Below, in pieces: positions 1 through 64,000 of a stretch of DNA of 64,000 nucleotides. Each line of letters opens with the position of its first letter. Within the stretch, counting starts at the first letter, position 1. The translations under genes were made by a program, and so were the position numbers. Location of the stretch: contig CAMYJO010000006.1 of NCBI GenBank assembly GCA_947258755.1, forward strand, positions 1-64,000. The letters are read 5' to 3'. The notes under the pieces are model-generated. The model did not search any database, was not told the origin of the DNA, and saw nothing but the letters and a program-made list of their open reading frames with translations. Source of the DNA: an uncultured Gammaproteobacteria bacterium. GTDB taxonomy: Bacteria > Pseudomonadota > Gammaproteobacteria > JAADHQ01.

Positions 1-132
1 GGCATCGCAGGCATGCATCTCTCAACTACAGGACACCTGTTGAGTTCGAGAGAATATATGCCAGTAATTAAAACGTCCGTTTTATTGGGGGAACCTCAGA
101 GCCCTTTAATTAATGGAAGGATTTTAAAATAA
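1..132 (+). CDS. possible 3' end of an upstream gene (partial, weak)
   Basis: Frame 1 is open from the first base to a TAA at 130-132, giving 43 codons. I do not recognise the peptide. An open run this short is expected by chance fairly often, so this may be non-coding. No strong ribosome binding site or other ORF is seen here. It is recorded only because the window edge could have cut a real gene. Confidence 0.15.
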   Translation, partial: GIAGMHLSTTGHLLSSREYMPVIKTSVLLGEPQSPLINGRILK

Positions 133-157
133 CGAACATGACCGGGCTTTACCAACA

Positions 158-221
158 AAAAACGGGGTCAGAGAACAATTGTTTCTAATATTAGCATTAA
201 TTGTTCTCTGACCCCGTTTTT
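158..221. repeat. perfect 23-bp inverted repeat (GGGGTCAGAGAACAATT family, copy A)
   Basis: Arms 158-180 and 199-221 are perfect 23-nt complements built around GGGGTCAGAGAACAATT. The 18-nt loop contains a further small palindrome, CTAATATTAG, at 185-194. Related copies lie at 2638-2686 and, degenerate, near 13370-13430. The form resembles the REP/RAYT-type palindromes scattered in gammaproteobacterial genomes (family knowledge). No transposase is present in the window. Confidence 0.9.
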
Positions 222-225
222 CCTA

Positions 226-253
226 GCACTGATGTGCTGCACTAATATAGTGA
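226..253. promoter_or_regulatory. candidate NtrC-type enhancer sites upstream of glnN
   Basis: Two dyads lie about 140-165 bp upstream of the sigma-54 promoter. The first is AGCAC-N4-GTGCT (225-238). The second is GCACT-N5-AGTGA (239-253), close to the known NtrC pattern GCACY-N5-RGTGC. Position and pattern suit an NtrC enhancer for a glutamine synthetase gene, but this is inference: neither site is a perfect match. Confidence 0.4.
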
Positions 254-392
254 CTTAACTCTGTTTTCTGCTGCCTGATGCACTGAAATACTCCGTTTTA
301 ATAGATATTTAGACTTAATCCTGGCTAGCATTTTTCCTATAACTTAATGTTAAATATATTCTTTTTATATTTCAACCTGCAAATCGCAATCT

Positions 393-408
393 TGGCTCAA
401 TACCTGCA
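393..408 (+). promoter_or_regulatory. sigma-54 promoter of glnN
   Basis: TGGCTCAATACCTGCA carries the -24 GG (394-395) and -12 GC (406-407) separated by exactly 10 nt, as RpoN promoters require. The match to TGGCAC-N5-TTGCW is good, with CTGCA in place of TTGCA. It lies 48 bp before the glnN start, so nitrogen-regulated transcription is expected. Confidence 0.75.
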
Positions 409-455
409 AATAATAAAGATATCTTAATAATTGCTATACGGAACAGGAGAGAGTC

Positions 456-2630
456 ATGAGCCAGAATGAAGCACGATCGCAAGCAGTCTTTGAAATAACA
501 ACCGGTGAACCGATGGTTGTCGACAAGCCAAAATCACTGGAAGAAATCTGGGCATCTGATGTGTTCACGCTTCTCAAAATGGAAGAGGCGCTATCCAAGT
601 CTGCCTTCAAGGCCATGAAAAAAACCATTGATACCGGTGCTAAACTGGATCCTGAAGTCGCCGATGATGTCGCCATGGCGATGAAGACATGGGCCATGTC
701 AAAGGGCGCCAATTATTTTGCTCATGTATTTTACCCATTAACCGGCGCATCCGCAGAAAAACATGACAGTTTTATTGTGACCGAATCGAGTGGTAAAGCT
801 GTCACCGAGTTTAATGGCAGCCTGTTAACAAAAGGAGAACCAGATGGTTCTTCTTTCCCGAATGGTGGTATTCGCCAGACAAGCTCCGCTCGCGGTTATA
901 CATTCTGGGATCCGACCAGCCCTGTATATATTCTTGATACAGCCAATGGCGCAACGCTTTGTATTCCATCCGTATTCGTTTCCTGGACAGGTGAAGCACT
1001 GGATAAAAAAGTACCGCTGATGCGTTCAAATTCTGCCATGAATGAAGCAGGCACCCGAGTACTTTCACTGATGGGAGAAAGCAGCGTCGCCCCACTTAAC
1101 TCCAGCTGCGGTGCCGAACAGGAATATTTTCTCGTCGATGCTAACTTTGCCAGCATGCGTCCTGATCTTCTGCTTGCGGGGCGTACATTATTTGGTGCTG
1201 CACCTGCAAAAGGCCAGGAGTTTGATGACCACTACTTTGGCGCGATCCCTGAACGTGTCCAGGTTTATATGGAAGCCGTGGAAGAAAAACTATACAAATT
1301 AGGTATCCCGGCTAAAACAAGACATAACGAAGTGGCACCAGGACAATTTGAAATTGCACCTTACTTTGAAGCTGCGAATGTGGCAGCTGATCACCAGCAA
1401 ATGTTAATGACGGTTTTAAAAAATACAGCTAAAAACCATGGATTTGTTTGCCTGATGCATGAAAAACCTTTCGCCGGCATCAACGGTTCAGGTAAGCATG
1501 TTAACTGGTCTGTCGGTAACGCAACGCAAGGTAACCTGCTGGATCCTGGTAAAACACCTCATGATAACCTCAATTTTCTGTTATTTTGTGGTGCAGTGAT
1601 ACGCGGTGTACATCTGTATGGTCCGCTATTACGTGCTGTTATCGCCTCAGCAGGAAATGATCACCGCCTTGGTGCAAACGAAGCCCCACCCGCCATATTA
1701 TCGGTTTATCTGGGTAGCGAAATTGAATCCATTTTTGAGCAAATCAGGGAAGGCACTCTCGATAACACCAGTGAAAGCGGCATTATGGATCTGGGCCTGT
1801 CACAAATTATACCGTTCCCGAAGGATGCTGGTGACCGTAACCGAACTTCACCATTTGCCTTTACCGGCAATCGTTTTGAGTTTCGTGCAGTCGGCTCACA
1901 ACAATCCGTCTCCGGTCCACTGATCGCGATGAATACCATGCTAGCCGATTCATTAAACTGGATTGCAGACGAGCTGCAAGCTGAACTGGACAAAGGCATA
2001 GAAAAACCAGCCGCCGTCGTTGCTGTACTGAAAAAACTAATGACGGAGCACGGCGCGGTTATCTTTGGCGGTGACGGCTATTCTGAGGAATGGCATAAAA
2101 TGGCGGTAGAAGAACGCGGCTTGAAAAATCTACCCACGACTGCTGATGCCCTGCCGTATTTGAATGATCCCTTGATACAAAACCTGTTTGAGACAACAGG
2201 CGTACTCTCACCAGTCGAACTGAAGAGTCGTTATGAAGTCTATGCCGAAATATATATCATGTCTATTAGTGTCGAAGCTAAAATGGTAGCAGAAATTGCA
2301 AAGACCTATATCTACCCGGCAGCGATAAGCTACCTGTCTGAATTAACACAAACGAATGAAAGTGCGTCCGCCCTCGGGATCAACCTTGATACTTCTACGG
2401 TAAAAACGATCGCTGAAGAATGCAACGCTATGATGGCCAGTGTTAACAAGCTCATCGAGATTTCGGAAAAAGAAGATTTTGCCTCAACGGATGAACATAT
2501 GCAGTATTGCGCGACCGAAATACGGAGTTTAATGGATGAAGTGCGAGCCCATGCAGATGTATTAGAAATGGAAATTTCTGACGAAAAATGGCCTTTACCG
2601 AAATACCGGGAAATGCTGTTTATTAAGTAA
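456..2630 (+). CDS. glnN: type III glutamine synthetase (GlnN family)
   Basis: ATP-dependent amidation of glutamate to glutamine in the cytoplasm. At 724 aa it has the length of GSIII enzymes, far longer than the ~470 aa of GlnA. Visible family signatures are AEKHDSF (100-106), GAEQEY (219-224), RHNEVAPGQFE (289-299), GSGKHVNWS (344-352) and later RLGANEAPPA and GNRFEFRAVGS, which carry metal, glutamate and ATP ligands of the GS fold. The start at 456 has an AGGAGAG ribosome site. The gene stands alone behind a sigma-54 promoter, and palindromes of one family lie on both sides (158-221 and 2638-2686). GSIII is typical of Bacteroidetes, cyanobacteria and some others and patchy in gammaproteobacteria, so acquisition by transfer is possible but not shown. 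Confidence 0.95.
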   Translation: MSQNEARSQAVFEITTGEPMVVDKPKSLEEIWASDVFTLLKMEEALSKSAFKAMKKTIDTGAKLDPEVADDVAMAMKTWAMSKGANYFAHVFYPLTGASAEKHDSFIVTESSGKAVTEFNGSLLTKGEPDGSSFPNGGIRQTSSARGYTFWDPTSPVYILDTANGATLCIPSVFVSWTGEALDKKVPLMRSNSAMNEAGTRVLSLMGESSVAPLNSSCGAEQEYFLVDANFASMRPDLLLAGRTLFGAAPAKGQEFDDHYFGAIPERVQVYMEAVEEKLYKLGIPAKTRHNEVAPGQFEIAPYFEAANVAADHQQMLMTVLKNTAKNHGFVCLMHEKPFAGINGSGKHVNWSVGNATQGNLLDPGKTPHDNLNFLLFCGAVIRGVHLYGPLLRAVIASAGNDHRLGANEAPPAILSVYLGSEIESIFEQIREGTLDNTSESGIMDLGLSQIIPFPKDAGDRNRTSPFAFTGNRFEFRAVGSQQSVSGPLIAMNTMLADSLNWIADELQAELDKGIEKPAAVVAVLKKLMTEHGAVIFGGDGYSEEWHKMAVEERGLKNLPTTADALPYLNDPLIQNLFETTGVLSPVELKSRYEVYAEIYIMSISVEAKMVAEIAKTYIYPAAISYLSELTQTNESASALGINLDTSTVKTIAEECNAMMASVNKLIEISEKEDFASTDEHMQYCATEIRSLMDEVRAHADVLEMEISDEKWPLPKYREMLFIK

Positions 2631-2971
2631 TATCAACAGGGTCAGAGAACAGTCACGATTTTAGGATGGCTCGTCTCTCTGACCCTTATTTACCTATACA
2701 CCCTCCTCTGCAATAGTGAAGATCGCCTCGATCAATAATGTAAATATTTTCATACAGCCTTCAAATTTTTCCAAAAGTGTCAACAGCCTCATAGTGATTG
2801 AAAAAATTTAACCCATGTGACGATGCCCATCAGTTTAGTGTGTTATATGCGCTGGATACAGCAAAACTGTGCAGGCTGTAGATAGCGCTTTTCTCTCAAC
2901 AATGCTTGTATAGCTAAACCAATATCCGAGTCAAACTGAAAGCCTCAACTAACAGGATGTTATGCGCGGAT
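2631..2971. other. 341-bp intergenic region between glnN and the MerR-like gene
   Basis: The region holds the palindrome at 2638-2686 just after the glnN stop and an AT-rich stretch after it. Both neighbours end here (convergent). I see no ORF of note. Fragments such as TTTAGTGTGTTATATGCGC near 2833-2851 and GTTATGCGC near 2959 recall integron attC ends, but no complete attC site could be folded. Confidence 0.6.
2638..2686. repeat. inverted repeat, copy B (also possible glnN terminator)
   Basis: AGGGTCAGAGA at 2638-2648 is complementary to TCTCTGACCCT at 2676-2686. The arms share the core of the 158-221 repeat, so copies of one family bracket glnN. It starts 7 bp after the glnN stop and is followed by TTATTT, so it may end glnN transcription. 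Confidence 0.75.
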
Positions 2972-3952
2972 CTAGACTTCAATATTTTCTGTCTCGATAA
3001 CTTTTTCCAATGCATTTTCAATCATCATCCGTGCACGCGAGGCTGTTGCATTAAGAAAGGTATGCAATGCGGCATCTTCCGGACTGCGGCTTTCGCATTC
3101 CGTACTATAGCGCTCAAATGCTGACAGGCTGGTAATTATCTCGGTCAAATGACGCGGACATTCACACTTGATTGCAGTTGATTGCATCGCCACACGCGCC
3201 AGTGTTTCATCATCATATTTTCGTGGTGCTACCACTTCACCGACAAATGACAATGATTGCAACTCCTGCTCATTGGCAGTATTCAGCGTGCCTAGAAGGG
3301 ATTGGCAGCGACGTTGAATAGTACTGGGATCAACCGGTGCTTGCATTAAAGTACACTTTGATTTTGGCAGACGGCGGAAGGATTCGGTATTACCGAAACG
3401 ATACACCAGGATGGCATGCATTGCGTCGGAATGTTGCAACCATTGTATAACCCGATTAGCAGTGTCCTCATGTAGTGTAGGCACCTCGATAAGTAACACA
3501 TTGGGTTTAAGTGACTGTATGGCTACTTCGAATTTAGCAACTTCTGCAAAACTGCCGACGATATCCATGTCGTCAACTTGCTGCAACGCATTTTCCATTC
3601 TCAGTCTTAACGATTCACCAAGAATCGCCAGACGACAAACTTGCCCGGATATGTTTGCCGGCATCTTTGCTTGCGTCTGCAAGCTACGGTTCAAACGATC
3701 CTGCAATTCCTCAAGTCCGAGCCCCGCCACGGAACTGATACTGTCACCGGCATCCACCAGGTTTTTGACGATCGCAAGCCGGGTAATTTGTTCCTGACTA
3801 TACAGGCGACCACCGGCAGGTGTACGTTCTGGTGTGACAATGTCATAACGTCTTTCCCAAATGCGCAGGGTATCCGGAGCGATGCCGGTCATTCTCGCGA
3901 CCGCACCGATTTTGTACGTCGGGTCTTCAGATTTCTTGTTAGCTGTCATCAT
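2972..3952 (-). CDS. MerR-family regulator, LitR/CarH-like
   Basis: DNA-binding regulator, 326 aa. Residues 13-82 form a MerR winged helix (KIGAVARMTGIAPDTLRIWE, then RRYDIVTPERTPAGGRLYS). Residues ~105-215 look like the flavodoxin-like domain that binds B12 in CarH/LitR, but no DxHxxG motif is present, so canonical cobalamin binding is doubtful. Near the C-terminus is KCECPRHL (262-269), then a helical tail containing YSTEC and PEDAALH; the cysteines could bind a metal or cofactor (inference). The gene is divergent from a photolyase operon. In the known LitR systems such regulators control photolyase genes in a light-dependent way. A role as repressor of the facing operon and of itself is the likely reading. 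Confidence 0.85.
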   Translation of the reverse strand: MMTANKKSEDPTYKIGAVARMTGIAPDTLRIWERRYDIVTPERTPAGGRLYSQEQITRLAIVKNLVDAGDSISSVAGLGLEELQDRLNRSLQTQAKMPANISGQVCRLAILGESLRLRMENALQQVDDMDIVGSFAEVAKFEVAIQSLKPNVLLIEVPTLHEDTANRVIQWLQHSDAMHAILVYRFGNTESFRRLPKSKCTLMQAPVDPSTIQRRCQSLLGTLNTANEQELQSLSFVGEVVAPRKYDDETLARVAMQSTAIKCECPRHLTEIITSLSAFERYSTECESRSPEDAALHTFLNATASRARMMIENALEKVIETENIEV

Positions 3953-4005
3953 GTTACCTCTGATTCAAATACGGATGGGCGGTCTGCTTTTTTTTGCTCA
4001 TATTA

Positions 4006-4026
4006 TGTACAAATAAATATTATACA
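4006..4026. promoter_or_regulatory. candidate MerR/LitR-like operator half-sites
   Basis: TGTACA (4006-4011) and TATACA (4021-4026) form a direct repeat of TRTACA spaced by 9 bp, between the MerR-like gene and its divergent operon and just upstream of a -35 box. TRTACA hexamers are the half-sites described for LitR-type regulators. The spacing here differs from the usual arrangement with 12 bp and inverted halves, so assignment is tentative. Confidence 0.4.
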
Positions 4027-4031
4027 ATAAT

Positions 4032-4060
4032 TTGACAAAATGCAAATGACCAGCTATTGT
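4032..4060 (+). promoter_or_regulatory. sigma-70 promoter of the photolyase operon
   Basis: A perfect -35 TTGACA (4032-4037) is followed after 17 bp by TATTGT (4055-4060). The direct repeat TRTACA-N9-TRTACA lies directly upstream, where a regulator could occlude or bend the promoter. Transcription would start near 4067, 43 nt before the small ORF at 4110. Confidence 0.65.
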
Positions 4061-4109
4061 TTACTACGAAACATAGACATTTTTGAGGCAATCAGCCCGG
4101 GAGGACGTC

Positions 4110-4238
4110 ATGTTAACACGCTCAAACAATCAAATGCTCGATCTTGAAGACTGTAAAATATGCAAACAAATCATATCGATAGTATACGCACCACTGGTGA
4201 TTATGTTGATGCTCGCCTTGCTCACAGCACTCACCTAG
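4110..4238 (+). CDS. small single-pass membrane protein, 42 aa
   Basis: An ATG at 4110 follows a strong Shine-Dalgarno (GGGAGG, 5 nt spacing) and is open for 42 codons to a TAG at 4236-4238. The N-terminal half is hydrophilic and holds CKIC (two cysteines, residues 15 and 18). The C-terminal half (about residues 23-41) is a clear membrane segment rich in Leu, Met and Val. It is the first gene after the operon promoter, so it should be regulated with the photolyase. I do not recognise the family. The CxxC next to a membrane helix suggests a redox or metal role, but that is a guess. Confidence 0.6.
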   Translation: MLTRSNNQMLDLEDCKICKQIISIVYAPLVIMLMLALLTALT

Positions 4239-4266
4239 AGCCTTGACATTAATACCTGGTCAATAC

Positions 4267-4371
4267 ATGAACATGGATCAATTCATGAATGATGAAACAA
4301 GGGATGCGAAACCGGCAATGCTCCCCGTTACTGGGGAGCTGCAGCAATCAATCAACACTATAGACGCATAA
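4267..4371 (+). CDS. possible 34-aa leader ORF before the photolyase
   Basis: An ATG at 4267 opens 34 codons and stops at TAA 4369-4371, only 2 nt before the photolyase ATG. The photolyase itself has no visible Shine-Dalgarno, so translational coupling through this ORF is possible. It has no good ribosome site of its own and no recognisable features. The hairpin GCTCCCC-N6-GGGGAGC lies at 4320-4339 inside it. It may be untranslated leader. Confidence 0.25.
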   Translation: MNMDQFMNDETRDAKPAMLPVTGELQQSINTIDA

Positions 4372-4373
4372 CC

Positions 4374-5945
4374 ATGAGAAACATGATTTTAATACTGGGC
4401 GACCAACTCAACCTGGACAGCAAGGTCTTCGAAGGCCTGGATACCGAGCATGATTGTATCTGGATGGCCGAGGTCCCTGCTGAATCCACACATGTCTGGT
4501 CGCACAAGGCCCGTATCCTGCTGTTCCTGTCTGCTATGCGAAATTTTTGCAGGATACTTCGCTCACGCGGTTACTGGATCATTTATCACAAGCTGGGGAC
4601 TCATCAGCATAGATCCATGGCATCAGCACTACAGTATGATTTACGCAAATACCGACCCGAGTCGATTCATGTGGTCCAACCCGGGGAATATCGCTTACTG
4701 GATGCAATCAAACAAACCGCAGCCAGCGAAGACATTCCGCTGGTCATAGAAAAAGATACTCACTTCCTGATAGATCAGAAAACCTTTGAAGACTGGACTA
4801 GTGATGTGAAGCAGCTACGCCAGGAAAATTTCTATCGTCGCGTGCGCAGAAAGACAGCAATCCTGATGGATAACAACCAGCCTGTCGGCGGCCACTGGAA
4901 CTATGATCAAAAAAATCGCAATAGTTTCAGCCGCCAGGGACCTGGTGTACTCATCACCCCCAGACTTGTTAAGCCAAATAGTACAACCACCAGGGTTTGT
5001 GCTGAGGTCGAAACACATTTTGCAGCCCACCCTGGATCTACTGATAATTTCACCTGGCCTGTAACGCGTACGCAAGCCCTGGAGGAATTGCAGGAATTTA
5101 TTGATAACCGCTTGTATTCCTTTGGACGCTATCAGGATGCGATGTGGACGGGCCATCCATTCCTGTTTCACTCGAGATTATCCACAGCATTGAACCTGAA
5201 ATTATTGTCACCACAGGAAGTGGTCACTGCAGTACTGACTACCTGGGAAAAGAAACATGCCCCGATTGAGGCTGTAGAGGGTTTCATTCGCCAGGTTATT
5301 GGTTGGCGTGAATATATACACGGCATTTACTGGAAATACATGCCGGACTATGCCGAACACAACGCACTTTCTGCAAACCTGCCATTACCAGACTTCTACT
5401 GGACGGCAGAAACCGACATGGTGTGTATGCGCGAGACAATCTCTCAGGTGCTGGCATATGGATATGCCCACCATATTCAGCGGCTTATGGTGACGGGTCT
5501 ATTTGCACTATTAATGGGTGTGAAACCGCAACAGGTGCATGAGTGGTACCTGGCCATGTTTGTCGATGCCGTAGAGTGGGTGGAGCTACCAAACACCCTG
5601 GGCATGTCTCAATATGCGGATGATGGCTTGCTGGCGTCCAAGCCCTATGTGGCCAGTGGCAAATATATACAGCGAATGAGTAATTACTGTAGCAAATGCC
5701 GATACAACCCGGCCAATGCTACCGGTGATGATGCCTGTCCATTCACTACCCTGTACTGGGATTTCCTGATCCGGCACAGGGATAAATTTGAGCGTCATCC
5801 ACGCGCAGGCCTGCAATGGCGCAACTTACAGAAAATGGATAAACATACTCAGCATAGCATTCAGATTATGGCCGAACAGACACGCGCTAGTTGCTACAAC
5901 CCGGATGCAGAGCAACATATTACAAAACAACAGGATTTATTATGA
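4374..5945 (+). CDS. iron-sulfur bacterial photolyase/cryptochrome (FeS-BCP, (6-4) type)
   Basis: FAD- and blue-light-dependent DNA repair enzyme or photoreceptor, 523 aa, full length. It belongs to the PhrB/CryB class rather than the classical CPD photolyases: the four cysteines C351, C439, C442 and C455 sit where that class ligates a 4Fe-4S cluster, within CMRETISQ, YCSKCRYNP and ACPFTTLYW. The N-terminal half is the alpha/beta antenna domain (starts MILILGDQLN). The C-terminal FAD domain has HPFLFHSRLS, GWREYIHGIYW and ANTLG-like (PNTLGMSQYADDG) motifs. Known members repair (6-4) photoproducts with a ribolumazine antenna. It leads a chain of genes joined by start/stop overlaps; the next ATG overlaps its TGA. 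Confidence 0.93.
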   Translation: MRNMILILGDQLNLDSKVFEGLDTEHDCIWMAEVPAESTHVWSHKARILLFLSAMRNFCRILRSRGYWIIYHKLGTHQHRSMASALQYDLRKYRPESIHVVQPGEYRLLDAIKQTAASEDIPLVIEKDTHFLIDQKTFEDWTSDVKQLRQENFYRRVRRKTAILMDNNQPVGGHWNYDQKNRNSFSRQGPGVLITPRLVKPNSTTTRVCAEVETHFAAHPGSTDNFTWPVTRTQALEELQEFIDNRLYSFGRYQDAMWTGHPFLFHSRLSTALNLKLLSPQEVVTAVLTTWEKKHAPIEAVEGFIRQVIGWREYIHGIYWKYMPDYAEHNALSANLPLPDFYWTAETDMVCMRETISQVLAYGYAHHIQRLMVTGLFALLMGVKPQQVHEWYLAMFVDAVEWVELPNTLGMSQYADDGLLASKPYVASGKYIQRMSNYCSKCRYNPANATGDDACPFTTLYWDFLIRHRDKFERHPRAGLQWRNLQKMDKHTQHSIQIMAEQTRASCYNPDAEQHITKQQDLL

Positions 5946-6265
5946 CACACGAGCAAAAACTGGACAGCATACATCATGTTGCGATTGTTGTTGATGACAT
6001 CGACAGGGCTATACGTTGGTATCAGTCACATATGAATACAAGTCTGGTCTATGCCGATAACAGCTGGGCCATGCTGGCTTTCGAGAATATTTCATTGGCC
6101 CTGGTCAAGGCGGAACAACATCCCCCACATATTGCTGTCGAATATGAGCAAGCGGATCAGTACGGGCCGTTAACACGACACAGGGACGGCACCGAATCCC
6201 TATACATTAAGGACAGTGAAGGCAATAGTATTGAACTGCTTCGACAACAGGCCAGTCAATCATGA
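5942..6265 (+). CDS. VOC (glyoxalase/bleomycin-resistance) family protein
   Basis: A small single-domain vicinal-oxygen-chelate protein, 107 aa. It starts SIHHVAIVVDDIDRAIRWY, typical of the first beta-alpha unit with the metal-binding His, and ends with the usual DSEGNSIELL with its metal-ligand Glu. The start chosen is the ATG at 5942, which overlaps the photolyase TGA (ATGA). A longer reading from 5891 would lie wholly inside the photolyase gene and is unlikely. Substrate unknown. Such fold members act as lyases, isomerases or dioxygenases. It probably works on a small metabolite linked to the operon's redox theme (inference). Confidence 0.85.
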   Translation: MTHEQKLDSIHHVAIVVDDIDRAIRWYQSHMNTSLVYADNSWAMLAFENISLALVKAEQHPPHIAVEYEQADQYGPLTRHRDGTESLYIKDSEGNSIELLRQQASQS

Positions 6266-6681
6266 GGCAGGAATCTATGAATAAACAAGCAGCTACATCA
6301 ACACAGACCATAATGTTTTACGATGGTGCCTGCTCATTGTGTCAACGCGAAGTAGCTCATTACCGCAGGCTCGATGGTCAACACAATATCAACTGGGTGG
6401 ATATTTCAACTGCACCTGATGAGTTGAATGAGCATGGCATTGACTACAACACAGCCATGTCCAGACTGCATGTGCTTGACAAAAATGGTCATATGCATAG
6501 TGGTGTGAAGGCTTTTTTAACAGTATGGAGCGCCCTTCCCTATTACCGTTGGCTTGCCGTTGTCATTCAAAAGTTACGCATTACCCCTGTGCTTGAGTTG
6601 GCTTACCAACGATTCGCAAAATGGAGGCTTGCCAGGCAGGATTCTTGTCAATGCAATGTAAAGTCAACAAAAAAACTATGA
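6262..6681 (+). CDS. DCC-family thiol-disulfide oxidoreductase (DUF393)
   Basis: Of 139 aa; a second in-frame ATG at 6277 (residue 6) could be the real start. The family signature YDGACSLCQREV lies at residues 20-31 with C24 and C27, the DCC/CxxC redox pair. A hydrophobic stretch around residues 86-105 is also usual. Family members are predicted thioredoxin-like proteins; no reaction is firmly known. It overlaps the genes on both sides by ATGA, so it is clearly part of the operon. DCC proteins often accompany photolyase and UbiG-like genes (established gene neighbourhood). Confidence 0.88.
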   Translation: MRQESMNKQAATSTQTIMFYDGACSLCQREVAHYRRLDGQHNINWVDISTAPDELNEHGIDYNTAMSRLHVLDKNGHMHSGVKAFLTVWSALPYYRWLAVVIQKLRITPVLELAYQRFAKWRLARQDSCQCNVKSTKKL

Positions 6682-7469
6682 GTTCGTCACCATTATCCAG
6701 GGAAAAAATAGTCACTAAAGATTCCAGAAACGACACCTACTATACGCAACTCGCGGATACCTGGTGGGACAAGGAAGGTCCCCTGTGGCCAATTCATACA
6801 CTCAATGAGATACGAACCCAGTATCTAACCGGGTGGATGTTATGTCATTTTGACTCAATCGGGACTGACAAACAGCCACTCAGTGGATTAAAAATACTCG
6901 ATGTGGGCTGTGGTGGCGGTGTACTGAGTGAGTCTATGGCACGTCTTGGCGCCAGCGTCACTGGTATAGATGTCGTTGAACGCAATATCCATGTTGCACA
7001 TCATCACGCACAACAACATGATCTAGATATCAACTACAAAGTCAGTACCGTCGAGACCCTGCAGCAGGATGGCGAAAAGTTTGATGTGCTGCTCAATATG
7101 GAGGTTGTCGAGCACGTTACCAATCTCACTAGCTTTATTCATTCATGCAACCAGCTGGTCAGACCAGGTGGCCTGATGTTTATCGCCACCATAAACCGAA
7201 CGCTATTGGCCTGGTTAACAGCCATTATTGGCGCCGAGTATATTCTACGCTGGCTACCGCGCGGTACACATCAGTGGCAGAAATTCCGTAAACCACAAGA
7301 GCTTGAACGTTATTTACAACAAGGTGGTCTGCATATCCTTGACAGCATCGGCGTGCAGGTCAATCCACTGAACAGGCGCATGCGTTTGAGTCGTTTCACT
7401 TCAGTCAACTATATGCTTGTTGCGCAAAAAATGAAAAATGATGCAGGACACATAGGCTTGCGGGATTAA
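6678..7469 (+). CDS. UbiG-like class I SAM methyltransferase
   Basis: Methyltransferase of 263 aa; the start ATG at 6678 overlaps the DCC stop (ATGA). The N-terminal motif with FxxLAxxWWD-like YTQLADTWWDKEGP (22-35) is the UbiG signature, followed by SAM motif I ILDVGCGGGVLSE (73-85). UbiG makes both O-methylations of ubiquinone. In this operon it may be a second, specialised copy or act on another quinone or phenol. The true housekeeping UbiG may lie elsewhere in the genome; this cannot be decided from the window. Confidence 0.85.
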   Translation: MSSSPLSREKIVTKDSRNDTYYTQLADTWWDKEGPLWPIHTLNEIRTQYLTGWMLCHFDSIGTDKQPLSGLKILDVGCGGGVLSESMARLGASVTGIDVVERNIHVAHHHAQQHDLDINYKVSTVETLQQDGEKFDVLLNMEVVEHVTNLTSFIHSCNQLVRPGGLMFIATINRTLLAWLTAIIGAEYILRWLPRGTHQWQKFRKPQELERYLQQGGLHILDSIGVQVNPLNRRMRLSRFTSVNYMLVAQKMKNDAGHIGLRD

Positions 7470-8180
7470 ATGATGAATATAGCTATTATTGGTGGTTCAG
7501 GTGGCATTGGACAGGCATTTGTCGAGCAGCTGGCTGCACAACCCCATGTGCAACATATCCATGCAACTTATCATCATAACGAACCTGAATTTACACACCC
7601 TAAAGTCAACTGGGAGCAACTGGATATCACGCAGGAATCGTCTATTCAGGCATGGTCGGAATGGCCAAGCGAGTTAGACTGGTTGATCAACGCCGCTGGT
7701 ATATTACACAATACTACACAGGGTCCGGAAAAAAGTATTCGCCAGTTTGAGCCTGAATTTTTTCTTGAAAATATAAAGATCAATTCAATACCTACGTTGT
7801 TGCTGGCAAAAAATGTCCATAAAAAATTCAGACATGGCAGACCAGCAATATTTGCTACCATCTCGGCCAAGGTGGGCAGCATAGCCGATAACCGTCTCGG
7901 TGGTTGGTACAGTTATCGCGCATCCAAAGCGGCGCTGAATATGTGTTTAAAATCACTGGCCATTGAATGGCAACGTACCTTACCCAATGTCACAGTCGCA
8001 GCTTTGCATCCAGGCACGACAGATACCGCATTGTCCAGGCCGTTTCAGAAAAATGTGCCAAAAGACCAGCTTTTCAGCCCCGACCAGAGTGTTAGCTACA
8101 TGCTGAATGTGCTGGAGGGCCTCAAACCCGATAAGAGCGGGAAATTCTGGGCATTCGATGGAGAATTACTGCCATGGTGA
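7470..8180 (+). CDS. short-chain dehydrogenase/reductase, C-factor-like
   Basis: NAD(P)-dependent oxidoreductase of 236 aa. It has the glycine motif GGSGGIGQ (8-15), NAAG (74-77), Ser132 and YSYRASK with Y149 and K153 as catalytic pair. The family resembles the CsgA/C-factor group of SDRs. The start directly follows the UbiG stop with no gap, and its end overlaps the next gene by 7 nt. Substrate unknown; quinone- or lipid-derived carbonyls are possible given the neighbours (inference). Confidence 0.88.
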   Translation: MMNIAIIGGSGGIGQAFVEQLAAQPHVQHIHATYHHNEPEFTHPKVNWEQLDITQESSIQAWSEWPSELDWLINAAGILHNTTQGPEKSIRQFEPEFFLENIKINSIPTLLLAKNVHKKFRHGRPAIFATISAKVGSIADNRLGGWYSYRASKAALNMCLKSLAIEWQRTLPNVTVAALHPGTTDTALSRPFQKNVPKDQLFSPDQSVSYMLNVLEGLKPDKSGKFWAFDGELLPW

Positions 8181-8656
8181 ACACGATATTTTCAACTACA
8201 ACAGGTCAAGCGAAGAACTCTTTTTTACTAATTATTACGCTATTGTTAAGCAGTATGCCCGTCTCTGCGATCAAGTTATCCGACGTTGAATGGGAAAAGC
8301 GGCCACTACTATTGTTTGCCCCTCAGCATGATTCCATGCGCTTACAGCAAACCCAACAGCTTTTGCAGCAAAACAACTGTGAACTGGATGATCGTGATAT
8401 GATTATCGCTGTGATTGTTGGCCAAGGTAACAGCACCCTAAATAAACAACCCATCTCGTTTGAATATGCCACGGCACTGCGCAAGCAGTTTGAACTTTCA
8501 AGCGAGCAATTCGCTGTGCTGTTGTTAGGCAAGGATGGCGGCGAGAAATATCGGACCTACCGGATACCCGACCTGGGTCAAATCTTTGCCTTAATCGATG
8601 GCATGCCCATGCGTCAGGACGAGATGCAGGAAAACCCGACAGACTGCAGTAAGTAG
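8174..8656 (+). CDS. exported DUF4174 protein
   Basis: A 160-aa protein with an N-terminal signal or anchor segment (about residues 16-32, LLIITLLLSSMPVSA). The mature part matches DUF4174: WEKRPLLLFAP (40-50), DDRDMIIAV (72-80), GKDGGEKYR (119-127) and IDGMPMRQDEM (141-151) are the diagnostic blocks. The fold is thioredoxin-like without a CxxC. No function is established. It is translationally coupled to the SDR and sits in the light-regulated operon, so a role in periplasmic protection is an inference. Confidence 0.85.
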   Translation: MVNTIFSTTTGQAKNSFLLIITLLLSSMPVSAIKLSDVEWEKRPLLLFAPQHDSMRLQQTQQLLQQNNCELDDRDMIIAVIVGQGNSTLNKQPISFEYATALRKQFELSSEQFAVLLLGKDGGEKYRTYRIPDLGQIFALIDGMPMRQDEMQENPTDCSK

Positions 8657-8699
8657 TCAGCTTAAGCTTAACTCACTCCAGCAGCTTATGGTATAAACG

Positions 8700-9293
8700 A
8701 TGACAGCAATGTTAAATATCAGGAATTTTATTATAACGGCCCTTTTATTTTTCCACCCATGGCAAATATTGATGGCAGAGCAATCCATACACATTATTGA
8801 CGACCGTAGTACTGAAGACATGCATACACAATCAGGCAGTGAATGGCGTTTGCTTACAGACGGTGTAATGGGTGGTGTTTCCGCGGGGCAATTGTCTCCC
8901 GCAATTATAAAAGATCGCCCATGTTTACGCATGCGTGGTGACGTCAAACTTGATAATAACGGTGGCTTTGTACAAGCCGCACTAAGCTTATCTAAACAGA
9001 GCATCAATGATATTGAGGCATACACAGGACTGATGCTGCAGGTGTACGGCAATGATGAAGAATATAATATCCATCTGCGTACATCTGACATGTGGTTACC
9101 ATGGCAATCATATCGCGCAACATTCTCGGCGCCAGGTGCGTGGAAAACACTCTACATACCTTTCACCGAATTCAAACCCTACCGCATTCGCAAGGCGCTC
9201 AACATTAGTAAATCAAAAAGAATTGGCTTTGTAGCCATCGGCCGCGAATTCAAGGCAGATTTGTGTATTGGCAAGGTCGGGTTATATAAATAA
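8700..9293 (+). CDS. CIA30-domain (NDUFAF1-like) exported protein
   Basis: Of 197 aa with a signal peptide (about 1-26, cleavage near LMA-EQ). The mature protein is a complex-I-intermediate-associated protein 30 domain, seen in LLTDGVMGGVS (51-61), the glycine-rich NNGGF block and the C-terminal SKRIGFVAIGREFKADLCIG. The mitochondrial homologue helps assemble complex I; bacterial homologues have a jelly-roll fold and unknown function. The start codon is 43 bp after the DUF4174 gene, the last member of the operon. Confidence 0.85.
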   Translation: MTAMLNIRNFIITALLFFHPWQILMAEQSIHIIDDRSTEDMHTQSGSEWRLLTDGVMGGVSAGQLSPAIIKDRPCLRMRGDVKLDNNGGFVQAALSLSKQSINDIEAYTGLMLQVYGNDEEYNIHLRTSDMWLPWQSYRATFSAPGAWKTLYIPFTEFKPYRIRKALNISKSKRIGFVAIGREFKADLCIGKVGLYK

Positions 9294-9406
9294 GAAATAT
9301 CAAAAAAGATGAACAATAGCTAGAATTATGATGGCAGATTAATAATTTATACTCGTGTCAACACCCAAATATACGTCATCATTTCTTCCTGCATTTCCTC
9401 TATATA

Positions 9407-10369
9407 TTACTGCTTTACCTGGGCTTCAATTGCATCACACGGATCTTGCTGTCTTTGTACCGCGGGTGTAAACCAGACATAATCGAATGGCAGAGTTTGG
9501 CCACCCCATCTTTGCCCATATGCGTCGATACTTTCGGCATCTTGTTTAACTTCCAGGAATCCAATAGAAACAATACTAGCTTCCCTATTATGGCTACGTA
9601 AATACAGCGGCACGCCACGATCATTACGCGTATGCCCCGCACCTGCAATCAACACCTTGGTTTCAGCATTACTATTCAATAGACTCATACTCATTACCGC
9701 ATCTCTGAGCCGCTGTATTTCTACCATAGGTCTGGTTGCTTCCTCTGGAAGCTTGTTGCAATGCGCTAGCATTATTTCATCTAGTAAATCTGCACGGTGT
9801 TTTGTACTTAATGGTGTTTTTTTCAATATTTGCCGGGCATTTTCAGGCATACCTGCGTCACCTTGCATGCTGATTTGAACGAGCCTGTTAACATTGAGGT
9901 TCGCAGGCAAAATATCAAAGCCCGCTAGCAATACGCTATCGAATACACGCTGATAATCTCGCTTGTAAGGCCAATTGTTTTCGGCAAGGTCTAGAATCTT
10001 TATCAATTCCGAGGATGATGAAAAGGCATGCTGCTTCAGCAGCTTCCCTTGTTGGTATGTAATCATTTCAAATGAAACGGATGCAGACGGCTGTTGCTGT
10101 CGCAATTGATCGACAATATTTGCCTGAAGCTTATGATGATGGCCATTATCATGGGTCTCACCCAGCAGCAGGTATTCACTACTTAATATATGATCGAAAA
10201 GTTTAGCCTTATCTATAAATTGACCCGTCTGCACATCCAGGATTGTATTTACAATGACTTGCTCCTTAGATGCCTGTAGAGGGCCCTGTAAAGAAGCACG
10301 GGGAATGCATCCGGCAAGTATACCGAGGCATACTGCTATTGACGCATATTTTACCCATGTACCTATCAT
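9407..10369 (-). CDS. chaN: ChaN-like lipoprotein
   Basis: Of 320 aa. The start shows a lipoprotein signal peptide with lipobox ILAGC (Cys21). LLGETHDNGHHH (68-79) is the signature of the ChaN/DUF399 family, and AGAGHTRNDRGVPLYL near the C-terminus is its second conserved block. Known homologues bind haem and are iron-regulated outer-membrane lipoproteins. The C-terminal stop lies 114 bp from the CIA30 gene and the two genes converge. A haem or iron link would suit the photooxidative theme of the neighbouring operon (inference). Confidence 0.88.
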   Translation of the reverse strand: MIGTWVKYASIAVCLGILAGCIPRASLQGPLQASKEQVIVNTILDVQTGQFIDKAKLFDHILSSEYLLLGETHDNGHHHKLQANIVDQLRQQQPSASVSFEMITYQQGKLLKQHAFSSSSELIKILDLAENNWPYKRDYQRVFDSVLLAGFDILPANLNVNRLVQISMQGDAGMPENARQILKKTPLSTKHRADLLDEIMLAHCNKLPEEATRPMVEIQRLRDAVMSMSLLNSNAETKVLIAGAGHTRNDRGVPLYLRSHNREASIVSIGFLEVKQDAESIDAYGQRWGGQTLPFDYVWFTPAVQRQQDPCDAIEAQVKQ

Positions 10370-10500
10370 CTTGTTTTTACCACTCTTTAACTGAACTGAG
10401 TAAAGATCACTAACTTCACTTCACCGCAAACAAATGAATCTCACGATCTAATAACCTTATGCGAACTTCATAGGTCCTGTCAAAGTGACGTAAACAGGCT

Positions 10501-10668
10501 TTACAGATGCTCCTGCTGCAAATTTTCTATATATAAGTAGAATCGTTTATTTTCATCCGACGTAAAATAAATCTTTCGCACATCTTCACCTTCACGTTTT
10601 ACCAAAAATGGTGCGTAAATATTGGTTACTTTTTCACCATTGACTGGATCAATAGTCTGGACTTGCAT
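10501..10668 (-). CDS. 55-aa mini-protein, paralogue of the next gene (YHS-like without Cys)
   Basis: ATG at 10668 follows AGGAG with normal spacing and opens 55 codons to TAA at 10503-10501. The peptide begins MQVQTIDPVNGEKV and ends with IYFTSDENKRFYLYIENL. It aligns with the 63-aa protein encoded at 10734-10925: both have the pattern DP-NG--V, APF, KI-F-S-EN and Y. The layout recalls the YHS domain (DPVCGMxV, then YFCSxxCxxxF), but each metal-ligand Cys is another residue (Asn, Thr). Function unknown. Confidence 0.75.
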   Translation of the reverse strand: MQVQTIDPVNGEKVTNIYAPFLVKREGEDVRKIYFTSDENKRFYLYIENLQQEHL

Positions 10669-10733
10669 CGTTATTCTCCTTAGTAAGGATGGGTTATGAA
10701 AGCTACAATTCCTGCCTGCAAACCCTTGTTTGG

Positions 10734-10925
10734 CTATCTGGCCGATATATGGTTGTGAAACTGACTGGATAGATTGGTCAGTATGTAATCATAGACCTGC
10801 CTGTTCTCATACGAATTGAAAAATATTTTGATTAGATCATCTCCACCGTCTTCTATAGCAAACGGTGCGTGCTCAGTATCAATTACATCCATGCCGTTAA
10901 TTGGGTCTGTAACCTGAACTCTCAT
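10734..10925 (-). CDS. 63-aa mini-protein, tandem paralogue (YHS-like without Cys)
   Basis: Starts at 10925 after AAGGAG. The N-terminus is MRVQVTDPINGMDV and the second half contains APFAIEDGGDD and KIFFNSYENRQVYDY. It is a paralogue of the 55-aa gene 65 bp downstream, co-oriented with it. The DPINGMDV and FFNSYEN positions match DPVCGM and YFCSxxC of YHS domains with Cys replaced by Asn, so a metal-binding role seems lost or changed. A fasciclin gene terminates just upstream. No function is known. Confidence 0.75.
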   Translation of the reverse strand: MRVQVTDPINGMDVIDTEHAPFAIEDGGDDLIKIFFNSYENRQVYDYILTNLSSQFHNHISAR

Positions 10926-10948
10926 AGTGTTTCTCCTTCGTGCGCGTT

Positions 10949-10980
10949 AAAAAGCATGCCGGGTTGGGGATCCCGGCATG
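10949..10980 (-). terminator. rho-independent terminator of the fasciclin gene
   Basis: CATGCCGGG (10955-10963) pairs with CCCGGCATG (10972-10980), a 9-bp GC-rich stem with an 8-nt loop. Read leftward it is followed by GCTTTTTAAC (five T, 10953-10949). It lies 22 bp past the fasciclin stop and before the ribosome site of the next small gene. Confidence 0.85.
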
Positions 10981-11002
10981 AAGGAAGGCCGGATCGCTGA
11001 AA

Positions 11003-11668
11003 TCAGAGCTTTGATATCATGTCCGGTGGGAGTATTACGCTATCGATCACATGTATCACGCCATTGCTGGTCATGATGTCAGTCTTGGTTACCTTGGCAT
11101 TGTTCACCATTACTGAATCACCAACGGTGATATTCACAGACTGCCCCTCAACCGTACTGGCACTATTCAGCTTCACTACGTCCTCGGCTTTAACCTGCCC
11201 CGCCACTACGTGGTATGTCAGCACCTTGGCCAGCGCTTTCTTGTCGCTCAGCAGTGCATTTAAGGTATCTTTGGGTAACTTGGCGAATGCAGCATCCGTC
11301 GGTGCAAACACAGTGAATGGGCCCTTGCCCTTCAGTGTTTCGACCAGGTCAGCGGCTTTAATAGCTGTAACCAGTGTATCGAAACTACCTGCAGAAATTG
11401 CTGTATCGACTATATCTGGCTTGGCATTGTCGTAGCTCATGCTGCTATGCTTGGCACCGTAACCCATGCCCACTTGATACGCTCTGACAGGTGCCTGTTG
11501 GCCCGCTGAAGCACGCACCGGCTGATAGACTGCATTTGAATAGTTACTGCCAACAGCCTCGGACTTCATGGAATGCTGATAACCACTACCGGCATAGGCG
11601 GTTTGGGTGAGTAACAAACTGCCTACAGCGGCGCCGAGTACAGATGAAAATTGTTTGATCTTTGTCAT
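11003..11668 (-). CDS. secreted fasciclin (FAS1) domain protein
   Basis: Of 221 aa: signal peptide 1-26 (TAYA-GS), a Ser/Tyr/Gly-rich linker to about residue 80, then one FAS1 domain from [10 protein letters not shown] to the C-terminus. The domain has [23 protein letters not shown] and [14 protein letters not shown], the H1 and H2 blocks of the family. FAS1 proteins mediate adhesion or small-molecule binding outside the cytoplasm. A TGTACA hexamer at 11825-11830 lies 157 bp upstream, like those before the photolyase operon. The gene has its own terminator at 10949-10980. Confidence 0.92.
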
Positions 11669-12140
11669 GTCAAAATCTCCTCAAATTTAGAAATGCCTGT
11701 TGTGCCCCTAAGCAACCACTAAAATTTCAGCAAAAGATCTGTTAGCTGCCTCAGGCTGTTAATTGTCCAGATACCCATCGTCCAATATTTGTCTAGAAAT
11801 ATTTAGATTATTGACTATCTGTAATGTACAATAGTTGTTCGTTATTGGCTGGTCAATATTATTATATGGACATTTTATGGACATTTATTAAAGGTCGGTA
11901 ATTTCAATCAGTTGCTAGAAATACAATTGGATAGATTCATGATTGCAGGCTTGATGACGGGCATTTTGCGCCACCTATCCACAAAAAGGCGACTGAATAT
12001 TATGAGGATGACCAGGCCGACAGCACAAATCATGTTGTTCTTTAAATTAAAGGGGTCGGTGACAACTGACAAGCATTCGCATTATCATTTGTCACCAGCC
12101 CCTTTAATTATGAGTGTCTCGATAATTCCTTTAGACAAGT
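11669..12140. other. 472-bp intergenic region between fasciclin gene and ycaQ
   Basis: The two genes diverge here. It contains TGTACA (11825-11830) as a possible LitR-like half-site and the palindrome at 12045-12109. A weak ORF (11912-12154) crosses the palindrome and the start of ycaQ and is not supported. No RNA gene is recognised. Confidence 0.6.
12045..12109. repeat. imperfect palindrome AATTAAAGGGG...GGTGACAA
   Basis: AATTAAAGGGG (12045-12055) pairs with CCCCTTTAATT (12099-12109), then after a 2-nt mismatch GGTGACAA (12058-12065) pairs with TTGTCACC (12089-12096). The stem is about 19 bp around a 23-nt loop. It is built like the GGGGTCAGAGAACAATT palindromes but has another core, so it may be another REP family or a terminator. 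Confidence 0.75.
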
Positions 12141-13361
12141 ATGACCATGATTGAAATTAAACGTCCACAAGAGCTAGCACGTTTACGCCGCCTTGCCCTG
12201 GCTGCACAAGGTTTGCTGCAGACTCAGCCCTATGGGCGTGGTTTGGCGGGGGCGCGTAAAGCGATTAACCACATAGGTTATGTACAGATCGACACCATAT
12301 CGGTGGTGGAACGAGCGCACCATCATGTTTTTCACTCTAGAGTGCCTAATTTCAAGCCGGCCATGACAAATCAAATGTTACTCGATGGAGACATTTTTGA
12401 ATATTGGGCACACGCGGCAGCTTTTCTACCCATCACCGACTTTCGCTTCTCCTTACCCTACAAAAACGCCATTAAAAGCGGCCAAACCCATTGGTATAAA
12501 ACCCGTGATAAGAAGCTCATGGGTGAATTGTTGGCCCGCATACGTTCTGATGGCCCGATAAGATCCCGAGATTTAGAATCTAACACCAGCAAACGTGCGG
12601 GCTGGTGGGACTGGAAGCCAGCCAAAAAGGCACTCGAACAGATGTATATGGAAGGCGACCTGATGGTCAGCGACCGCGAAGGCTTCCAAAAACAATATGA
12701 TCTGACCGAGCGGGTACTGCCATCCCACGTAAATTCACAAATGCCCAGCATGGAAGAATTTGCCGCGCACATGATAGACCAGCAGTTGCGCTGCCATGGC
12801 TTTGCTTCACTCAAAGGGCTGACCTACCAGCGCCGAAATGCTGAACTACGCAAAGCGGTGAAAGCCTTGATCTACGAAAGGTTGGCGCAGCACACGTTAG
12901 AACAAGTACAAGTGAGCAGTGGCGAATTATTTATATTGGAAACGGGCGCGCTCGAACGCCGCCTTCCCCGGTTGAGCAAGCGCATGCTGATTCTTTCGCC
13001 GTTCGACAACAGTGTCATTCAGCGTGAACGGCTCAAAGCACTGTTTCAATACGACTATCAGTTGGAATGCTATGTACCCGCAGCCAAGCGCCAGTATGGC
13101 TACTTTTCCCTACCGCTACTTTACCGAGATGAATTTATTGGGCGGATGGATTGTAAAGCCCATCGAAAAATCAGACATCTGGAAATCAAATCGTTACATT
13201 TGCAACAGCACAATTTTGATGAAGATTCAGTCATTACTGCATTTGTAGACGCCATCACACAGTTCTGTCATTTTCAGGAATGTGACACTGTGTCTTTGAC
13301 TAAGGCCCATCCAAAACAACTAACCCGACGTTTGCACAGCGCACTAAAGCCCCTTGGGTAA
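12141..13361 (+). CDS. ycaQ: YcaQ-family DNA interstrand crosslink glycosylase
   Basis: Of 406 aa, the length of E. coli YcaQ (AlkX). The protein is built of tandem winged-helix domains (HTH_42). VQIDTISVVERAHHHVFHSR (48-67) carries the family QxD catalytic motif (Q49, D51). The C-terminal part has RRLPRLSKRMLILSPFDN and GYFSLPLL, also conserved. It unhooks interstrand crosslinks and removes alkylated purines. The start ATG at 12141 (or 12147, two codons later) is likely. No neighbour shares the strand closely. Placement next to the photolyase island adds a DNA-repair theme (inference). Confidence 0.92.
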   Translation: MTMIEIKRPQELARLRRLALAAQGLLQTQPYGRGLAGARKAINHIGYVQIDTISVVERAHHHVFHSRVPNFKPAMTNQMLLDGDIFEYWAHAAAFLPITDFRFSLPYKNAIKSGQTHWYKTRDKKLMGELLARIRSDGPIRSRDLESNTSKRAGWWDWKPAKKALEQMYMEGDLMVSDREGFQKQYDLTERVLPSHVNSQMPSMEEFAAHMIDQQLRCHGFASLKGLTYQRRNAELRKAVKALIYERLAQHTLEQVQVSSGELFILETGALERRLPRLSKRMLILSPFDNSVIQRERLKALFQYDYQLECYVPAAKRQYGYFSLPLLYRDEFIGRMDCKAHRKIRHLEIKSLHLQQHNFDEDSVITAFVDAITQFCHFQECDTVSLTKAHPKQLTRRLHSALKPLG

Positions 13362-13369
13362 CTCCAGTA

Positions 13370-13429
13370 AAAACGGGCTAGAAAACAATATTCTCTAATA
13401 TTGGAAACAATTGCTCTCTGGCCAGGTTT
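13370..13429. repeat. degenerate copy of the GGGGTCAGAGAACAATT palindrome
   Basis: The stretch (AAAACGGGCTAGAAAACAAT, then CTCTAATATTGG, then ACAATTGCTCTCTGGCCAGG) follows the same order as the perfect repeat at 158-221, including its loop, but with several changes. It lies just after the ycaQ stop. Confidence 0.6.
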
Positions 13430-13482
13430 ATGTCCCTGTTTATTATTGAATAAGCCATCTACACGTATGGGCCTGTGGACAT

Positions 13483-13498
13483 TTTATGCTAGCATAAA
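13483..13498. promoter_or_regulatory. perfect 16-bp palindrome upstream of chrA
   Basis: TTTATGCTAGCATAAA reads the same on both strands and lies 102 bp before the chrA start. A second short dyad, GCTATT-AA-AATAGC, is at 13537-13550. Such dyads are typical of dimeric regulator operators; the regulator is unknown. Confidence 0.45.
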
Positions 13499-13599
13499 CA
13501 CTATTGCCTCACGTCAACAGTAGAGTAATCCGGCTCGCTATTAAAATAGCACTTTAGCGAACCAGAGTACTATTAACTAATAATAAAAAGGCGAGTCAC

Positions 13600-14946
13600 A
13601 TGCAACAACAAGCTGATACAGAGCGTCCTGCTGCCGTACCTGTGCGCGAAGCCTTTCTTTATTGGCTCAAACTCGGCTTTATCAGTTTTGGTGGCCCGGC
13701 CGGGCAGATCAGCATGATGCACCAGGAACTGGTTGAGAAACGCCGATGGATATCCGAACACCGTTTTCTGCATGCACTGAACTATACGATGGTACTACCC
13801 GGTCCGGAGGCGCAACAACTGGCCACCTATATCGGCTGGTTGATGCATGGTTCACTGGGCGGCATCATGGCTGGTCTGTTATTTGTGTTGCCATCACTGC
13901 TTATCCTGATAGCGCTGACCTGGATTTATCTTGCCTTTGGTGATTTACCGGTAGTCGCCGGTATTCTGTATGGCATCAAGCCTGCGGTCACGGCGATCGT
14001 TGTGTATGCCGCCTATCGCATTGGCTCCCGGGCACTGCAAAATAATGTACTGCGTGGCATTGCCGTGCTGGCTTTTATTGCTATCTTTTACCTGAAATTA
14101 CCCTTTCCCTATATTGTCCTGGCCGCCGGCATCATCGGCTACATCGGCTCCCGGATGGCACCGGAGTATTTCAGAAGTGGTGGCCATCATGCCGCGTCAA
14201 AGAACTCTTATGGCCCGGCGCTGATTGATAACGACACGCCGGTGCCGCATCATGCTCGCTACAAGTGGGCCAGGCTGATCAGCATTGCGATCATTGGCGT
14301 CTTCATCTGGATCGCTGCCATGGCCTTACTCGCCTATGCCTATGGATGGCAAGGCACGCTGACACAAATGGGTTGGTTTTTTACCAAGGCGGCATTGGTG
14401 ACCTTTGGTGGCGCCTATGCTGTCTTGCCCTATGTCTATCAGGGCGGCGTCGAGCAATATGCCTGGCTGACAGCACCGCAAATGATAGACGGTCTGGCCC
14501 TCGGTGAGACTACGCCAGGGCCACTAATCATGGTGGTTTCATTTGTCGGCTTTGTCGGCGCCTGGACCAAGGAGGTCTTCGGCCCTGAACAGCTGGCGTT
14601 GGCCGGGGCGGTCGGTGCCGGCATCGCGACGCTGTTCACGTTCCTGCCATCTTTCCTGTTTATCCTGCTCGGCGGCCCTTCCGTGGAAGCAACGCGGCAC
14701 GATGTAAAATTTACCGCACCCTTAACCGGTATCACGGCCGCGGTGGTCGGCGTGATCCTGAACCTGGCGGTGTTTTTTGCCTACCATGTGCTGTGGCCAC
14801 AGGGTCTGGAAGGCGGCTTTGACTGGTTCTCTGCTTTGATTGGCGCGCTCGCATTTATTGCGCTATTCAGATTCAAGCTCGGCATTGTTGCACTCATCGG
14901 CCTATGTGCCGCTCTTGGTCTGGGCTACACCCTGCTGTTGCCCTAA
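13600..14946 (+). CDS. chrA: chromate transporter ChrA
   Basis: Inner-membrane chromate efflux carrier of 448 aa with two homologous CHR halves of about 5-6 helices each. The N-terminal half carries FISFGGPAGQISMMHQ and NYTMVLPGPEAQQLATYIG; the C-terminal half carries TFGGAYAVLPYVYQ and LALGETTPGPLIMVVSFVG. These are the FGGP and PGP blocks of the CHR family. The length fits the long, two-domain form. Start ATG 13600 has AAGGCGAG upstream. The gene stands alone; the palindromes upstream may be operators. Confidence 0.95.
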   Translation: MQQQADTERPAAVPVREAFLYWLKLGFISFGGPAGQISMMHQELVEKRRWISEHRFLHALNYTMVLPGPEAQQLATYIGWLMHGSLGGIMAGLLFVLPSLLILIALTWIYLAFGDLPVVAGILYGIKPAVTAIVVYAAYRIGSRALQNNVLRGIAVLAFIAIFYLKLPFPYIVLAAGIIGYIGSRMAPEYFRSGGHHAASKNSYGPALIDNDTPVPHHARYKWARLISIAIIGVFIWIAAMALLAYAYGWQGTLTQMGWFFTKAALVTFGGAYAVLPYVYQGGVEQYAWLTAPQMIDGLALGETTPGPLIMVVSFVGFVGAWTKEVFGPEQLALAGAVGAGIATLFTFLPSFLFILLGGPSVEATRHDVKFTAPLTGITAAVVGVILNLAVFFAYHVLWPQGLEGGFDWFSALIGALAFIALFRFKLGIVALIGLCAALGLGYTLLLP

Positions 14947-15115
14947 AAACGGCTATTATCGATTAAAAAGGTAAACCAATAGCAAACACATGAGCGGTAA
15001 CAATGTCGAATAAAGACCAACACCAGAATACACTTCAATCCATACCGGATTTATATGATACTGTCAGGCAATGATGCGTTCACAACTATAAACCTTTATA
15101 GACAAGAGGCTTTTT

Positions 15116-15580
15116 ATGTTACAGGAAAAACAGGCAGCACCCGACTTCAGTGCTATGAATCAGGACAATCAAACTCTGAGCTTGAAGGACTATGCCGGCA
15201 AGCATCATGTCGTGCTGTATTTTTACCCCAAGGATGACACTCCCGGCTGCACTATAGAGGCCAACCAGTTTACCGAACTGGCCAGCGAGTTTGCTGACAA
15301 TGACACCGTCGTCATTGGCGTCAGCAAGGACCCATGCGATAGTCACCGCGCCTTTATCGATAAGTTTGGGCTTAAGCTTGACCTGCTAGCTGATACTGAT
15401 GGCCACATCTGTGACGAGTATGGCGTGTGGCAGGAAAAGGAAAAGAACGGCATCAAAAAAATGGGCATCGTCAGATCAACCTTTGTGATTAATAAGGACG
15501 GTACACTGGCGATGGCTACCTATGGTGTTAGCCCTGAAGGTCATGCACAGGATGTCCTCAATCTGATCAAGCAACTGTAG
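15116..15580 (+). CDS. bcp: Bcp/peroxiredoxin Q, one-Cys form
   Basis: Thiol peroxidase of 154 aa. The peroxidatic Cys45 is in YPKDDTPGCTIEAN (37-50). E. coli Bcp has a resolving Cys at 50; here it is Asn, so the enzyme is a one-Cys form that needs an external thiol (glutathione, thioredoxin or glutaredoxin). No other Cys takes that place nearby. It removes hydroperoxides in the cytoplasm. Spacing of 72 bp to the next gene, which is a small Cys-rich protein, suggests co-expression (inference). Confidence 0.93.
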   Translation: MLQEKQAAPDFSAMNQDNQTLSLKDYAGKHHVVLYFYPKDDTPGCTIEANQFTELASEFADNDTVVIGVSKDPCDSHRAFIDKFGLKLDLLADTDGHICDEYGVWQEKEKNGIKKMGIVRSTFVINKDGTLAMATYGVSPEGHAQDVLNLIKQL

Positions 15581-15652
15581 CAATTTTTCTGCATTGACTA
15601 TCAATGAATTGCCAAGCTCAATAACAACTCACAACAAGAAAGGAAAATGTAA

Positions 15653-15991
15653 ATGAAAGTAGCCTACATCTTTTCATCCCAGGGTCATACCGTGTCATAC
15701 AAGCTGGGCAAAATGATTCTGCCGCAACTGGAAGAAGACAGGCATGGCGTTGAGGTCGTCGGTATGTTTTTCTTCGAAGACAACAACTATGTTCTGGTCA
15801 AGGGCGATGCTATCGGCGAACGCCTGGCCAAGGTGGCCAAGGAAAAAGGCATGCTGTTAATGGGCTGCGATCAATGCTGCTATGAACGTGAAATTGACGG
15901 CAAGCTGGTTGAAGGTGCGACCATAGGTTGTTTCCCCAACCTGTATGGTGCACTGGCCGGCAACATGCCTGATCAGGTGATTACGCTCTAA
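15653..15991 (+). CDS. DsrE-like small sulfur-relay-type protein
   Basis: Of 112 aa with an alpha/beta DsrE-like pattern (KVAYIFSSQGHTVSYKLG at the N-terminus). It is rich in Cys: C72, C75 and C76 in MGCDQCCYE and C93 in IGCFPNLY. In DsrE/TusD-like proteins such cysteines carry sulfane sulfur. This is a good family guess, with the exact subfamily not certain (I suspect the SaoD-like group). The start ATG at 15653 follows AGGAAAATGTAA. It may donate reducing or sulfane equivalents to the Bcp encoded upstream (inference). Confidence 0.7.
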   Translation: MKVAYIFSSQGHTVSYKLGKMILPQLEEDRHGVEVVGMFFFEDNNYVLVKGDAIGERLAKVAKEKGMLLMGCDQCCYEREIDGKLVEGATIGCFPNLYGALAGNMPDQVITL

Positions 15992-16047
15992 TACGCCGAC
16001 GACCGCGACGAGGATATTAAAGTACTGGCTGGCGAATTGATGACTAT

Positions 16048-16440
16048 TCAGCTCAGCAACTTGGCCAGTGAATCCAGCTTGTTATTCCAGAATTGTTGAT
16101 AGAAGGCGATCCAGCTAGCGGCATCATCCATGGCCTCGGGTTCGAGGTGACAACGATGCATCCGCCCCTCAATCTCTCTCGTTAACAATCCTGCTTTTTC
16201 TTATACTTTCAGATGCTTAGTAATAGCCGGGGCCGACATTGCAAACGGCTCGGCCAACTCCTTGACGGTCATCTCGCCACTACCCAGCCGCGCCAGAATA
16301 CCCCGTCGCGTGGCATCAGCCAGGGCATGCGTGAAATCTTTCAGGCTAACCGGAAAAATAGCTGCACAGGCAAGCGCGCAGTAACAACACTGGCTGTCGT
16401 TGCCGTTAATACCAATAAAAACGGGAAAGGTTTCGGGCAC
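16048..16440 (-). pseudogene. ArsR-family regulator broken by a nonsense codon
   Basis: Read leftward, KDFTHALADATRRGILARL, TVKELAEPFAMSAPAITKHLKV form the ArsR winged helix, but a TAA at 16203-16201 stands where KVLEKAGLL needs a Leu. The same frame then continues EKAGLLTREIEGRMHRCHL, with the C-terminal block IAFYQQFWNNKLDSLAKLL, to a TGA at 16050-16048. A TTA-to-TAA change would explain the break. No good start codon or ribosome site precedes the domain: the part before KDFTH does not resemble ArsR. So this is most likely a decayed gene. ArsR members of this type often sit next to an SRPBCC (START/AHSA1-like) gene, absent here. Confidence 0.8.
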
Positions 16441-16458
16441 GGCTCCCTACAATGAAGC

Positions 16459-17127
16459 TCACTGCTTATCAGGTATGGTTTCCAGCGGTGCGCGCAATTT
16501 AGCAAAATCACGCGGCGCGATGTATTGCATGACCTCTTTACCCTCTTTGTCCAGAATCAGGTCCAGGCCTTGCTGCGGATACAGGTAATGACTGAGTTTA
16601 TCATTGCGACTGATGATTTCATGTGCTTGTCCGAAACGCTGGATAATAATATCCTCATCAAGATCGACAAGCGGGATGAATGTGAGTGTTTTAATCGGCG
16701 CCTGCATAGCCACGGGCAGATCATCACTGTGCATGCGAAAAGTGTGCGCACCGCCCGAACGGATAGCCCGTTGACGCATTGCCGAGATTACATCAGCAGC
16801 AAGCTCAGCGACGATAACCAACCTGCCCGATATTCGTCCCGCAGTAAAATGTGAATAGTACATCTCAACACTGTCATCACCCTTGTCGGTACTGAGTAAA
16901 GCCAGCTTCAGGCCTTCGCCCAGCTCCCTGCGTACTTCCGCCAATGTCGTTCGGCCCAGGGTAAAACCAAACACGGTCGACAAGCCGTCCTCATGCACCT
17001 CGATTTGCCATGGATACGAACCCATCGGGCTACTTGCTTGTCTGGACCAAAATGGGATGGAAAGCACCAGACCCAGCAACAGGATGATCAATATAAATTT
17101 CTTACTCATGGAAATGAATTTTTGCAC
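16459..17127 (-). CDS. exported protein of unknown function
   Basis: Of 222 aa; ATG at 17109 (residue 7) is an equally good start. The N-terminal hydrophobic stretch (residues 11-25) looks like a signal or anchor. The mature part has FGFTLGRTTLAEVRRELGEG, a segment resembling short domains in SmpA/OmlA-type or outer-membrane-associated proteins (weak), then a mixed alpha/beta region. I do not recognise a catalytic motif. Adjacent genes are a broken regulator downstream and an oppositely oriented Na/Pi cotransporter, so no operon. Confidence 0.75.
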   Translation of the reverse strand: MQKFISMSKKFILIILLLGLVLSIPFWSRQASSPMGSYPWQIEVHEDGLSTVFGFTLGRTTLAEVRRELGEGLKLALLSTDKGDDSVEMYYSHFTAGRISGRLVIVAELAADVISAMRQRAIRSGGAHTFRMHSDDLPVAMQAPIKTLTFIPLVDLDEDIIIQRFGQAHEIISRNDKLSHYLYPQQGLDLILDKEGKEVMQYIAPRDFAKLRAPLETIPDKQ

Positions 17128-17209
17128 GCGTTGAATGTGAGTCCCATTCTAAAGGATATAGGCCGTTAATGAAAATGATGCAGTGTGAAACAACACAGGC
17201 CCTGAGCTT

Positions 17210-17238
17210 TTGACCTTGAGGATACGCAGCGTTATATT
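17210..17238 (+). promoter_or_regulatory. sigma-70 promoter of the Na/Pi cotransporter gene
   Basis: TTGACC (17210-17215), exactly 17 bp, then TATATT (17233-17238). Transcription would begin near 17245, leaving a short leader with an AGGAA ribosome site (17258-17262) before the ATC at 17268. Confidence 0.7.
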
Positions 17239-17267
17239 GACTGTAGGGTATTACCACAGGAACTAAC

Positions 17268-18872
17268 ATCATCGATTACCTGCATATCATTATACAGACC
17301 GCCGGCGGGCTTGGCCTGTTCCTATTGGGTATGATCATCCTGACTGATGGACTCAGGGAACTGGTCGGTGACTCCATGCGCGCCGCGTTAATGCGTTTCA
17401 CCCATAGCCCTGTATCAGGGGTGATAACCGGCGCCACCAGTACTGCCATGCTACAGTCCTCGAGCGCAACGACTGTCACTGCCGTTGGTTTTGTCGGCGT
17501 CGGCGTTATCACGTTCCAGGAAGCGCTGGGCATTATCCTGGGTGCGAATATCGGCACAACCATGACCGGATGGTTCGTTGTCATGCTCGGCTTCAAACTG
17601 AAACTAGGGACTATTGTATTACCACTGGTGTTCCTCGGCGCTATATTAAGGCTATTTGGCTCTGGACGACTGGCAGCCAGTGGCTATGCAATCGCCGGCT
17701 TCGGACTTATTTTTGTCGGCATTACCATGATGCAACAGGGCATGAGTGGCCTGGAAAATTTCATTAGCCCCGAGCAGCTTCCCGGTGGCAGTATTGGCGG
17801 ACGCCTGTTACTGGTGGGTATCGGCATTGTCACCACCCTGATAACGCAATCGTCCAGTGCCGGTGTTGCCGCAACGGTCACTGCGCTGTATGCCGGCGCC
17901 ATCAATCTGGAGCAGGGGATCTCACTGATTATTGGAATGGATATTGGCACAACGGTAACGGCGGTGCTGGCCACTATTGGCGGCACGATCAATGCCAAGC
18001 GTACCGGCTATTCGCATGTTGCCTATAACCTGTTTGCCGCAAGCATCGCCCTACTCCTGATAAGCCCGTATATACTACTACTCGGCACCTTGTTTCCTGG
18101 CAACTCCCTGACTAACTCCGGCATTGCCTTGATCAGTTTTCACACCACCTATAATACCCTCGGCGTGCTCATCATATTACCTTTCTTTAACCGTATCACT
18201 CATATGATGGAGGTCCTGGTCCCCGAAAAACCACTGCTGTATACCCAGAAACTCGATAAGTCCCTGTATGAACAAACGGACCTCGCCCTGAATGTCGTCC
18301 AGTCTACCATCAGCGCCGAGTTGCTGGCACTACTGGCACACACCAACTATATCCTTGGCGAAACAACTACTGGATACCACATCGATCTAAATGAATTACA
18401 ACAAGCCTTGAGCAAGACCCGCGTCTATACCGACCGCATCCAGCCTAGCGCCAAAGAGGGGGCCGACTGGGAGCGATTGATTAGCATTATTCATTCACTT
18501 GACCATATTTATAGACTACTGGAGCGTTGCGAGGAAGACCAGGACCGTGCCAACACGGTAAAAGACACGCCTTTTCTGGGTGAGGCACGTACACGACTCA
18601 GCAGCATGATCACGGAAATAATGGATGATATAAAAAACAATCACTGGATAGAGGCATCACAACGCGCCAAAAAGGTTGAGACATGGATTAACAAGCATGT
18701 TGAAGACTTACGCGATAACATTATGATCAAGATCGCCAACAGTGACATTACTGCGCCTGAAGGCACACGTTATCTTGAGGCGTTGCGTTGGCTAGAGCGT
18801 GTCAGCAAGCACATCGCTCGCATCACATATCATTACAGTCGTGGACTGATGGCCAGCGGCATAGAAAACTAA
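17268..18872 (+). CDS. Na/Pi cotransporter family protein (probable ATC start)
   Basis: Sodium-dependent phosphate transporter of the NptA/YjbB type. Two repeated QSSSA-type motifs are seen: LQSSSATTVTAVG and TQSSSAGVAATVT, each with the reentrant loop. The C-terminal third is a PhoU-like helical domain (about residues 330-530). The longest reading with a standard start codon begins at TTG 17325, inside the first membrane segment and without a ribosome site. Upstream codons in the same frame (IIDYLHIIIQTAGGLGLFLLG) encode a full first helix back to ATC 17268, 5 nt after AGGAA; a TAG lies 8 codons further up. The stop overlaps the next ATG. Function is secure, the start codon is inference. Confidence 0.88.
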   Translation: MIDYLHIIIQTAGGLGLFLLGMIILTDGLRELVGDSMRAALMRFTHSPVSGVITGATSTAMLQSSSATTVTAVGFVGVGVITFQEALGIILGANIGTTMTGWFVVMLGFKLKLGTIVLPLVFLGAILRLFGSGRLAASGYAIAGFGLIFVGITMMQQGMSGLENFISPEQLPGGSIGGRLLLVGIGIVTTLITQSSSAGVAATVTALYAGAINLEQGISLIIGMDIGTTVTAVLATIGGTINAKRTGYSHVAYNLFAASIALLLISPYILLLGTLFPGNSLTNSGIALISFHTTYNTLGVLIILPFFNRITHMMEVLVPEKPLLYTQKLDKSLYEQTDLALNVVQSTISAELLALLAHTNYILGETTTGYHIDLNELQQALSKTRVYTDRIQPSAKEGADWERLISIIHSLDHIYRLLERCEEDQDRANTVKDTPFLGEARTRLSSMITEIMDDIKNNHWIEASQRAKKVETWINKHVEDLRDNIMIKIANSDITAPEGTRYLEALRWLERVSKHIARITYHYSRGLMASGIEN

Positions 18873-19423
18873 TGACAAAGGACGAGCAGATTATCGACGC
18901 CACTCGCTGCTGGATAGAGACCGTCGTCATTGGCTATAACTTCTGTCCGTTTGCAGGGCGGGTACTGGCAAACAATAGCATTTACTTCCACGTCAGTCAT
19001 GCGACCGATATGGAAAGTAGTCTTGTTGAATTAATCGAAGAATGCAAACGCCTCGATGAATCGGACTCAATTGAAACCACCTTACTTATTTTTCCTGATC
19101 ACTACAGTGATTTCGATGATTTCCTCGATTTGCTCGACATCGGCGAACGCCTGATGTCTGAACAGGGATATGAAGGTATTTATCAACTCGCCAGCTTTCA
19201 CCCACTTTACCGCTTTGCAGACAGCACAGACGACGACCCCGCCAACTACACCAATCGCTCCCCTTACCCGATGCTGCATCTACTGCGCGAGAGCAGCCTG
19301 GAAGCAGCCCTGGAAAAATACGAACGGCCTGAGGACATTCCGCAAAACAATATCAACAAGGCAAACGCAGTGGGACTTGCTGCGCTACAAGCACAATTAC
19401 TCGCTTGTTACAAAAAGGGCTGA
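18872..19423 (+). CDS. DUF1415 family protein
   Basis: Of 183 aa. The start ATG at 18872 shares one base with the TAA of the transporter gene (TAATG), so the two are translationally coupled; a longer reading from 18788 lies inside the transporter. The protein has YNFCPFAGRV near residue 20, a region of Asp/Glu pairs, and GIYQLASFHPLYRFAD, all DUF1415 blocks. Conserved in proteobacteria with no known function. Cytoplasmic, no membrane segment. It may be linked to phosphate uptake by its neighbour only by position. Confidence 0.9.
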   Translation: MTKDEQIIDATRCWIETVVIGYNFCPFAGRVLANNSIYFHVSHATDMESSLVELIEECKRLDESDSIETTLLIFPDHYSDFDDFLDLLDIGERLMSEQGYEGIYQLASFHPLYRFADSTDDDPANYTNRSPYPMLHLLRESSLEAALEKYERPEDIPQNNINKANAVGLAALQAQLLACYKKG

Positions 19424-19510
19424 AACAGCTCATGCAGTTACAGGTCAGATGATTCTATGACATGAAAATAAAAAGACAGAAACAGCCGCCTGTGGTCTTA
19501 AGCTTTTGTA

Positions 19511-19562
19511 GGAGCGGCCCTTGGCCGCGATTCATTAGCATATCGCGGCCAAGGGCCGCTCC
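19511..19562. repeat. perfect 21-bp inverted repeat (GGAGCGGCC family)
   Basis: GGAGCGGCCCTTGGCCGCGAT (19511-19531) is complementary to 19542-19562, with a 10-nt loop. Half of a copy, TCGCGGCAAAGTGCCGCTCCCAC, is near 59398-59420. It belongs to a REP-like family known widely in Pseudomonas and relatives (family knowledge). It is next to the heptamer repeat at 19591. Confidence 0.85.
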
Positions 19563-19590
19563 CACATTGGGTCGCTCTAACATCATTTAC

Positions 19591-19618
19591 TCGCTACTAG
19601 CTACTCGCCACTAGCTAC
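19591..19618. repeat. four heptamers TMGCYAC
   Basis: TCGCTAC, TAGCTAC, TCGCCAC, TAGCTAC in tandem. They lie 6 bp beyond the stop of the leftward lytic transglycosylase gene. The same unit forms the larger array at 22707-22812. Confidence 0.85.
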
Positions 19619-19624
19619 TTGTCA

Positions 19625-20257
19625 TTAAAACGGCCACAAACTCCAGCCACCCTTGTCCAGTTGACCGGCACACTGTTTAAGTTGAGCACGATAGCTACTG
19701 GCGCGGGCCTCAACCTTACGCGCCACCTTGATTAGCCATGGTTTCTTACGCCAGGTCTTGCGCTGAAAACCACCATGACCTTCGTGATAGGCAAGGTACT
19801 GGTTATAGGCATCCCATTTCGAGATGCCTAACTTTTGATAACTAATATTTCCATACCAGCCAATAAAATCAACGGCATCATCATAATCATCCCGGTCCGC
19901 CCAACGATTTCCAGTCGACTTGCGATACCAGTCCCAGGTGCTGTCCAACACCTGCGCATAGCCATAGGCGGATGATTTTCGAAACCATGGAATCACCCAC
20001 AGCAAGGTATCACGAGGCGCCTTTGCATCATCCCTGAAACGCGACTCCTGGTAGATAATCGCTAGCTGCACATGGACTGGTACGCCCCATTTCTTGTAAC
20101 TGGCATAAGATTCTTTATACCAGTCATCCTTTTCATTAAAAATGGCACAACCATCGCGAACATCCTTAGGTGGCGACGTCGAACAACCCGCCACCATCAA
20201 ATACACTACAAAAACTGGAAATACCAGAAAAACAAAAAACGATTTTTTCATCAACAT
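19625..20257 (-). CDS. SLT-type lytic transglycosylase lipoprotein
   Basis: Of 210 aa: lipoprotein signal peptide with lipobox MVAGC (Cys25), then a soluble lytic transglycosylase domain. The catalytic Glu71 is in LAIIYQESRFRDD, followed by AYGYAQVLDSTWDWY and YLAYHEGHGGF, the G-Q and AYN/H blocks of the SLT fold. It would cleave the glycan chain of peptidoglycan at the outer membrane inner face. No extra domains. Transcribed with hslO downstream order: hslO start is 906 bp away, the two genes co-oriented with only 18 bp between them. Confidence 0.87.
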   Translation of the reverse strand: MLMKKSFFVFLVFPVFVVYLMVAGCSTSPPKDVRDGCAIFNEKDDWYKESYASYKKWGVPVHVQLAIIYQESRFRDDAKAPRDTLLWVIPWFRKSSAYGYAQVLDSTWDWYRKSTGNRWADRDDYDDAVDFIGWYGNISYQKLGISKWDAYNQYLAYHEGHGGFQRKTWRKKPWLIKVARKVEARASSYRAQLKQCAGQLDKGGWSLWPF

Positions 20258-20275
20258 AAGGTGGGCAAATGGGGA

Positions 20276-21163
20276 TTATTGACGAGTGTCCGGTGCACGT
20301 ATCATCAGCCCCGGATTGAATATGGTCTCCACATCAATGGCGTCAAACTCATAATGAAAATTGCAGAAGTTACAATCGACACCGACATGACCTTGCTCAG
20401 ACAGTATATCCTTGACCTCCTGATAACCAAGATTATGCAAGGTCTTCTCGATTTTTTCCCGTGAACAGGTACAGGCAAACTCAATGACATCGGGCGAAAA
20501 CAGACGCACGTCATCTTCATGGTAGAGCCGACGCAAGATTTCTGGTGCTGATAATGTTCGCAATTCATCCTTCTTCAGCGTATTGGCAAGCAGCACCAGC
20601 CGATTCCAATCATCTTTTTCTTCCAGGTCGTCAATCGATTCAGCCGGCATTTGCTGCAGCAGGAATCCGCCCGCCATGTGCTCATCAGCCGACAACCACA
20701 GGCGCGTCTCGAGTTGCTCGGAACGTAAAAAGTATTCCTCAAGGGCTTCGGCTATACCTTCATCACCGAGCTCAACTATACCCTGGTAACGCTCCGCGGC
20801 GTTTTCCATTTCAATCGTGATGACCAGCTTGGCATCACCAAACATCTCTTTCAGTCCAGCCTGCAGCTCCTGATCCTCATCATAACTGGCCATCGCCCGG
20901 ACGGTTTTATCTGTTTTGACCTGAACCACCAGCATCGACACCGGGCCGTCTCCCTTGATTTGCAAGGTGATAGAACCGAGGAACTTAATAGTCGCGCTTA
21001 GCAACACTGTCGCGGCCATTGCCTCTCCCAAGACATCGCGCACCAGCGGCGGATAGGTATGCCGGTCAAGGATCGCTTTCCAGGAGTTTTGCAATTGCAC
21101 TACTTCTCCACGAACCTGAACGCCATCAAAAATAAATCGATGCAGCAGGTCTTTTTTTTTCAT
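20276..21163 (-). CDS. hslO: 33-kDa redox-regulated chaperonin Hsp33
   Basis: Holdase chaperone activated by oxidation and unfolding in the cytoplasm. Of 295 aa. The zinc-binding cysteines are C231 and C233 (FACTCS) and C264 and C267 (DCNFCNFHY), the CxC...CxxC redox switch. N-terminal region DLLHRFIFDGVQVRGEVVQL is the family start. It is the only gene of its type, 18 bp upstream of the transglycosylase and 40 bp downstream of gatB, so it may be cotranscribed with gatB. Confidence 0.95.
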   Translation of the reverse strand: MKKKDLLHRFIFDGVQVRGEVVQLQNSWKAILDRHTYPPLVRDVLGEAMAATVLLSATIKFLGSITLQIKGDGPVSMLVVQVKTDKTVRAMASYDEDQELQAGLKEMFGDAKLVITIEMENAAERYQGIVELGDEGIAEALEEYFLRSEQLETRLWLSADEHMAGGFLLQQMPAESIDDLEEKDDWNRLVLLANTLKKDELRTLSAPEILRRLYHEDDVRLFSPDVIEFACTCSREKIEKTLHNLGYQEVKDILSEQGHVGVDCNFCNFHYEFDAIDVETIFNPGLMIRAPDTRQ

Positions 21164-21203
21164 AAACCTGTCCCCGTCATTACACTGTTCATTATCTGTC
21201 CGC

Positions 21204-22649
21204 TCATGGTGCCAACTTTTGTTTAAGCAACTGATTGACCTGCCCGGGATTGGCCTTACCTGCGGAGGCCTTCATGACCTGGCCGACAAAAAAGCCAAGG
21301 ACCTTGTCTTTACCCGCCCTGAACTGCTCAACCTGATCGGGGTTAGCGGCGATAATATCGTCAATGATTTTTTCAATCGCGCCACTATCGGTAATCTGTT
21401 TCAAGCCACGCGACTCGATAATCGCGTCGGCACTACCCTCACCTTGCCACATGGCCTCAAAAACATCCTTGGCAATCTTGCCGGAAATCGTATTATCGAT
21501 GACTCTTTGCAGTAAACCACCCAACTGCTCTGCACTGATCTTACTGTCGGTGATATCCAGATTTTCCTTGTTCAGCATGCTGGCCACGGAACCGATCACC
21601 CAGTTCGCCGCCAGTTTTGCATCACCACTGGCTTCGACCAGGGACTCGAAAAAATCAGCTAGTGCGCGACTGGCGGTCAGCACATCGGCATCGCCCTGCT
21701 TGAGACTGTAATCTGTGATAAAGCGTGCTTTTTTCTGCTCTGGTAATTCGGGCAGGGTAGCTTCGATACCACGTAGATACGCATCTGTCAGCTCGACCGG
21801 CAATAGATCGGGATCGGGGAAATAACGATAATCATTGGCCTCTTCCTTGCTACGCATGGAACGGGTCTCATTTTTATCAGCGTCATACAGGCGTGTTTCC
21901 TGGACTATCTCACCACCGCCTTCAATGATATCGATTTGACGTTCTACCTCTATGTTAATGGCTCGTTCAACAAAGCGAAAAGAATTGATGTTTTTCAGTT
22001 CAGCACGGGTACCGAATTCCTGCTGCCCCTGGGGACGCACGGACACATTGGCATCACAACGAAATGACCCTTCCTGCATATTGCCATCACAAATACCAAG
22101 ATAGGTAACCAGTGAGTGAATCTTTTTCATGTAGGCAACCGCTTCTTTGGCCGAGCGCATATCCGGTTCGGAAACGATTTCCAGCAACGGCGTCCCGGCC
22201 CGGTTCAGGTCGATACCGGTCATACCCTGAAAATCTTCATGCAATGATTTACCGGCATCCTCTTCCAGGTGGGCACGGGTGACGCCAATGCTTTTTATCG
22301 CACCATCCTCAAGCTCGATATCAATATTACCGCGTTCAACAATCGGTAATTCAAATTGCGATATCTGATAACCTTTCGGCAGGTCTGGATAAAAATAATT
22401 CTTGCGCGCAAATACCGAGCGCCGCGAAACATTGGCACCAATAGCCAGACCAAAACTGGCGGCCATACGCACAACCTCTTTGTTTAAAACCGGCAATACG
22501 CCCGGCAGGCCGAGATCAACGGCACAGGCCTGGGTATTCGGGGCGGCGCCGTAGGCGGTCGATGCCCCGGAAAATATCTTGCTCTCAGTGGCAAGCTGGG
22601 CATGTATTTCCAGACCGATGACTACTTCCCACATTGTTGGGTTCCTCAT
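21204..22649 (-). CDS. gatB: aspartyl/glutamyl-tRNA amidotransferase subunit B
   Basis: 481 aa, full length. It carries the kinase half of the GatCAB complex that corrects Glu-tRNA-Gln and Asp-tRNA-Asn. Visible marks: [10 protein letters not shown] at the N-terminus (residues 10-19), [17 protein letters not shown] and [11 protein letters not shown] for the ATP/metal site, and the C-terminal Yqey-like tail ending [20 protein letters not shown]. The order is gatC-gatA-gatB leftward, interrupted by a 168-bp spacer with a heptamer array after gatA. Confidence 0.97.
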
Positions 22650-22706
22650 ATTTTTTCAGTATGGCTATTGAGCCATTTTTCTTACAATTAATAACCACAT
22701 ACTCAA

Positions 22707-22813
<107 letters not shown>

Positions 22814-22817
22814 GATT

Positions 22818-24272
22818 TTACTCATACCCCGGAGGGACTTGCTTATGCCAATTGGTCTCACATTGAAACTGGTGTGCGATATTGAGCAAGCGTGATTCAT
22901 CAAAATAATTACCGATGATCTGCAGCCCCACGGGACGATTATCTACAAAACCGGCCGGTATCGACATACCCGGCAAGCCCGCCAGGTTAACGGCGATGGT
23001 ATAGATGTCGGACAAATACATACTGACCGGATCATCACTCTTTTCGCCGATATCAAATGCCACTGACGGCGCCGTCGGCCCCATGATTACATCGACCTGT
23101 TCAAAGGCCTTTTTATAATCATCACTGATCAGATGACGCAATTGCTGTGCCTTCAGATAATAGGCATCGTAGTAACCGGCTGATAATGCATAGGTACCGA
23201 TCATGATACGGCGCTTGACCTCGGCACCAAAACCCTCACCACGGGAACGCTTATACAGATCTTCGAGGTCAACTGGGTCCTCACAACGATGACCGAAACG
23301 CACGCCATCAAATCGAGACAGGTTGGATGAACACTCGGCCATGGCCACGACGTAGTAGGTAGGTATCGACAGACCGCTATTGGGAAGACTGATATCCACC
23401 AAGCTTGCGCCCATTTTCTCGTATTCCTGCAAGGCCGCCTGAATCACGCTGGCAACGCCATCATCCAGGCCTTCGGCAAAAAATTCCGCCGGAATGCCAA
23501 TCCTGAGTCCTTCAATAGATTGGTCTAAATTACCTGTATAATCAGGTACTTCCCTATCAACACTGGTCGAATCGTGATGATCAAAACCGGCCATGGCATT
23601 CAACAACATGGCCGCATCCTCAGCGCTACGCGCCATCGGCCCACCCTGGTCCAGACTGGAAGCAAAGGCGATCATGCCATAGCGCGAAACACGGCCATAG
23701 GTAGGTTTCAGACCGGTAATTCCACACAAAGAAGCAGGTTGACGTATCGAACCGCCGGTATCTGTACCAGTCGCCACCGGCGCCAGCTGCGCCGCTACCG
23801 CTGACGCTGAACCTCCGGAAGAGCCACCGGGCACGGCCAGTAAGTCCCACGGATTCTTGACCGCGCCGTAAAAACTGTTCTCGTTTGACGAGCCCATGGC
23901 AAATTCATCCATATTGGTCTTGCCCAACATAACCATGCCGGCCTCGTTGAGACGCGTAACGACTGTCGCATCATAGGGAGCAATAAAATTAGCCAACATT
24001 TTGGAACCACAACTGGTACGAACCCCTTGTATGCAAAATATATCTTTCTGTGCAATTGGAATACCGGTTAACGGGCCGGCCGTGCCGCTCTTATATTGTT
24101 GGTCCGCGATCCGTGCTGCGGCCAGGGCCTGCTCGGCAGTCACGCTGATGAAGCTGTTCAGATCTTTATCCAGCGACTCAATCCGGTTCAGATAGACCCG
24201 AGTCAGTTCTTCACTGGAAAAGTCGCCATTTTTCAGCCCGGCAGATAGCTCGGCAACGTTCTTATCATGCAT
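22818..24272 (-). CDS. gatA: glutamyl-tRNA(Gln) amidotransferase subunit A
   Basis: 484 aa. Amidase of the GatCAB complex, providing ammonia from glutamine. The Ser-cisSer-Lys triad is visible: K76 in AQKDIF, S151 in [10 protein letters not shown] and S175 in [10 protein letters not shown]. It follows gatC after 44 bp. Length and all core motifs are as usual. Confidence 0.97.
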
Positions 24273-24316
24273 AGTTAATCCAGATTATTTTCGTAGATTT
24301 CATTATAATTACTTTA

Positions 24317-24604
24317 TTATTCAATAACTTGTGGAACAAGGTAGAGGCCGCGCTCAACCTTCGGCGCGCATTTTTGGAACAATTCGCGCTGGTCTGTCTC
24401 GGTCACCTTATCTTCACGCAAGCGTTGCGGTAGTTCAAGCGGATGGGCCATGGGTTCAATGCCTGCGGTATCGACTGAGCTCATTTGCTCGACCAATTCG
24501 AGGATATTGGACAAGTTGGTGGTGTACTCGGGTATGTCCGCCTCATCAATCGCCAAGCCGGCTAGATGGGCGATTCGGGCGACTTCGTCTGCATCCAGTG
24601 ACAT
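24317..24604 (-). CDS. gatC: glutamyl-tRNA(Gln) amidotransferase subunit C
   Basis: 95 aa from the ATG at 24604, which follows AGGAGAACAG; a longer reading from 24685 would begin inside unrelated sequence. The peptide starts MSLDADEVARIAHLAGLAID and has the usual EPMAHP and LREDKV. Stabilises and tethers the GatAB complex. First gene of the leftward gatCAB set, divergent from mreB (133 bp). Confidence 0.93.
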   Translation of the reverse strand: MSLDADEVARIAHLAGLAIDEADIPEYTTNLSNILELVEQMSSVDTAGIEPMAHPLELPQRLREDKVTETDQRELFQKCAPKVERGLYLVPQVIE

Positions 24605-24647
24605 TCTGTTCTCCTGTCCGTTGCGACACATTAGTAAAAAAGTGTAA

Positions 24648-25784
<1,137 letters not shown>

Positions 25785-25866
25785 TCCACTGAAAAAGCCG
25801 GATATAAAATCATCACTACAAATTAACGGGATGATGAACTATCAGCATTCTAACCAATCAAACCCT

Positions 25867-25911
25867 GTAGCCTGAAGCACCCACTAAGGTACGCCGTTGT
25901 GGGCAGGCTAC
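25867..25911. promoter_or_regulatory. hairpin between mreB and mreC
   Basis: GTAGCCTG (25867-25874) pairs with CAGGCTAC (25904-25911); inside, CCCAC (25880-25884) pairs with GTGGG (25899-25903). A 10-nt direct repeat GAAGCACCCA occurs in the left arm (25874-25883) and again at 25934-25943, ending in the mreC start. It may be an attenuator or stability element; no U-tract follows, so a plain terminator is unlikely. Confidence 0.6.
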
Positions 25912-25942
25912 TGATCATTAATGCAGGCGGGAGGAAGCACCC

Positions 25943-26839
25943 ATCAAGCTGTTATTTACCCAGGGACCTTCTACCACTGCCCGCGCAGTATTGCTGATCC
26001 TTGTTTCTATTGTTTTGATGACACTGGACCACCGACAACAGCACCTGAAAACCCTACGTGAAGGTCTGTCACTGCTGGTCGCACCCATTGAATTTCTAGT
26101 CGACCTGCCCGGGGGTATCGGCCGCTTAGTCTCCGATAGTCTCTCCAGCAGACAGCAACTGATGGAAAAAAATGCACGCCTGCACTCACAGAACATGTTA
26201 ATGCAGGCACGTTCGTTAAAGAATGCCGATCTCGAAAGCGAGAACCGTCGCCTGCGTGAACTACTGGGCTCGTCCGTCAAAGTTGCCGACCGAGTATTGA
26301 TTGCAGAGATCTATAAGGTTGATCTCGATCCGTATAAACACCTTATACGCATCAATAAAACGACGCGCCACGGCGTCTATATTGATCAGCCATTGCTCGA
26401 TGCTTATGGCATCATGGGACAGGTCATTGAAACCATGCCGACCTATGCAACGGTCAGATTGATCACTGATCCCGGGCACAGCATACCGATCCAGATCAGC
26501 CGCAATGGCTTACGAACAATTGCTACTGGTTCGGGCAAAATAAACCAGATTGATTTACCCTACTTACCAAATAACACCGATATCCAGGTCGGCGACCTAC
26601 TGGTAACTTCTGGCCTGGGCGGCGTCTACCCACCGGGGTATCCGGTGGCTCATGTCACAGAAATCGAACGCGCACCTGAACTTGAGTTTGCGCGCATCAA
26701 GGCCGAGCCCTACGCACAGCTGAATCGCAGTCGTGAGGTCTTACTGGTCTGGTCCGGAGATAAAATCAAACAAATGAAAACACGTCGAGCACAGCAACCA
26801 GAGCCTCAGGTTAAAGAGCATGAAAACACAGGCCCGTGA
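25943..26839 (+). CDS. mreC: rod-shape protein MreC (probable ATC start)
   Basis: Periplasmic scaffold linking MreB to PBP2 and RodA; about 298 aa. One transmembrane segment (about 13-30), a coiled coil (about residues 60-110) and two beta domains with GIMGQVIETMPTYATVRLITDP and GDLLVTSGLGGVYPPGYPVA. The usual first residues in E. coli are MKPIFSRGPS; here the frame reads IKLLFTQGPS with ATC at the M position, 8 nt after GGGAGG. No ATG or GTG is available, and the TTG at 25991 would lose the conserved start. It ends overlapping mreD. Confidence 0.93.
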   Translation: MKLLFTQGPSTTARAVLLILVSIVLMTLDHRQQHLKTLREGLSLLVAPIEFLVDLPGGIGRLVSDSLSSRQQLMEKNARLHSQNMLMQARSLKNADLESENRRLRELLGSSVKVADRVLIAEIYKVDLDPYKHLIRINKTTRHGVYIDQPLLDAYGIMGQVIETMPTYATVRLITDPGHSIPIQISRNGLRTIATGSGKINQIDLPYLPNNTDIQVGDLLVTSGLGGVYPPGYPVAHVTEIERAPELEFARIKAEPYAQLNRSREVLLVWSGDKIKQMKTRRAQQPEPQVKEHENTGP

Positions 26840-27308
26840 AGGTGGCTGGCTCATCCTGCTAACGTTTGTCGTAGCGATGATCCTGACCATAGCCCCCCTG
26901 CCTGAGCTGCTACGTCATTTCAGGCCTGAATGGTCGGCATTGGTCTTCATTTACTGGTGCATGGCACTGCCACATCGAATCGGTATCGGCATTGGCTGGA
27001 TGATTGGCCTGTTGCTGGATGTACTGACGGGGACATTACTGGGTCAACATGCCCTGGGCATGACCGTCATCGCCTTCATCACTATTAATCTACATCAACG
27101 CCTGCGCTTGTTTCCGTTATGGCAACAAGCCATCTTCGTTTGGATGGTGCTGAATTTGTACCAATTATTACTACTCTGGTTCTACGGTATCACCGGACAA
27201 GCTTCAAGGGGACCTGGCTTCTGGATATCCCCCATTGTCGGCATGATCCTGTGGCCAGGTGTATTCCTGATCTTACGAAGTCTCAGACGTCGATTCAAAG
27301 TAAGTTAG
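26820..27308 (+). CDS. mreD: rod-shape protein MreD
   Basis: Inner-membrane protein of 162 aa with five or six helices, including MILTIAPLPELL and WMIGLLLDVLTGTLLGQHALG, the family signature. Its ATG lies inside the 3' end of mreC (20-nt overlap), so translation is coupled. It helps MreC organise the elongasome. Confidence 0.93.
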   Translation: MKTQAREGGWLILLTFVVAMILTIAPLPELLRHFRPEWSALVFIYWCMALPHRIGIGIGWMIGLLLDVLTGTLLGQHALGMTVIAFITINLHQRLRLFPLWQQAIFVWMVLNLYQLLLLWFYGITGQASRGPGFWISPIVGMILWPGVFLILRSLRRRFKVS

Positions 27309-27314
27309 GCAAAT

Positions 27315-29144
27315 ATGCGACGCGAGCAACTCAAGGACCACTACTCCGAGGCACGTTTATTCAATAACCGCGCCATTGTCAGCATTATCATGATTTTGAT
27401 TCTGCTTGCTATTGTGCTGACACGCATGGTTTATCTGCAGATCATCGACCACAATCATTATACGACTCTATCCAATGACAATCGTGTCAAACTCGTCCCA
27501 ATAGGTCCCACGCGTGGTCTGATTTATGACCGAAATGGCATCCTGTTAGCCGAGAATCAGGCCACCTACCGCCTGGAAATTATCCCCGAAAAAGTCAACG
27601 ACATGGAGGCATTATTACAACAACTGGCCACTATGATCGAAATACGAGAGCATGACCTGAATCAGTTCCGCAAAGCCCTGCGGCAAAAACGTACCTTTGA
27701 GAATATTCCACTACGCTTCCGCCTCAATGACACCGAAGTTGCGAAAATATCGGCCATCCAACACCGTCTACCCGGCGTACATATTGTTGCCGGTCTTAGC
27801 CGCCATTACCCGCTGGGCAAATCCTTTGCCCATGTACTCGGCTATGTCGGTCGCAAGGATGTACAGGACCTGAAACTGATCGACAAGACCAACTACATCA
27901 GCACCAGTCATATTGGCAAATCCGGTATCGAAAAATTTTATGAAACACACCTGCACGGAACCGTTGGCTACCAGCAGGTCGAGACCAATGCCCAGGGCAG
28001 GATCCTGCGAGTACTACAGCAGACCCAACCCACCGCAGGCAAAGACCTGCAATTGACCATTGATGCACCACTACAGGCTATTGCCGAACAGGCATTGGGT
28101 GAATACAGTGGCTCGATTGTTACCATCGACACGCGTAGTGGAGAAGTATTAACGCTGGTCAGCAATCCAGGTTTCGATCCAAACCTGTTTGTGAACGGCA
28201 TCGGTTATAAGGAATATGATGCCCTGAGTAATAGCGACCGGCGTCCCCTGTACAATCGCGCCCTGCACGGCAGATACCCACCGGGCTCAACGATCAAACC
28301 GTTTGTCGGCCTGGCCGGCTTGAAATATGGTATCACTAATGAACACTACGAAATTTATTGTCCAGGATACTATATTATTCCGTTCGGTGAAGAGCGCAAG
28401 TTTCGCGACTGGAAACGCAGTGGCCATGGCATCGTTGACCTGGATGATTCAATCACCGAGTCCTGTGATGTCTATTTCTACGACCTAGCGTTAAATCTTT
28501 CCATCGATCGTATCTCTCCATTTTTAGGAAGCTTTGGTTTTGGCAACAAAGTGAATATCGATATGCCCTCAGAAAATGCCGGCCTGCTACCATCACGACA
28601 ATGGAAACGTGCCAGAAAACACCAGCCGTGGTTCCCGGGAGAGACCCTGAATACCGGCATCGGACAGGGTTTCCTGTTGACCACACCATTACAGCTGGCA
28701 CAAGCAACCGCGACATTTGCCAACCAGGGAAAGGCTGTGCAGCCGCATATTGCATTAGACCAGGTTGTTCTACCGAAAGAAAAAACTATCGATCCACTGC
28801 TGGCCAGTGTTGACGCACATCACTGGAGCTATATTACCCGAGCGATGACCCATGTGGTACACAAACACAAGGGAACTGCCCGGCACATAGCCAATGATCA
28901 ATTTAAGATGGCCGGAAAAACCGGCACCGCGCAGGTTTTCGGCATTAAACAGGAAGAAAAATATGATGCCGAAAGTATCGATGTAAAATTACGCGACCAC
29001 GCCTTGTTCATTGCCTTTGCACCCGCTGATAAACCACGCATCGCTATCGCTGTTGTGGTTGAGAATGGTGGCAGTGGCGGCGCTATTGCGGCACCCATCG
29101 CCGCCAAAATCATCAACCATTACATGACCAGTGAATCATCATGA
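27315..29144 (+). CDS. mrdA: penicillin-binding protein 2 (elongasome transpeptidase)
   Basis: 609 aa. One N-terminal anchor (about residues 20-42), a pedestal domain and a transpeptidase domain. Active-site motif YPPGSTIKPF has S325 and K328; later ESCD (SxD-like) and AGKTGTAQVF (KTG) complete the three penicillin-binding blocks. Crosslinks peptidoglycan during elongation with RodA. The stop overlaps rodA by ATGA. Confidence 0.97.
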   Translation: MRREQLKDHYSEARLFNNRAIVSIIMILILLAIVLTRMVYLQIIDHNHYTTLSNDNRVKLVPIGPTRGLIYDRNGILLAENQATYRLEIIPEKVNDMEALLQQLATMIEIREHDLNQFRKALRQKRTFENIPLRFRLNDTEVAKISAIQHRLPGVHIVAGLSRHYPLGKSFAHVLGYVGRKDVQDLKLIDKTNYISTSHIGKSGIEKFYETHLHGTVGYQQVETNAQGRILRVLQQTQPTAGKDLQLTIDAPLQAIAEQALGEYSGSIVTIDTRSGEVLTLVSNPGFDPNLFVNGIGYKEYDALSNSDRRPLYNRALHGRYPPGSTIKPFVGLAGLKYGITNEHYEIYCPGYYIIPFGEERKFRDWKRSGHGIVDLDDSITESCDVYFYDLALNLSIDRISPFLGSFGFGNKVNIDMPSENAGLLPSRQWKRARKHQPWFPGETLNTGIGQGFLLTTPLQLAQATATFANQGKAVQPHIALDQVVLPKEKTIDPLLASVDAHHWSYITRAMTHVVHKHKGTARHIANDQFKMAGKTGTAQVFGIKQEEKYDAESIDVKLRDHALFIAFAPADKPRIAIAVVVENGGSGGAIAAPIAAKIINHYMTSESS

Positions 29145-30283
29145 AAGCCTCCAATCGTTCAAGCTTTCAGTCAAGCCAGCGGGAAATGCCGCTATTACAG
29201 CAATGGATACAACAGTTACACCTGGACTTTCCGCTGCTAGTGGCATTGTTTATTCTCGCCTTGACCGGACTGATCGTACTGTACAGCGCATCGGGACAGG
29301 ACGTTATTGAAGTGCAAAAACAAAGCATGCGTCTGGGCGTGGGCTTCGTGATCATGTTTTTTCTGGCGCAACTGGCGCCACAAACACTACAACGTTGGTC
29401 GTTACCCTTGTTTATACTAACCATCATTTTGCTGATTCTGGTGCTGATCGTTGGCGTACAGGTCAAGGGCGCGCAACGCTGGCTGGACCTGTATCTGTTT
29501 CGTTTCCAACCTTCGGAAATAATGAAATTGATCGCACCGATGGCATTGGCATGGTTTCTTGCCGAGACTGCCCTGCCTCCTAGATTTTTTCGCCTGATGG
29601 CAAGCCTGGTTTTACTGGCCATACCGGTGGTCTTGGTGGCGGTTGAACCCGACCTGGGCACTTCGCTATTAATTGCCAGCTCGGGCTTCTTTGTTCTGTT
29701 CCTGGCAGGGCTGCGCTGGCGCATCCTGGCGGGTGCCTCAATATTACTGGCAATCATGGCCTGGCCTATCTGGGAATATGTATTACGTGATTATCAACGT
29801 ACGCGCGTGCTGACATTCCTGAATCCGGAAAATGACCCGCTGGGCGCCGGCTACCATATTATCCAGTCAAAAATAGCCATCGGTTCCGGCGGACTGTTCG
29901 GTAAAGGATGGCTTAACGGTACGCAATCGCAGCTCGATTTTCTTCCAGAGCGCCATACCGACTTCATTTTTGCCGTATTCAGTGAAGAGTTCGGCATGCT
30001 CGGTGGCATCATGTTACTAATCCTGTATCTATTTATTATTTTGCGCGGCATGTTTATCGCTGCCGAGGCTAAGGACACTTTCTCCCGTTTGCTGGCAGGC
30101 AGTATCAGCCTGACTTTCTTTGTCTATATATTCGTTAACATAGGCATGGTTTCTGGACTGCTGCCAGTGGTCGGGGTACCCTTACCATTAATCAGCTATG
30201 GAGGCACGTCAATAGTGACCTTGCTGGCAGGATTTGGAATTTTAATGTCGATACATACGCACAAGAAAATGCTGTCGCCTTAG
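29141..30283 (+). CDS. rodA: rod-shape SEDS glycosyltransferase RodA
   Basis: 380 aa with ten membrane segments. Typical SEDS marks are YSASGQ, QPSEIMKL, VEPDLGTS, LNPENDPLGAGYHIIQS and PLPLISYGGTSIV. Polymerises glycan strands with the transpeptidase encoded just before it. The ATG overlaps the mrdA stop, so the two are made together. The downstream mltB starts 17 bp later. Confidence 0.97.
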   Translation: MKASNRSSFQSSQREMPLLQQWIQQLHLDFPLLVALFILALTGLIVLYSASGQDVIEVQKQSMRLGVGFVIMFFLAQLAPQTLQRWSLPLFILTIILLILVLIVGVQVKGAQRWLDLYLFRFQPSEIMKLIAPMALAWFLAETALPPRFFRLMASLVLLAIPVVLVAVEPDLGTSLLIASSGFFVLFLAGLRWRILAGASILLAIMAWPIWEYVLRDYQRTRVLTFLNPENDPLGAGYHIIQSKIAIGSGGLFGKGWLNGTQSQLDFLPERHTDFIFAVFSEEFGMLGGIMLLILYLFIILRGMFIAAEAKDTFSRLLAGSISLTFFVYIFVNIGMVSGLLPVVGVPLPLISYGGTSIVTLLAGFGILMSIHTHKKMLSP

Positions 30284-30300
30284 GAACAATACAAACTCAT

Positions 30301-31311
30301 ATGAACAAATTATTATTCAGGAATTTTTTACTTGCCTTGTCGCTCGTCGTTAGCAACCCGGCCTTGACTGATGACACCGGGACACAGGATTTTTTACAAC
30401 GCAAGGATGTGCAATCATTTGTCCACGACATGGTCACGAAACATGAATTCAGTAAAGATGAATTGCAGCAGTGGTTCCGCGCCATCCGTCCACGACCGGA
30501 TATCATTGAGGCCATCAGCAATCCTGCCGAAGGCAAGCCCTGGCATGAGTATCGAAAAATATTTATTCGTGAAAAACGCATTGCCGGCGGCGTTGAATTC
30601 TGGAAGGCGCACCGTGATTTATTGCAACAGGCCGAACAGAAAACCGGCGTTCCGGCAAGAATCATTGTAGCGATCCTTGGCGTTGAGACTTTATATAATA
30701 CCTACAAAGGCCGCCATGACGTGTTTGAGTCACTGGTCACATTGTCCTTTGACTATCCTAAACGTTCACGCTTCTTCCGCAGGGAACTGCAGCAATTCCT
30801 GTTACTGGCGCGCGAGGAGAAAGTCGACCCGCTGTCACTAAAAGGCTCTTATGCCGGTGCCATGGGCGGACCGCAATTTATTTCCAGCAGTTTTCGCCGT
30901 TATGCCGTTGACTTTGATAATGATGGCAAACGCGACATCTGGAATAACCCGGCCGACATGATCGGCAGCGTCGCCAATTATTTCAAAGTGCACGGCTGGC
31001 AACAGGGGCAGCCCATCACTGCGATGGCCTCGGTCAATAGCTCGGATCACCTGCCCGCTGTCGACAAAGGTATCAAGCCCTACTATTCTATAAGGCAGTT
31101 GGCTGCAATCGGCGTTCACAGCTATGCTGCTGACGATATTAATCCCGATGCCAAGAGTGCCCTGATTAAACTTGATCAACTCGAAGGGCCAGAGTACTGG
31201 CTGGGACTGAAGAATTTTTATGTGATCACACGCTATAATCACAGTCAATTATATGCAATGGCTGTCTACCAACTCAGTGAAGAGATCGCTGCGAGAATGA
31301 AGGTGCAATAG
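30301..31311 (+). CDS. mltB: membrane-bound lytic transglycosylase B
   Basis: 336 aa with a signal peptide (about 1-23) that lacks a lipobox Cys, so a soluble periplasmic form (like SltB) is likely. The catalytic Glu129 is in ILGVETLYNTY, followed by GAMGGPQFISSSFRRYAVDFDNDG, the SLT_2 core with the calcium-binding-like loop. Cleaves glycan strands in cell wall turnover. It sits between the wall synthases and rlpA, all joined by short gaps. Confidence 0.93.
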   Translation: MNKLLFRNFLLALSLVVSNPALTDDTGTQDFLQRKDVQSFVHDMVTKHEFSKDELQQWFRAIRPRPDIIEAISNPAEGKPWHEYRKIFIREKRIAGGVEFWKAHRDLLQQAEQKTGVPARIIVAILGVETLYNTYKGRHDVFESLVTLSFDYPKRSRFFRRELQQFLLLAREEKVDPLSLKGSYAGAMGGPQFISSSFRRYAVDFDNDGKRDIWNNPADMIGSVANYFKVHGWQQGQPITAMASVNSSDHLPAVDKGIKPYYSIRQLAAIGVHSYAADDINPDAKSALIKLDQLEGPEYWLGLKNFYVITRYNHSQLYAMAVYQLSEEIAARMKVQ

Positions 31312-31315
31312 CAAC

Positions 31316-32179
31316 ATGTTAGTTCAACAGTTAATACCGCCACGGCTTGCACTAGTGAGTGTTGGCGCATCATTATTGCTGCTAAGTGGATGCAGCCTGA
31401 AAGTTCCCGGCTTGCCCGATATCCAGGATTCCGCTCCACGACAAAATGTCGATATCAGCAAGATTAGCGACCCCATACCCCGGCATGAAAAACCTAGTCG
31501 CTATGGCAATCCAGAATCTTATGTCGTCTATGGTCAACGCTATCACCTGCTCGACAGTAGCGAGGGTTATGTAGAAAGCGGCGTGGCCTCCTGGTATGGC
31601 ACCAAATTTCATGGCCGACGCACCTCTAGCGGTGAGCCCTATGACATGTACGCGATGACGGCAGCACACAAAACCCTGCCGATACCTGCCTATGCAGCCG
31701 TCACCAATCTGGATAATGGCAAACGTATTATTGTCAGAATCAATGACCGCGGCCCCTTCGTCAAGGGACGCTTGATCGACCTGTCTTACGTGGCTGCACA
31801 AAAGCTGGGTATCGCGGCTCGCGGAACAGGTCGCGTTGAAGTCAAAACGATCTCGGTTGCCGACAGCAAGCCGCCAGTAAAAATTGCCAAGGCTGAGACT
31901 GAAACTTCAATCACTTCGAGCACCGTCGAAGCTGATAGCGAGGCCAGTAAGCTTTATTTACAAGTGGGCCTGTTCCGCGAACGTATCAACGCAGAACAAT
32001 TGCGCGACAAGCTAAGCCCCCTGACCCTACCTGCTATTCACGTCAGCACAGACACCAGTTCTGCACAAACACTATACCGGGTCAGGATTGGACCTCTCAG
32101 TGCCGATACCGAAGCCGAACAACTACTAGAAAAATTGGCCAGCGAAGGACACCAGGGCTTTCGCATTCGTGTGCATTAA
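31316..32179 (+). CDS. rlpA: septal ring lytic transglycosylase RlpA
   Basis: 287 aa. Lipoprotein signal with lipobox LLSGC (Cys26). A double-psi beta-barrel domain (ASWYGTKFHGRRTSSGE, AAHKTLP, VRINDRGPF) carries the transglycosylase core, then a low-complexity linker (about 185-215) and a SPOR domain (216-287) that binds denuded glycan at the septum. It begins 4 bp after mltB ends. Confidence 0.95.
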   Translation: MLVQQLIPPRLALVSVGASLLLLSGCSLKVPGLPDIQDSAPRQNVDISKISDPIPRHEKPSRYGNPESYVVYGQRYHLLDSSEGYVESGVASWYGTKFHGRRTSSGEPYDMYAMTAAHKTLPIPAYAAVTNLDNGKRIIVRINDRGPFVKGRLIDLSYVAAQKLGIAARGTGRVEVKTISVADSKPPVKIAKAETETSITSSTVEADSEASKLYLQVGLFRERINAEQLRDKLSPLTLPAIHVSTDTSSAQTLYRVRIGPLSADTEAEQLLEKLASEGHQGFRIRVH

Positions 32180-32249
32180 GCGCTATTTTTATCCTCTTTT
32201 CCACGCTACAATAAACCCACATTTAGCTCCCGTCCTATAACCCAAAGGA

Positions 32250-33416
32250 TTGAAATACCTGATCATGATAAACCTGTCCCGCAGCCCCTGGATTACCCTG
32301 TTTTTTATTATTTTCTTTATTCAAAACAATGCATTGGCGGCAGACTTGCCCGTACCTGCGGCGCCCAAGGTCAGTGCCAAAAGTTATATTTTACAAGATT
32401 TTGAAAGTGGTAATATTCTCGCCCAGGTCAATGCCGCCAGCCGGGTGGAACCCGCCAGCATCACCAAACTGATGTCCGCCTATGTCATCTTCGGAGAAAT
32501 CGAGGCGGGACGCCTGCAGTTAACGGATGAAGTCATTATCAGCAAGAAGGCCTGGCGTATGCCGGGTTCACGCACTTTTGTCGAAGTAAACAGCAAAGTG
32601 CCGGTCGAGATACTACTCAAGGGCATCATTGTCCAGTCCGGCAATGACGCCACAGTGGCCCTTGCTGAACATGTGGCTGGCAGCGAGGATACGTTCGTTT
32701 CGTTAATGAACCAGCATGCGCAAAAACTAGGCATGAATGGGACAAACTTTGCCAACAGCACCGGCCTGCCGCATCCCGAGCATTATAGCACCGCCCAGGA
32801 TATCGCCACACTGTCACGACATGTGATTCGAGAACACCCGAAATATTACGATTATTACTCGATCAAACAATTCAATCACAATGGCATACCACAATATAAC
32901 CGTAATAAATTGCTGTGGCGCGACAAAACTGTTGATGGCATCAAAACCGGACACACTGACTCGGCAGGCTATTGTCTGGCCTCATCCGCCAAGCGTGGCG
33001 ACATGCGTCTGATTGCCGTGGTCCTGGGTGATAAATCAGAGGAAGCACGCGCTAATAGCAGTCGCGCCCTGCTGAACTATGGCTTCCGATTCTTTGAAGG
33101 CCGTCAATTATATAAAGCCGGCCAGCCCTTAAAAAATATTCGCGTGTGGAAAGGTGAACATGAAAACCTGCCATTGGGTCTCGGTGAGGACCTGCATATC
33201 ACGTATCCGGTCGGTAGTTACAAAAAACTCAACGCCACAATCGACATCCAGCCGGATATCAGCGCCCCAGTGCAGAAAGGAAAATCCCTGGGAACGCTGA
33301 ACATCTCGCTGGATAATGTCATTATTGCCGAGGCCCCGCTGATTGCGCTGCAAACAATAGAGGAAGGTGGCTTATGGCGTCGTAGCGTTGACGGCATCAA
33401 GCTATGGTTTAAATAA
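32250..33416 (+). CDS. dacA: D-alanyl-D-alanine carboxypeptidase (PBP5/6)
   Basis: 388 aa from a TTG start at 32250; ATG at 32265 is another choice and neither has a well-spaced ribosome site. Signal peptide ends near ALA-AD (30-31). Active-site blocks are SITKLMS (S70, K73), SGND and KTGHTDSAG. The C-terminal beta domain ends in an amphipathic helix (LWRRSVDGIKLWFK) as in PBP5 membrane anchors. It removes the terminal D-Ala from pentapeptides. The dat gene follows after 18 bp. Confidence 0.95.
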   Translation: MKYLIMINLSRSPWITLFFIIFFIQNNALAADLPVPAAPKVSAKSYILQDFESGNILAQVNAASRVEPASITKLMSAYVIFGEIEAGRLQLTDEVIISKKAWRMPGSRTFVEVNSKVPVEILLKGIIVQSGNDATVALAEHVAGSEDTFVSLMNQHAQKLGMNGTNFANSTGLPHPEHYSTAQDIATLSRHVIREHPKYYDYYSIKQFNHNGIPQYNRNKLLWRDKTVDGIKTGHTDSAGYCLASSAKRGDMRLIAVVLGDKSEEARANSSRALLNYGFRFFEGRQLYKAGQPLKNIRVWKGEHENLPLGLGEDLHITYPVGSYKKLNATIDIQPDISAPVQKGKSLGTLNISLDNVIIAEAPLIALQTIEEGGLWRRSVDGIKLWFK

Positions 33417-33434
33417 GCGGGAAACGTTGTCGAT

Positions 33435-34289
33435 ATGGTATTCTTGAATGGCAAAATGCTTCCTATCGAGGAAGCGAACATCTCGGTACTTGATAGAGGT
33501 TTCTTACTAGGCGATGGTGTCTACGAAGTTATCCCCGCCTATGGCGGCAAACTATTCCGTCTCCAACAACACCTGCAACGTCTGCAAAACAGCCTGGATG
33601 CCATACGCATCAGCAACCCTTACACAGGCGCCGAGTGGGAACAAATCCTTAATGACCTGATTGCACAAGATAGCAGCCTGGACCAATCCGTGTACCTGCA
33701 AGTCACACGCGGCGCGGCAGCCAAACGCGATCACGCCTTTCCAGACAAGGTCACACCCACTGTTTTCGCGATGTGCAACCCCATTCCAGCAGTAGCGGAA
33801 ACCTTATTACAACAAGGCATTGCCGCTGTCTGCCTGGATGATATCCGTTGGCAGCGTTGTGATATCAAGGCAATCACTTTGCTCGCCAATGCCATGCTGC
33901 GCCAGCAGGCCCATGACGAGGGTGCCGCCGAAGCTATATTAATCAGCGCTGGATACGCACTGGAAGGCGCCGCCAGCAACCTGTTTATTGTCGATGCCGG
34001 CAAAATCATCACGCCTCCCAAAAGCAGCCATCTGTTACCCGGTGTCACCCGTGACCTGGTACTGGAACTGGCCGCTCAGCATCAGTTGCAGCACGTCGAA
34101 CAGGCCATCCCGAAACAACAGTTAGAGCAGGCTGATGAGATATGGATGACCAGCTCAACCAAGGAAATCCTGCCCGTGACCACGCTTGATCAACGCCCTG
34201 TGGGTGATGGTAAGCCAGGGCCAACATGGAAAAAAATGATTGAATACTTTAGCTTATATAAGCAACAACTGCGCACTGGCCAGCATTAA
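33435..34289 (+). CDS. dat: D-amino-acid aminotransferase
   Basis: 284 aa, PLP fold type IV. The PLP lysine is in CDIKAITLLANAML, and EGAASNLFIVDAGKIITP and TSSTKEILPVT are the usual blocks. Interconverts D-Ala and 2-oxoglutarate with pyruvate and D-Glu, so it can recycle the D-Ala released by the carboxypeptidase encoded just before it (inference from context). Family members differ little from branched-chain or 4-amino-4-deoxychorismate enzymes, so the substrate is inferred. Confidence 0.85.
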   Translation: MVFLNGKMLPIEEANISVLDRGFLLGDGVYEVIPAYGGKLFRLQQHLQRLQNSLDAIRISNPYTGAEWEQILNDLIAQDSSLDQSVYLQVTRGAAAKRDHAFPDKVTPTVFAMCNPIPAVAETLLQQGIAAVCLDDIRWQRCDIKAITLLANAMLRQQAHDEGAAEAILISAGYALEGAASNLFIVDAGKIITPPKSSHLLPGVTRDLVLELAAQHQLQHVEQAIPKQQLEQADEIWMTSSTKEILPVTTLDQRPVGDGKPGPTWKKMIEYFSLYKQQLRTGQH

Positions 34290-34348
34290 CAAAGCTTTCT
34301 GAGCCTGTCTGCAAGCACATTTTTTATCGTCTCTGGTATAATGAGCGC

Positions 34349-34618
34349 ATGACAAACCCAGACGAATCACTGATAGAGTACCCCTGCGATTTTCCGGTCA
34401 AGGCCATGGGCCTGTCGGGTGATGCCATTGAGGAAATCTTTACCAACATCGTTCGACAGCATTTACCCCATCAAGAAACCTTTGACATCAAACGTAAAGA
34501 CAGCAAGAACGGAAAATACATTTCCATCACTATTATCCTCAAGGCACAAAACCGTGAACAACTGGATGCCGTTTATCAGGATCTCAGTGACCATGAAAAA
34601 ATCTTGATGACGCTGTAA
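34349..34618 (+). CDS. ybeD: DUF493 family protein YbeD
   Basis: 89 aa, the usual length. Sequence elements YPCDFPVKAMG (near residue 10) and KNGKYISITIILKAQN fit the ACT-like YbeD fold. It lies between dat and lipB as it lies between dacA and lipB in E. coli. It is thought to have a regulatory role in lipoate metabolism, though this is not established. Confidence 0.93.
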   Translation: MTNPDESLIEYPCDFPVKAMGLSGDAIEEIFTNIVRQHLPHQETFDIKRKDSKNGKYISITIILKAQNREQLDAVYQDLSDHEKILMTL

Positions 34619-34646
34619 GCGTCGACTTTCAGACAAACATACGCCC

Positions 34647-35282
34647 ATGTCTATTCTTATCCGCCATCTCGGTCACCAAGCCTATGAACCTGTATGGAAA
34701 CAAATGCAGCAGATGACGCATGAGCGCGATCAGCACAGCGCTGATGAAATCTGGCTGGTCGAGCATCCACCCGTCTACACCCTCGGTCTGAATGGTAAAC
34801 GCGAACACCTGCTCAGGGATAACAAGATCCCCGTGGTCGCAGTCGATCGCGGCGGCCAGATCACCTATCACGGCCCTGGACAGGCGGTTGCCTATGTCCT
34901 CTGCGATATTCAACGGCTCGGGCTCGGTGTTAATGAATTTGTAAATCGACTAGAACAAAGCATCATCGGTCTACTCAACGACTACCACATCGAAGCCCAG
35001 CGCAAGCACGGGGCCCCCGGTGTCTATGTTAAAGCGGGCAAGATTGCCGCCCTCGGGCTGCGCATTAAACGCGGCCGCAGTTACCATGGTCTCAGCCTTA
35101 ATGTCGATATGAATCTGGCGCCATTTGCCGACATCAACCCCTGTGGCTACCCTGAACAGGCCGTTACCCAATTAAAAGACCTTGGTGTAGATAAGGGTAT
35201 AAACGAGATCAATCAGCAGTTAATCAAGCATCTGCAGCTGAATTTGGGATACAATTCAGATCAGGTACAAGATACAAGATGA
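34647..35282 (+). CDS. lipB: octanoyltransferase LipB
   Basis: Transfers octanoate from acyl carrier protein to lipoyl domains; 211 aa. Key residues are K132 (AGKIAALG) and C166 (INPCGY), with RGGQITYHGPGQAVAY in between. The C-terminal tail (NSDQVQDTR) is encoded by a GATACAAGAT-type repeat (35269-35292) that runs over the stop and into the lipA leader. Confidence 0.95.
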   Translation: MSILIRHLGHQAYEPVWKQMQQMTHERDQHSADEIWLVEHPPVYTLGLNGKREHLLRDNKIPVVAVDRGGQITYHGPGQAVAYVLCDIQRLGLGVNEFVNRLEQSIIGLLNDYHIEAQRKHGAPGVYVKAGKIAALGLRIKRGRSYHGLSLNVDMNLAPFADINPCGYPEQAVTQLKDLGVDKGINEINQQLIKHLQLNLGYNSDQVQDTR

Positions 35283-35292
35283 AAGATACAAG
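35269..35292. repeat. direct repeat AAGATACAAG at the lipB/lipA junction
   Basis: Two copies of AAGATACAAG at 35269-35278 and 35283-35292 run over the lipB stop. The repeat encodes the last residues of LipB, which therefore differ from the family end. Confidence 0.75.
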
Positions 35293-35294
35293 GC

Positions 35295-36272
35295 ATGACT
35301 AAACAATCTTCAAAAGGTAAAAAAATTCCTGGTCAACACCAGCGTGGTGCGGACAAGGTTGCGCGTATACCGATCAAGGTCGAGCGCACCACGACGCTGA
35401 AGCGCAAACCGGCCTGGATTCGCGCCAAATCACCGGCACACCCCGAGGTGCAGCGCCTGAAAAAGATTCTGCGTGAACAGAAACTACATACTGTATGTGA
35501 AGAGGCCTCGTGCCCGAACCTGGGCGAGTGCTTTGGTCATGGTACTGCCACATTCATGATCATGGGTGACATCTGCACACGGCGCTGCCCGTTCTGTGAT
35601 GTCGCCCATGGTAAGCCCTTGCCGCTGGACAGCGAAGAACCTGCCAACCTGGCCAATACCATTCAGGCCATGGGTCTGCGTTACGTCGTGATAACTTCGG
35701 TCGATCGTGATGACCTGCGTGATGGTGGTGCCGGGCATTTTGTCGATTGTATCCGTGAAGTGCGCAGTAAGAACCCCGACATCAGTATCGAGATACTGGT
35801 ACCCGATTTTCGCGGACGCATGGAGGTGGCCCTCGACATCATGAATCGACAACCCCCTGATGTTTTCAACCATAATCTTGAAACAATTCCCAGGTTATAC
35901 AAAAAGGCCAGACCCGGCGCTGATTACCAATGGTCGCTGGACCTGATCAAATCATTCAAGGCCTTATACCCGGATGTTCCGACCAAGTCAGGGCTAATGC
36001 TGGGCCTGGGTGAAACCCTTGAAGAAGTACAGCAAGTCATGCAAGACCTGCGCGATCACCACTGTGACATGCTGACACTCGGTCAATACCTGCAACCCAG
36101 CCTCGATCACCTGCCGGTTGATCGTTTTGTCACACCAGAAGAATTCGACCAACTCGCCGAGATTGGCAAGGCCATGGGCTTTACCCAGGTTGCCAGCGGC
36201 CCGATGGTACGCTCGTCCTATCATGCCGATCTACAGGCGGCGGATATCATCAAGCAACGTAACGATTCGTAA
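35295..36272 (+). CDS. lipA: lipoyl synthase LipA
   Basis: Radical SAM enzyme of 325 aa that inserts two sulfurs into octanoyl groups. The auxiliary cluster Cys are C68, C73 and C79 ([13 protein letters not shown]), the radical SAM Cys are C94, C98 and C101 (CTRRCPFC). Last gene of the shape-lipoate cluster; it abuts the M14-like gene of the other strand with no spacer. Confidence 0.97.
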
Positions 36273-37292
36273 TCAGCCAGAATTACTAATTTTGTAACGC
36301 TCCATCAAATAACACAGACAATCCTGCCTGATAACCCGTTCATTCAACGTCAACATCGAAGGCATCACCGCTCTACGCGTTCGAATCTCATTATCCTCAT
36401 ACGTAAAAATCTGATCGCCGATATCATTACCATCGTTATCCCAAGCCTGAAGACGGCCCGACAAGTTGCCACAGATCCGGCCCAGTCGCGTACCCTTGTC
36501 CAACTCACGAAAATTCATATGATCGAGATCACGATCAAAACAGACCTCACTTTCGTCACCATTAAAACTAAAATTAACATCGGCAGGTACTTTCACAATA
36601 GCGATGGTATGAAACAGGTCAATATCATGCGCCGGGAAACCATGCGTCGGTATCTCAGACAGATGCAAGGCCGCATCGATAAATTCCTTAGCATGCTGAT
36701 CCGCATAGCTTTGCCCGACCTTGCCACACTCGACGGTCACCGCCGGACACAGATTTGCGAAAGCACCTGACTGCACGCCGGTCGGCTGAGTAAAATACAC
36801 CACGGTACGACTGAACAAGGTAGCCAGATGAAAAAATCGGTCATCGAGGACATTGACGCAGGCGTAGTGTGGGTTGATGCCGGTATTATTATGTACATCG
36901 ATACTGGCGAATACATGCCGTTCACGCATGTTATCGATGACCTCAGACATCATTTGCGTTTCCGGCGAATCCTGCGCTTCTCCCCCCGGCCAGACGCGAT
37001 TATAGTCAGGCTGCCCTTGCAGCCGTCGCTGTCCTTTTTCGGCGGCATGAACATTACCAACAAAAATTGACAATGAACGTGGTAATTCCTGCTGTTCATA
37101 TTTACGCAACAAATCCTGTATCGCGTGCAAACCGGTCACTTCATTGCCGTGCAGTAAAACCGACACGAACAAGGGCTCCTGCCTTCGCCCCTGAAGATGC
37201 ATTAGTGTTGGTTGCGGGACAATCTCACGCAGTCGTGTCGCATCCGCTTGCAAAAAACCTTCCGGTATATGATCAATAATCTTTAGCATCAC
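36273..37292 (-). CDS. M14-type succinylglutamate desuccinylase/aspartoacylase family protein
   Basis: Zinc deacylase-type protein of 339 aa. The zinc motif HGNE (H48, E51) and SIDVHNNTG are present, with CPAVTVECGKVG as the third block. Known members release amides or acyl groups from amino acids. The gene overlaps the GCS2-type ligase upstream by 4 nt (ATGA), so the two act together: the ligase would form an amide that this enzyme cuts or vice versa (inference). Substrate is unknown. Confidence 0.85.
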   Translation of the reverse strand: MMLKIIDHIPEGFLQADATRLREIVPQPTLMHLQGRRQEPLFVSVLLHGNEVTGLHAIQDLLRKYEQQELPRSLSIFVGNVHAAEKGQRRLQGQPDYNRVWPGGEAQDSPETQMMSEVIDNMRERHVFASIDVHNNTGINPHYACVNVLDDRFFHLATLFSRTVVYFTQPTGVQSGAFANLCPAVTVECGKVGQSYADQHAKEFIDAALHLSEIPTHGFPAHDIDLFHTIAIVKVPADVNFSFNGDESEVCFDRDLDHMNFRELDKGTRLGRICGNLSGRLQAWDNDGNDIGDQIFTYEDNEIRTRRAVMPSMLTLNERVIRQDCLCYLMERYKISNSG

Positions 37293-38734
37293 AATCTCTT
37301 CGACAGACTCCAGGTATGAACCGGCGCACCACTCTGCTGGTGCAATACATAAGCCTCTGTCAGGGCCTGCATATCACAATCATGTTTTTGCATGTACTGC
37401 CTTTGCCAGTGCGCACCGTGTTGGCCATTATCAACTCGTTCTTGAATAATATCCATATAAAGAGCGATATCGCTACTATCCAGACCCATGTCTAACAAGC
37501 CCTGTCTTGCGACTGCTATTAACTGTGACTGCAAGAGTTGGCGCATGTGCCCCTTGTCCCCATCCAGCCAGGTTACTCGGGCATTCATACTGTGTTTGGC
37601 ACAGGCATAAAAATTATCGCGCGCAACCGTAAATGGCAATTGCAGCTCCGGGGCATCGGACATATGCGCCAGATAATGTGCCAGGCCATAGTAAAAGGCG
37701 GCATTAGCAATATTATCGACAATGGTCGGGCCGGCAGAAATGACCCGATGTTCGATACGTAAATGCGGCGCACCCGCCTCATTAAAGCCTATCAACGGCC
37801 GATTCCAGCGCCAGATCGTACCATTATGAAGACGTAGATAATTCATTTCCTCCGGGTCACCGGTAAATGTGATTGGCAATAATACCGGATAGTGTTCACA
37901 ATTTTCGGTAAACAGCTCAAACATGGATTGACGGGCGTAACCTGAGCCGAAACCGACCCTGCGCACCGGACCGAATGCCGCGCCATCGATGCCACCCACC
38001 TGTACCGACTGTTCAAATAGCGGGATTCTTGTTTCATCCCACAAGTCCTTACCAAACAAATAAGGCGAGTTGGCTGACACCGCGACCGTCGCCGCCGAGG
38101 CAATGATGCTGGCGTTATAGGCCCTGACCGCCTCAGTAAGCGGCACCTGCCAATGTACCTGAAATGAAGTCGTGGCCGACTCCAACATGACATCATAGTG
38201 AGTTGTTTGCAGGTGTTCATGGCCGTGAATATCAAGGCCAATCGGTTTTCCCTTGCGTTGCAATAACACCTGTTCATTCAGGGCATAGTAGCGTTTCATA
38301 CGCGACATATTTTCCAACACTAATTGTTCTTCGCGCACACTGGGCAAGGTGCCGATCATCACCAGTGCTGCGTCAAAATCCTCTGCAACCTGATAACAGT
38401 GTTGCCAGCTTTGCTCCAGGGCCGATTGCAGGCGTGACAGGGCCTTATCCTGCAAGGGTTCCGGGTCGCCATTCAACTCGATATTGAATCGCGATAACTC
38501 CGGCGATACCCAGTCACTATTCAGCCTACTCAGGTAGGCGTCATTTATCGGGATTGGATTAAACGCCTGATCAACAATCCAGACCTCAAGTTCAAAGCCG
38601 CCAACACTAGCCTGCGAAGACATTTTGTGGTCACGAAACCAGTCTGATAACAACGAGGTCTCAGCGGCCAGATGCTGTCTATAGTCATGGAAATCCTGCT
38701 CACTAAAATCGGTGGTATCTATTTCTTGCCCCAT
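37289..38734 (-). CDS. glutamate-cysteine ligase (GCS2)-type carboxylate-amine ligase
   Basis: ATP-dependent ligase of 481 aa with GGFELEVWIVD near residue 45, FNIELNGDPEPL and KPIGLDIHGHEHL, the metal and ATP blocks of the GCS2 fold. It would join a carboxylate (glutamate-like) to an amine. It need not be the glutathione enzyme; members of this group make other gamma-glutamyl bonds. First gene of a two-gene unit with the M14-type deacylase. Confidence 0.85.
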   Translation of the reverse strand: MGQEIDTTDFSEQDFHDYRQHLAAETSLLSDWFRDHKMSSQASVGGFELEVWIVDQAFNPIPINDAYLSRLNSDWVSPELSRFNIELNGDPEPLQDKALSRLQSALEQSWQHCYQVAEDFDAALVMIGTLPSVREEQLVLENMSRMKRYYALNEQVLLQRKGKPIGLDIHGHEHLQTTHYDVMLESATTSFQVHWQVPLTEAVRAYNASIIASAATVAVSANSPYLFGKDLWDETRIPLFEQSVQVGGIDGAAFGPVRRVGFGSGYARQSMFELFTENCEHYPVLLPITFTGDPEEMNYLRLHNGTIWRWNRPLIGFNEAGAPHLRIEHRVISAGPTIVDNIANAAFYYGLAHYLAHMSDAPELQLPFTVARDNFYACAKHSMNARVTWLDGDKGHMRQLLQSQLIAVARQGLLDMGLDSSDIALYMDIIQERVDNGQHGAHWQRQYMQKHDCDMQALTEAYVLHQQSGAPVHTWSLSKRL

Positions 38735-38761
38735 ACAAGCATTTACCCTTTATTCATTACC

Positions 38762-39427
38762 CTATTGATTACTGACGAATTGACGCATCTGCTGCAGGCG
38801 TTCCTGCGTACCGATATCGTACCAATGACCGTCAAAATACTCACCACTAATACGCTCTTCATTCATGGCTCTTTTTAATAACGGTGCCAATGGAAAGCGA
38901 CCGGGCTTACAGGCTGCAAACAGTTCGCGCCTGTAAACCCCGATACCACTGAATGTATAATGCTGCCCCTGCCCATCACTGCTTAGCTGTGATCCCTTTA
39001 ATATGAAATCGCCATCGAGATGATGCGCCGGATTATCTACCATGACAAGATGGGCCAATTTTTCAACTGGCTGTAATTGTGTGAAAGGGTAATCAGTCCA
39101 GATATCACCATTGACAACAATAAAGGGCTCCGACCCCAATATTTCCAATGCCTGAAAGATGCCTCCACCGGTTTCCAGTGCTGGCTCCGGCTCCTGTGAA
39201 TATTGGATACGGACTCCATAGCGATCACCCTGACCGAGCTGCTCGCGGATCATATCGCCGAGATGCGACAGGTTGATAACGATGTCCTGGACTCCAGCCG
39301 TAGCCAGGCGGTGAAGATGCCATTCGATCAGGCGATACTGGCCCACATGGATCAATGGCTTGGGTAAAGTGTCGGTTAATGGACGCAGGCGCTCACCCCG
39401 GCCTGCGGCAAGTATCATGGCTTTCAT
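38762..39427 (-). CDS. murU: N-acetylmuramate alpha-1-phosphate uridylyltransferase MurU
   Basis: 221 aa nucleotidyltransferase. The N-terminal signature MILAAGRGERLRPLTD (4-19) with TLPKPLI is typical, with VNGDIWTD as the metal-binding block. It makes UDP-MurNAc from MurNAc-1-phosphate in the MurNAc recycling path that bypasses early synthesis. It follows amgK on the same strand (62 bp), the standard pair. Confidence 0.92.
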   Translation of the reverse strand: MKAMILAAGRGERLRPLTDTLPKPLIHVGQYRLIEWHLHRLATAGVQDIVINLSHLGDMIREQLGQGDRYGVRIQYSQEPEPALETGGGIFQALEILGSEPFIVVNGDIWTDYPFTQLQPVEKLAHLVMVDNPAHHLDGDFILKGSQLSSDGQGQHYTFSGIGVYRRELFAACKPGRFPLAPLLKRAMNEERISGEYFDGHWYDIGTQERLQQMRQFVSNQ

Positions 39428-39489
39428 GTTTACAACAATACAAGATCAGCTTTAAAAGATATAGCGCTTTCTATCTAGCGCTGGTCATT

Positions 39490-40506
39490 TTAGTGCTCAA
39501 CACTTTCCCAGCTACCGATGGCCGTCAAAAACCGATGCAGTTCCGCTAACTCGGGATATCGACTGCTGACCTCGATGATATAAGCAACAGTGCGCGGAAT
39601 ATCCTGCAGATATCCTGACTTATGATCACGGTGGTTCAGGCGCGCAAAAATACCGGCCGCTTTTAGGTGACGCTGCACGCCCATCAGGTCAAACCAACGC
39701 AGGAAGAGCTCTTCGTTTTCTTCATGCAAAATACCCGACTGCAAGGCCAGCTCATGATAACCCTTGACCCATTGTTCAACTTGCTGGCGCGGCCAGGCGA
39801 TATAACAGTCACGTAGCAGCGACACCAGGTCATAACTTACCGGGCCCAACACAGCATCCTGAAAATCCAGGATGCCTGGATTATGTTCTTTATTAACCAT
39901 CAAGTTACGCGAATGGTAATCGCGATGTACAGGCACCTGGGGTTGCGCTGTCGCCGAGGCGGACAGAAACTTGAAGGCCTGTTCCAGCATGGCCTGGTCT
40001 TGTGCCTGTAGATTTATGCCCAGGTGTTTATTTAATAACCAATCACGAAACAAATACATTTCCGTCATCAATAAGGCGTCATCATAGATCGGAAAGTCGT
40101 AATGCTGAGCGCCACCAGCCTGCAAGGTGGCCAGTGCCGCAAGCGCATCGCCATACAGGCGCTCAACATTATCCTTATTCAAAACCTGTAGATACTGTTG
40201 CTGACCAAGGTCAGACAACAGTAAAAAACCTTGTTGTAAGTCCTGCTGCAATACTACTGGTGCATGTAATCCCAGCTTCAAAAAAGCCGTTGATATGTCC
40301 ACAAAAGGCCTGCAATCCTCTTTCGCGGGAGGGGCATCCATCACTATCCATGTTTGATCCTCTATCTGTACACGAAAATATCGGCGAAAACTCGCATCGC
40401 CCGAGGCGATACTCAAATGGTAATTGTCATGCCCAAACAAGGACGAAAGCCATACTTTCATTGCCTTTACGCGGGCGTCATTAAAATCCACTTCAGTCAT
40501 CTTCAT
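39490..40506 (-). CDS. amgK: N-acetylmuramate/N-acetylglucosamine kinase AmgK
   Basis: 338 aa aminoglycoside phosphotransferase-like kinase. DASFRRYFRV (nucleotide loop), VHRDYHSRNLMV (catalytic Asp) and ILDFQDAVLGP (metal loop) are the visible blocks. It phosphorylates MurNAc at C1, giving the substrate of the MurU encoded downstream. The start overlaps the 3' end of the RND gene by 14 bp; a start at the later ATG of MKVWLSSL is possible. Confidence 0.93.
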   Translation of the reverse strand: MKMTEVDFNDARVKAMKVWLSSLFGHDNYHLSIASGDASFRRYFRVQIEDQTWIVMDAPPAKEDCRPFVDISTAFLKLGLHAPVVLQQDLQQGFLLLSDLGQQQYLQVLNKDNVERLYGDALAALATLQAGGAQHYDFPIYDDALLMTEMYLFRDWLLNKHLGINLQAQDQAMLEQAFKFLSASATAQPQVPVHRDYHSRNLMVNKEHNPGILDFQDAVLGPVSYDLVSLLRDCYIAWPRQQVEQWVKGYHELALQSGILHEENEELFLRWFDLMGVQRHLKAAGIFARLNHRDHKSGYLQDIPRTVAYIIEVSSRYPELAELHRFLTAIGSWESVEH

Positions 40507-43500
40507 CCTTTAACAGGCAATACAAATTAGCGGAATCTTGCTTATCCGGCCTGTGGAAAGCTCGCCTGAACTGTTTACACATCCAGATACGGGCATCATC
40601 GGCAATCATATAAAAGCACGGTAGTGCGACCAAAATCAATACGGTCGCAAACAACAGACCGAAACCGAGACTAACCGCCATGGGTGACAGGAAGGCGGTT
40701 TGCCCGGTGGCAAAAAAGATCAGCGGTGAGATTCCCAGGAACGTGGTAATACTGGTCAACAGTATCGGCCGCACGCGTACGCGCCCAGCCTCCACCATGG
40801 CATCGACTCTGTTCATGCCCTCGGCCCGCATACGCTTGGCAAAATCTACCAGTATCAGAGAATCATTGACGACAATACCGGACAATGCCAGCAGCCCGAT
40901 CAGTGACAGGAACTGCAGGTTGTAGCCGAATATGGCATGACCAATAACGACACCGATCAAGCCAAACGGGATCGCAAACATGACTACCAACGGATCCAGC
41001 AGTGATCGAAACAGACTACTGAGAATGAAAAATATAATCGCCAGGGAAATAATGCCCGCTCGTTTCATGTCCTTGAATGAATCACCGGCCTCTTTTTTCT
41101 CACCCAGGGCGAGTAACTGATAACCCGGATTGTCCTTAGGAAAGTCGGCAAACTCTTTATCCAGCAAGGCATTGACTTCCAGGGGCGTTGTCACTGCAGC
41201 ATCCACTTCGGCGGTGACCGTTGCCAGTCGTTGCAGGTCCCGGCGATTAATAGTATTCAGACCTCGACCTATCTTAATATCGGCAACATCACCCAGGTAT
41301 ACCGTCTTGCCATTGGCCAGTGTGATAGGCAGCCTCTGCAGTGCGCTGCTATGGCGAACGGGATCGGTGTAGATTAATCTGACCGGCATACGCTGATCCC
41401 TGGCCGTTACAAACACCACCTCCTGACCCAGATAACCGGTACGAATCACATTACTGATCTGCACCTGGGTCATGCCCAGTTCGCGCCCCCTGGCATTCAG
41501 TGAGTACTGGATTTCGAGCTTGCCCGGATCCATGTCATGACGAACATCGTATACACCCGGTAAACGGCGCAGATAGTCACGCACCCGGCCAGCGTGTTGA
41601 CGCAGGGCAACCACGTCATCACCACCGACACCGATCTCGATATCCGAACCGCCAGGCCCACCCTGCGGCCGCAGAATCGAAATACGTTGCAAACCTGGAA
41701 CCGTCTCGATGCGTTGGCGCATACTTTTTATGATCTCGCCGGTTTCCCGCTCGCGCGTCCCTTCCCAGCTGAACTTCATGCTGACTAGTGGCGAGACGAA
41801 ACGTTCAATGAACCCCTCCGGCTTGCGTTTCTCCAGGTCAATAACCAACTGAATGTAATGAGTACCGAAGCGGAAGCGATTAAAATCGATAAACGATATA
41901 CCGACATTGGTCAAAACAGAGCGTAACTCACCCTCTTCGGTAGCAGACAAGATGACGTCCTCGACCTTGGCCGCCAACCGGGCCGAGTCTTCGAGACTAT
42001 AGGTATTGGGCGCTTCCAGGTTGATAAAAAACTGCCCGGTATCTACGTGCCCGAATAAATGAAAAGGTAGACGGGTGCTGGCATAAGTGACTGTAATCAA
42101 CAGTACGCCAATCGTGAACGCCGTAACCAGGTAACGATACTGCAGGGCCTTGCGTAGAAAACCGGTATAACGCGTCAGCAATGCCGGCCATGGGATACGT
42201 GATGGACGTTTTTTATCAGACACCTTGAGGATATCTGCCGCATGCGAAGGTAGCACACCAAAGGCCTCAAACAGAGAGCCTAGCAAGGAGGCAGAGACCA
42301 CAACCGGAATGACGGCAATAAATGCACCCATGGTTCCGGAAATTGCAAACATTGGCAAAAAGGCGGCAATGGTCGTGGTCGTTGACGCCATGACCGGCCA
42401 AAAAACCTCACGAGCACCGACATTGGCAGCCTGCCGTGCAGGCATACCCATCTCCATGTGACGGTAAATGTTCTCGTTGACGATAATGGCATCATCAACA
42501 ATCATACCCAGGGCAATGAGAAAGGCGAACAATGACACCATGTTAATGGTATAGCCTAGATAGTGCAGCATGATGACTGCCACCAAAAATGACACCGGTA
42601 TACCCATCGCCGTGATCAATGCCACCCTGAAATTTAAAAACAGGTACAAGGAAATCAAGACCAGAACCAGGCCGACCATGCCGGATGATTTGACGGTTTC
42701 CAGTCGGGTCTTGACGAACACCGAGGTATCATTAAATAAACCCACCTTGATACTCGGCGGTAACCGTTGTTCAAGCTCACTCACATAATCGCGCACATTT
42801 TGCGAGAGCTCTATTGTTGATGCACTGCTGCTTTTATTGACCGTCAGATTGACGGATGAACGACCATTAAAACGACCCAGCGTATTGGCTTCCTCTAGAC
42901 GCATTTCGATGTTAGCAACAGCGCCGAGCTGTAACTGCCCACCGTTATCATTATGACGCAGGACAATTTTCTCGATCTCCCGGGCCTCGGGCAGAACCCC
43001 GACCCCACGCAATAGAATGTCGCCTTCCAGCGCCTTGACCGATCCACCAGGAATGTCTCTGAGATTATTACGGATCGCTGCCGTGACCTGCTCCAGTGAC
43101 ACTCGACTGGCAACCAGCTTCTGTGGATCAACACTAACCCACAGCTCCCATTCACGCTTACCGGCAACACCAACACTGGCCGCACCGGGCAGTAACTGCA
43201 AATCACGCTTAACTTCTTCGGCGAGATCATATAGATAGGTGCGGGCGACATCGCCATACAAGGCAATACTGATGACCGGAAAACGTGTTTCCAAGCGCAC
43301 CAGTTCGGGGCTATCGACATCCTCGGGTAAATCGGTAATCTGATCGACCTGGTTACGCGCATCCTGGATAAAATCGTCGACATCACTGCCCGGCTTTAAC
43401 TTGATCAGAACCGATGAAATCCCTTCGTTACTGGTTGACTGGATCACATCGATATCAGATATGCCATCAAAGGCCTCTTCGATCGGCAATGTCACCTGAC

Positions 43501-43681
43501 GCTCAACTTCCTCGGGCGGAGCGCCCTCATATAGGGCCGAGATCCGCACTACGTCCTTATCGATAACCGGAAACATTTCTTGCGGCATCGCATACCAGGA
43601 CAATACGCCGGCCAGCAAAATAAAAGCCAGCGTCAGATTGACGATCAGTGAATTATTGATTGAATAGCGTATCAGCGACAT
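40493..43681 (-). CDS. RND-type inner-membrane efflux transporter
   Basis: 1062 aa with twelve membrane segments in two halves and two large periplasmic loops. The N-terminus (SINNSLIVNLTLAFILL) and family blocks FLIALGMIVDDAIIVNEN and GLLALSGIVVNDSLILVDF are as in AcrB/MexB and the heavy-metal-free multidrug group. The last 30 residues extend past the usual end. It forms a pump with the adaptor encoded upstream; substrate unknown. Confidence 0.93.
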   Translation of the reverse strand: MSLIRYSINNSLIVNLTLAFILLAGVLSWYAMPQEMFPVIDKDVVRISALYEGAPPEEVERQVTLPIEEAFDGISDIDVIQSTSNEGISSVLIKLKPGSDVDDFIQDARNQVDQITDLPEDVDSPELVRLETRFPVISIALYGDVARTYLYDLAEEVKRDLQLLPGAASVGVAGKREWELWVSVDPQKLVASRVSLEQVTAAIRNNLRDIPGGSVKALEGDILLRGVGVLPEAREIEKIVLRHNDNGGQLQLGAVANIEMRLEEANTLGRFNGRSSVNLTVNKSSSASTIELSQNVRDYVSELEQRLPPSIKVGLFNDTSVFVKTRLETVKSSGMVGLVLVLISLYLFLNFRVALITAMGIPVSFLVAVIMLHYLGYTINMVSLFAFLIALGMIVDDAIIVNENIYRHMEMGMPARQAANVGAREVFWPVMASTTTTIAAFLPMFAISGTMGAFIAVIPVVVSASLLGSLFEAFGVLPSHAADILKVSDKKRPSRIPWPALLTRYTGFLRKALQYRYLVTAFTIGVLLITVTYASTRLPFHLFGHVDTGQFFINLEAPNTYSLEDSARLAAKVEDVILSATEEGELRSVLTNVGISFIDFNRFRFGTHYIQLVIDLEKRKPEGFIERFVSPLVSMKFSWEGTRERETGEIIKSMRQRIETVPGLQRISILRPQGGPGGSDIEIGVGGDDVVALRQHAGRVRDYLRRLPGVYDVRHDMDPGKLEIQYSLNARGRELGMTQVQISNVIRTGYLGQEVVFVTARDQRMPVRLIYTDPVRHSSALQRLPITLANGKTVYLGDVADIKIGRGLNTINRRDLQRLATVTAEVDAAVTTPLEVNALLDKEFADFPKDNPGYQLLALGEKKEAGDSFKDMKRAGIISLAIIFFILSSLFRSLLDPLVVMFAIPFGLIGVVIGHAIFGYNLQFLSLIGLLALSGIVVNDSLILVDFAKRMRAEGMNRVDAMVEAGRVRVRPILLTSITTFLGISPLIFFATGQTAFLSPMAVSLGFGLLFATVLILVALPCFYMIADDARIWMCKQFRRAFHRPDKQDSANLYCLLKDEDD

Positions 43682-43686
43682 GGGCT

Positions 43687-44862
43687 TTATTTGTCAGACT
43701 TTATCACTTCCACCACTTGCCCATCGGACAGTGAGGCAACATCGCGGCTAACAACCACATCCCCTTTAGACAAGCCACTCAAAACGACCTGCTCGTTATC
43801 GATTCGCGCCCCCGGAGTGATCAGTTGACGATGGATCACATTTTCCTTATGCAACATCACGAACTGCTTGCCATCCTCATAATGCAGGGCCGTTACCGGC
43901 ACGACCAAGGCCTGCTGCAGTGGAGGCAAAGTGATATGCGCTCGCACCATCTGTCCGGCATAGCCGTGACCGGCAGCTAAACCGATGCGTAACTCGTGAG
44001 TGAAGGTTGCCGGATCAGGGTCAATTTGCAGGGAGACAATGTCACCATCAATCCGTTTTTCATCAAGCTCCACTTCAACCCTGGTATCGCGTTGCAAACG
44101 ATGGGCAATTTCACCACGTATATTCAACACAAACTCAAGCCTGCTGTCATCGATCAATTCGACTGCCACCTGCGAGGGTGAAACATAATCGCCCTGTTGC
44201 ACATAAACCTGATTTACCACACCGGCCCAAGGACTTTTCAATTGACAACGCTCAAGATTACGTTGTGCGCGCTGCCAGGCAGACTGACGTATTTGTAAAC
44301 GTGCAGCAGCCGAGTCAACGTTATATTGCAGACTGGAGACCTCACGTTGCAAGGATGCCAGCTTCTGTCGTGCTGCATCGAGACTGGACTGGGATGACAG
44401 CGATTTTTTCAGCAGCCTGCGCAGCCGCTTGACTTCATTTTCCTGTAACACCTGACTTTCCTTTGCCAACTCAAGCAACTGCCGATCACGCTTTATGGCC
44501 GCCTTTTGTTCTTGTAACTGGGCCTTGGCATCCGCCGCGGTATCTTTGTAATCACCATCATCGAGTAGGAGTAAGACCTGATCCTTTTCCATTCTTTGTC
44601 CCGGTTCAACATTCCTGCTAGCCAATTGCCCATTGACCTCGAATTTCAACTGTGTACGTCGCAATGGCACTAGCCTACCCATCAAGACCTCATTAATCGA
44701 GATATCCTTTGTTTGCACAGGGTAGAGTTCCACACGCGCCTTTGGCAGGGGTTTCATCTCCGGGGTTTTTTCCGGCGCTGTCTCTTTTAGTATGATGACC
44801 AGTAAAATACTGGCAATGATGACGGCAAATGTGAATAATGTATGCTTGCTCTTGAAATTCAA
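43687..44862 (-). CDS. RND efflux periplasmic adaptor (membrane fusion protein)
   Basis: 391 aa. One N-terminal hydrophobic segment (about 10-26), then barrel-sandwich/lipoyl (LKFEVNGQLASRNVEPGQRM), a long coiled-coil hairpin (about residues 100-190), second lipoyl half (SPWAGVVNQVYVQQGDYVSP) and beta-barrel domains. Bridges the inner-membrane pump and an outer-membrane channel not in this window. It precedes the pump gene by 5 bp. Confidence 0.93.
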   Translation of the reverse strand: MNFKSKHTLFTFAVIIASILLVIILKETAPEKTPEMKPLPKARVELYPVQTKDISINEVLMGRLVPLRRTQLKFEVNGQLASRNVEPGQRMEKDQVLLLLDDGDYKDTAADAKAQLQEQKAAIKRDRQLLELAKESQVLQENEVKRLRRLLKKSLSSQSSLDAARQKLASLQREVSSLQYNVDSAAARLQIRQSAWQRAQRNLERCQLKSPWAGVVNQVYVQQGDYVSPSQVAVELIDDSRLEFVLNIRGEIAHRLQRDTRVEVELDEKRIDGDIVSLQIDPDPATFTHELRIGLAAGHGYAGQMVRAHITLPPLQQALVVPVTALHYEDGKQFVMLHKENVIHRQLITPGARIDNEQVVLSGLSKGDVVVSRDVASLSDGQVVEVIKSDK

Positions 44863-45005
44863 ATCCTACTTCCTGTCAGGGTAAAGGGCTTGGGGCCGAA
44901 TAGTGCGATTGCAGGCATAGCCCTGTCGTCGACCCATAGACAGGTAAATTTAAATATGCCGATTTATTTAATTCTTTCATTAGTTTAACATTAAAACCAA
45001 GGGAC

Positions 45006-47246
45006 ATGATGGTTTCCATGTCCGGTAGCTACAAGCGTAAACATTTACTGGCGGCCATTACATTGTTATTACACAGGACAGTCCTTTTTCTCAGTATTTT
45101 CGGCCTCACAAGCAGCGTGCTCGCGGATGAGCCGATAATGTGCCCTGAAAATACCCTGAATGCTATTGATCCCAAGCTACAGATTGACCCTGTCACCACT
45201 AATCAGACCATCATCAGTGCCGATGATTCCAGTGTTAAGGGAAATATCTTCAGCCTCGATGGTAATGTCCTCATAGCCGACAAGGACAAACAAATCCGCG
45301 CTGACCACATCAACTACGATAATGTGACCGGCAAAACCGAACTGAGCGGAGCAATATCCCTGAGTAGCCAGGCCTTCCAGGTTAAGGCCCGGGCCGGCCA
45401 GGCCAATACTCGCGACAACACGGCCAACTTTACCGATATCGACTACCAGCTCGGTCAGTTTCAGGGACGTGGCCGGGCAGAAACAGTCCATATCCAGGGA
45501 AAGGACAAAGCGACGCTAAAGAAGGTAACCTACAGCACCTGCCCCGAACGCCGTCAGGACTGGGTACTGAAGGCCGATCGCGTCAAGATAGACCAAAACA
45601 AAGAAACGGCGCGCGCTAAAAATGCCAGCCTTTGGTTCAAAGGTATGCCACTGATGTATCTGCCGCATTTTTCGTTTCCGACCGGTAATAAACGCAAAAG
45701 CGGCTTTCTTACACCCAACGTCGGTATCGCCACAAAAAACGGCACCGAAGTCAAGGTTCCATGGTACTGGAATATTGCGCCTGATCGTGACGCCACCTTC
45801 AGCCTGCAACACCTGTCGGACCGCGGCACTAAATTGAATAGCGAATACCGGCAACTACATCGACAGGGCTCAACTCAGCTGCGGTTCGACACCTTGGATG
45901 ACAGTAAGTTAAATAAAGAACGTTATCTGACCTCGGTGTTGCATTCCTCACAAGTAAACCCGGACTGGAAGCTTAAGCTCGACCTCAATCATGTTTCTGA
46001 CGACGCCTATTTCGATGACCTTGGTGAGGGCCTGAATAATTCCAATATCACCCATCTGGCACGTAACATCGAACTGCAAAGAGACCATTCACTCGGTTAC
46101 GCCAATATCCGCTTGCATGAGTTTCAGTCGCTGAATGTCGCCAATACCTATCAACGCCTGCCGCAAATCCGCTTCGACCTGGAATCCAGCAGTAAAAAAA
46201 ATGAACCGCGTTATCTCCTGGATACCGAATTAACACGATTTGACCACCGTGATGATGTCGTCAAAGGAACGCGCCTTGATCTTTCTCCTGGCATAACATA
46301 TGAATTGAGCGACGCCGCCTATTATCTGCGCCCGACAGTCCGCTTACGGCACACGCATTACCAATTGCAAAACACTACGGCGGGGCAAGATAAACAATTA
46401 AGTCGTAGTACACCTATTGTCAGCCTCGATAGCGGCATTTTCCTGGAACGGCCACTGCAATTATGGCAACGTTCGCAAACGCTGACACTGGAACCGAGAC
46501 TGTTTTATTTATATGCAAGTTATGAAAATCAGGATCAGTATCCGGTATTCGATACCACCGCACCCGACTTCAGGTTCAATGAGCTTTTCAGAACCAATCG
46601 TTTTACCGGCCCTGACCGACAATCCGACGCCAATCAATTAACCATTGCCCTGAGTAGCCGCCTGATCGACAACAACAGTCATCGTGAAAGACTACGTCTC
46701 AATATTGGACAAACCCTGTATTTTGAGGACCGGCTTGTTGGCCTGCCGGGGAGCAATGCGGAAACTTCGAGTTATTCCGACTTTACCGGAGAAATTGAAG
46801 GTCAATTTACAGATCGCAGTCATTTTCGCATCAGCGGCATCTGGGATTCCGACGCCAGCGAAATCAACAAGGCAGTACTGGCCTATGGCTATCGCAAGGA
46901 CAAGCGGCATAAAATCAACTTCAACTATCGTTACCAGCGCGGCCTGTTTGAACAAACCACCGTGTCTGCGCGCTGGCGCATTGGCCGACACTGGAATGTA
47001 TTAGCCGGCTGGACCTACTCATTGCGGGACAATCAGACCAACGAATCGTTGCTGGGTCTGGAATACGATACCTGCTGCTGGACGATCCGCATCGGCGCCA
47101 GCAGATATCTCGATAGTAGTAATACGAATAGGGATACGCCTGTCTATATCCAATTGAATTTAAAAGGAATGGGCAGCCTGGGCGCCAGAGTTAACGAGTT
47201 CAGCGACAATAAGCTCAATTACAGGACACTGGGCACAGTCGAATAA
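45006..47246 (+). CDS. lptD: LPS assembly outer-membrane protein LptD
   Basis: 746 aa; signal peptide near residues 15-40 (VLA-DE). An N-terminal LptA-like jellyroll (about 55-200) is followed by the outer-membrane barrel. The disulfide cysteines are at C46, C179, C690 and C691, the standard pattern of two plus CC. Inserts LPS in the outer leaflet with LptE. It begins the lptD-surA-pdxA-rsmA cluster. The divergent RND pump gene is 143 bp upstream. Confidence 0.97.
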   Translation: MMVSMSGSYKRKHLLAAITLLLHRTVLFLSIFGLTSSVLADEPIMCPENTLNAIDPKLQIDPVTTNQTIISADDSSVKGNIFSLDGNVLIADKDKQIRADHINYDNVTGKTELSGAISLSSQAFQVKARAGQANTRDNTANFTDIDYQLGQFQGRGRAETVHIQGKDKATLKKVTYSTCPERRQDWVLKADRVKIDQNKETARAKNASLWFKGMPLMYLPHFSFPTGNKRKSGFLTPNVGIATKNGTEVKVPWYWNIAPDRDATFSLQHLSDRGTKLNSEYRQLHRQGSTQLRFDTLDDSKLNKERYLTSVLHSSQVNPDWKLKLDLNHVSDDAYFDDLGEGLNNSNITHLARNIELQRDHSLGYANIRLHEFQSLNVANTYQRLPQIRFDLESSSKKNEPRYLLDTELTRFDHRDDVVKGTRLDLSPGITYELSDAAYYLRPTVRLRHTHYQLQNTTAGQDKQLSRSTPIVSLDSGIFLERPLQLWQRSQTLTLEPRLFYLYASYENQDQYPVFDTTAPDFRFNELFRTNRFTGPDRQSDANQLTIALSSRLIDNNSHRERLRLNIGQTLYFEDRLVGLPGSNAETSSYSDFTGEIEGQFTDRSHFRISGIWDSDASEINKAVLAYGYRKDKRHKINFNYRYQRGLFEQTTVSARWRIGRHWNVLAGWTYSLRDNQTNESLLGLEYDTCCWTIRIGASRYLDSSNTNRDTPVYIQLNLKGMGSLGARVNEFSDNKLNYRTLGTVE

Positions 47247-47296
47247 TATTGTGTTATATTAACGAAGTTTTAAAGCTGATCCAAAGTACCGAGCCG

Positions 47297-48607
47297 ATGA
47301 GAACGATACAAACCTGGTTAACGACACTGGCCACAGGCCTGCTAGCACTAACGGCCAGCGCCAACATTACCCCTCCTGCTGTTATCCCGCTGGACAATAT
47401 TATTGCCGTGGTCAATGATGATGTGATCCTGAAAAGCGAATTAAACGAATACCTGAAAACCATCATTAGCCAGCTGCGCGGCCAAAAAGCCAATATGCCG
47501 GATATGTCCGCATTGGTAAAACAGGGGCTCGATCGCCTGGTTTTACGCTCGCTGCAATTACAGCGAGCACAAAATACCGGTATTCAAGTCGATGATGCCA
47601 CCCTAAACCGTTCCATTCAGGGAATTGCCAGCAAAAATGGCATGAACCTACAGCAATTTCGCAGCGCTCTGCTGGCCGATAACATGAACTATGAATCCTT
47701 TCGCGAGGACATCCGCAAAGAAATTATCATCAGTCGCTTACAGAACCGTGATGTTGTTAACCGTATAAAAGTTAATCAACGGGAAATCGACGACTACCTG
47801 TTACGTGAAAAAGATCTGGGGCCGAAAAAAAAGCTGATTAAATTCTCACACATACTGGTAAGCCTGCCCGATGCAGCAACTCCCGAACAGATCCAATTAT
47901 CGCGCAACAAAGTTGAAAAAGTACTTAGCCTACTAAATGAAGGCGCCGACTTCGCTCAAACGGCGGTCACTTACTCGGATGGACAGAAAGCCATGGATGG
48001 GGGTCAGTATGACTTTCGCCCGACTACCCAGGTACCGCCATTGTTTAACAAAATCATCAAGGACCTCAAGCCGGGCCAAATCAGCGAGGCCTTCCGCAGT
48101 CCCTATGGCTTTCATATCCTCAAGCTCGAAGAAATCAAAGGTCAGGACAAACACATCATCCCACAGACTAAACTACGTCATATACTCATCAGGACATCTG
48201 CCTTGATCAGTAGTGATGATGCGCGAACACGTCTACAGCAACTACACACACGCATCGTCGGCGGCGATGATTTTGCTACGCTAGCCAAATCGCATTCAGA
48301 TGATACGCTGTCGGCTAAAGAAGGCGGTGATTTGGGTTGGGTCAGTCTCGGCGATACCGTCACTGCATTTGAGAAAGTCTATACCGTCCTGGAAGCGGGC
48401 GAACTTAGCAAACCTTTCGAGACCCGCTACGGCTGGCATATTGTGCAGGTGATGGAACGTAGACAGCATGACGACACTGCACAATTCCGTCGTGCCAAGG
48501 CCGTCAATAATATTAAAAAACAAAAGACCAATGAAGAACTGCAGACATGGTTACGCAAATTAAGAGATGAAGCCTATGTCGAATACCGCCTCAACGATCA
48601 ACTCTAA
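47297..48607 (+). CDS. surA: periplasmic chaperone/peptidyl-prolyl isomerase SurA
   Basis: 436 aa from ATG 47297; a TTG at 47249 gives 16 more residues that look unlike a signal peptide. Signal peptide to about residue 22. N-terminal chaperone domain, then two parvulin domains (starting near [14 protein letters not shown] and [12 protein letters not shown]). It escorts outer-membrane barrels such as the LptD encoded just before it. Confidence 0.96.
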
Positions 48608-48627
48608 ACAAAAACTTCGGTATTAAA

Positions 48628-49569
48628 TTGCAAGACAGGCTCCCACGTATTGCGCTGACTGCTGGTGAACCAGCCGGCATCGGCCCTGACCTGTGTATCA
48701 TGCTCATGCAAAAGCAGCAGGCCTGTCATATCAGCCTGATTGCTGATCCGGATCTGTTACTGCAACGTGCGGCGCAATTGGGCTTACCACTGCCCAGCCA
48801 TGATCGCTTGCAGATCATTCCTGCACCCTTACAAACTCCGGTGACTACTGGAAAATTGAATAAGGCCAATGCGGCCTATGTGCTCAATACTCTGGATATC
48901 GCTGTACAAGGTTGCCTGCAACAGGATTTCCATGCCATGGTCACCGCGCCAGTTCATAAAGGCATTATCAACGATGCCGGTATCCGTTTCAGCGGCCACA
49001 CAGAATACCTGGCGGAAAAGTGTCAATGCGATGAAGTGGTGATGATGCTGGCCACAGAAGGGCTGCGAGTCGCCCTGGTAACTACACATCTGCCACTTGC
49101 TGATGTTAGCCAGGCAATCACCGCGGAAAAACTGCAATCGGTGATCAGCATCCTGCATCGTGAGTTACAGCAGCGTATGGGCATACATGAGCCCAACATC
49201 TATGTGTGCGGACTAAATCCACATGCGGGTGAAGGTGGCCATCTGGGAACAGAGGAAAAAGAAATCATCGAGCCGACGCTGGAAACACTACGACAACAGG
49301 GTATGCACCTGTATGGCCCATTACCTGCGGATACGCTATTTACACCGAAATACCTGCAACATGCCGATGCAGTACTGGCGATGTATCATGATCAGGGCTT
49401 GCCGGTATTGAAACATATGGGCTTTGGTCGCGCGATCAACATAACACTGGGTCTGCCGATTATTCGCACCTCGGTTGACCACGGCACTGCCCTCGATCTT
49501 GCCGGCACTGCCAAGATCGACACTAGCAGCCTGCAACTCGCGATAGACACGGCATTGGCCATGCAATGA
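48628..49569 (+). CDS. pdxA: 4-hydroxythreonine-4-phosphate dehydrogenase PdxA
   Basis: 313 aa from a TTG start at 48628 that lacks a clear ribosome site. [13 protein letters not shown] is the N-terminal motif, and [17 protein letters not shown] and [12 protein letters not shown] hold metal-binding His residues. Vitamin B6 synthesis, oxidising 4-phosphohydroxythreonine. Ends 4 nt into rsmA (ATGA). Confidence 0.96.
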
Positions 49570-50369
49570 GTCCGACAAATTATCACAAACCCAGAAAACG
49601 CTTCGGGCAAAATTTTCTGCATGATGAACATGTAATCCAGCAAATTGTCGCCGCGATTGCGCCGCAAAGCCAACAAACCCTGGTAGAGATAGGCCCAGGT
49701 CAAGGTGCCATCACCCGCCTGCTGGCCGATGCCTGCGCCGAACTGCATTTGCTCGAGATCGATCGCGACCTGGTTGCACGACTACAAACCCTGTTCGCTA
49801 ACAATACTCACGTGCATATCCATAATGTTGATGCTTTACGTTTTGACTTTTGCTCATTGACTTCAGGTTCGACACTGAGACTGCTTGGCAATCTTCCCTA
49901 TAATATATCCACACCACTGTTGTTTCATATCATGGAAAATATTGACTGCATCGAGGATATGCATTTCATGCTGCAGAAAGAGGTTGTCGAACGTATGGCT
50001 GCCGGACCAGGCAACAAAGATTATGGCCGCCTATCCATCATGATCCAGTATTATTGTCAGGTCGAATCGGTTCTGGATGTTGGCCCGGAAAGCTTCTCGC
50101 CCGCACCCAAGGTCGATTCAAGCATTGTGCGACTGGTCCCACATCGGGTAAAACCCGTTCAGGTTGATGATTTTCACAGCTTCAGTAAATTAGTTGCGCA
50201 GGCCTTTACCATGCGCCGCAAGACGCTCAGAAACGCATTAAAGGACTTGCTTAGTGCAGAACAGATAAGTGCCTGTGATGTGGACCCACAACTGCGTCCG
50301 GATGCGATTGATCTTGATGCCTATGCACGCCTGGCGAACTGCTGTTCGATTTCAGAAAATTCTGACTGA
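49566..50369 (+). CDS. rsmA: 16S rRNA dimethyladenosine transferase RsmA (KsgA)
   Basis: 267 aa methyltransferase of A1518/A1519. Motif [12 protein letters not shown], then [11 protein letters not shown] (motif IV) and [13 protein letters not shown] are all typical. Overlaps pdxA by ATGA. In many relatives apaG follows directly; here three leftward genes stand between, and a convergent gene ends 5 bp after its stop. Confidence 0.97.
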
Positions 50370-50373
50370 ACGT

Positions 50374-50826
50374 TTACCAACGGTGTCCGATACTTAGATA
50401 CAACATCGGTCGGTAACGATCGTACCATTCCTGCTCACTGGCTGCGGTGGGAGATCCAGGCGAACTCAGCAGATCATTTTCCTCCAGACCCATACTGAAT
50501 GTAAATCGGGTATTGCCGGGCAATAGTGCTGAGATGTCACTCTCGTCGCTGGAATCAAACTGGATATGCGCCATGCCACCTCTGAAGGCAGTCCGTGTAC
50601 TGCGGGTGCTCGGTAATAACCAATTTTCCCGGCCATTAGGACTTAGACTCAATTCAAATTCTGAATAATAATGGCTGTCCTGGTCAATCACGGCGCTAAA
50701 TTCGTCGGTCTTGGCAAACAGATAATTTTCTGCATGCACAACAGAATTGACGATCATGCCCAATAGCAGCAGAGACAGCAAAAGCAATATCAGTGAATCA
50801 GCGTGATGTCGTCGACCTGTAATCAT
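50374..50826 (-). CDS. exported protein of unknown function, 150 aa
   Basis: A leader with a hydrophobic run (about 12-32, ending VVHA-EN) suggests export. The mature part is a short beta-rich region ending YRPMLYLSIGHRW, which recalls the C-terminal strand of an outer-membrane protein. No family is recognised. It sits in the insertion that splits the rsmA and apaG genes. Confidence 0.65.
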   Translation of the reverse strand: MITGRRHHADSLILLLLSLLLLGMIVNSVVHAENYLFAKTDEFSAVIDQDSHYYSEFELSLSPNGRENWLLPSTRSTRTAFRGGMAHIQFDSSDESDISALLPGNTRFTFSMGLEENDLLSSPGSPTAASEQEWYDRYRPMLYLSIGHRW

Positions 50827-51024
50827 TAGTAAACCGTTTGCATGTGGACTTGATAAAATTATCGTCCGCTATCATCTCGGTCACCGTGAACCGGATCACA
50901 AATGAATGAACAACAGTAGTTACTAATAAACTATCAGAGCATATAAATCTGCGAAGAATATGGTAAGGATATGATATAAATAAGAATTTAGGGTAGTCGG
51001 CCGAACAAGGAAACTAGCCAGACA

Positions 51025-51052
51025 GGCACCTGTTTATGCATAAACAGGTGCC
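51025..51052. repeat. 28-bp perfect palindrome
   Basis: GGCACCTGTTTATG and its exact complement form an unbroken palindrome at 51025-51052, continued by GACA/TGTC outside a 2-nt bulge. It is 32 bp beyond the stop of the leftward glcG-like gene. No T-run follows, so it may be an operator or a transcript stabiliser. Confidence 0.85.
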
Positions 51053-51084
51053 CTTGTCACTGTATATTACCCAGGCTCAAGCCA

Positions 51085-51594
51085 TCACTCGGCCAGCTCC
51101 AGGTCGCCAGACACTTCCTCAACGCCTGCTCGGGCACATTTTTCATCGGTTTCACCCGACGGCGCACCACTGACACCAACCCCACCAACGATGGAGCCAC
51201 CCACCTGTATCGGCACACCACCGGCAGACATCACCAGACCCTGTACCTTGCCAACCGAAAAGGGTGACTTAAAACGCCCCTCAAGGCTAGATGTGGCCGA
51301 GTTAAAGGCCATCGCGGTATAGGCCTTTTGCTTACTAATTTTCAAGGTAACATCGGGTGCGAGCACATCGCGTAATACGGCCTGAGCATGGCCGCCACGA
51401 TCAACCACGGTGACCGCAATCTGTACGCCCTCTTTCCTGCACTGTTTGATGGCCGCCACGGCTATCCTCTGCGCGGTTTCCATCGACATGCGCTTGATAT
51501 TGACCAATAGCGGCTGCTCCTCGGCAGCAAAACTAACTGGGTTGGCCATAAAAACCAAGCTAGCTAACATTAAACAACTCACTGTATTTTTCAT
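51085..51594 (-). CDS. GlcG/HbpS-family haem-binding protein
   Basis: 169 aa with a signal peptide (about 1-23, SFAAEE). The mature domain is of the GlcG/HbpS fold (DUF336): VDRGGHAQAVLRD, KAYTAMAF, GGVPIQVGGSIVGGVGVSG. Known members bind haem, B12 or glycolate. Function here is unknown. It is one of three leftward genes between rsmA and apaG. Confidence 0.9.
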   Translation of the reverse strand: MKNTVSCLMLASLVFMANPVSFAAEEQPLLVNIKRMSMETAQRIAVAAIKQCRKEGVQIAVTVVDRGGHAQAVLRDVLAPDVTLKISKQKAYTAMAFNSATSSLEGRFKSPFSVGKVQGLVMSAGGVPIQVGGSIVGGVGVSGAPSGETDEKCARAGVEEVSGDLELAE

Positions 51595-51627
51595 ACTCGC
51601 CTCCGCTATTATATTGCTATATACCCA

Positions 51628-53055
51628 TTAGCGCCCGGGTGGTTGAGCCGCACCGCCCATGGGGATCTGAAACGGCTTACCATTGACCACCGGGACACCA
51701 TCTTTAAAACTAGCTTTAAACTTATACATATTACCCACCTGGGTAAAGATATTGGCGCCAACCAGAGGAGCAAAGCGTTTATTGACCCTGTTTTTGGCCA
51801 TGGTTGTCAGTTGCTCTTCAGTATACTCGATATTGACGCCCTTGAACTCCTGACGTAAGGCAGCCATATTGAGTGCAACCAACAGCTCCTCAGGGATCTC
51901 GACATCAACCTCGCCTATGACCGCGTCCTTGATCAGCATTGGATTGCTCAGCATTTCAGGCCGACTGGTATCCACGGTCACCATGGCCGTGCCGATCAGT
52001 TTGCCGTTGCTAGAACCCAGGCTTAATTCACTTATTTCAATTTCCGGCCCTTTTTTCAACAGCGTTGACAATTCCGACAATAAGGTCATGCCCAGCGACA
52101 TACTGACCTGTTCAGCTGGTAAATCGCGCTGCTTGTTAAGCTCTCTGTATTTCTTGTTAATACGCCCCAAGGCTCCGGCATCCAGCTTACGAAAAGCCAT
52201 ATTAAAGACACCCGGACCGAAACGATCTCCCGCGAGGCTAAAGGACTCTATATTGAATGCTGCCGTGCTATCGATGTTATCACCGCTGGCTGTCGAATCT
52301 GCTGTGATACCGAGTTTATCGATGGAGAAATCCACACCTTTTTTGGTATCCCGCACTGCGATCTTGCCGATGCTAAACGTGGCAGAACCTAGGGATAATC
52401 CTTCTATGCCTTCCTCGGACTCAGAATCAATCTTCAGGGATTGCATCAGCATATTGCCGCCCTTACCTTCTAGTTTCAAAGACGGTGCTGCGATATTAAT
52501 ACGGCCATCCTTGAGACCACTGGAAAAACCAATATCCCCCTTCAGGCCTTCCCATTGCAAGGTCAGTTTGCCATTATCTACGGGACCATCCCACTCCGGT
52601 ATATCCATCTTCACCTGGTTATAGCCGGACAAGGACATATCGGTCAGCATCGAATAGTCGAAATCGACCATCGGCTCATCGCCCTGCAAAGACTTAACAA
52701 ATTTAGTATCGATCGTAGCCACGGTGGGCATGAGGGATATCTGACCACTCATAAACGGAAATGGACCATGATGAACCGTGTTCTTCAGGATGACTGTGGG
52801 TATATCTGCAACTCCCCCGGCCTTCTTCAATTGACCTAATTTTGGCGAATAGGCTGTGCCGAGTTCGGCCTCGATGATAGCCTCTGATGAGAACCAACCC
52901 CGGTCCATTTTGATTGTGGTAAATTCGACCATACCGGCCGCATTCAAATCAGCCAACATGCTGTCCATGCGCGCCTGCGCCCAGAAGCCAAAGCCAAAAG
53001 GTGCAAGCGCTAGCAGCGCTCCCAGAACCACTAATAGTGTTATGATTTTTTTCAT
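51628..53055 (-). CDS. YdgA-family DUF945 protein
   Basis: 475 aa with one N-terminal membrane anchor (about residues 5-22, LLVVLGALLALAPFGFGF), then a long repeated beta-rich region (TTIKMDRGWFSS, VDFDYSMLTDMSLSG, INIAAPSLKLEG). Conserved in gammaproteobacteria as YdgA; a role at the envelope is assumed, not shown. It precedes the glcG-like gene on the same strand by 33 bp. Confidence 0.88.
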   Translation of the reverse strand: MKKIITLLVVLGALLALAPFGFGFWAQARMDSMLADLNAAGMVEFTTIKMDRGWFSSEAIIEAELGTAYSPKLGQLKKAGGVADIPTVILKNTVHHGPFPFMSGQISLMPTVATIDTKFVKSLQGDEPMVDFDYSMLTDMSLSGYNQVKMDIPEWDGPVDNGKLTLQWEGLKGDIGFSSGLKDGRINIAAPSLKLEGKGGNMLMQSLKIDSESEEGIEGLSLGSATFSIGKIAVRDTKKGVDFSIDKLGITADSTASGDNIDSTAAFNIESFSLAGDRFGPGVFNMAFRKLDAGALGRINKKYRELNKQRDLPAEQVSMSLGMTLLSELSTLLKKGPEIEISELSLGSSNGKLIGTAMVTVDTSRPEMLSNPMLIKDAVIGEVDVEIPEELLVALNMAALRQEFKGVNIEYTEEQLTTMAKNRVNKRFAPLVGANIFTQVGNMYKFKASFKDGVPVVNGKPFQIPMGGAAQPPGR

Positions 53056-53283
53056 ATTAATCCTATTTCCCCAGTTTTTGGGCCAAATTTGTAGAATGCT
53101 GTTTTGGCCAGACTATGTAGCATTTCAGCTGCCATCTATGCTATTGCACAATATATTTATCGAGAAAACAAGCCCGGTCTCCCGATAATGTGCGGTTCTG
53201 CATTATTTCAATTTCCAATAGGGTGTAAAAGTGGCAAAATAGCGTCATTCACGAAATTCAGTAACCGTCGGAGTTGCACCAGC

Positions 53284-53667
53284 ATGAGCGAAGAGCAGAC
53301 TTATCAATTATCGATAGATGTTGAGACAACGTACATTGATGAGCAATCGGACCCAGAAAATGACCGTTTTGTTTTTGCCTATACCGTGGTCATCCGCAAT
53401 ACCGGCAACATGGCAGCCAAATTAATCAGTCGCCACTGGATTATCACCGATGCCAACAATTATACCCAAGAAGTCAAAGGCGATGGCGTCATCGGTGAAC
53501 AACCTCATTTAAACCCCGGAGAGGGTTTTCAGTATACCAGCGGTACCGTACTGGATACTCCCATTGGCAGCATGCGCGGAAGCTATCAAATGGTCGCCGA
53601 TGACGGCTTCAAGTTCGATGCCGAGATTCCAATGTTTACATTATCCAGACCACATGCATTGCACTAA
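53284..53667 (+). CDS. apaG: ApaG
   Basis: 127 aa from ATG 53284. The fibronectin-III-like fold and its diagnostic RHWIITDANN and PHLNPGEGFQYTSG are present. The longer reading from 53104 adds 60 residues absent from the family. Binds pyrophosphates or ADP; the function is unclear. It leads the apaG-apaH-folA set. Confidence 0.95.
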   Translation: MSEEQTYQLSIDVETTYIDEQSDPENDRFVFAYTVVIRNTGNMAAKLISRHWIITDANNYTQEVKGDGVIGEQPHLNPGEGFQYTSGTVLDTPIGSMRGSYQMVADDGFKFDAEIPMFTLSRPHALH

Positions 53668-53687
53668 CACGGCCGTTTGAAACCAGC

Positions 53688-54512
53688 ATGAGCACCTATG
53701 CCATCGGCGATCTACAGGGCTGCTACCAGCCCCTGAAAAAATTACTCCAGGTCATCGACTTCAATCCACAACGAGACCGACTCTGGTTTACCGGAGACCT
53801 GGTCAATCGCGGCCCGGATTCATTAAAGACCTTACGTTACGTACACAGTCTCGGCGATAGCGCCATCAGCGTCCTCGGCAATCATGACCTGCATCTACTT
53901 GCCATCAGCGAAGGCATGGCCACGATAAAAGAAGATGACACACTACGAGACATTATCAATGCCGAGGATAGCCAGGAGCTGCTGTCCTGGCTACGCCAGT
54001 TACCCTTGCTGCATCACGACCCGTTACTGGGTTTCACGATGGTCCATGCGGGCCTGCCACCGCAGTGGGACCTGGAACAGGCGCAGCAATGCGCGAATGA
54101 GCTACAAGCCGTGTTACGCGGGACCGATTATCATCAATTTTTTCAACACATGTACGGCAACAAGCCCAAACGCTGGTCACCACAACTACAGGGAGCGGAT
54201 CGTTTACGCTTTATCACCAATTGCTTTACCCGTTTGCGTTATTGCGATGCCGATGGCAAATTATGTCTGAAGGCCAAAGGTCCACCGGGGACACAGCCGG
54301 ATGGTTACCTGCCCTGGTTTGATGTCAACAACAGGGCCAGTGCAAAGATGGACATCATATTTGGCCATTGGTCGGCGCTGGGAAGATACCAAAGTAAAGG
54401 GATCTACGCCCTAGACAGCGGCTGCCTGTGGGGCCATGAACTCACTGCCCTACGCCTGGAAGACAAACAATACTTCAGTATTAGCTGTGAAGAATATCGC
54501 AAGATTGGTTAA
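53688..54512 (+). CDS. apaH: bis(5'-nucleosyl)-tetraphosphatase ApaH
   Basis: 274 aa. Metallophosphatase motifs GDLQGCYQPL (7-16), GDLVNRGPDSL and LGNHDLHLL are seen, with HAGLPPQW and GHWSAL in later blocks. Hydrolyses Ap4A, also decapping RNA. 20 bp after apaG and 22 bp before folA, so cotranscribed. Confidence 0.97.
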   Translation: MSTYAIGDLQGCYQPLKKLLQVIDFNPQRDRLWFTGDLVNRGPDSLKTLRYVHSLGDSAISVLGNHDLHLLAISEGMATIKEDDTLRDIINAEDSQELLSWLRQLPLLHHDPLLGFTMVHAGLPPQWDLEQAQQCANELQAVLRGTDYHQFFQHMYGNKPKRWSPQLQGADRLRFITNCFTRLRYCDADGKLCLKAKGPPGTQPDGYLPWFDVNNRASAKMDIIFGHWSALGRYQSKGIYALDSGCLWGHELTALRLEDKQYFSISCEEYRKIG

Positions 54513-54534
54513 ACAAACAGGGCGTAATGACGAC

Positions 54535-55026
54535 ATGATTATTTCACTTATCTGGGCCATGGATGAAAACCGCTTGATTGGCAGCAACAACCGTCTGCCG
54601 TGGAAGCTGCCGGTTGACATGAAATGGTTTCGCCTGCATACACTTGGCAAACCGATTGTCATGGGACGCAAAACCTATGAATCGTTTGGTGGCCGACCGC
54701 TACCTGAGCGCACCAATATCGTCATTACACGCGATCCGAATTATCACTCTGACGGAGCGGTAATCGTCCATTCTATTGACGAAGCCATTGAACAAGCCGG
54801 TGATGCAGAGGAACTGATGATTATCGGCGGCGCATCATTTTATCAACAAATGTTGGCACATGCCGAGCGTCTGTATATTACTCAAGTACATGGCCAGTTT
54901 GAAGGTGACAGCTGGTTTCCCGACGTCGACCTCAACGACTGGCAACTGATCGAGCAGCATACCCATGCGGCCGATGACAGCAATAGCCATGCCTGCACCT
55001 TTACGATATACAGGCGAAAAGAGTAA
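54535..55026 (+). CDS. folA: dihydrofolate reductase FolA
   Basis: 163 aa from ATG 54535 (MIISLIWAMDENRLIG). The NADPH/folate site is visible in NNRLPWKLPVDMKWF, IVMGRKTYESFGG and IIGGASFYQQ. The earlier start at 54436 lies inside apaH. It ends facing thyA of the other strand, an enzyme that makes the dihydrofolate which FolA reduces. Confidence 0.97.
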   Translation: MIISLIWAMDENRLIGSNNRLPWKLPVDMKWFRLHTLGKPIVMGRKTYESFGGRPLPERTNIVITRDPNYHSDGAVIVHSIDEAIEQAGDAEELMIIGGASFYQQMLAHAERLYITQVHGQFEGDSWFPDVDLNDWQLIEQHTHAADDSNSHACTFTIYRRKE

Positions 55027-55047
55027 CAAACCGGCAGGGCAATGTGA

Positions 55048-55842
55048 CTAAACCGCCACTGGTGCCTTGATATGTGGATGACACTGATAATCCAACAGCT
55101 CAAAATCTTCAAAGCGGAAAGCAAACAAGTCGTCCACATCCGCATTAATTTTCATTTGTGGGGCGGCGTAGGGCTCACGCGATAATTGCAGCTCCACCTG
55201 CTCGAGGTGGTTACTGTACAGATGCGCATCTCCCAGGGTGTGGACAAAATCACCGGGTTGTAGCCCGACCACCTGTGCCATCATCATCGTCAGTAATGCG
55301 TACGAGGCGATATTAAACGGCACACCGAGGAATATATCGGCACTACGCTGGTATAACTGACAAGACAGTTTGCCATCAGCGACATAAAACTGGAAAAAGG
55401 CATGACAAGGTGGCAGGGCCATGTTGTCGATCTCGCCGACATTCCAGGCGCTGACTATAATGCGGCGCGAATCGGGGTTGTTTTTCAACTGCTCGATGAC
55501 CTGACTGATCTGATCGATATGACGACCATCGGCGGTTGGCCAGGAGCGCCACTGATAACCATAGACAGGACCCAGATTACCCTGCTCATCGGCCCACTCA
55601 TCCCAGATGGAGACACCATTGTCCTTTAGATATTGAATATTGGTGTCGCCTTTCAGGAACCACAGTAACTCATGGATGATCGAACGCAAGTGACATTTCT
55701 TCGTAGTGACTAATGGAAAACCGGCGGATAAATCAAAACGCATCTGGTGTCCAAATACACTGACTGTACCGGTGCCGGTACGGTCTTCCTTGCGCACGCC
55801 GTTATCACGTACATGGCGCATCAAATCTAGATATTGTTTCAT
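55048..55842 (-). CDS. thyA: thymidylate synthase ThyA
   Basis: 264 aa, the length of the E. coli enzyme. The catalytic Cys146 is in [12 protein letters not shown], with [15 protein letters not shown] at the start. Makes dTMP and dihydrofolate. Transcribed leftward after lgt with only 4 bp between, the common lgt-thyA pair. Confidence 0.98.
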
Positions 55843-55846
55843 TAAA

Positions 55847-56632
55847 CTAATCGGTCCGTTGTTTTTTGTATGCCAGTAAAATCATAACACTCCCAACTAT
55901 CATCATCGGTATCGATAACAGCTGCCCCATGGTCAACCAGCCATAGGCCAGGTAACCGATATCTGCATCAGGTAATCTCACAAACTCGACGACAAATCGG
56001 AACAGGCCATAGCATAACAGAAACAGTCCGGAAATTGACATCAACGGCCGCGCTCGTGCCGAGAAAAACCACAGAATCAGGAACAGCACCAGGCCTTCGA
56101 GAAAGGCCTCGTAGAGCTGCGAGGGATGCAAGGCCTGGGTCGCACCAGGCGGCAACACGGCCCAGGGTACATCAGTCGGCTTGCCCCATAATTCGTTATT
56201 GATAAAATTGCCGATCCGACCGAAACCCAGGCCCAACGGAATCATCGGTGCTAGAAAATCGGTGACTTCAAACAGGGACTTTTTATGCCGGTAGGCAAAA
56301 TACCACAGCGCCAGGATGGTACCTAACAGCCCGCCATGAAATGACATACCGCCTTCCCAAACCCTGATGATAATCGATGGCTCGTTAATAAATTCGTTGA
56401 ATTTGTAGAACAACAGATAACCGATGCGGCCACCCAGTATAATACCCAGGGCACCATAGAAAATGACATCGCTGACCTGCTCACCCGACCAATTGATATC
56501 TTCACGCTTTGCACGTTTTGCTGCCAGCCACCATGCCAGGGCAAAACCGATGATATACATCAGCCCGTACCAACGCACTGTCAGTGGTCCTAATGTGAAT
56601 AAAACAGGTTCTATTGTAGGGAAGGCAATCAT
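55847..56632 (-). CDS. lgt: phosphatidylglycerol-prolipoprotein diacylglyceryl transferase
   Basis: 261 aa membrane enzyme with seven helices, first step of lipoprotein maturation. The signature [17 protein letters not shown] and [11 protein letters not shown] are present. Upstream is a hairpin (56678-56700) that separates it from the next leftward gene. Confidence 0.97.
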
Positions 56633-56677
56633 CGACTCGATGTTAACACGAGTGTCGCTTGGCGGGTATCCTGCTGG

Positions 56678-56700
56678 CAGCCGCCCTCTACGGGCGGCTG
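56678..56700. terminator. hairpin between the 106-aa gene and lgt
   Basis: CAGCCGCCC (56678-56686) pairs with GGGCGGCTG (56692-56700), loop TCTAC. It is a 9-bp GC-rich stem just after the leftward gene at 56714 ends. No T-run follows on the left, so termination is not certain; rightward it is followed by TTAAATAGTTGG then T8. Confidence 0.5.
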
Positions 56701-56713
56701 TTAAATAGTTGGT

Positions 56714-57034
56714 TTATTTTTTTTGGTAGGCCGAAGCTATCGGTTGCCAAACGACTGCATATTTCTCGGCTACTTTTTCGTCCAGACGATTAAAGACAAA
56801 CAAATCCTCCAGCACATCATCACTGACGACAGAACCTTGTTCATCAAAGCCCTGCTGGCTCCACATATCATTAGCAACCAGTTGACAAAGGCTGTGCATC
56901 ATATCGTCGATACGCACCTGGTATTCCTTGCCTAGCTCTTTAAAGTCGGCAAAACTCATAGGTTTACCCAAGCTATCAAACCTGTCTTTAGCGATGGCCT
57001 CCAGGGCCACATCCCACTTCGGAATCTCATTCAT
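56714..57034 (-). CDS. conserved protein of unknown function, 106 aa
   Basis: Starts MNEIPKWDVALEAIAKDRF from ATG 57034 (earlier ATGs at 57046 or 57076 are possible). Alpha-helical, soluble, with no known motif. Ends in AYQKK. It seems a small conserved gammaproteobacterial protein, which I cannot place in a family. Confidence 0.65.
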   Translation of the reverse strand: MNEIPKWDVALEAIAKDRFDSLGKPMSFADFKELGKEYQVRIDDMMHSLCQLVANDMWSQQGFDEQGSVVSDDVLEDLFVFNRLDEKVAEKYAVVWQPIASAYQKK

Positions 57035-57250
57035 AATTAACTCTTTCATTGCTGTATAAAACCTCATTGGGCACATGGCCGGAAGTTTATCTGTTCATAC
57101 CGGGTATCGACCGCCCACGCAGAAAATTAAGCCCTGACACAGAAAAGCCGATAATACTCTATTTTCATTTAACATCAACCAGTTAGGCTTGATATCAGTG
57201 CACTATAACCAAGACTTTTTATCCTGTATAGTCGAGCAATTTAGTCAAAA

Positions 57251-59338
57251 ATGGCCCTCATGCGTATGAACAACCGCTTACAACAAGAAACCAGTCCCTA
57301 CCTACAACAACATGCCGATAATCCGGTGGACTGGTACCCTTGGGGCGACGAGGCCCTGAGTCAGGCGCGCGAACAAAACAAACCCATATTGTTATCGATC
57401 GGCTACTCGGCCTGCCACTGGTGTCATGTGATGGCCCACGAATCCTTCGAGGACGAGGCCACGGCCGAGGTCATGAATCGCCTGTTCATCAACGTCAAGG
57501 TGGACCGGGAAGAACGACCTGACCTCGACAAGATCTACCAACGCGCCCATCAGTTGCTGACCCAGCGCCCAGGTGGCTGGCCATTAACGGTATTCCTGAT
57601 GCCCGATGATCATGTACCATTTTTTGCCGGTACCTATTTTCCGAAAGAGCAACGCTACCAGTTACCCGCCTTCACGCAGTTATTGCAACGTATCGCCGGC
57701 TTCTACGACCAGCACCTCGATCAATTACAGGAACAGAATCAAGCCTTGATGCAAGCCATGCAATCCTTACAAACGGACAACAGCGATGAAAGTAGCGACC
57801 TGTCTCCAGCACCGTTAGATATGTCCCGACGACAACTGCAAGATAGCACCGACTGGCAACACGGTGGCTTTGGCAGCGCACCCAAGTTCCCACATCCGAC
57901 CAATATCGAACGCTTGCTACGGCATTGGGCCGGCAGCCAGGATGATGCCCGCGCATTACAAACTGCCTGCCATCATCTGCTTAAAATGGCCAATGGCGGC
58001 GTCAATGACCAGCTCGGTGGTGGTTTTTGCCGCTACTCAGTGGACGATTACTGGATGATTCCACACTTTGAAAAAATGCTGTATGACAACGGCCCGCTGT
58101 TGACACTCTACAGTGAGGCCTGGAGTGCTACCCAGGATCCCTTGTTTCTTGAGGTCATCGAAAGCACAAGCGCCTGGGTCATGCGCGAAATGCAATCCAG
58201 CGAAGGTGGTTACTATTCGAGCCTGGACGCCGACTCCGAGGGTGAAGAAGGTAAGTTCTATGCCTGGGAGGCGGATGACATCAAGGCAGCGCTCAGCGCA
58301 GATGAGTACCTGTATTTCTCAAAACGATATGGCATCGACCAGAAACCCAATTTTGAAGGCAAGTATTACCCACATGTGTTCATGCAATGGGATCAAATCA
58401 GCGAACAGGCCGGTCACAACCTGGAACAGATACAGACGTTGGTAACGACTGCGCGTGAAAAATTGTTTCAGGCACGTGAGTCACGCATCCGACCCGGGCG
58501 TGATGACAAAATCCTGTGCTCCTGGAATGCATTGATGATCAAGGGCATGGCTTCCGCCGGTCGCCACCTGGGACGTGCAGACCTGCTCGATTCCGCGTTT
58601 GCGGCACTCGACTTTATCAAAAATACCTTATACAAAGACCAACGCCTGCTGGCCACCTACAAGGACGGTCGCGCGCACCTGAATGCCTATCTTGATGATT
58701 ATGTGTTCCTGATCGATGCCATTCTCGAACTGTTGCAGGCGCGCTGGCGTGATGGTGACTTGTCGTTTGCATTGTCACTGGCCGATACCGTACTCGCACA
58801 ATTTGAAGACAAGCAAAAAGGTGGCTTCTTTTTCACATCCAACGATCACGAACAACTGATAGAACGGCCCAAGCCCTATGGCGATGAAGCCATCCCTTCC
58901 GGCAATGGTATCGCTGCGTATGTGTTGTTACGCCTGGGGCACATTAGCGGTCAGCAGGAATACAGTCAGGCTGCTGAGAACACCTTGAAAGATGCGTGGC
59001 CAGCTATCCGGCAAATTCCGTATGCACATAACTCGCTGCTAATGGCCTTGGAAGAATCCCTATATCCGCCTCAGATTATCGTCATCCGAGGCCAGGCCAA
59101 AGCCCTACAGGAATGGCACCAGCGTGCGACACAACCCTATGCTCCTCGACGCATCAGCCTCGCTATTCCTGATGACGCACAAGACCTGCCTGGCCTGCTT
59201 GCTGACAGGCAGTGCCAGGACAATGACGTGCTCGCTTATATATGCAGTGGCACGCAATGCCAGACGCCGATTAGTGAATATGCAGAATTTGATGTAGCGC
59301 TGGCGACGATGGATGCTAGCGCTAAAAAAAACGCATAG
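57251..59338 (+). CDS. YyaL/SPATA20-type thioredoxin-domain protein (DUF255)
   Basis: 695 aa. N-terminal thioredoxin-like domain with the active-site CHWC (C55, C58) in [18 protein letters not shown], then (alpha/alpha)6-barrel C-terminal part with [37 protein letters not shown] and [14 protein letters not shown]. The start may be ATG 57251 or a nearby ATG at 57266. Function is unclear; human SPATA20 and YyaL are of the same family. Cytoplasmic by lack of signal. Confidence 0.9.
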
Positions 59339-59397
59339 CGATACCAGCCCCTAACCAGTAGTCATGCAGATAAATCAGATATCAGCGCTTCGTTTAT

Positions 59398-59420
59398 TCG
59401 CGGCAAAGTGCCGCTCCCAC
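59398..59420. repeat. half copy of the GGAGCGGCC repeat
   Basis: TCGCGGCAAAGTGCCGCTCC at 59398-59417 and the following CAC match one side of the 19511-19562 palindrome with changes in the centre. No partner arm is found nearby. Confidence 0.6.
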
Positions 59421-59445
59421 AAGCCAGGTAATGAATAATTAGCTG

Positions 59446-60378
59446 CTAGATGCAATACCCAAACGCCTGTTTGAAACGGTCGTTAAACTCATCCTTGCTG
59501 AATTGGTAATTTTGCGTGCCGTGGTTTTGTATCTTGATCGCACCCATCAGGCCAGCCATTCTACCGATCACTTCCCAGTCCATATCATTCATCAGGCCGT
59601 ACAGCAGACCACCACGGTAAGCATCGCCACAACCGGTCGGGTCGACCAATTGCTCGGCCTTGGCTGGCGGTATTTCAATGCGCTTGTCATGCGTATAGAT
59701 ATGTGACCCTTTTGCACCGCGGGTAACAATCAATGCTTCGACCCGCTCGGCCAATTCATGCGGCGACAGCCCGGTTCTTTCCTGTAATAACTGAGACTCA
59801 TAATCATTGACGGTAATCCAGGTCGCCTGCTCGACGAAAGTCAGCAGGTCATCGCCATCGAACATCGGCATACCCTGGCCGGGATCAAAGATAAACGGTA
59901 TCCCGGCCTCGGCAAACTGCGTGGCATGTTCAATCATGCCCTCACGTCCATCTGGTGAGACGATACCGATACTGATGCCACTGGCATTGCTCACCTTGTT
60001 TTCATGGGAGAAGCCCATCGCTCCGGGATGGAAGGCGGTTATCTGATTATCGTCCATATCCGTGGTGATATAAGCCTGTGCAGTATAGGCTCCATCGATG
60101 ACCTGGACATGCTCACGGTTGATACCACAGGTATCCATCCAGTCGGCATAGGGAACGAAATCCTGTCCGACGGTTCCCATCGGTGTGGCATCGCCACCCA
60201 ACAGCTTCAGGCTATAAGCGATATTTCCGGCGCAACCTCCATATTCACGGCGCATGTCAGGCACCATGAATGACACATTCAGCATATGCACCTTGTCCGG
60301 CAGAATATGATTTTTAAAATGATCATGAAAAACCATTATTGTGTCATACGCAAAAGAACCACAAATCAGTGCTGACAT
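59446..60378 (-). CDS. PfkB-family carbohydrate/nucleoside kinase
   Basis: 310 aa ribokinase-fold kinase. N-terminal YGGCAGNIAYSLKLLGG (sugar site) and C-terminal DPTGCGDAYRGGLLYG with catalytic Asp (motif 2). It resembles adenosine kinase-like members; the substrate is not fixed. It is the end of the leftward set gcvPA-tpx-gcvPB-dgkA-kinase, separated by 15 bp from dgkA. Confidence 0.88.
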   Translation of the reverse strand: MSALICGSFAYDTIMVFHDHFKNHILPDKVHMLNVSFMVPDMRREYGGCAGNIAYSLKLLGGDATPMGTVGQDFVPYADWMDTCGINREHVQVIDGAYTAQAYITTDMDDNQITAFHPGAMGFSHENKVSNASGISIGIVSPDGREGMIEHATQFAEAGIPFIFDPGQGMPMFDGDDLLTFVEQATWITVNDYESQLLQERTGLSPHELAERVEALIVTRGAKGSHIYTHDKRIEIPPAKAEQLVDPTGCGDAYRGGLLYGLMNDMDWEVIGRMAGLMGAIKIQNHGTQNYQFSKDEFNDRFKQAFGYCI

Positions 60379-60393
60379 AATCCAATTTCCTGT

Positions 60394-60768
60394 TCAAGAA
60401 TAAAAATAGAGTTGATACAAAACCAGACCCCACATGAGGATAACATTTAGCAAGGCAAGAAATACAGCAGCCGAGCCCATATCCTTAGCCCTGCCGGCTA
60501 ATGGGTGAGGCTCATCGCCAGTACGGTCGACCACGGCCTCGATCGCTGAATTCAGGATCTCGACAATCAATACCAATAAAATGCTACCCAACATGGCCAT
60601 CAGATGCAGCGGATCAGTGGTCAACCAGAAAGCAGTCGGTACCAGGATAAGCGCTATTATCATTTCCTGACGGAAGGCCGCCTCATGCTTAATCGCAGCG
60701 CGGAAACCCTGCATGGAGTAAACAAAGGCATGCGCTATGCGAGAAAATCCTGTACGCCCTAGTTTCAT
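60394..60768 (-). CDS. dgkA: diacylglycerol kinase DgkA
   Basis: 124 aa small membrane enzyme with three helices. EILNSAIEAVVDRTGDEPHPLA carries the catalytic Glu and the ENSA-type block, and KDMGSAAVFLAL is conserved. Recycles diacylglycerol to phosphatidate, or undecaprenol in relatives. 23 bp after gcvPB. Confidence 0.93.
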   Translation of the reverse strand: MKLGRTGFSRIAHAFVYSMQGFRAAIKHEAAFRQEMIIALILVPTAFWLTTDPLHLMAMLGSILLVLIVEILNSAIEAVVDRTGDEPHPLAGRAKDMGSAAVFLALLNVILMWGLVLYQLYFYS

Positions 60769-60791
60769 AGTAGCCTATATTCGCATGGTCG

Positions 60792-62240
60792 TTATTCTTG
60801 CTTCCAGACCAGATCCAGCTCACGTGCTGCGCGTACATCATCGAGCCTGCGTACCGGCTGTGTATAAGGAGCACCTTTGACAAACTCGGCGTTATCAACG
60901 GCTTCCTCTTCGATTTTCTTCAACACTTCAACAAAGGCATCCAGGGTGTCCTTGTCTTCCGTCTCGGTAGGTTCAATCAACAGGCACTCGGGAACCAATA
61001 AGGGAAAATAGGTGGTCGGTGCATGGAAACCATAATCCAGCAGACGCTTGGCGAAGTCCATCGTATTCACACCCAACTCTTTGGCCTGACGCTTGAGTGT
61101 AACGATAAATTCATGGGTTGCACGGCGCTCCGGATAGGCCAGGTCAAAACCTTTCTGCCGTAACAGCGCCATCATGTAATTGGCATTCAGGGTTGAATAC
61201 TCTGATACCCGCACCATGCCTTCACGCCCCAGCAGACGCGCATATATATAGGAACGCAATAGCACACCGGCATTACCCATAAACGCCGATAGTCGGCCGA
61301 TACTTTGCGGGCGATCCTTTTCAGTCAGCCAGGAGTAGTTTTCACCATCGAAGGCGACCATAGGTATGGGCAAGAAAGGCTGCAGGCGCTCACTGACACC
61401 GACCGGGCCGGCGCCCGGACCACCACCGCCATGCGGCGTGGAAAAAGTTTTGTGCAGGTTCATATGAATCACATCAAAACCCATATCACCCGGACGCACT
61501 TTGCCGAGGATAGCATTCAGGTTGGCGCCATCATAATAGAGCAAACCACCGGCTTCATGTACAACACCGGCGATTTCCTCGATACGACGCTCGAATACAC
61601 CCAGCGTCGATGGATTAGTCAACATCAGTCCCGCCGTTTGTGGACCGACAACCTCTTTAAGCGCAGCCAGATCAACATCACCCTGGTCATCGGTCGGGAT
61701 TTCACGAACCTTGTAACCACACATCACCGCCGTCGCCGGATTAGTACCATGGGCGGCATCCGGAACCAATACTTCGATTCGCTGATCGTCATTACGGGCA
61801 TCATGATAGGCGCGGATCATGGCCATACCGGCCAGTTCACCCTGGGCACCGGCAGCGGGTGTCAGCGATACCGCTTTCATACCGGTGACGTCCTTCAGTA
61901 TTTCCTGCAAGTCATACATACAGGCCATATATCCCTGGCCCATCGTGTCAGGACCCAATGGGTGACGCGCCAGAAAACCGGGCAACATGCTCAAGCTGTT
62001 AGATGCACGCGGATTATATTTCATCGTGCAACTGCCCAAAGGATAGAAGTGGGTATCAATCGAGAAGTTTTGCTGTGACAGGCGCGTATAATGACGCACG
62101 GTCTGCATCTCTGATGTTTCCGGCAATAGCGCACGTTTTTTGCGTTGCATGGCTTCCGGGATATCCGTCATCTCTGGACGTGAACGCGGTGCCTGTGATG
62201 GGTTGGTTCTTCCCTGCCTGGACTTCTCGAAAATCAACAT
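60792..62240 (-). CDS. gcvPB: glycine dehydrogenase (decarboxylating) subunit 2
   Basis: 482 aa from ATG 62240 ([12 protein letters not shown]); the longer reading from 62303 adds an unusual leader. The PLP lysine is in [29 protein letters not shown] is the N-terminal family block. Pairs with subunit 1 (gcvPA) upstream to form the P-protein of the glycine cleavage system. A peroxidase gene is between the two. Confidence 0.95.
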
Positions 62241-62349
62241 AATACTACCACTATCTGATAAATGTTTAGTGCAGTCGTGGCCACAACCAGACAAGCTGCA
62301 CAATGCTATAGACCCATCCGCTAAACCAGAATGACGCCTTCCTTATTTT

Positions 62350-62850
62350 TTAAGCCAATGCGGCAATTGCCTTATCATAATCCGGTTCCTGCGCAATCTC
62401 TGGAACCAGCTCTGTATAAACGACATTGTTACTCTCATCTAACACAACGACAGCGCGCCCGGTAATGCCAGCCAATGGCCCATCGGTGATCAATATGCCA
62501 TAGTCCTTGGCAAAATTTTTCGAACGCATCATGCTGAGCGGCACTACATTCTCAAGGTTCTCACCGGTACAAAACCGGCCCGATGCAAAAGGCAGATCGG
62601 CAGAAATGATCAACATAACCACATCGTCACGACCTTTGGCAGCATCATTAAAATACTTTGTCGATGTTGCACACACCGGGGTATCCAGGCTTGGAACAAT
62701 ATTCAATAATTTTTTCTTACCGGCATAATCGGCCAGTGTTCGATCATTCAGCTCTGCATCCGCCAGCCTGAAGTCCGGAGCTTCACTGCCAACAGCAGGC
62801 AGTTCACCATTTGTATTAATTGCATCACCATGCAGTGTAATTTTAGCCAT
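62350..62850 (-). CDS. tpx: thiol peroxidase Tpx
   Basis: 166 aa atypical two-Cys peroxiredoxin. Peroxidatic Cys in SLDTPVCATSTKYF (about residue 60) and resolving Cys in SGRFCTGENL (about residue 94) are both present. Reduces alkyl and lipid hydroperoxides with thioredoxin. It is placed between gcvPA and gcvPB; the gaps are 76 bp and 109 bp, so cotranscription is not certain. Confidence 0.95.
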   Translation of the reverse strand: MAKITLHGDAINTNGELPAVGSEAPDFRLADAELNDRTLADYAGKKKLLNIVPSLDTPVCATSTKYFNDAAKGRDDVVMLIISADLPFASGRFCTGENLENVVPLSMMRSKNFAKDYGILITDGPLAGITGRAVVVLDESNNVVYTELVPEIAQEPDYDKAIAALA

Positions 62851-62926
62851 TGTCCTCTCCTCGTGAATATTGTTGTTTAATAGTCTGCTACCTTACAAAT
62901 GGCACTTAGCCACAATACCATCACGG

Positions 62927-64000
62927 TCACTTGACCGTATCATGTTTGCTCAGGATACGCTGCATATGATTGACATAGGTATCGATGTCTTCTTCAGTAC
63001 GTGTTTCCGTCGCGCATACCAACAGACAGTTTTCCAGCTCAGGATAATCGTCCTGCAATGCATAACCGGGTAACAGGTTTTGCGCATGCAAGGCACGCAT
63101 TACCTCAGCCATAGGCGCGGAAATCCTGATGACCGATTCATGAAATACCGGGTTTTCAAATACGCCATCCACGCCTTGCAAGTCTGTCAGTTTTTGCACC
63201 AATTGCTGTGTATTCGCATGGCAATTCAGGGCCACATTTTCCAGGCCTTCGGCACCCAACAGGGCCATGTGTATGGTTGTTGCAGTAATCATCAGACCTT
63301 GATTGGTGCAAATATTGGACGTCGCCTTGGAACGACGGATATGTTGTTCGCGTGCCTGTAATGTCAGCGTAAATCCAGGCTTGCCTTCCAGGTCGACAGT
63401 GCGGCCGATAATACGGCCGGGCATCTGTCGCACCAGGGCTTGCTTGCAACACATAAAACCATAATAGGGGCCACCGGATGACAGCGGGATACCCAGAGCT
63501 TGTCCTTCACCACAGGCAATGTCAGCACCATCCGCGCCCCATTCACCCGGTGGTTTTAATACCGCCAGCGCAATCGGATTCACAACACCAATGACCAGGG
63601 CCTTGTGTTGATGCGCCCAGTCAGTCAGTGCATCCACGTCTTCCAGCACGCCAAAGAAATTGGGCTGCGGAATTACCAACGCAGCGATATCGCCCGGATC
63701 CGCCGGCAAGGCACCCGGGTCAATACAGCCACGACCACGATCATAGTCGACCAGTTCCAGGGTAATACCCTGCTTGCCGACGATGGCCTCAACCGTTTTA
63801 CGATAATTCGGGTGCACCGTGCGTGGCATCAGAATACGCTTTGACTTCGATTTGCGATTGCCGCGCACCGCCATCAATACCGCCTCGGCCAGGGCCGAAG
63901 CACCGTCATACAGCGACGCATTGGATACATCCAGGGCATTCAGGTTCGCCATCATGGTCTGGTACTCATACAGCAGTTGCAGGGTACCCTGACTGGCCTC
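62927..64000 (-). CDS. gcvPA: glycine dehydrogenase (decarboxylating) subunit 1, partial
   Basis: The reading frame is open to the right edge of the window: upstream of the ATG at 63955 it reads [20 protein letters not shown], the family's usual SQGTLQ...YQTM block, so the gene start lies past 64000. The C-terminal 357 residues are visible, with [14 protein letters not shown]. It forms the P-protein heterodimer with GcvPB, decarboxylating glycine on PLP. Confidence 0.95.

Follow-up and report, generated by a model that had tools for sequence, protein, structure and literature searches.

The mreC gene in the window, the whole 64,000-nucleotide stretch of gammaproteobacterial DNA analysed here, starts at an ATC codon, and relatives across much of the class carry ATC, ATT or ATA at the aligned position. 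Below, AUH stands for AUC, AUU or AUA, and canonical for ATG, GTG or TTG. The start of mreC at AUC is well supported by the sequence through its position, its conservation and the strong Shine-Dalgarno (SD) element before it. We consider it likely that mreC is translated from the AUC at 25943 and that the conserved AUH codon, which stands behind a strong SD, limits MreC synthesis; IF3 probably discriminates this codon, as it does those of infC and pcnB.

The mreC start and its reading frame

The window contains the gene order mreB-mreC-mreD, and all features described here lie on the + strand. mreB (24738..25784, ATG start) ends 158 nt before mreC (25943..26839), which comprises 298 codons from the ATC followed by TGA and overlaps at its end with mreD (26820..27308, ATG start). 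The protein was identified as MreC by profile matches to TIGR00219 (198.7 bits, cut-off 92.75) and PF04085 (137.4, cut-off 28). The original prediction had mreC beginning with ATC, in alignment with the E. coli initiator and 8 nt behind GGGAGG, and each of these points was borne out. The upstream end of the frame is a TAA stop at 25919..25921, and from there the frame reads TGC AGG CGG GAG GAA GCA CCC ATC AAG CTG TTA TTT, with no in-frame ATG, GTG or TTG between that stop and the conserved MreC N-terminus. The initiation codon occupies 25943..25945, the GGGAGG element occupies 25929..25934, and the spacer between them is AAGCACCC at 25935-25942. Strong SD elements are usual at mreC loci with AUH starts, and the ATC aligns with the ATC, ATT, ATA or ATG starts of other gammaproteobacteria, such that E. 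coli-type ATG loci begin at the same codon.

The window comes from a 49-contig draft assembly, which would leave room for a sequencing or assembly error, or for a recent mutation in one strain. The start codon is ATC in all four genomes of the window's genus, so that no ATG was seen when other strains were consulted, and AUH was found at 114 of 196 loci; an error or private mutation is therefore refuted. Frameshifting into mreC would draw on mreB or on an out-of-frame ATG at 25921-25923, which overlaps the in-frame stop. Against it, the Pseudomonas aeruginosa record has no ATG between the mreB stop and its ATC, and the mreB-mreC gap varies between 16 and 377 nt (its median is 76) in the 108 AUH loci for which the end of mreB was located, so we give frameshifting practically no weight. 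The same spread of gap lengths means that close translational coupling of mreC to mreB, which we also considered, is not general. In the window, a hairpin is predicted within this gap just 5′ of the SD (25867..25911), but it scored no better than shuffled sequences (z −0.64) and was absent from the relatives folded. Six mreC leaders were folded and showed no conserved RNA structure; five of them lay within one standard deviation of shuffles. A strong hairpin (z −3.4) does occur in the mreB-mreC gap of Thiohalomonas denitrificans (L014:2152-2237) and is absent from the other five folded leaders.

The first canonical codon 3′ of the ATC is TTG 25991, 16 codons into the gene. Initiation at such a downstream codon (this TTG in the window, GTG in P. 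aeruginosa), with the preceding segment untranslated, agrees with a mechanical list of open reading frames and with the annotation of the P. aeruginosa record CP123788.1. We consider a downstream start very improbable, because in the 94 AUH loci that aligned without a shift, codons 2 to 14 are conserved as protein with synonymous change, the SD is placed at the AUH codon, the ATG loci begin at the same aligned codon, and a later start would cut into the membrane helix. In these 94 loci, protein-level conservation with synonymous change begins at the AUH codon itself: Lys2 is conserved in 89%, Leu4 in 83%, Phe5 in 100%, Gly8 in 81%, Pro9 in 83% and Arg14 in 94%, and the invariant Phe5 is written TTT in 48 loci and TTC in 46. 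Codons −1 to −8 showed no conservation at the protein level, and they hold 46 in-frame stops versus none in codons 1-14.

The P. aeruginosa frame in CP123788.1 reads TAG GAG CGG ATC ATC AAA CCG CTA TTC TCC AAA GGC, and the annotated coding sequence begins at GTG 267, which is 16 codons 3′ of ATC 219 and falls inside the membrane helix. This entry (1-1131, L280) is labelled a P. aeruginosa plasmid, but its 1131 bases resemble a piece of the chromosome, since they cover nothing beyond the mreB end and the greater part of mreC. A structural study of P. aeruginosa MreC numbers the protein from the late annotated start (PMC8137920). The published numbering matches offset 16 only, among offsets 10-21, which indicates that the numbered protein begins within the helix. 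Annotated P. aeruginosa MreC thus appears to lack its first 16 residues, which comprise the cytoplasmic tail and a portion of the membrane helix. Their absence matters when constructs are designed to probe membrane anchoring or MreB contacts, and other MreC annotations may be truncated in the same way if the gene finder accepts ATG, GTG or TTG only.

Start codon use across the Gammaproteobacteria

Among the 15 named loci matched by the window's MreC, 12 have AUH at the aligned first codon (ATC in seven, ATT in three and ATA in two), down to about 49% protein identity. Thiohalomonas denitrificans is one of these 12, and Pectobacterium has ATG. In other named records, canonical starts were read for Aeromonas caviae (ATG), Acinetobacter baumannii (CP040041.1, GTG) and, as annotated, Legionella. 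In Legionella adelaidensis, the annotated mreC begins at a GTG and shares 23 bases with the end of mreB (L282:1171-1200).

In a class-level search, 252 of 276 genomes had an MreC match. The 130 better-scoring of these 252, in a ranking by a profile that drew mainly on AUH relatives, and one further genome (G002) gave 131 whole-genome loci, which together with the 15 named loci, five of them copies or near-copies, form a set of 146. Without selection by codon, 91 of the 146 loci lack any in-frame ATG, GTG or TTG over the interval that runs from the upstream stop through codon 5. The aligned first codon is AUH in 83 of these 91 (ATC 36, ATT 26, ATA 21), which is more than chance would give, and the other eight have AUH one to three codons upstream (six loci) or GTT (two loci). 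The two GTT loci make up family group f107, in which GTT AAA stands at the aligned start of both members. L145 has GGAGG before the GTT and no in-frame ATG, GTG or TTG, and L062 has ATC one codon earlier; a GUU start of mreC is possible in this pair.

Further start regions were read from 30 and then 60 loci of a phylum-level search. Before counting, we left out the five named copies or near-copies (L006, L007, L008, L017 and L020, all AUH), 17 of the 30 (two from another class, 14 near relatives with ATG, and L161 with ATC) and 18 of the 60 (ten from other classes and eight with unclear N-termini). In the 55 loci retained from these two sets the start was placed by the N-terminal motif; the start was shifted to a nearby in-frame canonical codon in 14 canonical loci, and to an AUH lying one to three codons 5′ of the aligned codon in seven others (L067, L075, L083, L109, L111, L139 and L147). 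The 12 loci from other classes of the phylum, which are probably alphaproteobacteria, have a different N-terminus with an in-frame canonical codon near it.

The resulting 196 loci comprise 114 with AUH (57 ATC, 34 ATT, 23 ATA), 79 with a canonical codon (66 ATG, 9 GTG, 4 TTG), two with GTT and one unclear, and as the sample leans to relatives of the window, 114 of 196 is no unbiased frequency for the class. The interval from the in-frame stop to the AUH codon is free of in-frame canonical codons in 98 of the 114 AUH loci, and 92 of the 114 are also free of them in codons 2-5. Sorted into 104 family groups, 58 are AUH throughout (many with one locus), 40 are canonical throughout and six are mixed or other; in group f143, ATC was read in all six loci (L138, L157, L160, L161, L203 and L205). 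The aligned motif IKxLFxxGPS is retained while the third base of the start codon varies among C, T and A. ATG is present throughout two clades, one of 22 loci that holds Pectobacterium, the other of 15 loci with other MreC N-termini, which we take to be Burkholderiales-like.

On the tree, AUH and canonical codons have switched at least 19 times. Parsimony assigned 6.7 changes from AUH to ATG, 6.7 from ATG to AUH and 29.7 among AUH codons, and the AUH to ATG changes are just modestly below the one third expected if change were blind; both this and the equal number of changes in the two directions count against the mechanism proposed below. The ancestral codon at an arbitrary midpoint root costs 57 steps if ATG and 58 if ATC or ATT. 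By these comparisons, we conclude that the weak start is specific to mreC, conserved across much of the class, and no quirk of the window's organism.

The AUH loci also share a strong SD. The mean SD duplex energy was −8.09 in the 114 AUH loci versus −3.87 in the 79 canonical loci (Mann-Whitney p 7e-17), a contrast that is confounded with ancestry; in seven tree-independent pairs the difference lay in the expected direction (on average 3.7 of the seven pairs for it vs 0.3 against it) and was not significant (median p 0.22). Within the same locus, the mreC SD was stronger than the mreB SD in 36 of 38 cases and stronger than the mreD SD in 27 of 38, where the mreD starts were sought among canonical codons only and the one with the best SD taken, so that mreD provides no test of codon choice. 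As a control, the expected mreB start was canonical in all 36 loci for which the mreB start region was covered (34 ATG, 2 TTG). The second mreC codon is AAA or AAG in 84 of the 94 unshifted AUH loci.

IF3, infC and a second ATC start

A gene for an Na/Pi cotransporter (PF02690; 17268..18872, + strand) also has an AUH start, at ATC 17268 or the adjacent ATC 17271, and the original prediction of a second ATC case within 9 kb therefore held. The frame is closed upstream by TAG (17244-17246), and no canonical start occurs from there to the conserved N-terminus of this protein. The cotransporter of a congener (genome G003, locus L262) starts with ATT, and AGGA precedes the start in both genomes. 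In relatives of 41% identity or below, canonical codons mostly lie near the N-terminus, and the non-canonical start was seen only within the genus. The AUH starts of mreC and the cotransporter are, on this comparison, separate cases, one class-wide and the other seen within the genus.

Two AUH genes within 9 kb could also mean that initiation is relaxed in this organism, for example through a variant IF3, and that ATC starts are frequent in it, as the original prediction had raised. Neither frequent ATC use nor a variant IF3 as a shared cause found support. Of 22 genes compared in the stretch common with G003, 18 have a canonical start in both genomes, mreC and the cotransporter are the two without one, and the start is not settled for the remaining two (at 18778 and 30301). 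The IF3 of the window's genome looks ordinary: residues 7-171 align with a solved IF-3 (8jsg_A, E 9.9e-66), a match judged on the alignment as a whole. With 58 family groups AUH throughout, a private change in this organism is unneeded, and relaxed initiation is a most unlikely explanation. The infC gene, which the original prediction had suggested inspecting, has an ATC start in the window's genome (L187, contig C11), behind AGAGGA, as would be expected for IF3 autoregulation and in keeping with its use of AUU or ATC elsewhere; the start was read by eye, and the remaining three genomes of the genus likewise have ATC in infC.

Proposed control of MreC synthesis and comparison with known AUH-start genes

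The conserved arrangement is an AUH codon behind a strong SD, usually followed by AAA or AAG. In the window, the usual initiator tRNA would presumably decode the AUC at 25943 as formyl-methionine, and the weak codon would hold MreC synthesis low relative to the operon neighbours. IF3 discriminates AUH codons, so MreC output should vary with the balance of IF3 and ribosomes, following it as infC does, and could be capped as for pcnB; mreC is thus probably under IF3 control, as we infer by analogy. The physiological reason may be the stoichiometry of MreC in the elongasome. For E. coli, in which mreC starts with ATG, ribosome-profiling figures quoted in PMC8137920 give MreC a value about double that of PBP2 or MreD. 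A canonical codon in 79 of the 196 loci, including those of Pectobacterium, Aeromonas, Acinetobacter and Legionella, indicates that IF3 control is not essential everywhere.

It is also conceivable that the AUH start is real and acts as a constitutive brake, where the weak codon and strong SD fix one low rate that is kept by ancestry, without regulation by IF3. The weak SD at canonical mreC and the strong SD at AUH mreC fit such a brake, as the product of codon and SD strength may be what is under selection, and the pcnB precedent is termed a translational limitation by an inefficient start codon (PMC9410913). AUG with a weak SD would, however, be a short step and is used in other clades, yet AUH has been retained in 58 of 104 family groups while its third base drifted, which argues indirectly against a constitutive brake; we regard it as a rather unlikely account, although one of some weight. 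A similar rate may be reached in two ways, by pairing AUG with a weak SD or AUH with a strong one, and the second way alone would bring in IF3 control.

More tentatively, we suggest that mreC, and with it elongasome assembly, could belong to a set of IF3-controlled AUH-start genes that spans much of the Gammaproteobacteria, with the enterobacterial clade that includes E. coli having ATG. If this is true, shifts of IF3 and ribosomes with growth would shift MreC synthesis and tie the translation machinery to elongation of the cell wall and to cell shape, and AUH mreC would have gone unseen in the model organism because its clade has ATG.

Few bacterial genes are documented with AUH starts. Among the papers listed by our literature searches, which lay largely outside subscription journals and included some that pair mreC with start-codon terms, none reported a non-canonical mreC start. 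A cell-shape gene with an AUH start over dozens of family groups, including Pseudomonas, offers a testable link from initiation fidelity to cell-wall growth. Such weak starts are overlooked by gene finders, and comparison of conserved starts could reveal more hidden non-AUG genes.

Among known cases, infC starts with AUU in E. coli and B. subtilis (PMC1805508) and with ATC in Streptomyces (PMC5472188), and in E. coli it is described as autoregulated by IF3. The mreC gene resembles infC in having an AUH start in distant bacteria, but infC encodes the discriminating factor itself, whereas mreC encodes an elongasome scaffold and has ATG in many lineages. The E. coli genes with AUU starts named in PMC9410913 are infC and pcnB only. 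Like mreC, pcnB does not encode an initiation factor, and it is limited by its inefficient AUU start (PMC9410913); it differs in that it is described for E. coli, whereas mreC has ATG in the Pectobacterium clade and AUH in many others. Streptomyces sigR combines a non-canonical start with a strong ribosome-binding site, as mreC does, and this combination sets operon stoichiometry (PMC5472188). The sigR codon is GTC in 32 of 34 genomes and GTT in two of 34 instead of AUH, the case concerns one actinobacterial genus, and repression of the GTC start by IF3 was shown there by experiment (PMC5472188). With E. coli-type mreC, the gene in the window shares the aligned start position and the motif, which reads MKPxFxRGPS in the E. 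coli type, but the latter has a canonical codon and, on average, a weaker SD. The sequence features of an AUH-start gene are present in mreC, with no upstream canonical alternative in the window and in 98 of 114 loci, a codon conserved between species and a strong SD. AUH starts are already known as a kind, and mreC is, as far as we have seen, new as a widely conserved member.
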